Source: a virus. Taken from it: a stretch of 22,603 nucleotides of DNA. Positions 1 through 22,603 of the stretch are shown here, piece by piece. The position numbers and the translations under genes were made by a program. The number at the start of each line of letters is the position of its first letter. The first letter of the stretch is position 1. The stretch is from positions 1 through 22,603 of the IMG/VR virus record IMGVR_UViG_3300030390_001169; one strand, written 5' to 3'. A model generated the notes under the pieces. That model searched no databases. It saw only the letters and a list, made by a program, of their open reading frames with translations, and had not been told where the DNA came from.

Positions 1-444
1 TGCTTGAGTTGCCGCTGCAGTACACTTTGTAGTGTATTCTTGCATAGGATTGTCATTCACAAAACCGATTCCGTCGTTACTTCCAGTATTATAGTCCTTA
101 GCGAACGTAGTACTAGCTGCAACTGAGTTTGCGTATGTAGGTTTGCTAGTAGAGTTATCTATATAGAAAGCTCCATTGAACACGCCTAATAGTTTTTGAA
201 TGTTGGATGTACTTGTAGCCCAACCTGCGCCACCTGTAATGCCGTCATCCATAGTACCCGCCGCAGCGTCCTGTAGATAACCATCATCACCAGCTGTATG
301 CTGTGGTGAAACCGGATTGTTCTTAAATATACCAACACCTAAACCAGATTTGATCTTGTATTCAGCTTGACCACCTGTAGCAGGAGTTGATCCTACTGTA
401 GGGGCTTGTCTAAATCCAAAACCAGCTGTTTGATTTGCTGCCAT
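1..444 (-). CDS. N-terminal part of a virion structural protein, probable major capsid protein (partial)
   Basis: Open reading frame of 148 codons that runs off the left edge of the window; the C-terminus is missing. It begins MAANQTAGFGFRQAP and is rich in Gly, Ala, Thr and Ser with few charged residues, like a capsid or head-surface protein. The start ATG (442-444) is preceded by AAGGAAA at good spacing. It is the next gene after the scaffold-like protein and one small gene, and the major capsid gene usually follows the scaffold in tailed phages. I do not recognise a capsid fold motif, so the role rests on position and composition; a head decoration protein is the main alternative. Confidence 0.6.
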   Translation of the reverse strand, partial: MAANQTAGFGFRQAPTVGSTPATGGQAEYKIKSGLGVGIFKNNPVSPQHTAGDDGYLQDAAAGTMDDGITGGAGWATSTSNIQKLLGVFNGAFYIDNSTSKPTYANSVAASTTFAKDYNTGSNDGIGFVNDNPMQEYTTKCTAAATQA

Positions 445-469
445 TGTTTTATTTTCCTTGTTTATGTAC

Positions 470-485
470 TGACCCAAATAGGTCA
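470..485. other. Small inverted repeat in the leader of the probable capsid gene
   Basis: TGACC and GGTCA, separated by six bases, form a short perfect stem about 26 bases upstream of the probable capsid start codon, in the 86-base gap after the 152-residue gene. It could be an mRNA leader structure or an operator. It is short enough to be chance. Confidence 0.3.
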
Positions 486-530
486 ATACGGATTAATGTT
501 AATTTGTTGGACTTAGAAATTGCTAAATAA

Positions 531-989
531 CTATTTCTTCGTACCACCAAAAGTTACACGAGTTTGTCGTTCATTATTGAACGGCATACTAGGGTGCTGT
601 TCCTTCATAAGATTGTTCTCTACTGCTTCTTCTTTGGCGTTGTTCTGTTTTTTATAGTACTCGTCAATTTGAAGCGCAATCTCTTCTGGTATCCTAGCCA
701 GCAATAGGCCGCCCACTCCGATAACTCCAGCGTATTTACCTTCTGTCATCTCTGGATATTGAGTGTCTGGATATTCGTCAGCTCTCACTAACTCCCATCC
801 TTCTCTCAAAGACGATGCTACGTTTTTAGCATCTGATGATCCAAGAATTTCGGATCGTATCCATTGATGTCTGAATCCAGTTGGCGCTGGTGGTGCATCA
901 AGTGAGTTAGGTGGAGACCAAACTTTTTTTGTTTCAGCTTTCGCTCTTGTTTGGCTCGCACGTGAGGTTTTTATTTTATCATTTTCCAT
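531..989 (-). CDS. Conserved phage head-module protein, unknown function
   Basis: 152 residues. The N-terminal 30 residues are basic and probably disordered. The middle (about 35-100) is more ordered and contains FRHQWIRSEI and a Gly-rich hydrophobic stretch, GVIGVGGLLLARIP, too short and interrupted to be a clear membrane segment. The C-terminus is polar. The start has AAGGAAAC upstream. It lies between the scaffold-like and probable capsid genes, four bases after the scaffold stop, so it is probably co-expressed with head assembly genes and could be a head accessory protein. I associate this type with marine phage contigs but know no function. Confidence 0.75.
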   Translation of the reverse strand: MENDKIKTSRASQTRAKAETKKVWSPPNSLDAPPAPTGFRHQWIRSEILGSSDAKNVASSLREGWELVRADEYPDTQYPEMTEGKYAGVIGVGGLLLARIPEEIALQIDEYYKKQNNAKEEAVENNLMKEQHPSMPFNNERQTRVTFGGTKK

Positions 990-993
990 ATGC

Positions 994-1980
994 TTAGTTT
1001 CCTTCCGTGATATTTAATTGTTTTGCATAATCTTCTAGCGGCACACCTAATCTTTTAGCAATTGCTACCTGTGAAGGCGTGAGTTTGACAGTTTTTTTGC
1101 GTCCTGTTGAGGCTGAACGTTTAGCCGAGGCTACATTTTGAACTGGTTTAGTTCTTTCAGTAGAATTATCTTCTATCTTATCAAATTTATGGGGAAATTC
1201 AACTCTTATTCTTTTGTCAACTTCTTCATAATATTCTTCAGATTTAGGGTCATAACCTTCTGATTCTACAAGTCTTTTATGTATATCAAAAGCCGTATAA
1301 GTCATAGCTGAATCGTTACCAAACCAAGCATTTTTAGATGCCCAGTCTTCCGCTCTAGGATCAGTAACTACTGATTGAGTAGATCTTTGAGGATTTATCT
1401 TAACTTCTTTTTCTTGCACAGGTTTCTCTACTCTAGTTTTTAAAGTATTTAAACGTGCGGCATCCATAGTTAAAGTTGCAATTTGTTCTTGCGCTTTAAC
1501 TTGACCTTCCACATCTTGAGCTTCAATAGAAGTTTTTAGTGCTTGTTTAGCTGCAACTAAATTACTTGATACTCTATTTTCAAATTCAGAAACATAGGAT
1601 TTATCTAATTTAGATAATCTTCCTTCTACTTCATCTTTTTGTCTTTTAGTTGATTCAGCAAAAGCTATTGCTTCTTCTTTTTGTCTTTCAGCTTCTCTCA
1701 TTTTACGAGTTAATTTAGCAATACGTCTTTGAACGCCATCACTATATTCTTTTAGCTCATCTTTATCTTCAGATTTTTTTTCAAGTTTAGCTTCTTTTTC
1801 AGAAGATTTATCTTCGTCTTGAGTAGGTTGTTCTACTTTTTCAACTTCGATTTTTTCTTCGATAGGTGCTTCAACTTTTTCTGGTTCACCTTTATCATCT
1901 AAATTAATTTCAGCACCGACTGTTTCGCCGACATCAATTAATTCTTCAGATGGTTTTTTGTTTTCGTTTTCTGTTGGCAT
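994..1980 (-). CDS. Scaffold-like head assembly protein
   Basis: 328 residues. Residues 1-75 are extremely acidic and lysine-rich with low complexity. About 80-190 is predicted long helix or coiled coil (KLTRKMREAERQKEEAIAF). A more conserved-looking segment near 205-265 contains DPRAEDWASKNAWFG and MTYTAFDIHKRLVESEGYDP, and the basic C-terminus carries SASTGRKKTVKLTPSQVAIA followed by a helix. An acidic coiled coil with a basic helix-rich C-terminus is typical of phage scaffolding proteins, whose C-terminus binds capsid protein. Position between portal and probable capsid genes agrees. The start has AGGAAGGAACT upstream. Scaffold identity is inference from architecture, order and remembered homologues. 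Confidence 0.75.
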   Translation of the reverse strand: MPTENENKKPSEELIDVGETVGAEINLDDKGEPEKVEAPIEEKIEVEKVEQPTQDEDKSSEKEAKLEKKSEDKDELKEYSDGVQRRIAKLTRKMREAERQKEEAIAFAESTKRQKDEVEGRLSKLDKSYVSEFENRVSSNLVAAKQALKTSIEAQDVEGQVKAQEQIATLTMDAARLNTLKTRVEKPVQEKEVKINPQRSTQSVVTDPRAEDWASKNAWFGNDSAMTYTAFDIHKRLVESEGYDPKSEEYYEEVDKRIRVEFPHKFDKIEDNSTERTKPVQNVASAKRSASTGRKKTVKLTPSQVAIAKRLGVPLEDYAKQLNITEGN

Positions 1981-1997
1981 AGTTCCTTCCTATGTTG

Positions 1998-2468
1998 TTA
2001 AATGTAATGAAGAACTGATTCAGGATCACCTATGGTCCCTAACACTTCATCATCGTTTAGTATTCGCACTTCTCCGCCTTCTATTGGTAATCTTGCGCCA
2101 GCGTATCTAGCGAACATTACCCAATCTCCTACTTTGCACCAAGGCTCATTAAATTTATCTTTGTCCTTGTATGCAAGATCTCCCATTTTTAAAACATAAC
2201 CACAAGTAGTTGCGATTCTAGCTTTATCTAATTGTTCTTGAGAGAATAAAATTCCGCCTTTAGTTTTTTCTTTTGGTGTAAAAGGTAAAACTAAAAGTCT
2301 ATAGCCGACCGGGTTTGGTAATTGGTCTTCTACTTCTTTAATGTTATTTTCGTCTAATCTTTTTGCGTGAGGTTCTTCTTTTTTCTCTTGCTCGTATTTT
2401 TCTTCAAGTGCCAATTTAATTTTTGGTACTTCCTTTTCCTTTGATGTCGATAACTGTTCCTTGCTCAT
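1998..2468 (-). CDS. GroES-like (Cpn10) co-chaperonin with N-terminal extension
   Basis: 156 residues, against about 95-100 for bacterial GroES. Residues 1-50 are a charged Lys/Glu extension. The Cpn10 domain starts near NPVGYRLLVLPF (52-63), followed by the mobile-loop region KEKTKGGILF (about 67-74) that contacts GroEL, then CGYVLKMG, CKVGDWVMFARYAGARL and EVRILNDDEVLGTI, which match the GroES beta-barrel. It presumably caps the host GroEL to fold capsid protein, as gp31 does in T4. No GroEL is encoded here. AAGGAG lies seven bases before the ATG. Its 5' end overlaps the upstream gene by 53 bases. The family call is firm; the client is inferred from its head-module location. Confidence 0.88.
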   Translation of the reverse strand: MSKEQLSTSKEKEVPKIKLALEEKYEQEKKEEPHAKRLDENNIKEVEDQLPNPVGYRLLVLPFTPKEKTKGGILFSQEQLDKARIATTCGYVLKMGDLAYKDKDKFNEPWCKVGDWVMFARYAGARLPIEGGEVRILNDDEVLGTIGDPESVLHYI

Positions 2469-2658
2469 CTTTTTGCTCCTTTGGTTTTAGCAGGTTAGAG
2501 ATTTCCTGTAATACTATTTGATAGGCTTGTGCCTGACCTAGTAAATACTTGTATTTTTCATAATTGTCAACCCCACCTGTAATCATTGTATCACCTATTT
2601 GTTGTAGGGTAACATTAATTCTTTTTTGTAGCTTGTGTATTATTACTAATTCATCCAT
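2416..2658 (-). CDS. Small conserved helical protein, unknown function
   Basis: 80 residues. The N-terminal 60 (MDELVIIHKLQKRINVTLQQ, then a YKYLLGQAQAYQIVLQEISN segment) look like two amphipathic helices, and the tail is polar and Lys-rich. AAGGAG sits six bases upstream of the ATG. Its last 53 bases overlap the GroES start in another frame, a long overlap even here, so the two must share coding sequence over the tail of one and the disordered head of the other. Small helical dimers of this kind occur in phage head modules, but I know no function for this one. Confidence 0.75.
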   Translation of the reverse strand: MDELVIIHKLQKRINVTLQQIGDTMITGGVDNYEKYKYLLGQAQAYQIVLQEISNLLKPKEQKDEQGTVIDIKGKGSTKN

Positions 2659-2667
2659 CTTCTCTCC

Positions 2668-2868
2668 TTATAATTTAAATTGTTGTAACACTTCTATTTT
2701 CTCTTCAGCATTTGCAATTTTTTCTATTAATTTATCTACTTCATCTATGTGTTGAGGATGTTCTCCTATCCCAACAGAATCTTCTAAATAAATTTTAAGT
2801 GTAGCATCTGCCTCAAGAATTTGAGCTTCGTATCTAGCTTCAAGAGCATCTAATATTGCTGTTCTCAT
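2668..2868 (-). CDS. Small conserved helical protein, unknown function
   Basis: 66 residues, starting MRTAILDALEARYEAQILEA, followed by an acidic loop with GIGEHPQHIDEVDKLI and a C-terminal helix. It is mostly helical and acidic, unlike the very basic genes just upstream. The start codon lies one base after the stop of the upstream 38-residue gene, so translation is probably coupled. Position in the head module suggests a minor assembly role, but no function is known to me. Confidence 0.75.
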   Translation of the reverse strand: MRTAILDALEARYEAQILEADATLKIYLEDSVGIGEHPQHIDEVDKLIEKIANAEEKIEVLQQFKL

Positions 2869-2869
2869 A

Positions 2870-2986
2870 TTATTTTTTTCGGTTAATTACTTTTTTTAAT
2901 ATCTTAGCTTGTCCTGCGTGTAACTTAGAGGCTTTTTTTAAACCTTTAATTACTTTTTTAATCTTTTTCTTTTTACCATTTAACAT
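2870..2986 (-). CDS. Very basic 38-residue protein
   Basis: Short open frame beginning MLNGKKKKIKKVIKGLKKAS and ending KKVINRKK. I count 15 Lys, 1 Arg and no acidic residues. An in-frame ATG at 2992 also exists, but AAGGAG is placed six bases before the ATG at 2986, so I chose the latter. It overlaps the upstream 93-residue gene by seven bases and almost touches the next gene, as expected inside an operon. The core KASKLHAGQAKILKKVI looks like a family I associate with marine phages. Its charge suggests nucleic-acid binding; this is inference. Confidence 0.65.
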   Translation of the reverse strand: MLNGKKKKIKKVIKGLKKASKLHAGQAKILKKVINRKK

Positions 2987-3261
2987 TTCCATCTCCTTCT
3001 AGCCTGACGGATACGAGAATTTGGATCATTTTTAGTTTTTGCAGATGAGCGTTTTAATTGTCCTGCACTTCTAGCACAGTACGACTTACGTCGATTTGCA
3101 GCTTTTGATCCAGATTTTACTTTTCCTGTCACGGCTGTTTTTAGTTTACTTCCAGGGTTTGCGGCTCTGTAAGCTCTTACACCTTTTGCTGTCATTCCAG
3201 CTCCAGATTTTGTTGGTCTATAATTAGCGCTTTTACCTTTTGTAGTTCTTCTTATAGCCAT
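2980..3261 (-). CDS. Basic conserved phage protein (possibly DUF6321-like)
   Basis: 93 residues, very rich in Lys, Arg, Ser and Gly, with only one Asp and no Glu. Recognisable segments are RRTTKGKSANYRPTKSGAGM, AYRAANPGSKLKTAVTGKV, RRKSYCARSAGQLK and the tail DPNSRIRQARRRWKC. This order matches small basic proteins common in marine phages, which I tentatively recall as DUF6321. Function is not established; DNA binding or packaging into the head is plausible from charge and location. The start overlaps the previous stop by one base (TAATG). Confidence 0.8.
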   Translation of the reverse strand: MAIRRTTKGKSANYRPTKSGAGMTAKGVRAYRAANPGSKLKTAVTGKVKSGSKAANRRKSYCARSAGQLKRSSAKTKNDPNSRIRQARRRWKC

Positions 3262-3653
3262 TATAACATACCTTTATAATATTTTTTTAAACTAGGGTTT
3301 CCTACTTTCACACCACCTAAACTACCAGATATATAACTTCCTTTATAATCTCTCTGTGCTTGTTTGATCATAGAGTTACCTACTGATCCACCTTTAGCTT
3401 TTTTATCTCTTTTTGTAAATGTTGAAACGTTGGTTGGTTTACCGCCAGGATTACCGGCTGCTCTTTTTCTGCTGACAGCACTCGCCTTTTGCGAGCTTGA
3501 CATTCGTGTGGCTTTTGCAAGTGGTACGCACTTCGGATATTTTCTTTTTGAAGAACTTGCAGATTTTCTTCCACAAGGTTGATATTTTCCATTCTTCTTT
3601 GGTGCTCCAATATCTACCCATTTTTCATTTACCCATTTCTTTAGATCGCCCAT
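3261..3653 (-). CDS. Basic conserved protein, possibly DUF5872-like, with a GG motif
   Basis: 130 residues. The N-terminal half holds LKKWVNEKWVDIGAPKKNGK, YQPCGRKS and KYPKCVPLAKATRM, a Trp/Cys pattern I tentatively link to DUF5872, seen in phages and large viruses. The second half contains KRAAGNPGGKP, KKAKGGSVGNSM and a Gly/Tyr-rich end, KKYYKGML. Strongly basic. Its start overlaps the upstream stop as TAATG. Two cysteines could bind metal, but there is no complete zinc motif. It is probably a virion or nucleoid-associated protein by neighbourhood; no function is known to me. Confidence 0.78.
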   Translation of the reverse strand: MGDLKKWVNEKWVDIGAPKKNGKYQPCGRKSASSSKRKYPKCVPLAKATRMSSSQKASAVSRKRAAGNPGGKPTNVSTFTKRDKKAKGGSVGNSMIKQAQRDYKGSYISGSLGGVKVGNPSLKKYYKGML

Positions 3654-3829
3654 TAGACTTCTATCATTGTAGTCATATCTTCTACAACGATACCACCTTC
3701 GCGCATTTTTTTTCTTTTACCTATTTTACCTTTACAAACTTTAGAGGCATACATATTTGCATATGCCGAAGGATATACCTTAAACTTTCTTTTTGCTGCT
3801 GCTTTTCCTTTGGGACAAAGTTTAGCCAT
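3653..3829 (-). CDS. Small basic cysteine-containing protein
   Basis: 58 residues from the ATG at 3829. A TTG nine bases upstream is possible, but the ATG overlaps the preceding stop as TAATG, the coupling used by its neighbours. The conserved-looking core is MAKLCPKGKAAAKRKFKVYP followed by SAYANMYASKVCKGK. Two Cys and many Lys/Arg precede a short tail containing REGGIVV, a copy of the GG motif that recurs in this cluster. The core resembles a small family of phages and large DNA viruses; function unknown. Confidence 0.72.
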   Translation of the reverse strand: MAKLCPKGKAAAKRKFKVYPSAYANMYASKVCKGKIGKRKKMREGGIVVEDMTTMIEV

Positions 3830-4158
3830 TATTTCCAACCTTTTTTAGCTAACTTTGGTTTACCTTTAATTAAACCACCTTTAGATTTATATATTCGTGA
3901 ATCATTCCCGTGCTCTATTTCTCCACCTCGTATATAATACGGAGTTTTTAATATATCTCCAATAAGATCAATGAATGGAGTTTTTTTCTCTCTTTCTTTT
4001 CGTTCTCGAAACTTTCGAACTCTTTTCTTGTTTTCTATTTCTTTTTCAGTAAGTTTAGGCTTAGATTCTTTATTTTCTATTTTATCAATTCTTCTTTGTT
4101 CTTGTTTTTTCCGAATCTCTTTTACTGTAAGCTTTTTTCCTTTTTCTCTTTTAAACAT
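3829..4158 (-). CDS. Basic helical protein ending in a GG/GKPKLAKKGW tail
   Basis: 109 residues. The first 60 are almost all Lys, Arg, Glu and Gln and should form one long charged helix. Then comes a hydrophobic patch, TPFIDLIGDILKTPYYIRGG, and a tail with KSKGGLIKGKPKLAKKGWK. The tail resembles C-termini I recall on otherwise unrelated marine phage proteins, as if it were a shared tag. Coupled to both neighbours by TAATG overlaps. Function unknown; probably a minor virion or assembly protein. Confidence 0.7.
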   Translation of the reverse strand: MFKREKGKKLTVKEIRKKQEQRRIDKIENKESKPKLTEKEIENKKRVRKFRERKEREKKTPFIDLIGDILKTPYYIRGGEIEHGNDSRIYKSKGGLIKGKPKLAKKGWK

Positions 4159-4259
4159 TATTTTTTCTTTTTGTTTTTAATTTTTTTTAAAAATTCTTTT
4201 TTCTTACTTAAACCTAAAGTAGGTTTTATGCTTTTAATAGGTTTAGTTTGTCTTCTCAT
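4158..4259 (-). CDS. 33-residue extremely basic protein
   Basis: Begins MRRQTKPIKSIKPTLGLSKK and ends in KNKKKK. I count 13 Lys, 2 Arg and 1 Glu. The ATG lies two bases after the stop of the 140-residue gene, and its stop overlaps the next start as TAATG, so its ends fit both neighbours exactly. This is the main argument that so short and simple a frame is a real gene. Nucleic-acid binding is likely from charge alone. Confidence 0.6.
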   Translation of the reverse strand: MRRQTKPIKSIKPTLGLSKKKEFLKKIKNKKKK

Positions 4260-4261
4260 AA

Positions 4262-4684
4262 CTATTTTATTTCACAACCTCTGCCACGTATAGCTATTCC
4301 ACCACTTTTAAGACCAACTCTACCACCTTTAGCTTTTTTTGTTTCAATTTGGCTAGGTCTTGGTTTTGTAGTTTGCAAAAATTGATAAGATTGAGAACCT
4401 GGTTTAGGTTTTTTCATCGAACCTGAAAGAGGTTTTTTAGGTTTTGTTTTATCTTTAACTTTACCACCGTCTTTCATAAATCCCATTTTGTTTCTAACTT
4501 GAGTTGGTAATTTAGCTAAACCTTTTTTACCAGCTGGTACAGGTTTTAATGAACCACCATCTTTAAGTTCTCTTACAACTCTTTTCTTTTCAGCTTTAAG
4601 ATTTTTTTTACCTTTTTTAGTGTAGCCTTTTTCAGCATCAACTCTACCTAGTTCTTCGAGTTCGTTCATTCTTTTTGAATTCAT
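4262..4684 (-). CDS. Basic Gly-rich protein with several GG motifs
   Basis: 140 residues. An N-terminal helix (MNSKRMNELEELGRVDAEKG) is followed by a long Lys/Gly/Pro-rich, probably disordered region with repeated elements: LKDGGSLKPVPAGKKG, LPTQVRNKMGFMKDGGKV, KAKGGRVGLKSGGIAIRGRG. Four GG motifs, each followed one residue later by a hydrophobic residue, are shared in style with neighbouring proteins. Start overlaps the previous stop (TAATG). I recall similar proteins in marine phage contigs without a known function. It could be an internal head or DNA-associated protein. Confidence 0.75.
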   Translation of the reverse strand: MNSKRMNELEELGRVDAEKGYTKKGKKNLKAEKKRVVRELKDGGSLKPVPAGKKGLAKLPTQVRNKMGFMKDGGKVKDKTKPKKPLSGSMKKPKPGSQSYQFLQTTKPRPSQIETKKAKGGRVGLKSGGIAIRGRGCEIK

Positions 4685-4860
4685 TATTTGCTTGCTCCTC
4701 TAGATTCATCTCTTCTAGATTTATAACTTTGTGATTTTGTAGATTCCTTGCCTCTTCTTGCTCCTAAAGATTCGTCAAGTCTAGCATTAGCTCCTTGTTT
4801 CTTTGTAGCTGATTTCGCATATGGAAATCTTACATTTGATCTTACTCCGTTTTGTCTCAT
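4684..4860 (-). CDS. Small Arg/Ser-rich conserved protein
   Basis: 58 residues, starting MRQNGVRSNVRFPYAKSATK and containing ARLDESLGARRGKES and SRRDESRGASK. The two DES-GARRGK / DESRGASK segments look like an internal repeat. The start overlaps the holin-like gene stop as ATGA and the stop overlaps the next start as TAATG, so both ends fit the operon. Strongly basic with scattered acidic residues. I associate it with marine phage contigs; no function known. Confidence 0.75.
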   Translation of the reverse strand: MRQNGVRSNVRFPYAKSATKKQGANARLDESLGARRGKESTKSQSYKSRRDESRGASK

Positions 4861-5243
4861 TTTTTTCCTCCGTTTCTAAAAATTTGTGTTCCTTTTATAC
4901 CATAGATACTTGCAACAACCAAGATCCATAAATTTGTAAACCAACTTGGTAGTGCTGCAAAGTGTTCAAAGAAAATATTTACTTTGTCCATCGCACTCGG
5001 ATCGTCCGATACCACTGCCCAGGCTAAAATTGCTATAGGCGCCGAGAGGATTATGAGAACCGCCTCGTCCTTCCAGTCAGATTGCCTAGCTTCTAACAAT
5101 TTACCTTGGTAAGCTTCCTTACCTTCAGCCATACGAGATGCGTGCATAAGCTGTGCATCTGACATAGCTATTTTCGTCTTCTGTTTGTTAGCGTAAATTT
5201 TACTACCCGCAGAAACGGCTAATTTAATTGCCGATAACCACAT
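4857..5243 (-). CDS. Holin-like membrane protein (GTA_holin_3TM type)
   Basis: 128 residues. The N-terminal 45 form an Ala-rich amphipathic or weakly hydrophobic helix. Then come WKDEAVLIILSAPIAILAWA (first clear membrane helix, about 57-77), a loop with FFEHFAALPSWFTN, and LWILVVASIYGIKG (second helix, about 105-119), ending in a basic FRNGGKK. The W-x-DE before the first helix and the P-x-W before the second match what I recall of the gene-transfer-agent holin family. It would sit in the inner membrane and permit lysis. The location among head genes, without an adjacent lysozyme, is not typical, so a virion membrane role is possible. Confidence 0.55.
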   Translation of the reverse strand: MWLSAIKLAVSAGSKIYANKQKTKIAMSDAQLMHASRMAEGKEAYQGKLLEARQSDWKDEAVLIILSAPIAILAWAVVSDDPSAMDKVNIFFEHFAALPSWFTNLWILVVASIYGIKGTQIFRNGGKK

Positions 5244-5447
5244 TTAGTACCACTTAGCTTTAACAGGTTTTTTATCAGCTCTCATTCTTTTAGTTCCTCT
5301 AACATCTACTGTTTGAGTTTCTAAAGGATCTGTTGCTTCGATAGTTTTACCGCCTGTTTGGTAACCATCTGCGCCAACGCCAAGTTCTTTTTCGATCTTA
5401 ACGTCTTTGTTCATAAAAGTCTGACCTCTTTGCCAATCTTTGCTCAT
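5244..5447 (-). CDS. Small conserved protein, unknown function
   Basis: 67 residues: MSKDWQRGQTFMNKDVKIEK, then GVGADGYQTGGKTIEA and a tail with VDVRGTKRMRADKKPVKAKWY. Mixed charge, Gly-rich, no membrane segment. AAGGAG precedes the ATG. It lies directly downstream of the portal gene, and its stop is immediately followed by the holin-like start with no gap. Probably a small virion or head-completion component by position; I do not recognise a fold. Confidence 0.75.
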   Translation of the reverse strand: MSKDWQRGQTFMNKDVKIEKELGVGADGYQTGGKTIEATDPLETQTVDVRGTKRMRADKKPVKAKWY

Positions 5448-5473
5448 AATGTTTCTCCTTGATTATATTATAG

Positions 5474-7987
5474 TTAATTTTTCTTGAAATTTCTACCAAA
5501 ATCGTGAATTTTACTAGCATTAGACATCTCTTGTCGTCTAAGACTGTTTTGATTTGATAGAATTGTTTTAGTTAGCGAAGTTTCAGAGCGTAATTCTGCT
5601 AAATCTTCGTTTTGCTCCAGTTTATCTTCAGTGTTTTGTTGGTTCATCATAGCTTTCATAGTATCTAAGCTAATTCTACCTTCATCAAACGCAGCTCTAG
5701 CTTGATTTTGTCTTGCTTTAAGATCTAGTTCTCTAGTTTTTAGTTTAATTAGAGGATCTCCACCAAATTCACTGATAACTTTTTGTTCTTCATCCATATA
5801 ATCTTTAGTTAGCTCTGCAATCAACACAGCTTTTCTAGCATTCATATTTTGTGTCAATTGATTTGCTTGTTGGACAAGCTGTTGATTATTAGGATTTTGT
5901 TGTAACTGCATTTGCATTTGTCTTGCTTGAATTAATTCCTCTTTAAACTCTAATTGAATTTGTTCTTGAGACATTAAACTAATTCTTTCCAAAATATTTT
6001 TTTGTAATGCACCCATAACCATAGGATTGTTTTGTACAGTGTTAGATTTCATAAAGTTTAAATGTGAATCAATATGGGCTTTGTGATCTTGTCCTTGAAA
6101 GGCTTGAAAAGGTTTACCTGCCAACGCTGCAATTTCTTCCATACTCGGATCAATCGGAGTAGGTTGTGCCGGTGGGGGTAAAATTGATGCAATATTTTTT
6201 ACTCCTAAAGCTTCATACATAGACCTATACGCTTGGTATAGGTTATGTAGTTGAGGATTCGATTGCGCTAATTGAAGTTGTGATTGCGCCATCGAAATTC
6301 TTTGAGTTTGTGAAAATATATTTGGATCTGCAACCGGTAGAATATCTATTCTATCATCAAAGTCTGAGACCTTAACATTTCTAGCAGCACCGGGTACATC
6401 GTAAGGATATACAGGTGGTAGATATGTTTTAAATACATTCGCTAATAATTTAAATTCTTGTTTTAGACCAACGTATAATCTTTTGTGTATGGCTGACATT
6501 ACACGTGAACCACGCTCCAATAATGCTACTGTCGTACCGACGGCGGCTTGTTGGTTCATATCACCCACTTGCATATCTGCGATGGCCGCGAAACGCTGAC
6601 CAGCTGATACTACAACACCCATTAATTGTAATAATGTTTGATCAGGACCTTTGAAAGGTAAAGTCATAAACTGATCTTTAATGTTTCCACCAGGTGCATC
6701 TACATCTCTAAACTCACCAGGTTGTAAGGGTTGTGCATCATCTCTAATTCTAATACCACGAGATTTAAATCCAGCGGGTAAATTAGCTAAAGTTCCAGCA
6801 TCAAGTAATTGTCTTAACGCAGCTGTGGCTGTTCTTGTTAAACCACCAATCATATGAATTAAACCAAAGCCATAAAAACCAGTACCTGGTAAAAATTTAA
6901 ACTGAACAAAGTAATTAATTTTTTTCATCATTGTATCACCTTGATTGTAGTTTCTTCTAATTGATAAAACAGTTTGATTGGATTCAGCTATTGTTATGAC
7001 GTAAGGAAGTTTAATACCTGTTTCTTCTCCATCTTCACCCATATCTTCATAGCCTTCTAAATCTAAATTTGTATGAATTTCTAATAAAGTGTATTGATCT
7101 TCTTGACCATCTTTTTGAATTCCTTCAAGTTCTAATTTTTTATCTTGTAATTCGTTTTGAGTTACAGGGGGCGAACCTAAATCTACATCTCTGTAAAATC
7201 CTGCAACTTGTTGTTTTCTTAATTCATTCTCTGAAATTTTAATAACGTGTACAACCGCTTCTGCGTCATCTAAAGAGTTAGCTGAATAAGGTACAATTAA
7301 ATCATCTGCCGGTACAAATTTAGAAACGGCTCTACCTAAAAGGTCGTCATAATAAACTTTCTTAAAGGTAGAACCGGACAGGGGTAGATAGAAAAGCATT
7401 TGGTCAAACTCTGGTTCATATTCTTTCATCTGATCCATAATTTGATAATTCATAAAATCTCTTACACGGTGTGCTTGATCTTGTTTCTCTGGAGATGTAG
7501 CTCCTAAAATTTGCGTTCTTACCGGACCGTCGGCTGGTAATAATTCTTTGTAAGCTTGCGCTTGAAATTGTGTAACTGCTTCTGCAAGAACTGGATGATT
7601 GACACCACTAGCTCCTCTGAAAGGTTCTGTTCTTCTCTCATATTTAAATCCTAATAGTTCTAAACCTTCTCTATAAGATTGTTCCCAATCTCCTCTAGAT
7701 TCTTTGTACTCTGTGTATTGATCAAATAATTTATTTCCTAATGGAGATAAAACTCCATCGTCTAATGATTCAGCTAAGTTAGCAAAATGATCTTGAGCCA
7801 TTGATGGGTCAAGTGCATTTGGATCAAAAGATACTTCAGCACCACCTTCGTCATCCATTGTTACTTCTACGTCTTCTGATTTTTGAACAATGTCTTCGTT
7901 AGGTGTTTCTACTTCAGTTACTTCTGTTTCTTTGAATTCTTCGTCGCTTACAGATTGATTCGGTAAAGCGTCATCTATTTCTGCCAT
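5474..7987 (-). CDS. Portal (head-tail connector) protein
   Basis: 837 residues, a size typical of podovirus-type portals. An acidic N-terminus (1-65) is followed by the core, with TEPFRGASGVNHPVLAEAV (about 120-138) and AYKELLPADGPVRTQILG, which I recall from large marine phage portals. A Gln-rich helical C-terminus (about 650-837) contains LQQNPNNQQLVQQANQLTQN and would form the crown. The portal forms the dodecameric ring at one capsid vertex through which TerL pumps DNA. It sits one gene downstream of TerL, the usual order. AAGGAT precedes the ATG. Confidence 0.9.
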   Translation of the reverse strand: MAEIDDALPNQSVSDEEFKETEVTEVETPNEDIVQKSEDVEVTMDDEGGAEVSFDPNALDPSMAQDHFANLAESLDDGVLSPLGNKLFDQYTEYKESRGDWEQSYREGLELLGFKYERRTEPFRGASGVNHPVLAEAVTQFQAQAYKELLPADGPVRTQILGATSPEKQDQAHRVRDFMNYQIMDQMKEYEPEFDQMLFYLPLSGSTFKKVYYDDLLGRAVSKFVPADDLIVPYSANSLDDAEAVVHVIKISENELRKQQVAGFYRDVDLGSPPVTQNELQDKKLELEGIQKDGQEDQYTLLEIHTNLDLEGYEDMGEDGEETGIKLPYVITIAESNQTVLSIRRNYNQGDTMMKKINYFVQFKFLPGTGFYGFGLIHMIGGLTRTATAALRQLLDAGTLANLPAGFKSRGIRIRDDAQPLQPGEFRDVDAPGGNIKDQFMTLPFKGPDQTLLQLMGVVVSAGQRFAAIADMQVGDMNQQAAVGTTVALLERGSRVMSAIHKRLYVGLKQEFKLLANVFKTYLPPVYPYDVPGAARNVKVSDFDDRIDILPVADPNIFSQTQRISMAQSQLQLAQSNPQLHNLYQAYRSMYEALGVKNIASILPPPAQPTPIDPSMEEIAALAGKPFQAFQGQDHKAHIDSHLNFMKSNTVQNNPMVMGALQKNILERISLMSQEQIQLEFKEELIQARQMQMQLQQNPNNQQLVQQANQLTQNMNARKAVLIAELTKDYMDEEQKVISEFGGDPLIKLKTRELDLKARQNQARAAFDEGRISLDTMKAMMNQQNTEDKLEQNEDLAELRSETSLTKTILSNQNSLRRQEMSNASKIHDFGRNFKKN

Positions 7988-7989
7988 AT

Positions 7990-9048
7990 TTATCCTTTTA
8001 GTTTAAACATTGTTGCAAGTCCACCTTTTTTAAATTGTGCATAACGAGGAGTACCACTTTTTCCACCATAACCCATAACACCTCCATCTTTAGAAGAACC
8101 TGAAAAAGTTGAGCCTTTACCTGGATCTGAAGCATATTCTTGAGCACTTGATGCTCCATCATATCTTCCACCGGTCATTGCATTTTGTCTATCTCTTGAT
8201 GCTTTAGATTGAGACGCGTATGCTGCATCCAATGCTGATTGTCTTGCTTGAGCTTCACTAGCTATTTTGTCTTCATAAGCTTTTTTCTCTGCTATAGCTC
8301 TATCAAGTTTTGCTTGTTGAAATTTTGAAAGAGTTTTATAACCCATCATTTTTTCTATGTATTTCTCTAATTGTAATCCATAATCATTTGTTCCAAAACC
8401 TGATACAACATTTTGACCAGACAATACTGAACCCGGTCCATACTTTGCTAAACCAGAATTAGGATCGTTTCCAATCATCATTTGACCATCTGTAAATTTT
8501 AAATTATCAGACGTTCCGGTAATTCTTGTTCCTGTTTGTCCTCCTAAAAAATCCATTTGTGGTTGAAGGTCAGGATTATAATTCATAGCATTAGGGTTTA
8601 ATGCATTTCTTTTATTAGCTAAAGCCATCATTGGAGTAATTGCAAAGTTTTGAAATTTATTTGCTCCTGAAACAATTCCACTTCCTATTCTACTGTCTGA
8701 AAATTTATCCATCATTGAGCCTGTAAAGTCTCCTACTTTTGAAAATGTTTTTCCTAGAAAACTATTTGGATCTAAAGAAGTTGTTTGGCGAGTTAAGGGA
8801 TCAAGAGTAGTTATTCCTCCTTCACCTCCTCCACCTTGTTGATATTGATTTATATTTTGATTTATAATATTCGGAGTTGTGGGTGTAGATGTAGTCGGAG
8901 TTGATGTTGTAGTAGATGTTGTTGCAGACGAAGGTGTAGAACCTTGATAACCAAACAATGATAAATAATCATTCATATTTGGAAATTGATTTTGTAATAC
9001 TGAACTGCCTTTATAGGTATTAATATAATTTGAAAAATCTTGTGCCAT
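7990..9048 (-). CDS. Probable virion protein with Ser/Thr-rich linker, unknown function
   Basis: 352 residues. A short N-terminal domain (FSNYINTYKGSSVLQNQFPN, MNDYLSLFGYQGS) is followed by a Ser/Thr/Pro linker (about 36-60) and GGGGEGG. The middle is Asn/Gly/Ser-rich (TPMMALANKRNALNPNAMNY). A helical segment near 230-285 precedes a Gly-rich end with KKGGLATMFKLKG, again the GG motif. It lies between TerL and portal, coupled to TerL by TAATG. Composition suggests a structural or internal virion protein. No domain recognised. Confidence 0.75.
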   Translation of the reverse strand: MAQDFSNYINTYKGSSVLQNQFPNMNDYLSLFGYQGSTPSSATTSTTTSTPTTSTPTTPNIINQNINQYQQGGGGEGGITTLDPLTRQTTSLDPNSFLGKTFSKVGDFTGSMMDKFSDSRIGSGIVSGANKFQNFAITPMMALANKRNALNPNAMNYNPDLQPQMDFLGGQTGTRITGTSDNLKFTDGQMMIGNDPNSGLAKYGPGSVLSGQNVVSGFGTNDYGLQLEKYIEKMMGYKTLSKFQQAKLDRAIAEKKAYEDKIASEAQARQSALDAAYASQSKASRDRQNAMTGGRYDGASSAQEYASDPGKGSTFSGSSKDGGVMGYGGKSGTPRYAQFKKGGLATMFKLKG

Positions 9049-10511
9049 TAATAATACGTTCTCTCTGTTTTCGGTAATGCATTTTCTTTTTCATCTTCGG
9101 GGTGTCCAATAAAACCTCCCTGTCTAAAGCGCATTATCGCTTGTGTTGTACTGTCCACCAAATCATCGTGATCTCCATAAGGAAATGATGCACACTCTTC
9201 GATTACCTCTTCGGCAAACTTGTCTTCAGTTGCCCAAATAATTCCACTTTCAAATAATGGAGCAACCGCATTAACTCTAGCGTGTTTATCACTACCTTTG
9301 CTAGGAGTATAGTTTATAACAGGTATACCCATTTTTCGCAACTCAAAAGTTAAAGGCATTCCAGAAGCTTTAGCCTCCACGATCACCGTTTCAGGGTTCC
9401 AGTAGCGATATTGTTCCATAGCAACTTTTTTAAGTTCAGGAAATTCTAAACGTTCTTTGACTGCATCTAGAAGTATTAAGTTAGGTGGTGAATCTTGATC
9501 AGGATAAAATACACCCCACGTTGTAATTGCAGAATAATCCGCAGTTTCTTTTTTAAGAAACGCCGTATCATAACTTTGAATAATATGTTGTAGAGGTGGA
9601 ATATATCCTTTGTCCCACACGTTCCACCATTCTCGTTTAATTAATGATCCTTCTTCAGCCGTTGGGTTCTGCATCCACTGTGCATTCCATTTACCAACAG
9701 ACAGAGAAGCTTTCACCGATTCGAGTTCCTCTTTCTTCCAATACTCTGGCCATACCGGTTTCTCACTTGGTAAGATTGCTGGAAACTCAATCACTTCCCA
9801 CTGATCTGATTTTAATTCTTTTTGAGACTTAAGTAACATACCAGTCAAGTCTTTCATATTCCATCTCGTCATAACCAAGACGATCGCTCCACCAGGTTGA
9901 AGTCTTTGTCTTGGTCCTGATGTATACCATTCATACGCACGCTCTAGTGCAGTTACGTTCAACGCATCTTGCTCCGAGTGTGGGTCATCAATGATAAGTA
10001 AATCCGCTCCACGACCCGTTATGGCAGATCCAACACCAGCTGCGTAGTATTCACCACCTTGTTCTGTTTCCCATTTGCCCGCGGCTTGCGAATCTTCTCT
10101 TAGTCTTGTTTTGAAAACGGATTGATATTCGGGGCTATCGATTAAATTTTTAGCTTTACGTCCAAAGCGGATCGCTAATTCTGTGGTGTGGGTCGTTTGA
10201 ATAATCTTTAGATCAGGTTTACGTCCTACCATCCAAGAGGGTAAGAGGTAAGACGCAAACTCAGATTTAGTATGCCTAGGGGGCATATTAATAATAAGTC
10301 TTTTAATTTTTTTATTTGCGATGTCATTAAATTTTTGTGAAATTTTTTTGTGATGCTTACCTTCTATAAACTCTGGCCAAACGTGTTTGACAAAACTTAG
10401 AAAGTCTTTTTGAACTGAGTTCTGTTTTTTCTTCTCATCAAATTTAATGGCGTATTTTAAGAATTCTTTCTTAGCGTCAGGGGGAAGTTTGTTTATTAGT
10501 TCTTCATTCAT
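9048..10511 (-). CDS. terL: Terminase large subunit (packaging ATPase and nuclease)
   Basis: 487 residues. The Walker A-like motif is MPPRHTKSEF (76-85), Walker B is LLIIDDPH (171-178), and the coupling motif is VLVMTRW (211-217). The RNase H-like nuclease domain carries acidic residues in SYDTAF (Asp 314), VIVEAKASG (Glu 379) and GDHDDLVDS (around 447-454). This is a complete two-domain TerL. It docks on the portal, pumps DNA with ATP and cuts the concatemer. It overlaps the upstream nuclease gene by four bases (ATGA) and the downstream gene by TAATG. The small subunit is not adjacent; it is on the other strand at 15157-15669. Confidence 0.97.
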   Translation of the reverse strand: MNEELINKLPPDAKKEFLKYAIKFDEKKKQNSVQKDFLSFVKHVWPEFIEGKHHKKISQKFNDIANKKIKRLIINMPPRHTKSEFASYLLPSWMVGRKPDLKIIQTTHTTELAIRFGRKAKNLIDSPEYQSVFKTRLREDSQAAGKWETEQGGEYYAAGVGSAITGRGADLLIIDDPHSEQDALNVTALERAYEWYTSGPRQRLQPGGAIVLVMTRWNMKDLTGMLLKSQKELKSDQWEVIEFPAILPSEKPVWPEYWKKEELESVKASLSVGKWNAQWMQNPTAEEGSLIKREWWNVWDKGYIPPLQHIIQSYDTAFLKKETADYSAITTWGVFYPDQDSPPNLILLDAVKERLEFPELKKVAMEQYRYWNPETVIVEAKASGMPLTFELRKMGIPVINYTPSKGSDKHARVNAVAPLFESGIIWATEDKFAEEVIEECASFPYGDHDDLVDSTTQAIMRFRQGGFIGHPEDEKENALPKTERTYY

Positions 10512-10801
10512 TTTCGTTTACCTTCACGGCATTCGCCGTCGTGCACATACAATAAGTTGATTATAGATTTAAACTTTTTATTTCGCAACCCTCTAGAAAT
10601 AGTGTTTCCTTTTTTATTTCCACTTAATCTGAAGTTTTCTGTCTTTACTTCCCAACATTGTACCTCACCGGTATCAGGATTAAAGGTTATTAGATCCACG
10701 GTACCATTGGTTTGACAAGAATCAAAAACATCTAGACCTTTAGCCATTAAGTAACAAACGGCAATCTTCTCGTTGTAGCACCCTTTTCTGTTCTTCTTCA
10801 T
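10508..10801 (-). CDS. Small PD-(D/E)XK nuclease coupled to terL
   Basis: 97 residues. The sequence shows GCYNEKIAVCYLMAKGLDVF (helix 1 with Glu 11), then TVDLITF (Asp 36) and CWEVKTEN (Glu 51, Lys 53), the D...ExK pattern of the restriction-endonuclease/Holliday-resolvase fold. The size is near that of stand-alone resolvase-like proteins. Its last four bases overlap the TerL start (ATGA), so the two are made together. A role in cutting branched DNA or assisting packaging is a reasonable inference. A G-rich AAGGGG lies only two bases before the ATG, a tight ribosome site. Confidence 0.75.
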   Translation of the reverse strand: MKKNRKGCYNEKIAVCYLMAKGLDVFDSCQTNGTVDLITFNPDTGEVQCWEVKTENFRLSGNKKGNTISRGLRNKKFKSIINLLYVHDGECREGKRK

Positions 10802-11027
10802 AACCCCTTTTGAAAAAAAATTTTATAAAATTTTTTACAACTTGTAATATATATGAAAATGAAAATACCCCATATCTTTATCTAAATCAAACTATATATA
10901 CTAATATATACTACATCCTTTTTGTTTTAGATTGTTTGAATTAATATTCTTATTTATCTATTCTAATTGCTTTGGTACCTCTATTGGATAATAAGGAACT
11001 ACGTACTCTGAATATATAATAAGTAAT
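10802..11027. other. AT-rich intergenic region upstream of the terL operon
   Basis: No convincing open frame on either strand. Apart from the candidate promoter and the TATATACTA pair it shows only AT-rich sequence. Together with the three hairpins at 11028-11137 it forms a gene-free stretch of about 340 bases. Confidence 0.6.
10862..10890 (-). promoter_or_regulatory. Candidate sigma-70-type promoter for the terL operon
   Basis: On the minus strand TTGATT (10890-10885), a 17-base spacer and TATTTT (10867-10862) lie about 60 bases upstream of the nuclease/terL operon. The surrounding DNA is very AT-rich, so chance matches are expected. Two copies of TATATACTA spaced ten bases apart (10895-10903, 10905-10913) lie just upstream. 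Confidence 0.3.
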
Positions 11028-11046
11028 AGTATGCCTACGGCATACT
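11028..11046. repeat. Hairpin 1 of a hairpin cluster
   Basis: AGTATGCC, three-base loop TAC, GGCATACT: a perfect 8-bp stem. No T-run follows on either strand. Contains the heptamer CCTACGG also found in hairpin 3. Confidence 0.75.
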
Positions 11047-11070
11047 CTTAAGGTGTCGAAAATCGATACA

Positions 11071-11091
11071 ACCCACGCTTGTGGCGTGGGT
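11071..11091. repeat. Hairpin 2 of a hairpin cluster
   Basis: ACCCACGC, loop TTGTG, GCGTGGGT: a perfect 8-bp, GC-rich stem in an AT-rich genome. No T-run on either side. The adjacent GTGGGTCGTGG (11086-11096) has an inverted 11-base copy at 12055-12065. Confidence 0.75.
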
Positions 11092-11100
11092 CGTGGCTTG

Positions 11101-11137
11101 TTATCCGTAGGTTATTTAATTTATAACCTACGGATAA
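11101..11137. repeat. Hairpin 3: 15-bp perfect stem after a gene stop
   Basis: TTATCCGTAGGTTAT, a seven-base loop, ATAACCTACGGATAA: 15 perfect pairs. It starts four bases past the stop of the minus-strand gene at 11142, where a terminator would sit, but CAAGCC rather than a U-tract follows on that strand. It could block 3' exonucleases, terminate by another route, or be a DNA signal. Confidence 0.8.
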
Positions 11138-11141
11138 AATA

Positions 11142-11435
11142 TTAATAGGCTTGAATAATTATTCTTTGAGTATTTGGTATTTCAATAACTGATGTGTGAT
11201 TTCTTAAATCATCAAGATTTTTTATATCTTGATAGTTTTCTTTTATTTCTTTGAGGTTCTTGTATTCATCATACTCACATCTAAAGGCGATAGGGTCGAA
11301 CTCTATTTCTGTACCACAATCTTCTTCATATTGAGTAAGGTACTCAAACAAAGCACTTGCACCCTCAAAACTAAATCCGTGTTTATCTTTCGACATTTCA
11401 CTTACGAATTGATATTCAGTAATTGTATCTTTCAT
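11142..11435 (-). CDS. Conserved acidic phage protein (FSFEGASAL family), unknown function
   Basis: 97 residues, strongly acidic. The conserved-looking core is FSFEGASALFEYLTQYEED followed by TEIEFDPIAFRCEYDEYKNL and a C-terminal strand TQRIIIQAY. I recall this pattern from small proteins of many unrelated phages and plasmids; no function is established to my knowledge. Its charge would fit a DNA-mimic or protein-inhibitor role, which is speculation. AAAGGAAAAC precedes the ATG. It is the last gene of a three-gene unit. Confidence 0.8.
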   Translation of the reverse strand: MKDTITEYQFVSEMSKDKHGFSFEGASALFEYLTQYEEDCGTEIEFDPIAFRCEYDEYKNLKEIKENYQDIKNLDDLRNHTSVIEIPNTQRIIIQAY

Positions 11436-11453
11436 TTTTGTTTTCCTTTCTAT

Positions 11454-11651
11454 TTATTTATTATCGACGATTATAGTTTCAAATCTAAAATTTTGCAATG
11501 ACCAATAATCTTTGATTTCTTTGTTTGCTCGGTCGTTAATCAGATCCATTTTACAAAATTCTAAACTTTCTTTTTCCGTATGACCTTGTGAGGTCATACG
11601 AATTATATTAGCGCCGTCAATGGCGCAAGTTTTATAGATGGTTTTAAACAT
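11454..11651 (-). CDS. Small protein encoded across two hairpins, unknown function
   Basis: 65 residues from the ATG at 11651, which overlaps the upstream stop by eight bases. A longer start at 11681 would overlap the upstream gene by 38 bases and add ten residues. Sequence: MFKTIYKTCAIDGANIIRMT, then SQGHTEKESLEFCKMDLIND and a helical, polar rest. Two perfect hairpins (11577-11600 and 11611-11626) lie inside its 5' half, so the protein sequence there is constrained by them. No fold recognised. Confidence 0.6.
   Translation of the reverse strand: MFKTIYKTCAIDGANIIRMTSQGHTEKESLEFCKMDLINDRANKEIKDYWSLQNFRFETIIVDNK
11577..11600. repeat. Hairpin 4, inside a coding region
   Basis: CGTATGACCT, loop TGTG, AGGTCATACG: a perfect 10-bp stem within the small gene at 11454-11651. 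Its outer arms (CGTATG / CATACG) resemble those of hairpin 1 (AGTATG / CATACT), and its CTTGTG loop region resembles hairpin 2. Confidence 0.75.
11611..11626. repeat. Hairpin 5, inside a coding region
   Basis: GCGCC, six-base loop, GGCGC: a short, fully GC stem 10 bases from hairpin 4, near the start of the same small gene. On the mRNA it lies about 25 bases after the start codon and could affect translation. Confidence 0.55.
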
Positions 11652-11877
11652 TTTTAGTATTATCCAAATATTTTTTTTCATCTATATCTTTAAGAAGTTT
11701 TTCATAATTAATATAAGGGTAAAAATTTTGAATACCTCTTATAGTCTTATTCAAATCTTCTTCTAACATACAAAAAGCCGTTGCATTTTTTTTAGGCTTG
11801 TAGTCGGCGTATGTATTCCTAAACTTTACTAATTCATCAACTAAGTTGTATAAATTGGGTAATGGTTCTTTTTTCAT
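11644..11877 (-). CDS. Small helical protein, unknown function
   Basis: 77 residues from the ATG at 11877 (MKKEPLPNLYNLVDELVKFR). The frame stays open to 11913, but GGAGG lies five bases before 11877, so I prefer that start. Mixed charge, probably helical, with GIQNFYPYINYEKLLKDIDE near the C-terminus. First gene of a unit whose promoter-like motif is about 55 bases upstream. Not recognised. Confidence 0.65.
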   Translation of the reverse strand: MKKEPLPNLYNLVDELVKFRNTYADYKPKKNATAFCMLEEDLNKTIRGIQNFYPYINYEKLLKDIDEKKYLDNTKNV

Positions 11878-11930
11878 TTTTTCCTCCGTTTGTTTTTTTT
11901 GTTTGTAATTCAAAACGAATCACTTATAAG

Positions 11931-11959
11931 AATATATGGGAAGAATTTTAAAAAATCAA
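11931..11959 (-). promoter_or_regulatory. Promoter-like site with the TTCCCATAT motif (copy 1)
   Basis: On the minus strand TTGATT (11959-11954), 17-base spacer, TATATT (11936-11931), with TTCCCATATATT at 11942-11931. It lies about 55 bases upstream of the start at 11877. The TTCCCATATA core recurs upstream of two other minus-strand units (14813-14824 and 20446-20457). Confidence 0.45.
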
Positions 11960-11986
11960 ATGAATAAAAGCTTTTATAATTGGATC

Positions 11987-12089
11987 GAGCTGCGCCGAGC
12001 TGCCGTTGAGCTGCGCCAAGAAAAAAAATTAACTAGGTTCTATAGATCCACAAACCACGACCCACAGAAAAAATTTGATTGTGCAGCTC
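11987..12089. repeat. Cluster of GAGCTGC heptamers in noncoding DNA
   Basis: Three direct copies of GAGCTGC at 11987-11993, 11997-12003 and 12008-12014, spaced 10 and 11 bases (one helical turn), and an inverted copy (GCAGCTC) at 12083-12089. The heptamer is GC-rich in an AT-rich genome. Copies also occur inside terS at 15292-15298 and 15544-15550. Could be protein binding sites. The gap 11878-12179 otherwise holds poly-T tracts and the iterons listed next. Confidence 0.6.
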
Positions 12090-12124
12090 AAACGATTTTT
12101 TTTATTTTTTTTATGAATAAGGAA

Positions 12125-12210
12125 CAAGCGAGAATACAAGCGAATAACTCACAAGCGATCGACAAGCGAGGATCGTTAATTAATTTTTTTTATAATTAAC
12201 CAACAAGCGA
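12125..12210. repeat. Iteron-like array: five direct CAAGCGA repeats
   Basis: CAAGCGA begins at 12125, 12137, 12152, 12163 and 12204, all in the same orientation. The last copy lies within the 3' end of the nuclease gene at 12180. ATAACTCACAAGCGA (12144-12158) matches 14 of 15 bases at 15075-15089 upstream of terS. A T-rich tract (12095-12115) lies beside the array. Consistent with sites for a DNA-binding protein such as a replication initiator or TerS. Confidence 0.75.
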
Positions 12211-12563
12211 TTGACCTCGTCCCAATCATCTTGAACCAAGCAAGGCGTTTCACGATGATCTTCTAAAAGTCCGTAAATACTTTTACTCCCATAAAGTTTT
12301 ATGGAGCGAGGAACGGCAGTGCCGAGCAAGATGAAATTACGTTTAGGTCGTAGTAAATGGAATAGTTTTTGATGTGGTGAGAAGATAACTTTCTTCTGTT
12401 TTTCGTTCTTAATTAATTTTAACTCAACCATAAAAAAACCACAGTGATCGTGGTATCCAAGACAATCACACACTCCAAAACTTGACCAACTTTCCAATCT
12501 TGTCCACCTAATTTGAGGGGTATTTTTCTTCAAAAGTTTCCAAAGGTCACTCTCTTTTTTCAT
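12180..12563 (-). CDS. PD-(D/E)XK nuclease, VRR-NUC/resolvase-like
   Basis: 127 residues. ESDLWKLLKKNTPQIRW and RLESWSSFGVCDCLGY (Asp 33) lead into GFFMVELKLIK (Glu 47, Lys 49), then FSPHQKLFHLL (His 64, Gln 65). This E-D-ExK-Q order matches small phage nucleases of the VRR-NUC/Holliday-resolvase-like fold. It probably trims or resolves branched phage DNA. It seems to be a single-gene unit: a terminator for the upstream operon lies at 12629-12654, and repeats follow its 3' end. No clear Shine-Dalgarno sequence precedes the ATG. A 6-bp inverted repeat, ACTCTT/AAGAGT (12571-12589), just upstream could be an operator. Confidence 0.78.
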   Translation of the reverse strand: MKKESDLWKLLKKNTPQIRWTRLESWSSFGVCDCLGYHDHCGFFMVELKLIKNEKQKKVIFSPHQKLFHLLRPKRNFILLGTAVPRSIKLYGSKSIYGLLEDHRETPCLVQDDWDEVNRLLVNYKKN

Positions 12564-12628
12564 AGTACAAACTCTTATTTTAAAAGAGTAAAAATTGCAA
12601 GATAAGAGGGGTTGTGAGTGGGGGAAAA

Positions 12629-12654
12629 CCCTCTCAAAAGTTAATTTGAGAGGG
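12629..12654 (-). terminator. Rho-independent terminator of the 14758-12665 operon
   Basis: A perfect 10-bp stem, CCCTCTCAAA / TTTGAGAGGG, with a six-base loop, followed on the minus strand by TTTTCC. It begins 10 bases past the stop codon at 12665. The U-tract is short, but the stem and position are convincing. Confidence 0.7.
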
Positions 12655-12664
12655 AAAGGGAGTT

Positions 12665-12823
12665 CTATTTAATTTCTTGTTCTTCTGATTTCTGCATCAT
12701 TAATCGTTGCATTTCTGCAAGTTCTCCAAAAGTAGTCTCTAGTGATATGTCAAAATCTTCACCAAATACCTTTTTGAAAGATTGTTTAAAGTGTTCTTCA
12801 GTATTAAAGTTTTTTATCTTCAT
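12665..12823 (-). CDS. Small acidic protein, unknown function
   Basis: 52 residues: MKIKNFNTEEHFKQSFKKVF, then GEDFDISLETTFGELAEMQR and a Gln/Glu-rich tail. GGAG stands seven bases before the ATG. Overlaps the upstream gene by 20 bases. Last gene before the terminator at 12629-12654. Not recognised. Confidence 0.65.
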   Translation of the reverse strand: MKIKNFNTEEHFKQSFKKVFGEDFDISLETTFGELAEMQRLMMQKSEEQEIK

Positions 12824-12944
12824 TTTCTTTCTCCTTTATTTCTTCGTTTAATTGTTCCATTTTTTTAATCATTTCAATTTGAAAATCTAAATAAACACCT
12901 TTTGTTATTAAGAGTTCCATCATTGATTTTTCTCTTTTTTCCAT
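12804..12944 (-). CDS. Small charged helical protein, unknown function
   Basis: 46 residues, MEKREKSMMELLITKGVYLD followed by a Lys/Glu-rich helix. A strong GGAGG is five bases upstream of the ATG. It lies two bases after the upstream stop and overlaps the downstream gene by 20 bases. Not recognised. The ribosome site and packing are the evidence that it is real. Confidence 0.6.
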   Translation of the reverse strand: MEKREKSMMELLITKGVYLDFQIEMIKKMEQLNEEIKEKENEDKKL

Positions 12945-12946
12945 TT

Positions 12947-13252
12947 TTACCTCCTTTCTACCATTGTATTTTTTTCTCCATCTTCTTCTATCTCTTCTAC
13001 AATCTCTCCTACAATTTCGGTTTTATTCATTTTGGAGTAGTCTTTGATGTATGAACAAGCAACCTCATTTGTACTTTCAGTTTTTATATCTATTTTGGAT
13101 TGATCGAGATATTTTTCGTGTGCTTGATCTTCGTCTTCTGCAATAACTTGATGTTTGATTACATAAGTTATCTCCTCTTCTATCTCATAGATTTTTTTAC
13201 CTATATCTTTATCAGACACAAATAAATCGTCAGTAGGTTTAAACTCTTCCAT
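12947..13252 (-). CDS. Acidic small protein, unknown function
   Basis: 101 residues, about a third Glu/Asp. It contains EIEEEITYVIKHQVIAEDED followed by QAHEKYLDQSKID; the strand-helix order around YVIKHQVIAEDEDQAHEKYL suggests a small alpha/beta fold also seen in other phage early proteins. The tail is almost all Glu, Val and Ile. Coupled to the upstream gene by TAATG. Function unknown; strong negative charge would suit a DNA mimic, which is speculation. Confidence 0.7.
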   Translation of the reverse strand: MEEFKPTDDLFVSDKDIGKKIYEIEEEITYVIKHQVIAEDEDQAHEKYLDQSKIDIKTESTNEVACSYIKDYSKMNKTEIVGEIVEEIEEDGEKNTMVERR

Positions 13253-13503
13253 TATTCAACCTCATTTCTAAATGTAGGGATACAAGATAACTCTTTTATA
13301 TTTGTTAAAATTGCCCCACTTTCGTTTCCCTCATCATCACTACTAGGAGTTAAAATAGTTCCATTATCCAAATAGATTTCACAAGGTTGTTGTGACCAAC
13401 CCATCAATCTTTCACTTTCTTTTGCACTCAACCATTTTACTTTTACTATTTTTCTTCCTACTAAATGCTTACTTACTAACTTTTCCCATTTACTATCTTC
13501 CAT
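13252..13503 (-). CDS. Conserved small protein with the LDNGTxxxPSxDDEGN motif
   Basis: 83 residues. An N-terminal GRKIVKVKWLSAKESERLMG is followed by IYLDNGTILTPSSDDEGNES and GAILTN. I recall this motif from small proteins of many phages and bacteria, where a strand-rich domain ends in DDEGNxxGA; function is not known to me. AGAGGAG precedes the ATG. It overlaps the upstream gene by 11 bases and is coupled to the downstream one by TAATG. Confidence 0.78.
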   Translation of the reverse strand: MEDSKWEKLVSKHLVGRKIVKVKWLSAKESERLMGWSQQPCEIYLDNGTILTPSSDDEGNESGAILTNIKELSCIPTFRNEVE

Positions 13504-13708
13504 CTTGTTTCTCCTCTCCGTGAATATATCTATCTAAATCTTCTGCTATATTCCAATTTTCAATAAATAACTCCAACCATTTTCGTTGCTCATTATTGAT
13601 GTCGTCTCTTAAAATAACCTCATCTGCACTCGTGGGATCTTTGATATTGTTTTTTTCTCCCCATTTAACATAAATATCAACTAATTTATCTATTGTGTCA
13701 TTACTCAT
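13493..13708 (-). CDS. Small acidic protein, unknown function
   Basis: 71 residues from the ATG at 13708 (MSNDTIDKLVDIYVKWGEKN), chosen because GGAG lies six bases upstream; the frame is open further to 13759 without a ribosome site. Contains DDINNEQRKWLELFIENWN. Helical and acidic. Not recognised. Confidence 0.65.
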   Translation of the reverse strand: MSNDTIDKLVDIYVKWGEKNNIKDPTSADEVILRDDINNEQRKWLELFIENWNIAEDLDRYIHGEEKQDGR

Positions 13709-13733
13709 TATTTCTCCTTTTTTATTTTTCTTT

Positions 13734-13964
13734 CTATAAACAAGATATACAATATTCATTATTTTGTCTAGATATCTCGTCTGATTTCATTATCTCTTTA
13801 CAAGATTTACAAAACCCTTTTGGTGTAGGTGTTATCTTGTTTATTATTGATGATAAGGTTCTAACTGTATCTTCAGAAGAATTTTCTTTATCTTCAATAG
13901 CTAAATCTAAATCATCACTTAACCAATCTAACAAAAAAGCTTGTTCTTTTTTAGTTAGTTTCAT
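13734..13964 (-). CDS. Small protein with C-terminal zinc ribbon
   Basis: 76 residues. An acidic helical N-terminus (KEQAFLLDWLSDDLDLAIED) is followed by FCKSCKEIMKS and YCISCL at the very end: two CxxC pairs about 19 residues apart, sufficient for one Zn2+. A helical domain plus zinc knuckle suggests protein or nucleic-acid binding. GGAG precedes the ATG; overlaps the upstream gene by 14 bases. The specific role is unknown. Confidence 0.7.
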   Translation of the reverse strand: MKLTKKEQAFLLDWLSDDLDLAIEDKENSSEDTVRTLSSIINKITPTPKGFCKSCKEIMKSDEISRQNNEYCISCL

Positions 13965-14217
13965 CGTCTCCTTTCTCAGATAGATAATGAGTATAAGTCA
14001 TCATCATTCCAATTTTTTTTCCGTCTTCAAATATTTGCTCAAACATACTGTGAAGACCATTTTTCTTCATAGATCTTTCTTGATCTATCCAACAAGTCCA
14101 AGTCTCATCAACATATGCATTTATTCTATCTTTTATTTCTTTTAGTTGCATATAGTTTTTAGGATTATTTTTTTTAAAGTTTTCCCATTCTTCTTTTCTC
14201 CAACCTTGTGGTGTCAT
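13951..14217 (-). CDS. Small Trp-rich protein, unknown function
   Basis: 88 residues, beginning MTPQGWRKEEWENFKKNNPK, with ETWTCWIDQERSMKKNG and a C-terminal helix containing GKKIGMMMTYTHYLSEKG. Mostly helical. Coupled to the upstream gene by TAATG and preceded by AAAGGAG. Not recognised. Confidence 0.68.
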   Translation of the reverse strand: MTPQGWRKEEWENFKKNNPKNYMQLKEIKDRINAYVDETWTCWIDQERSMKKNGLHSMFEQIFEDGKKIGMMMTYTHYLSEKGDDETN

Positions 14218-14549
14218 TATATTTTCTCCTTTCTATTTTTAGGTAAAACTAGATCATTATTTAAACTAGAATAATTACCAAAAAAATATTTTCCATTATT
14301 ATTTATACTATCTTTGATACAAGGGTATTTATCGACCATATATTTACTACAAGACCAACACAAAGATAATTTTCTTAATTTTCTATTTGGGTCTAACTGT
14401 CTCTTAATATAAGTCATTAAGTGTTTTTTGCTTTTAAGTGCTTTTTTCCACATAAACTTTAAATCAAAAATATCTTGTTGATCGTTATATTCATCGATAT
14501 AAAAAGTTGCTATTACATTTACACTTACATTTTTTTCATATTCTCTCAT
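14217..14549 (-). CDS. Small basic protein with a CWSC motif, unknown function
   Basis: 110 residues. An N-terminal strand segment (SVNVIATFYIDEYNDQQD) is followed by basic helices (KKALKSKKHLMTYIKRQLDP) and LSLCWSCSKYMVDKYPCIKD, where CxxC plus a later Cys might bind metal; a full four-ligand site is not obvious. Ends KNRKEKI. TAATG-coupled to the previous gene. The DNA around its stop and the next ribosome site nearly duplicates that at its own start. Confidence 0.68.
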   Translation of the reverse strand: MREYEKNVSVNVIATFYIDEYNDQQDIFDLKFMWKKALKSKKHLMTYIKRQLDPNRKLRKLSLCWSCSKYMVDKYPCIKDSINNNGKYFFGNYSSLNNDLVLPKNRKEKI

Positions 14550-14758
14550 TATATTTTCTCCTTTCTATATAATTTATTTGCTTTTATTTTTTGTTGGGTA
14601 TCAAGTTGTAATTTTTTTCCCAATTTTAATAATTGTTCTGCATATTCATATGGAAAATATTTATACTTTCCATAGTCGTCTTTATCTAAAGATTTAAGTT
14701 CTATCTTTATTAAATCTCTTAATATGCATTTTTCTTTTGTATTTAACCATTGTCTCAT
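14549..14758 (-). CDS. Small basic helical protein, unknown function
   Basis: 69 residues from the ATG at 14758 (MRQWLNTKEKCILRDLIKIE), preceded by AAGGAG at seven bases. The frame is open to 14809, but the promoter-like motif at 14813-14824 makes a longer start unlikely. Ends LYRKEKI, similar to its downstream neighbour because both end in an AGAAAGGAGAAAATATAATG stop/ribosome-site block. First gene of a nine-gene operon. Not recognised. Confidence 0.68.
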   Translation of the reverse strand: MRQWLNTKEKCILRDLIKIELKSLDKDDYGKYKYFPYEYAEQLLKLGKKLQLDTQQKIKANKLYRKEKI

Positions 14759-14812
14759 TTTATTCTCCTTTTTATTTATTTTTATATACCTATTGTAATT
14801 TAAAAACAAGGG

Positions 14813-14824
14813 ATTATATGGGAA
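14813..14824 (-). promoter_or_regulatory. TTCCCATATAAT promoter-like motif (copy 2)
   Basis: On the minus strand TTCCCATATAAT contains a perfect TATAAT -10 box (14818-14813), about 55 bases upstream of the first gene of the 14758-12665 operon. There is no good -35 at 17 bases. The site lies in the divergent gap with the plus-strand gene at 14843 and could act on either side. Confidence 0.45.
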
Positions 14825-14842
14825 TAAATAAGAAAGGAAAAT

Positions 14843-15016
14843 ATGACAAAAATCAATAAAAAATCGTGGATTTGGGATAGAACAAGAATAATCTTAAAAA
14901 ACCCAAATAATGAAGATGTTATCTTAACAAGTGAAGATTTGAATGATCAAACACTAAATTATATTTTTGAAGACATAGAAAAATATGTTCAAGAAGAGGG
15001 TGGAGAAATAGAATAA
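14843..15016 (+). CDS. Small acidic protein upstream of terS, unknown function
   Basis: 57 residues, MTKINKKSWIWDRTRIILKN followed by an acidic half (TSEDLNDQTLNYIFEDIEKY, EEGGEIE). AAGGAAA is placed before the ATG. It is on the plus strand with terS, 140 bases ahead of it, and divergent from the 14758 operon. Not recognised. The divided charge (basic head, acidic tail) resembles some small regulators, but that is weak evidence. Confidence 0.6.
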   Translation: MTKINKKSWIWDRTRIILKNPNNEDVILTSEDLNDQTLNYIFEDIEKYVQEEGGEIE

Positions 15017-15046
15017 AAATAAAACACAACTCCCGGTAGAATTTTT

Positions 15047-15071
15047 ATAAAATAAAAATAAAAATAAAAAT
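15047..15071. repeat. AT-only simple repeat beside the iterons
   Basis: About four tandem units of ATAAAA form a 25-base tract with no G or C, directly before the CAGGCGA iterons. AT-only DNA next to iterons is the usual layout of an origin-melting region; here it is only suggestive. Confidence 0.6.
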
Positions 15072-15082
15072 ATTATAACTCA

Positions 15083-15120
15083 CAGGCGAACAGGCGATTA
15101 CAGGCGATTACAGGCGATTA
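15083..15120. repeat. Iteron-like array: CAGGCGAA plus three CAGGCGATTA
   Basis: CAGGCGA begins at 15083, 15091, 15101 and 15111. The last three are perfect 10-base tandem units, so each repeat sits on the same face of the helix. The array ends exactly where the terS -35 box begins. The preceding ATAACTCACAGGCGA (15075-15089) matches the array at 12144-12158 at 14 of 15 bases. Confidence 0.85.
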
Positions 15121-15149
15121 TTGACTTGTACGGAAAGTTACACTATAAA
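15121..15149 (+). promoter_or_regulatory. Near-consensus sigma-70 promoter for terS
   Basis: TTGACT (15121-15126), a 17-base spacer, TATAAA (15144-15149). Five of six bases match consensus in each box, at ideal spacing. The expected +1, about seven or eight bases after the -10, falls on or next to A15157, the first base of the terS ATG. The -35 directly abuts the iterons. Confidence 0.75.
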
Positions 15150-15156
15150 ACAACCT

Positions 15157-15669
15157 ATGGGAGTACCAAAACAATTAACTGAAAGACAGATGAAGTTTTC
15201 AGAACTTTTAGTCTACAATGAAGGTAGAAAAAGTCCAGCTGAGTGTGCGCTGGAGGCAGGCTACAAATCAAGACCAAGACAAGCTGCGAGTGAGCTGCGA
15301 AATCCCAGAATATCTCCATTGGTAGTAAAATATATTGGTGAGTTGAGAGCAGAGGTGCAAGAAAAATATGGTATTAGTTTTGAAAAACATTTAGGTGAGT
15401 TAGCTAAACTACGAGATGATTCAGCTAAAAAAGGTGCGTGGTCTGCTGCGATTAATGCTGAAGTAGCTAGAGGAAAAGCAGGTGGTTTGTATGTAGATCA
15501 AAAACTTGTGATGACCGGTAATCTAGATAAGATGAGTGAAGAAGAGCTGCAAGCGAAAATGAAACAGATCCTGGACGATCACAAAAATTTAATTAATATT
15601 ACCCCAGAAGAAGAGATAAAAGAATCAGTAATAGAATCAAACCTTGATGGTGATTCAATTCAGAAATAA
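15157..15669 (+). CDS. terS: Terminase small subunit (DNA recognition)
   Basis: 170 residues from ATG 15157 (MGVPKQLTERQMKFSELLVY). The N-terminal 60 residues carry a helix-turn-helix: RQMKFSELLV, then SPAECALEAGYKSRPRQAAS and LRNPRISPLVVKYI, the pattern of small terminase DNA-binding domains. A central coiled coil (about 60-105) would drive ring formation, and an acidic C-terminus follows. TerS binds the packaging site and stimulates TerL. A TTG at 15121 in frame is instead the -35 box. There is no Shine-Dalgarno sequence. It is on the opposite strand and 4.6 kb from terL, and converges on the gene at 15675. Confidence 0.85.
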   Translation: MGVPKQLTERQMKFSELLVYNEGRKSPAECALEAGYKSRPRQAASELRNPRISPLVVKYIGELRAEVQEKYGISFEKHLGELAKLRDDSAKKGAWSAAINAEVARGKAGGLYVDQKLVMTGNLDKMSEEELQAKMKQILDDHKNLINITPEEEIKESVIESNLDGDSIQK

Positions 15670-15674
15670 TTTTA

Positions 15675-15893
15675 CTATATAGTTTTCTTGGAAACTTTTT
15701 TACTAGTGCCCACTTGTTTATAACTGGTTTGTATTCCATTTGAGTTTGGTCCTTTTTTTGGTGGAAGTTGATCCCATTTTACATTAGGCATATTCTTTGT
15801 CAATGTAGGATTAAAAATTCTGTTGTATTCTTTTTTATAAGTTTCAGTAGGTATTCTAGATCTACCATCGTAGCTAAATTTTTTAGTTTTCAT
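15675..15893 (-). CDS. Small basic conserved protein, unknown function
   Basis: 72 residues, MKTKKFSYDGRSRIPTETYK then KEYNRIFNPTLTKNMPNVKW and a Lys/Ser-rich tail. GGAG precedes the ATG. It overlaps its upstream partner by 11 bases and converges with terS, the stops being five bases apart. I recall YDGRSRIPT-type small proteins from marine phages; no function known. Confidence 0.72.
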   Translation of the reverse strand: MKTKKFSYDGRSRIPTETYKKEYNRIFNPTLTKNMPNVKWDQLPPKKGPNSNGIQTSYKQVGTSKKVSKKTI

Positions 15894-16176
15894 TTATTTT
15901 CTCCATCTTGAGTATACAACCTTTTGGGAATACATTTCTATCAGAAAATAACTCATCTCCTAGTTCGTAGGAAGCAAAGGTTCTAATAGTTTTTTTATCT
16001 TTAGAAAACAAATAAGCTTGAGTAACCATAATACTTGCATCAAACTTATTAAACTCTTCTGCCGTAGCGTGAGCCGAATCTCCCGTGATATCAACCCAAA
16101 CTATTTTATAGAAGAAATACTTCTTATTTTTAATAACAACGTGTCTATATTTAGATTTTTTAGGAGTTCTTGGCAT
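15883..16176 (-). CDS. Conserved alpha/beta phage protein, unknown function, possibly leaderless
   Basis: 97 residues: a basic head (MPRTPKKSKYRHVVIKNKKY), then FYKIVWVDITGDSAHATAEE, a strand/helix segment with MVTQAYLFSKDKKTIRTFAS, and FPKGCILKMEKI. The regular hydrophobic strands suggest a compact fold. I recall near-identical motifs from marine viral contigs without function. The ATG has no Shine-Dalgarno sequence and lies five bases after a good -10 box, so its mRNA may begin at the start codon. First gene of a two-gene unit. Confidence 0.75.
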   Translation of the reverse strand: MPRTPKKSKYRHVVIKNKKYFFYKIVWVDITGDSAHATAEEFNKFDASIMVTQAYLFSKDKKTIRTFASYELGDELFSDRNVFPKGCILKMEKINEN

Positions 16177-16180
16177 AGGA

Positions 16181-16210
16181 TCTTATACTATAAGAGAAAT
16201 TTTTAGGCAA
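16181..16210 (-). promoter_or_regulatory. Promoter and overlapping palindrome for the 16176 gene
   Basis: On the minus strand TTGCCT (16210-16205), 17-base spacer, TATAAG (16187-16182). The -10 overlaps a perfect palindrome, TCTTATA-C-TATAAGA (16181-16195), which could be an operator. The gene start at 16176 lies five bases after the -10. A second palindrome, TTTTGTT-TT-AACAAAA (16211-16226), lies just upstream. Confidence 0.5.
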
Positions 16211-16226
16211 TTTTGTTTTAACAAAA

Positions 16227-16517
16227 ACCAAAAAAATGCCTATCGCGCAGAGTACATAAGCAGAAAGTTCAATCAAATCAATGCTTATTTAACCTTGCCA
16301 TAGCAAAAACATCAAAAAGCTAGTAATACCAACAAACTTGCCACCATAAAATCTGCCTTGGCAAGACCTATGGCAGACTATTATCTGCTAATACCAACAC
16401 TTCTAATCGATTTTTAGCCTCCTTGCCACCTTGCCACCCTAAAAAACTTTTTTATTTTTTAAAAACAAATTACCCTAGAATTTCTCTTACACCGTGGCAG
16501 ACTAGATTAGAATCGTT
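16227..16517. repeat. Repeat-dense noncoding region
   Basis: No convincing open frame in about 290 bases. CTTGCCACC occurs at 16337, 16422 and 16430, with CTTGCCA at 16294 and an inverted GGCAAG at 16360. TAATACCAACA occurs at 16324 and 16389. TGGCAGACTA occurs at 16371 and 16495. At the edge, AGATTAGAA-TCG-TTCTAATCT (16504-16524) is a perfect 9-bp hairpin overlapping the stop of the next gene. It separates two minus-strand units and could be a regulatory or replication region. Confidence 0.65.
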
Positions 16518-16688
16518 CTAATCTTTGATACGTTTAGTTCCGTGTGATATTATTTTATTCACACCAGCTCCTTGCAGCTCTATTTGAGCATAAGGTCTCC
16601 AAGCTTTAGTAATCAAATTCAACTCTAGTATAAGTGTTGACCACTGTTTTGGTGTTATGTTTTTACTTTGTATAGTTATCTTCTTCAT
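16518..16688 (-). CDS. Small conserved basic protein, unknown function
   Basis: 56 residues: MKKITIQSKNITPKQWSTLI, LELNLITKAWRPYAQIELQG, AGVNKIISHGTKRIKD. I recall this type from marine phage contigs. Strand-helix-strand order suggests a compact fold, possibly nucleic-acid binding. The ribosome site is weak (AAGG 13 bases upstream), although its start is downstream of the 16742 gene in the same operon. Its stop lies inside the 9-bp hairpin at 16504-16524. Confidence 0.65.
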   Translation of the reverse strand: MKKITIQSKNITPKQWSTLILELNLITKAWRPYAQIELQGAGVNKIISHGTKRIKD

Positions 16689-16741
16689 AATTTTTGGTGG
16701 CCTTCACTCTCGCTACTAACCACCTCTTCCGCGGGAAGTTC

Positions 16742-16969
16742 TTAACTCTTCTTAAAAGTACGAGACCTATATAAATGCTCATTGTCGGCCTTTATAACCA
16801 CTCTCTGCGTGTCTACTCCTATCAAGACACACTCTTGTACCTCTATTCTTCTAATGTCTTCTAAATAGCCATCTTTAGTTTCCATTAATATTTCGGAATC
16901 TGATAAGGAATTGCCTTTACTTTTACTTGTAAAATTATGTAATATTTGTTGTAAATCTCTTACTCTCAT
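16742..16969 (-). CDS. Small protein, unknown function
   Basis: 75 residues, beginning MRVRDLQQILHNFTSKSKGN, then SDSEILMETKDGYLEDIRRI and a strand-rich C-terminal half (ECVLIGVDTQRVVIKAD). The start overlaps the upstream stop as ATGA. An N-terminal helix before paired strands is common in small phage proteins, but I cannot assign a family. Confidence 0.7.
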   Translation of the reverse strand: MRVRDLQQILHNFTSKSKGNSLSDSEILMETKDGYLEDIRRIEVQECVLIGVDTQRVVIKADNEHLYRSRTFKKS

Positions 16970-17145
16970 TTGTTTAACCTATCCTCCTTAAATTTTGGAT
17001 ACATTTCTCTATGTCTCCGTGCCACATTTCTGACAAGTTCGTGCCACTTTTCCTTCCACATCTCTTTCATCTCTTTGTTGCCACATTTGTGATAAACATT
17101 TGCTATTTTATCAAGTCTTTTTATTTCTTGTTTTATAGTACTCAT
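16966..17145 (-). CDS. Small basic helical protein, unknown function
   Basis: 59 residues, MSTIKQEIKRLDKIANVYHK then CGNKEMKEMWKEKWHELVRN and VARRHREMYPKFKEDRLNK. Probably two or three charged helices rich in Trp, His and Arg. It has the strongest ribosome site seen here, AAGGAGG before the ATG, which lies inside the 3' end of the exonuclease gene (35-base overlap). Not recognised. Confidence 0.68.
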   Translation of the reverse strand: MSTIKQEIKRLDKIANVYHKCGNKEMKEMWKEKWHELVRNVARRHREMYPKFKEDRLNK

Positions 17146-17800
17146 CGACCCTCCTTAAAAATTTATGTTGATATTGTTGAAATTTTGTCCCTTCTACGAC
17201 AAATTCTTGGTAGTAGTTGTCTTTACTACACATCATTACTACACCTTTAGTAATATTGGTTTTATATATAAAATTGTGCGCCATCGCATAAGCCCCTAGC
17301 TGCAGATAGTAATCCCCGATCCACTCCTCTCGCTTCGGTTTATTCGTTTGTTTAAAATCAACTATCGCATCGCTGCCCTTGTGTACTGCTACGAGATCCG
17401 TTGCCCCTGCATAAAGCCCTGGATAATACAAAGTACATTCAGTTCCATAATATTCACTTAAATTACAAAGCCCTTGTTCAATAACTCTGATGGCCATATT
17501 GTGGGCTTGTTTACCAACATTAGTGAGATCTAAATAACCTTCTTCTAAAATATATTTTTCCAAGATCTTGTGCATCGCCGTTCCACGGTTCGCACTCTCC
17601 GAAGTAATTTTAGCTGCCGCATCTTCACCAACCCTTGCTCGCCAAGCTGCCAAGCTATCTTGTTTTTCCTGTGATTCGGTGGCCTTTAGAATCGTTGTAA
17701 CACTTGGTAACTTTTCTTTATCATTGATATTATAGTGCCTTTGACCTTCTATTCTTTCACGCACCGTCTTTGGGTATATATATTTATTGTTTCTTTTCAT
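17111..17800 (-). CDS. PD-(D/E)XK exonuclease (RecB/Cas4/MGME1-like)
   Basis: 229 residues. LPSVTTILKAT (31-41) leads to the helical SESANRGTAMHKILEKYI with RGTxxH (72-77), then YAGATDLVAVH with Asp 135, AIVDFKQTNK with Asp 148 and Lys 150, and YYLQLGAYAMAHN with Gln 167. This H-D-DxK-Q arrangement is that of single-strand exonucleases of the RecB/Cas4/MGME1 type. In a phage it probably processes DNA ends for recombination or replication. It starts directly at the stop of the PAPS-reductase-like gene. Confidence 0.87.
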   Translation of the reverse strand: MKRNNKYIYPKTVRERIEGQRHYNINDKEKLPSVTTILKATESQEKQDSLAAWRARVGEDAAAKITSESANRGTAMHKILEKYILEEGYLDLTNVGKQAHNMAIRVIEQGLCNLSEYYGTECTLYYPGLYAGATDLVAVHKGSDAIVDFKQTNKPKREEWIGDYYLQLGAYAMAHNFIYKTNITKGVVMMCSKDNYYQEFVVEGTKFQQYQHKFLRRVDEYYKTRNKKT

Positions 17801-18637
17801 CTAATTTCCACACATCCCTTCACATTCCGATTGAAATAAATCTAATTGGTTATCTTTATTTTTAGTAAAATCAACTTGATCAATAGGTATCCCCTCACGA
17901 TGTAAGAACAATTCATCTAATACTTCAGTAGAATCTTTATGTTTTGCTTTGTGTCTTTCTTGATGTCTTATAGCTTTATCCATTGCAACAACCTCATCCC
18001 ATTCTTCTTTGTTTTTTTTAATTTCAATCCATTCTTTATTAGAGTGATAAGGGCAAAAAGTACAGGCAGATCTTGGAGGTTTAGGGTATTTAAAATCTTT
18101 CATCCAAGTTAGACAATCAGTCCTAGTCATTTTTAAATCTACTAAAGGATAGACATTGGTTATATATTTTAATCTATTTGTTTTTATTCTAAAAACTTCA
18201 TCTTTAGAAATACCCATTAACATTTCAACCTCGGTTCCTTTTTTTCTTTTTTCACCTTTTTCTAATCCTAATAATTTTCTTACTTGTTGAACTACAGGAC
18301 CTATTTTATACATATTTGTGCATTGACGACGGAGTAATCCTTTTTTACCAGTTACGGGATTTTTTGTAAAAAAAGGTGCAGTAAAAGCGGTGTATTTACC
18401 TTCAGCTGCATCTAATATATCTTGTTTTAAATCTCTCCAAGTTACTCGATACACAGGATAGGATAATTGTTTTTCTAACCAATCAAGATGTGTATACACA
18501 GCTTTAGGCTCTCCCTTTACATCAGCAAATACAGCTCCATCTACCATTGGTACTTCTCCTTTTTCAATCATCAAAGCTAATGTTGAACTTTGCACACCTG
18601 CTCCTAAAGATAGTATTCTTAAATTATTTTTTTTCAT
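17801..18637 (-). CDS. PAPS-reductase-like PP-loop ATPase with cysteine cluster
   Basis: 278 residues. The N-terminal ILSLGAGVQSSTLALMIEKG (8-27) is the PP-loop of the adenine nucleotide alpha-hydrolase superfamily. RRQCTNMYKIGPV (Cys 106) resembles the CT-x-x-x-K-x-x-P segment of PAPS reductases. SACTFCPYHSNKEW (Cys 192, Cys 195) and Cys 272/276 near the end could ligate iron-sulfur or zinc. Such enzymes adenylate a substrate for sulfur or nitrogen chemistry; DndC-like DNA phosphorothioation, base modification and true PAPS reduction are all possible. Location between a DNA methyltransferase and an exonuclease favours a nucleic-acid role by inference. Start overlaps the lipoprotein stop by ATGA. 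Confidence 0.85.
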   Translation of the reverse strand: MKKNNLRILSLGAGVQSSTLALMIEKGEVPMVDGAVFADVKGEPKAVYTHLDWLEKQLSYPVYRVTWRDLKQDILDAAEGKYTAFTAPFFTKNPVTGKKGLLRRQCTNMYKIGPVVQQVRKLLGLEKGEKRKKGTEVEMLMGISKDEVFRIKTNRLKYITNVYPLVDLKMTRTDCLTWMKDFKYPKPPRSACTFCPYHSNKEWIEIKKNKEEWDEVVAMDKAIRHQERHKAKHKDSTEVLDELFLHREGIPIDQVDFTKNKDNQLDLFQSECEGMCGN

Positions 18638-18753
18638 TTTTTATTTCCTTTTATAATTTTTTTCAAAATCGTAGAGGTAGGATCTAACAAATCATTAGGA
18701 TCAAAACTTTTACTACAACCTACTAATAATACTAATATAATTAAATACTTCAA
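18634..18753 (-). CDS. 39-residue lipoprotein with TTG start
   Basis: Reads MKYLIILVLLVGCSKSFDPN from a TTG at 18753, preceded by AGGAG at six bases. A short basic head, a hydrophobic stretch and the lipobox LLVGC-S predict a lipid-anchored peptide of about 27 residues with DPNDLLDPT. It overlaps the upstream gene (TTGA) and downstream gene (ATGA) by four bases each, strong support for so small a gene. An outer-spanin-like lysis role is possible, but the usual Pro-rich body is absent. Confidence 0.68.
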   Translation of the reverse strand: MKYLIILVLLVGCSKSFDPNDLLDPTSTILKKIIKGNKK

Positions 18754-18950
18754 ACTTTTCTCCTTCTTCCAAATAGTGTTCTCCAAAACCAGCTTCGGCA
18801 TATTGATATTGCCGTAAAGATAACTGCGATATGAAAACTCTCAAGAACTGTTGGGTACATATCAAAGAACGGAAATATAAATAACTGTATCATTGTCGAT
18901 AGAATTAATCCACTACCGACATCGATACACGTTTCAAATAAATTTCTCAC
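18750..18950 (-). CDS. Two-helix membrane protein (possibly DUF7220-like)
   Basis: 66 residues from a GTG at 18950 that overlaps the methyltransferase stop (GTGA). It reads MRNLFETCIDVGSGLILSTM, then IQLFIFPFFDMYP and ESFHIAVIFTAISICRSWFW with a basic end, RTLFGRRRKV. Two membrane helices (about 12-30 and 39-56). The pattern matches small membrane proteins common in cyanophages and marine phages, which I tentatively recall as DUF7220. Function unknown. It is immediately followed by the small lipoprotein, so the pair may work in the envelope. Confidence 0.72.
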   Translation of the reverse strand: MRNLFETCIDVGSGLILSTMIQLFIFPFFDMYPTVLESFHIAVIFTAISICRSWFWRTLFGRRRKV

Positions 18951-20071
18951 TTCATCGCCTTTACGATTGCATATCCTATTTCTTCGACGATTTGCGGGAC
19001 GATAGAATTGCCCAATCCTCTAAGTCGGTGTACTCTGCCGGATACCCCATTAGCCACTCGACCCACGTTGGGTTCAACGCTCCACCACCCTTGATCCAAG
19101 TTTCCTTGTCGCTCTTCGCTACTGCTTGTGGAAGAAGATGTCTCGTTGAATTGACTACGGCTTTGCCTGAATCCTTCCAATCTCTCGCTGTTGGTGTCGG
19201 CCATTTCTGAACTGCTGCCGTCAAATTGTGTTGAACTGCTGCCTTCTCTCCCTTGCGTTTGATCAGAGTGTCTAAATTTTCTTGTCCTGATGCTCTCGGT
19301 GTCGGCCACATCTTCACTGCTTTGCTTAATCCTGCTCCGTTGCCCGTCTTTGGGTTGATTCCACTTCGTTCCGTTGCTGTTGGCGTCGGCCACATCTTTT
19401 GTTTCTCCTCGAATAGAACTGCGTCCGATAGTTTCGCTCCGAAGGTGTTCTCTGGCTTGTTCTTCTTCCTTAAAATGTAAGACCCCTTCTCCGTTTTCTC
19501 TACTCGGTTCGACTGTTCTCCCCCCTCTATGCAACCCACTGTTGGTGTTGGCCATATCTGATCTGACTGCGATGAACCAGATTCTTTTTCTTTGGTGCGG
19601 AGCACCGACGGCTGCAGCTGGAATATTGAACGGTTGGACTTCGTATCCTTCGTCTTCCAAGTTAGTGCACACAGTCTCGAAGACCACGCCGTCTTGGATG
19701 TTAACAATTCCCGGCACATTTTCGCCAATAACGAATTTTGGTTGGAATACCTTGATAATGCGAAACATTTCTGGCCAGAGATGTCTGTCGTCATCTGTTC
19801 CTTTTTGTTTGCCCGCAACTGAGAACGGTTGGCAAGGGAAACCCCCTGTAATGATGTCTGGAGTTTCAATTCCATCTGTTTCAAAGTTTTCTTTGGTGAT
19901 CGCTCTGACGTCGTCATATATTTTTATTCCTTTCCAATGTTTATCTAATATTAATTTACTGAACTTATTGTTGTCACAAAAAGCTACAGTTTTAAAATGT
20001 CCTGTTCTCTCTAGTCCTAAACTAAATCCACCTAGTCCACTAAAGAGATCTAATACCTTTAATTTCTTCAT
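18947..20071 (-). CDS. dcm: DNA cytosine-5 methyltransferase
   Basis: 374 residues. Motif I DLFSGLGGFSLGLE (8-21), motif IV GGFPCQPFS with catalytic Cys 80, motif VI ENVPG (117-121), motif VIII PHQRKRIWFIA (158-168), and motifs IX-X in RLRGLGNSIVPQI (349-361). The variable region (170-330) is low complexity with four related repeats: MANTNS (173), VADANS (227), VADTES (255), MADTNS (290). WWSVEPNVGRVANGV follows. It methylates C5 of cytosine in a short target, probably guarding phage DNA against host restriction. GAGGAG precedes the ATG. A 313-codon second frame lies inside it. Confidence 0.95.
   Translation of the reverse strand: MKKLKVLDLFSGLGGFSLGLERTGHFKTVAFCDNNKFSKLILDKHWKGIKIYDDVRAITKENFETDGIETPDIITGGFPCQPFSVAGKQKGTDDDRHLWPEMFRIIKVFQPKFVIGENVPGIVNIQDGVVFETVCTNLEDEGYEVQPFNIPAAAVGAPHQRKRIWFIAVRSDMANTNSGLHRGGRTVEPSRENGEGVLHFKEEEQAREHLRSETIGRSSIRGETKDVADANSNGTKWNQPKDGQRSRIKQSSEDVADTESIRTRKFRHSDQTQGREGSSSTQFDGSSSEMADTNSERLEGFRQSRSQFNETSSSTSSSEERQGNLDQGWWSVEPNVGRVANGVSGRVHRLRGLGNSIVPQIVEEIGYAIVKAMK
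18976..19917 (-). CDS. Overlapping second-frame ORF with WPTPT repeats, nested in the methyltransferase gene
   Basis: 313 codons on the same strand as dcm in another frame. WPTP occurs at residues 122, 176, 204 and 239, spaced like the dcm-frame VADTNS repeats because the same DNA encodes both. Upstream is TSKTAWSSRLCALTWKTK and near the end LNPTWVEWLMGYPAEYTDLE. I recall both features in proteins encoded next to, or annotated as, phage methyltransferases (the NPxWVEWLMG and WPTPTA motifs), so the frame probably codes. No clear ribosome site: candidate starts are 19917, Met 42 and Met 67, or a frameshift from dcm. Its function may be target recognition or an accessory role. Expression is unproven. 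Confidence 0.5.
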   Translation of the reverse strand: MTTSERSPKKTLKQMELKLQTSLQGVSLANRSQLRANKKEQMTTDISGQKCFALSRYSNQNSLLAKMCRELLTSKTAWSSRLCALTWKTKDTKSNRSIFQLQPSVLRTKEKESGSSQSDQIWPTPTVGCIEGGEQSNRVEKTEKGSYILRKKNKPENTFGAKLSDAVLFEEKQKMWPTPTATERSGINPKTGNGAGLSKAVKMWPTPRASGQENLDTLIKRKGEKAAVQHNLTAAVQKWPTPTARDWKDSGKAVVNSTRHLLPQAVAKSDKETWIKGGGALNPTWVEWLMGYPAEYTDLEDWAILSSRKSSKK

Positions 20072-20083
20072 TCTTTCTCCTCA

Positions 20084-20260
20084 TTATATTACACCTTTTT
20101 CTCTTAAAGTTTCAGGGTTAAAGTTATCTTCTACCCATAACTCTCCTGTTCTCTCACAGTCATCACATTGTGCGTGTACTTCTTCTTTTGCTTGATGATA
20201 AGGTACTCTGTAAAAACCATTTCCCTTACATTTCGGACAGAATATTTTACGCTTTTCCAT
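20084..20260 (-). CDS. Small DnaJ-type zinc-binding protein
   Basis: 58 residues from the ATG at 20260. FCPKCKGNGFYRVPY and AQCDDCERTGEL form two CxxCxGxG-like elements (CPKCKGNG, CDDCERTG), the zinc-finger type of DnaJ. No J domain is present, so this is a stand-alone zinc module, perhaps binding nucleic acid or protein. The N-terminus MEKRKIF is preceded by AGGAT. Overlaps the upstream regulator gene by 14 bases. Confidence 0.72.
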   Translation of the reverse strand: MEKRKIFCPKCKGNGFYRVPYHQAKEEVHAQCDDCERTGELWVEDNFNPETLREKGVI

Positions 20261-20420
20261 TTTTATATCCTGTTTTCTTTGCAGCTCTTGTAGCAAGAGC
20301 TTCTATTGTTTTACTTATTGTTAACTTAGCATCTAAAAATTTTCCATCTGCTAAATAACTTAACTTCCTATAAGTGTCTATTGGTACTGATACAGACTTA
20401 AATTTATTTGGATCTGCCAT
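20247..20420 (-). CDS. Candidate ribbon-helix-helix DNA-binding protein
   Basis: 57 residues from the ATG at 20420 (MADPNKFKSVSVPIDTYRKL), with AAGGAAC upstream. A short strand with alternating residues (KSVSVPID) is followed by a helix (TYRKLSYLADG) and a second helix (LTISKTIEALATRAAKK), the Arc/MetJ ribbon-helix-helix layout. Such proteins dimerise and insert the strand pair into the major groove. It is the first gene of the 20420-16518 operon, right after a promoter, so it may regulate early genes or itself. Family call by pattern only. Confidence 0.6.
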   Translation of the reverse strand: MADPNKFKSVSVPIDTYRKLSYLADGKFLDAKLTISKTIEALATRAAKKTGYKNGKA

Positions 20421-20445
20421 TGTGTTCCTTTCTTTCATTAATAGT

Positions 20446-20485
20446 ATTATATGGGAATTTATAATGATAAATAAGCGCTTGTCAA
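20446..20485 (-). promoter_or_regulatory. Promoter region of the 20420 operon with TTCCCATATAAT (copy 3)
   Basis: On the minus strand TTGACA (20485-20480), a perfect -35, is followed after 16 bases by TATAAA (20463-20458). TTCCCATATAAT (20457-20446), with a second -10-like TATAAT, directly follows. Either -10 could be used; the shared motif could also be an operator at +1. The start codon at 20420 is 26 bases further. Confidence 0.6.
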
Positions 20486-20530
20486 ATGTTTTATTTTATT
20501 ATATTATGAAGACCTCTTCTCACACCTTTT

Positions 20531-20562
20531 GTTTGTGCGTTCCTTTCTTGGGACGCACGAAC
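20531..20562. other. Strong hairpin upstream of the 20420 promoter
   Basis: GTTTGTGCGTTCC and GGGACGCACGAAC pair over 13 positions with two G-T pairs and a six-base loop. No T-run follows on either strand. It lies between the terminator at 20578 and the promoter, so it may insulate the two operons. Confidence 0.6.
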
Positions 20563-20577
20563 ATTAATAGAACTTCA

Positions 20578-20602
20578 AAAACTAAAAACAACTTTAAGTT
20601 GT
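20578..20602 (-). terminator. Rho-independent terminator of the envelope-protein operon
   Basis: On the minus strand ACAACTT-A-AAGTTGT forms a small stem (about five pairs with a five-base loop) followed by TTTTTAGTTTTT. It starts seven bases after the stop of the gene ending at 20609. The weak stem is compensated by a good U-tract. Confidence 0.55.
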
Positions 20603-20608
20603 AGATAA

Positions 20609-20821
20609 TTAAATATCTAATCTAGGTTGACATTTGAAACCAATCACAATTCGGTCATTGTTGACACGATCTTGCCCCATTTGTTTCATCATTTCTTCAG
20701 CTATTTTATAACCAGAGGTTGCACATTCAAAGTGCGAATTATAAATTTCTTTGTGAGATATAGGAGGTAAACAATTACCATATAATTGCGTACAGATTGA
20801 AAGAACTAATATGAAATTCAT
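20609..20821 (-). CDS. Small exported cysteine-containing protein
   Basis: 70 residues: a hydrophobic start (MNFILVLSICTQLYGNCLPP) followed by HFECATSGYKIAEEMMKQMG and IGFKCQPRLDI. The first 15 residues resemble a signal sequence; the remaining Cys 17, 33 and 64 could form disulfides in the periplasm. I recall this CTQLxGxC pattern from marine phage contigs without a function. Coupled to the upstream gene by TAATG; last gene of its operon. Confidence 0.68.
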   Translation of the reverse strand: MNFILVLSICTQLYGNCLPPISHKEIYNSHFECATSGYKIAEEMMKQMGQDRVNNDRIVIGFKCQPRLDI

Positions 20822-20958
20822 TAATGTCCTTGGCCTCTATATTTTTTCCAGGTTCTACGTTTATTTTTATTCATCTTACATAAACTAGGGTGCCTGCCTA
20901 TATTTGTTTTATTAAATATAGGTTCGTGAGATACTTGATCTTTAAATTTTTTCGCCAT
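20821..20958 (-). CDS. Small basic protein (SLCKMNKNKRRTWKKYRGQG)
   Basis: 45 residues: MAKKFKDQVSHEPIFNKTNI followed by GRHPSLCKMNKNKRRTWKKY and RGQGH. The C-terminal half is a basic motif I associate with small proteins of marine phages. The stop overlaps the next start as TAATG and the start overlaps the upstream gene by 17 bases. Function unknown. Confidence 0.65.
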   Translation of the reverse strand: MAKKFKDQVSHEPIFNKTNIGRHPSLCKMNKNKRRTWKKYRGQGH

Positions 20959-21181
20959 CGTCTTCTAACCATTCTCTAACAAAAGGTTTAGCACCTTTAG
21001 GTGCTGTAATAGTAGGTAAATAAATTATTTTACCATTAACGTGTTGCTCTAAATCAGCACCACAATTCATACATCTAAAAAAATATTTTTCAATACAAAC
21101 TAATCCTGTGAATTCTTCACACGTTGGACACTTTCCATTTACAACTTCAGCTACAAATTTAAGTCTTTTTTTTCTAGGCAT
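20942..21181 (-). CDS. Zinc-ribbon protein
   Basis: 79 residues. GKCPTCEEFTGLVC and FFRCMNCGADLEQHVNGKI provide CPTC and CMNC pairs with 17 residues between them, a compact zinc ribbon followed by a strand. The basic head (MPRKKRLKF) and acidic tail (REWLEDDGEKI) flank it. Similar ribbons occur in transcription-associated and assembly proteins; this resembles a family I associate with marine phages. TAATG-coupled to the upstream gene. Confidence 0.72.
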   Translation of the reverse strand: MPRKKRLKFVAEVVNGKCPTCEEFTGLVCIEKYFFRCMNCGADLEQHVNGKIIYLPTITAPKGAKPFVREWLEDDGEKI

Positions 21182-21417
21182 TACTCTAGTATTAATGCTT
21201 TTATAGAAAAAGATCCATCAATATTTTTTTCTAACTCTGCTTTAGATTTAATACATTTATAAGATACATTTTTACTTATAGGTGGTCTACTAGCTTCACG
21301 TTTATGCTTCATACATATTGACATTGAGTGTTTTCCTGTCTTTGGATCAATCTGTATTCTGTGTTCCTTGATATCAGGTCCTACAAACATTAAAAGGGCT
21401 ACAATATGCTCTATCAT
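21181..21417 (-). CDS. Small protein with a hydrophobic N-terminus, unknown function
   Basis: 78 residues. MIEHIVALLMFVGPDIKEHR is a short hydrophobic head, possibly a signal sequence or membrane-associated strand. Then SICMKHKREASRPPISKNVS, YKCIKSKAELEKNIDGSFSI, KALILE. Two Cys in the body could pair. The pattern is familiar from marine viral contigs, with no known role. Start overlaps the upstream stop as ATGA. Confidence 0.68.
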   Translation of the reverse strand: MIEHIVALLMFVGPDIKEHRIQIDPKTGKHSMSICMKHKREASRPPISKNVSYKCIKSKAELEKNIDGSFSIKALILE

Positions 21418-21584
21418 AGAGTTTTTCCTTTATTTACGCCTTCTTTAATAACATATTTTTGTGTGCCGTTTGCACCTATCTCTACTTCTTGTCTTAATTT
21501 TTTAGATAAATTTTTTTGTTTAATCGTTCTTTTAATTTCTTCAATATAATCTAAAAGTTTTCTAGTAACTCTTTCCATTTCCAT
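21414..21584 (-). CDS. Small basic protein, unknown function
   Basis: 56 residues: MEMERVTRKLLDYIEEIKRT, a Lys-rich helix, then LRQEVEIGANGTQKYVIKEG and VNKGKTL. Start at 21584 is supported by AAGG ten bases upstream; Met 3 is a weaker alternative. It overlaps the upstream gene by 23 bases and the downstream one by ATGA. A helix followed by a strand hairpin. Not recognised. Confidence 0.65.
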   Translation of the reverse strand: MEMERVTRKLLDYIEEIKRTIKQKNLSKKLRQEVEIGANGTQKYVIKEGVNKGKTL

Positions 21585-21930
21585 TAGCTCTTACCTTATC
21601 TTTTAATGTTTCTATATCGACTAAAGCTTTGTCCATTTGTTTTTGTACATACTCTATGTTTACTTTGTTGTGCATCATATCTTCTATTCTTACTTCTATC
21701 TTCTCCACGGATTTGTATAAATCCTCCAACAACATTAGTTGTTCTTGATCAATGGGTAACTGTTCACTTTTCTTAAGTAAATCAGCAGAGAATAATTCTC
21801 TTGATGTCTCTAGCGAGGTCAGCCTAGCCGTCACCTCTGTGTACGCAACTACACCCATTACTACACCTATTATGATTCCAATCATATTTTTGATTGGCAT
21901 ACTTACATTTGTATTTTCACTTACTTTCAT
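21562..21930 (-). CDS. Membrane-anchored coiled-coil protein, possible inner spanin or holin-like
   Basis: 122 residues. A short polar head, then one membrane helix (KNMIGIIIGVVMGVVAYTEV, about 14-33), then a long helical region with SLETSRELFSADLLKKSEQL, KSVEKIEVRIEDMMH and MDKALVDIETLKDKVRAN. One N-terminal anchor plus periplasmic coiled coil is the layout of inner spanins, but no embedded Rz1-like partner is obvious. I recall this NMIGIII family from marine phages without a function. Overlaps the upstream gene by 14 bases. Confidence 0.65.
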   Translation of the reverse strand: MKVSENTNVSMPIKNMIGIIIGVVMGVVAYTEVTARLTSLETSRELFSADLLKKSEQLPIDQEQLMLLEDLYKSVEKIEVRIEDMMHNKVNIEYVQKQMDKALVDIETLKDKVRANGNGKSY

Positions 21931-22414
21931 TTTTTGGTCCTATGAATTTATCGTTCATCAGTATAACATCTGGGTTTTCTTTTTTATAGTCATTTTTAAG
22001 GGTATCCCAATGGCTATTTGCATCATTAGGTCTATTATCAAGGCCTGAAGGAGTAATACCCCTACATTTATTTACCAATAAAGAAAATTCAGGATTAAGT
22101 TTTAGTGTAGGATTACCATTAACTCTACCACACATTTTCATTAATTCTAATTGTTGTTTAAGTTTTACGTTTTCTTTTTGTGTCTTACAATCTGTGCCTA
22201 AATATTTTCTATAAGTAAATCTAACATATTCATCTTCGTGTGTACTATTTTCACTATAGTTATAATCAGTATCACGTCTTTCTGTTGTTACTTCAAAATC
22301 TCCACATCTTGCACCATACTCATTAAGATACTCATTTTTACTGTGTGAAGGGCCACCAAACAAAGCTAGTAATGTTATCATTATAAATAAAATTATTGTA
22401 AATTTGTAATCCAT
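21917..22414 (-). CDS. Exported periplasmic protein, unknown function
   Basis: 165 residues from the ATG at 22414 (MDYKFTIILFIMITLLALFG), chosen because GGAG lies nine bases upstream and it gives a compact signal peptide; an ATG at 22429 would add five residues. The signal sequence ends near GGPSHS. The mature part is acidic and polar with Cys residues (GARCGDF, LGTDCKT, KMCGRVN, VNKCRGI) that could form two disulfides. Not recognised. The role could be lysis or envelope modification by neighbourhood. Confidence 0.68.
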   Translation of the reverse strand: MDYKFTIILFIMITLLALFGGPSHSKNEYLNEYGARCGDFEVTTERRDTDYNYSENSTHEDEYVRFTYRKYLGTDCKTQKENVKLKQQLELMKMCGRVNGNPTLKLNPEFSLLVNKCRGITPSGLDNRPNDANSHWDTLKNDYKKENPDVILMNDKFIGPKNESK

Positions 22415-22432
22415 CTTGGCTATCTCCATACA

Positions 22433-22603
22433 TTACCTATTTAAATCCTTAATATCATAACTGTGTTCTCTAACTTGATCTGCTAGTTGTCTATATAAAT
22501 TCTCTGCCATCTGCCACGTAGATTCAGCAGAAGTTAATCTTGTGTTTTGATCTGTAAGTTTTTCTTGTGCAACTTTTAAATCTCTTTGAAGATTTACTAT
22601 TTG
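22433..22603 (-). CDS. C-terminal end of a coiled-coil protein (partial)
   Basis: Open frame of 56 codons plus stop that enters from the right edge, with the N-terminus outside the window. The visible part is helical, with heptad-like QIVNLQRDLKVAQEKLTDQN, LTSAESTWQMAENLYRQLAD and HSYDIKDLNR. It lies just upstream of the exported protein on the same strand. A coiled-coil tail would suit a spanin, a tail protein or a membrane-anchored regulator; the missing N-terminus prevents a choice. Confidence 0.65.
   Translation of the reverse strand, partial: QIVNLQRDLKVAQEKLTDQNTRLTSAESTWQMAENLYRQLADQVREHSYDIKDLNR

Follow-up and report, generated by a model that had tools for sequence, protein, structure and literature searches.

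Sequence comparison revealed helically phased DNA upstream of the small terminase gene (terS), recurring with unrelated repeat units in three phage groups, together with a promoter core specific to terS. The best explanation, for which we judge the case evenly balanced, is that such a phased tract, of which the array studied here is one local version, serves as a pac-like, SPP1-type site: a ring of TerS would wrap it, and it would double as a control element for terS.

The window (the whole stretch of 22,603 nucleotides analyzed) is part of an IMG/VR virus record of 30,709 bases, and its features are listed in Table 1. Ten N follow directly on its last base (L083:605-614; record positions 22604-22613), which places the end of the window at a scaffold gap or a masked region. 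The original prediction had described three perfect 10-base repeats plus a partial copy ending exactly where the -35 box of terS begins, A/T-only DNA beyond them, and a 14-of-15-base match to a second array 3 kb away with five CAAGCGA copies, and all of this was borne out. CARGCGA starts at 15083, 15091, 15101 and 15111 on the plus strand (spacings of 8, 10 and 10), TTGACT begins at 15121, and ATAACTCACARGCGA fits both 12144 and 15075 without mismatch, the two sites themselves differing at 1 of 15 bases. The five CAAGCGA copies start at 12125, 12137, 12152, 12163 and 12204 (the fifth within an ORF). Over both strands of the window CARGCGA has 11 matches, whereas 100 dinucleotide shuffles gave 2.3 on average and 6 at most; the array (15082-15120) has the best score (64) among 28 TRF rows; and a de novo scan of the window for 7-base words occurring four or more times in 130 bp yielded these two clusters and no others. 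Helical phasing, which had been proposed as well, held for the terS-side array only, the copies of the 12.1-kb cluster being spaced by 12, 15, 11 and 41 bp. Within the window alone the period is modest (lag-10 autocorrelation over the 130 bp before the -35 box: z = 2.9, P = 0.042, lags 5 to 25; periodicity of the four unit starts: P = 0.0545).

Table 1. Positions of the features discussed, numbered from the first base of the window
Feature	Position	Strand	Remarks
terL	9048..10511	-	phrog_38; Terminase_6N/6C
Second cluster, CAAGCGA x4	12125..12169	+	Not helically phased (12, 15, 11)
127-aa gene	12180..12563	-	phrog_2165, labelled DNA helicase; adjoins terS in one sister group
Fifth CAAGCGA	12204..12210	+	Within 3' part of ORF 12180-12563
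57-aa ORF before array	14843..15016	+	No family match in PHROGs or Pfam
A/T-only tract	15040..15078		Far side of array; AAAATA x4 at 15049-15072
terS-side array	15083..15120	+	Partial unit CAGGCGAA at 15083-15090, then CAGGCGATTA x3 at 15091-15120
terS promoter	15121..15149	+	TTGACT 15121-15126, 17-bp spacer, TATAAA 15144-15149; sigma-70-like
Core motif TACGN6TACR	15129..15142	+	Within promoter spacer
terS, 170 aa	15157..15669	+	phrog_51, E 5.6e-7; Terminase_2 weak

Profile matches support the assignment of the gene at the array as terS. Terminase_2 was matched at E ≤ 1 by 17 of 17 TerS members (best 4.3e-6; window TerS 0.028, under the curated cut-off). SF6-type chains 4zc3, 3zqp and 2cmp were matched at E values of 0.012 to 0.021, outranked by an unrelated ribosomal protein, and a fold search with the TerS model (mean pLDDT 61) gave nothing significant (best E 2.4). 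The model places helices at residues 9-20, 27-34 and 40-47, with pLDDT of 72 to 94 (ten-residue means) up to residue 60 and low values thereafter; together with the weak similarity to Terminase_2 and SF6 TerS, this prediction supports an HTH-like N terminus. Among named phages the nearest TerS is that of Pelagibacter phage HTVC027P (59%), and the nearest TerL proteins are those of 023Pt_psg01 (78%), HTVC027P (75%), HTVC023P (62%) and DSL-LC04 (61%). About 80 complete genomes of the HTVC023P type have been described (PMC9599517). Neither core nor array was found upstream of terS in HTVC027P. Downstream of terS in the window, the minus-strand gene at 15675-15893 looks similar, on inspection by eye, to gp30 of HTVC027P, which is named as the ribosome rescue factor ArfA in a paper that presents RNA-seq of HTVC027P and whose main text does not contain the word terminase (PMC12753301). 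The contig of one relative has a match to Hammerhead ribozyme type II (L052:1082-1143; 37.9 bits, gathering 37).

Conservation of the array was assessed in loci chosen by TerS protein (the best 80 of 262, 79 of them with a usable start). At least three CARGCGA within 220 nt upstream of terS were found in 21 of the 79 loci (two loci have less than 100 nt upstream), namely in the nearest relatives plus L071 and L077. The original prediction had named absence of the arrays from close relatives that conserve terS as its refutation, and this was seen for the word, array-negative relatives having TerS proteins 74 to 85% identical (best segment). In 14 TerS representatives with and without arrays, R39 and R41-R48, located around the predicted third helix, do not vary, yet the word is missing from most of their upstreams; this speaks against a reading of CAGGCGA by TerS and agrees with shape recognition. 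Sequence-specific TerS iterons are thus rejected beyond the close clade, where the word is lost and TerS kept; what stands of the proposed packaging and autoregulation site is the site itself, as the best explanation, with a helical period that persists while the words change. In the array-positive records checked for the word (six of 19 searched, 11 to 34 kb, some ending before the second cluster), CARGCGA is nearly limited to the two clusters, the exceptions being copies within terS and at most two elsewhere. Phased CARGCGA was also rejected as a general mark of terS, only 4 of 20 IMG/VR stretches with it preceding terS of this clade.

Units of 10 to 11 bp lie between the upstream gene and terS, and their sequence varies by array lineage: CARGCGATTA, CAGCTCAATGA and CAGGGYGACC in one array set, CAAGCGAACC and CTACATCCCT in L090, and CCCTCTACAT, CCCCGTGTCT and AACATGCGAT in L150 and L062. 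Units picked by eye gave periods of 10.6 to 10.9 in seven loci (11 to 13 unit starts), 10.7 in L090 and 10.1 in L150, with a best period of 9.4 in the window and L094 (four units each); 6 of 11 loci departed from random positions at P < 0.05. A test that needs no chosen unit, autocorrelation over the 130 bp preceding the -35 box, was run against 500 dinucleotide shuffles. The best lag was 10, 11 or 22 in all 15 array upstreams, and P was below 0.05 in 13 (exceptions: L094, 0.086; L126, 0.346); 1 of 12 array-negative upstreams passed (lag 20), and in five of them lag 20 was best. Scanned over whole loci (15 loci, including three pairs from shared contigs), the terS upstream was the strongest 10/11-bp window in 10, the second strongest in 3 and lower in 2. 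Static curvature, predicted with wedge parameters, was high in some array loci only, and was dropped as a common property for want of a common signal in the estimate.

The period also recurs in further groups. The HTVC023P isolate has five CTAGGAAA boxes within 11680-11764, with terS at 11866. Relatives were chosen by protein alone (HTVC023P group: best 80 of 240 TerS relatives; 023Pt_psg01 group: 32 loci), and exclusion of loci cut near the start (eight and two, respectively) and of loci shorter than 1,500 bases, with merging of near-identical upstreams, left 32 and 7 distinct upstreams. GC/AT power in the 9.6- to 11.4-bp band over -120..0 exceeded the 90th percentile of its own locus in 22 of 32 HTVC023P-group upstreams, compared with 10% of 296 other gene starts, and in 7 of 7 of the 023Pt group, compared with 9% of 35. 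A rerun with new random draws and intergenic controls gave 21/32 and 7/7, against 11% of 540 and 9% of 148. In the HTVC023P group the control bands of 7.0 to 8.4 bp and 12.5 to 15 bp each exceeded that level in one of 32 upstreams; in the 023Pt group the former did so in one of seven, but the latter in three of seven (above 0.9). The array group, which is defined by its arrays, gave 5 of 6, against 6% of 87 controls. HTVC023P-group boxes are mostly spaced by 11, 20-21 or 43-44 bp, and most lie 100 to 200 bp upstream of the ATG. The 023Pt group is the sole group tested without prior view of its repeats (the single named genome excepted), and, rows within a group being homologous, the independent cases number about three, one per group; separate counting of array sub-lineages with unrelated units raises this to five to six.

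Slippage could have produced 10-bp repeats in an untranslated gap that are read by nothing. Near relatives do differ by whole units (four in the window, three in L015; L150 versus L062), and unrelated phages also have 10-bp CARGCGA tandems, 16 of the 20 IMG/VR stretches lying outside the clade. Nonetheless, we consider such a neutral minisatellite improbable: the period stays at 10 to 11 bp while the units diverge, the HTVC023P-group boxes are not in tandem and yet stand whole turns apart, and only 9 to 11% of the other intergenic windows in these loci come up to the 90th percentile.

Several relatives lack a helical period, so that not every TerS of this kind can depend on one. Over -120..0, sister groups with close TerS proteins were without phasing (1 of 14 upstreams in a group with a hairpin at this place, 0 of 7 in the group where terS adjoins the phrog_2165 gene). 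Named genomes had percentiles of 1.00 (HTVC023P and 023Pt_psg01), 0.74 (HTVC027P) and 0.02 (DSL-LC04); in HTVC027P and DSL-LC04, which count among those without phasing, the preceding gene overlaps terS. Over -60..+60 the period was raised in all three groups hand-picked from the 79 loci and the window (18, 16 and 11 members), but that interval includes TerS codons, and -120..0 was preferred because codons of TerS helices could give a similar period. The hairpin set (the 16, including two hairpin-less loci, L032 and L033) was raised over -60..0, which contains the core (median 0.89 versus 0.62; P = 0.004), and not over -120..0 (0.71 versus 0.54; P = 0.096); the P values for these sets ignore relatedness. 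In the upstreams compared, phasing is not universal, but it persists, or re-arises, with unrelated letters.

The array abuts a promoter that a promoter scan had omitted, the scan requiring T at the last -10 position. A scan of IMG/VR with TTGACTTGTACGNNNANTTACRNTATA returned 55 stretches, all 55 with terS directly downstream: the TerS start lies 8 to 11 nt beyond the motif in the 54 whose ORF can be read, and the position agrees in the remaining one, which is truncated by its contig end; in 33 of the 55 there was no CARGCGA in the upstream sequence present (up to 220 nt; only 8 nt in L146). Of 48 distinct terS upstreams, 46 have the core TACGN6TACR no more than 45 nt from the ATG, and the core has only 49 matches in 662 kb (those loci, both strands counted). 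The promoter core is thus nearly exclusive to terS. From its upstream sequence terS looks leaderless: the ATG follows 8 nt after the -10 hexamer in the window, and a Shine-Dalgarno-like tetramer at -16..-4 was found in 0 of 48 distinct upstreams. Starts of neighboring minus-strand genes, unlike that of terS, are preceded by GGAGAAA-like runs.

In many array-negative members the core is flanked by an inverted repeat, TTGACTT...AAGTCAA. The right arm of this repeat, GTCAA, occurs in 0 of 14 distinct upstreams that have a CARGCGA array and in 27 of 31 that do not; of the four upstreams that lack both arm and CARGCGA array, L061 and L062 have a different 10-bp array. At the position taken by the array in array lineages, 33 loci have a hairpin, GGGG..TCAGTATC..CGTAAGCC..CCCC, once per locus, on the terS strand and 93 to 123 nt upstream of terS (for example L020:1521-1578, L042:5882-5941, L052:5871-5931 and L058:3136-3199), and the pattern was absent from the rest of the loci then searched. 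Of its 14 predicted pairs, 7 are changed on both sides with pairing kept (13 aligned sequences); the loci searched gave no Rfam match to it at gathering. The TerS tree is compatible with a single origin of the array state (one change, support 77/74), and the array clade may thus stem from one origin.

Control of transcription alone, by an activator, a repressor or a host nucleoid protein on phased sites with no role in packaging, would account for an array that ends right at the -35 box and for a promoter core almost restricted to terS. The mutual exclusion of arrays and GTCAA arm, which looks as if one mode of control had been swapped for another, points the same way, but it may be one event, because the TerS tree allows a single array origin. 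A regulator that reads sequence would moreover need to track complete changes of unit between lineages, and the HTVC023P-group boxes, mostly 100 to 200 bp from the ATG, are far off for a classical activator. We regard this explanation as unlikely.

Unlike the terS-side array, the second cluster is not helically phased, and it has the wider distribution of the two. Close relatives keep it with shifted spacing; a sister group without the terS-side array has low-complexity DNA rich in GAGC and CAAGC at the equivalent place, and HTVC027P has a CAAGCCA cluster within gp32. That a single protein binds both arrays, as had been suggested, is conjectural: the 12.1-kb cluster is unphased, and in relatives the corresponding sequences are found within a small gene or next to one. 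The cluster was also considered as coding, in a short QA-rich plus-strand frame, which is doubtful, the ATG being ATA in L008, L010 and L027. Between the clusters (12564-14809) lie small minus-strand genes, a stretch of variable length among relatives (about 2.6 to 4.4 kb from cluster to cluster) that is missing from the sister group with terS directly beside the phrog_2165 gene. L026:68-120 has CAAGCGA at 13-bp spacing directly 5' of a small plus-strand gene, away from terS.

Both clusters have direct repeats beside A/T-rich DNA, and SPP1 origins consist of repeats and an unwinding element (PMC6316719), which would suit replication-origin iterons read at both places by a phage initiator. However, neither bases 1-49,000 of HTVC027P nor the HTVC023P record includes an annotated initiator; many genes there are hypothetical, and those with a replication name encode primase, helicases and DNA polymerase. 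The A/T tract is not retained in all array lineages. An initiator as the reader, the second candidate of the original prediction, found no support and is disfavored, leaving an origin highly unlikely. As in iteron origins, the repeats here are short, direct and flanked by A/T-rich DNA; unlike in them, the word varies by lineage.

Under the pac-like reading, a TerS ring would wrap some 40 to 170 bp of the tract, contacting the DNA about once per turn, weakly and mostly independently of sequence. Such wrapping would mark phage DNA for packaging, which may start at this site, and, the tract adjoining the terS promoter, TerS could limit its own transcription. In SPP1, pac comprises direct repeats and extends over the promoters, the ribosome-binding site and the beginning of terS (PMC4737164; PMC6316719). 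For TerS of SF6 and SPP1, Greive et al. (PMC4737164) proposed that DNA is chosen by its conformation. In their model the HTHs bind weakly and without specificity, spaced by about one turn of the helix, and about 100 bp is wrapped; sequence change is tolerated, and terminase transcription receives feedback. Our case resembles theirs in having short direct repeats at the terS promoter (abutting the -35 box in the window) and a TerS with a predicted HTH-like N-terminal region. It differs in that the repeats form a near-continuous 10- to 11-bp tract, or boxes whole turns apart, with a unit that varies between lineages; in that terS lacks a ribosome-binding site and terL lies about 4.6 kb off on the opposite strand (in the window); and in the weak homology of the SPP1 and SF6 proteins to the window TerS. 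In cosB of phage lambda, several sites for gpNu1, its TerS, lie upstream of terS, are sequence-specific and need IHF; the window phage likewise has several candidate TerS sites upstream of terS, whereas no cos ends are known for it.

Among the literature matches listed (title and start of abstract), we recognized no description of these tracts or of the terS-specific core. How TerS chooses viral DNA has been described as unsettled, binding in vitro being weak and mostly independent of sequence (PMC9611059; PMC4737164). Phage groups that differ in the letters of the tract and share its helical period form a natural series, which provides comparative evidence for conformational recognition: the packaging protein may recognize its genome by wrapping DNA and not by reading letters. 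The stronger version, in which HTVC023P-type pelagiphages would mark their genomes for packaging by DNA shape alone, with selection on the period (over at most about 170 bp upstream of terS) and complete turnover of the letters between lineages, such that period and not sequence would define the packaging site, is one that we put forward tentatively and with some doubt. From the comparison come candidate packaging sites for viruses that are widespread in the ocean, and the model is testable in cultured HTVC023P.

Follow-up and report, generated by a model that had tools for sequence, protein, structure and literature searches.

Two constrained reading frames in a phage cytosine methyltransferase gene: a catalytic protein and a nested, putative recognition subunit built of shuffled cassettes

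Can a single stretch of phage DNA specify two proteins from two frames of the same strand, both maintained by selection, and if so, what would the second protein do? The question is raised by a methyltransferase locus in a 30.7-kb virus record (IMGVR_UViG_3300030390_001169) that also carries genes for the terminase large subunit, the portal and other phage proteins. The window analysed here is the stretch from position 1 to position 22,603 of that record (22,603 nt). An earlier note, made from the letters and their open reading frames, had described repeats in both frames of this gene, and suggested that selection may act on both and that the second product could be either a target-recognition partner of the methyltransferase or a frameshifted isoform.

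Two nested reading frames

The two open reading frames, hereafter alpha and beta, lie on the same strand.

18947..20071, (-) strand: alpha subunit ORF, 374 aa, C5-cytosine methyltransferase with motifs I-VIII and X
18976..19917, (-) strand: proposed beta subunit ORF, 313 aa, +1 frame, nested in alpha

Every feature of the dual-frame repeats given in the earlier note was confirmed, beginning with the 313-codon ORF inside the 374-codon methyltransferase ORF. Residue n+51 of alpha overlaps residue n of beta. The MADTNS-like repeats of alpha, matching [VM]A[DN][TA][NE]S, start at residues 173, 227, 255 and 290, and WPTP starts at beta residues 122, 176, 204 and 239; the VADTNS repeats of the one protein and the WPTPT repeats of the other are the same DNA read in frames offset by a single base. 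Near the end of the overlap, LNPTWVEWLMGYP occupies beta residues 281-293, and WWSVEPNVGRVANG begins at residue 329 in the alpha frame.

Both frames are kept open

The synonymous codons of the alpha frame were permuted, keeping the protein and its codon usage, and the resulting stops in beta were counted. For the window gene (L162 in the set of homologous loci), 300 such shuffles gave a mean of 9.6 beta stops and a minimum of four, against an observed number of zero. Beta was open for 220-530 codons at all 119 homologous loci (mean overlap 318 codons, about 9.7 stops expected), and at 118 of these no shuffle was open. The overlap in this test was the open stretch itself; fixed alignment segments were used instead for a set of 87 non-redundant loci, where alpha residues 73-289 contained no beta stops against about 570 expected. 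By segment, the expected numbers across this region were 56, 54, 197, 57, 130 and 75, and the observed number was zero in each. Over alpha residues 1-40 of the same 87 loci, beta stops were above expectation and few loci were open, and stops were common over residues 1-63. Their frequency at the N-terminal end and absence further on indicate that throughout the family the open second frame begins around residue 52-64. Shuffling of the beta frame gave the converse result: over alpha residues 173-328, no alpha stops were present in 115 loci, against 5.2 expected per locus. Homologues with stops in the second frame, which would have spoken against the dual-coding proposal, were therefore not found over the core.

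Constraint passes from one frame to the other

With the offset between the frames, alpha codon position 3 is beta position 2, and beta position 3 is alpha position 1. The ratio of third- to first-position variation was 2.41 at alpha residues 1-52 (loci found with the alpha protein only) and close to 1 (0.92-1.05) at residues 113-150, where beta identity is 0.92-0.94, indicating that both frames are held there. The ratio was reversed at residues 173-345 (0.35-0.64 by segment) and returned to 2.1-2.43 at residues 346-374. As a control for ascertainment through the beta protein, the profile was recomputed for the loci that the alpha protein alone had retrieved, and the outcome was unchanged, the ratio at residues 173-345 being 0.69 (95% 0.54-0.83).

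Substitutions were also counted in both frames at once in 29 closely related pairs. Per 1000 weighted sites, alpha-nonsynonymous, beta-nonsynonymous and double-synonymous rates were 7.2, 39.7 and 40.2 at residues 1-52, and 53.2, 13.6 and 56.7 at residues 173-345; the double-synonymous class is small (12 and 18 changes), making ratios to that class approximate, while the contrast between alpha and beta is large. In alpha numbering, constraint is on alpha alone at residues 1-112, on both frames at 113-172, on beta alone at 173-345, and on alpha alone again at 346-374. Purifying selection thus acts on both of these same-strand nested genes, and the suggestion of selection in both frames is borne out by openness and substitution profiles alike. 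Between residues 173 and 345 beta is the protein, and alpha is constrained mainly against stops; far from synonymous variation in alpha freely breaking the second frame, beta is the more conserved of the two.

These data bear on the simplest explanation, that only the methyltransferase frame is coding and the second is open through codon bias and conserved amino acids. Residues 1-112, under alpha-only constraint, behave as it predicts. It was nonetheless rejected as a codon-bias artefact, and we give it almost no weight: shuffles that preserve codon usage predict stops, the two-frame substitution profile is reversed at residues 173-345, and in some homologues (L139 and L150, see below) beta stays open past the alpha stop.

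Alpha has a catalytic domain, a linker and motif X

Three parts can be distinguished in alpha.

19556..20071, (-) strand: alpha residues 1-172, catalytic domain, motifs I-VIII (GGFPCQPF, GENV, QRKRIW)
19055..19552, (-) strand: alpha residues 174-339, VADTNS-repeat linker, kept open, amino acids near neutral
18953..19036, (-) strand: alpha residues 346-373, motif X helix (GRVHRLRGLGNSIVPQI), modelled by AF2 as a helix with good confidence

Alpha matches phrog_363 (E=9e-78) and the Pfam family DNA_methylase (PF00145, E=1.1e-51), the latter over profile positions 1-288 of 324 only. The motifs that define PF00145 enzymes, I-VIII with the catalytic PCQ and the SAM-binding fold, are present, but the chain does not also contain a recognition domain and motif IX; the absence of motif IX follows from the end of the Pfam match at position 288. 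Residues 1-172 align in sequence with residues 12-176 of M.HhaI. In the AF2 model their pLDDT is mostly about 85-98, with low values confined to 80-87 and 121-128, and Foldseek matched the catalytic domain to M.HaeIII and M.HhaI with E of about 1e-15 over some 170-175 columns.

The model divides alpha sharply into structured and disordered parts. Residues 174-339 have a pLDDT of 32-43 and no secondary structure, and are predicted to form a disordered linker. The alpha-nonsynonymous rate in the linker is about equal to the double-synonymous rate, and the substitution pattern becomes alpha-dominated again in the motif X region.

Beta has its own start region

The following features belong to the start and the N-terminal part of beta.

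19917, (-) strand: ATG, candidate beta start (alternative ATG at 19794)
19928..19931, (-) strand: Shine-Dalgarno-like AGGA, 10 nt upstream of the ATG at 19917
19603..19737, (-) strand: beta residues 61-105, conserved N-terminal element, modelled as a helix and beta hairpin, constrained in both frames

Among homologues, the candidate starts are an ATG near alpha residue 52-59 or one at residue 93/94, and 68 of 87 loci have a beta ATG with an SD-like sequence. The beta frame contains stops upstream of its start region. These observations bear on the second proposal of the earlier note, a frameshifted isoform, which in its explicit form is a programmed frameshift after motif VIII, giving a fusion of motifs I-VIII with the recognition region and motif IX, and no free beta. 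Beta is open throughout the region of any possible shift, and such a fusion would set recognition and motif IX beside the catalytic domain. Such a product would have no need of the beta constraint at alpha residues 113-150, nor of the lack of stops at residues 73-112, and the ATG with its SD-like sequence speaks for initiation within the gene. Given beta's own start region, the stops upstream and the selection on beta before motif VIII has been passed, we regard the frameshift as improbable and a separately initiated beta as the better reading.

Beta matches phrog_1008 (E=2e-30); no methyltransferase was found with it when Pfam, NCBIfam and PDB sequences were searched by profile methods. As a single chain it is modelled poorly by AF2 (mean pLDDT 55), with local values of about 60-82 in the N-terminal element; this may mean that beta needs alpha, or that the alignment is too shallow.

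Beta carries a putative motif IX

19039..19077, (-) strand: beta LNPTWVEWLMGYP, assigned as C5-methyltransferase motif IX, missing from alpha

The consensus of this element in betas is LNPxWVEWLMGYP. Its identification as motif IX comes mainly from one record, locus L164 on a plasmid of Candidatus Megaera polyxenophila, together with its position. At L164 the same motif immediately precedes motif X in the alpha frame (LNPDWVEWLMGYPISWTDGGSRMQRLQSLGNAVVP), and the Pfam match reaches position 322. This segment aligns with M.HhaI residues 268-314 (LHPRECARVMGYP, LHPRECARVMGYPDSYKVHPSTSQAYKQFGNSVV), and in both proteins the first leucine and the motif X glycine are 29 residues apart; the alignment and equal spacing identify the beta consensus as a probable motif IX. 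A direct comparison of an HMM of the beta motif with M.HhaI scored weakly (5.7 bits): every scored shuffle fell below this, but not every random window did. In nested loci with motifs IX and X on different chains, the two lie 22 codons apart in 254 of 272 cases.

Beta contains shuffled cassettes

Ahead of the putative motif IX, the beta protein of the window is divided into four cassettes.

19393..19554, (-) strand: beta cassette 1 (family T15), putative target-recognition module
19309..19392, (-) strand: beta cassette 2 (family T17), putative target-recognition module
19204..19308, (-) strand: beta cassette 3 (family T4), putative target-recognition module, local AF2 pLDDT up to 95
19078..19203, (-) strand: beta cassette 4 (family T9), putative target-recognition module

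Each beta has 2-7 such cassettes, all opening with W-x-T-P. The 433 cassettes of the 110 betas with motif IX fall into 71 similarity families and 87 architectures, and family T1 was found with 12 different right-hand neighbours, the largest number. The order in the window is T15-T17-T4-T9, while close relatives have T6-T15-T4-T9 (L085) and T6-T20-T4-T9 (L086), and L094 has T2-T22-T20-T4-T9. Tandem target-recognising domains are the mark of multispecific C5-methyltransferases, and the window has four WxTP cassettes in tandem, of kinds that are shuffled between loci.

In M.HhaI-type enzymes, motif IX directly follows the target-recognition domain. From their place before motif IX, modularity, hypervariability and number, and by comparison with the multispecific methyltransferases of Bacillus phages, we infer that the cassettes are target-recognition domains, each possibly with a DNA target of its own.

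A larger cassette of about 145 aa (T22 and its relatives), with a helix-turn-helix-like segment (TTIEHWFRRDKAGFSHPSIEDW), occurs in the betas of L094, L116, L030, L108, L038 and L141. The T22 segment shows weak similarity to a family of DNA-binding proteins from phages (phrog_4151, E=7e-4) and to Pfam HTH_28 (E=0.012). Read in the alpha frame, the DNA of these cassettes gives low-complexity hydrophilic sequence. At L150, a T22-type cassette with the HTH-like segment is placed after motif IX.

Natural variants move motifs between the frames

The standard layout, with motif IX in the +1 frame, motif X in frame 0 and both frames open, was found at about 210 scanned loci; a second scan of bacterial and further viral loci gave 136, the bacterial loci being common to both scans. 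Three loci differ in a manner resembling AquI (L198, nt 2197-3496; L220, nt 2017-3214; L238, nt 1633-3175). Their beta carries cassettes, motif IX and motif X, and alpha ends after motif VIII. The former linker frame holds 7-11 stops in these loci, from which it follows that the linker is open only where motif X must be reached. These loci are possible evolutionary intermediates toward the nested form.

At L139 (nt 2062-2161), L150 (nt 1607-2030), L140 and L151, beta extends past the alpha stop. Betas of the L139/L150 type carry an extra W-x-T-P cassette beyond motif IX, outside the overlap, and at L150 the alpha frame has 17 stops within the 141 codons that follow its own stop.

The switching of motif IX or X from one frame to the other supports the reading of alpha and beta as two complementary subunits, and is pertinent to a further alternative, in which beta is a nested protein with another task (an inhibitor, a regulator or some other partner) and alpha alone is a complete methyltransferase. 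While a beta with no recognisable fold and no curated family of known role would suit that alternative, an alpha without motif IX, in which a linker predicted to be disordered takes up the site of the recognition domain, would not, and nor would variants that shift motif IX or X between the frames. We consider it unlikely, marginally more so than the frameshift. The target-recognition partner of the earlier note, by comparison, is supported by the motif partition, the constraint profile and the frame-switching variants, and complementary subunits are the reading followed below.

Three other loci show altered arrangements. L163 (Bacteroides finegoldii plasmid NZ_OY725938, nt 865-1981) has an intact beta and a stop in the alpha linker at nt 1435-1437, splitting alpha between motifs VIII and X; the gene may have decayed, or the enzyme may be divided here in yet a third manner. 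In Paenibacillus macquariensis (L236, nt 2149-3158), the alpha frame holds a beta-type motif IX and the third frame holds motif X, which looks like the result of indels or decay in the overlap. In L001 (KT997847, nt 1348-2184), an annotated N-terminal methyltransferase fragment is followed by the beta frame, annotated as 'putative cytosine-specific methyltransferase'; a sequencing error or a mutation has shifted its alpha frame early on.

The nested arrangement was found in at least 593 confirmed viral stretches and in 332 stretches in genomes of bacterial species. Conservation of the overlap, about 0.7-1.6 kb long, extends over hundreds of phage contigs and over bacteria from many phyla. Paenibacillus phage Tadhana and Escherichia phage K1ind3 have the two frames annotated as overlapping genes; in the latter, ORF29 ('putative Mte8-like protein') is nested in ORF30. 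PHROG has both families, phrog_1008 for beta and phrog_363 for alpha. These annotations give the nested gene no role, or call both frames simply 'DNA methyltransferase'.

A candidate two-subunit methyltransferase

The locus very probably encodes a heterodimeric C5-cytosine methyltransferase whose subunits are read one base apart from the same DNA, with a catalytic alpha and a beta that holds the recognition array and motif IX. Alpha would bind SAM, flip out the cytosine and methylate it (motifs I-VIII), and would contribute motif X; the sequence of its predicted disordered linker between motifs VIII and X would hardly matter as long as it is free of stops. Beta, expressed from its internal start, would supply motif IX and, in tandem, the target-recognition modules, of which the window has four, each beginning W-P-T-P. 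By docking on alpha, it would take the place of the small DNA-recognition domain that alpha lacks, with the cassettes reading the DNA, and motif IX from beta and motif X from alpha would together complete the enzyme. Gain, loss and reshuffling of cassettes between phages would then change the methylated targets or add to them. Among the window ORFs examined, none was recognised as coding for a restriction enzyme, which makes evasion of host restriction, with several specificities, the probable use.

In M.EcoHK31I, too, the small subunit is reportedly read from an overlapping alternative frame, and if so, nested frames of this kind have been known since 1995. Of the two polypeptides of that enzyme (YGGCCR; Lee, Kam and Shaw 1995), the large one has motifs I-VIII and X and the small one motif IX, and the target-recognition domain is predicted in the large subunit (PMC3404938). 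By this description, the window gene has the same division of motifs, alpha carrying I-VIII and X and beta carrying IX, and shares this layout with more than 200 loci; it differs in that the recognition modules are apparently in beta, as 2-7 cassettes, and the corresponding stretch of alpha is an apparent linker. M.AquI (CYCGRG) likewise has alpha and beta chains; its small chain holds both motif IX and motif X, and each chain has a part of the variable region (PMC3404938). It resembles the proposed window enzyme as a C5-methyltransferase in two chains with the recognition region and motif IX (partly) in the second, but motif X stays in alpha in the window; motifs IX and X are together on beta in L198, L220 and L238.

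The Bacillus phages SPR, phi3T, rho11 and H2 have multispecific C5-methyltransferases (literature cited in PMC8936443 and PMC12707154). Like these, the window gene encodes an orphan C5-methyltransferase of a phage, for which a tandem array of putative target-recognising domains was found; unlike these single polypeptides, it has its array on a separate, proposed subunit in another frame. Literature searches for this dual coding in an open library returned only the EcoHK31I and AquI precedents and general surveys of overlaps.

What appears to be new is that target recognition apparently lies in beta, that the cassettes are shuffled, and that the arrangement is so widely distributed among phages and bacteria. 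We think it reasonably likely that these loci represent a very large unrecognised class, in which a specificity subunit is hidden in the +1 frame as an evolvable array of cassettes, and specificity evolves almost independently of a catalytic frame that is merely kept open. A survey of 338 prokaryotic genomes found no real co-directional overlap longer than 60 bp (PMC2478687), against which this co-directional nested overlap stands out; selection on it can be measured in each frame codon by codon. Annotation of one frame misses the likely specificity half of hundreds of such enzymes; many methyltransferases annotated in a single frame would have the wrong recognition domain or none, and prediction of their target sites from the annotated protein should fail. 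The cassette families could serve directly as interchangeable parts with which to study methylation specificity and to reassign it, and a route from a one-chain to a two-chain enzyme is visible in those variants that have motif IX or X in the other frame.

Neighbouring genes

A PAPS-reductase-like gene (phrog_424; 17801-18637, (-) strand) adjoins the methyltransferase, and a PD-(D/E)XK exonuclease gene (phrog_298; 17111-17800, (-) strand) lies nearby. Elsewhere in the window, near the structural genes, positions 1998-2468 ((-) strand) encode a phage GroES-like co-chaperonin (Pfam Cpn10, E=7e-11; phrog_3188, E=1e-17).
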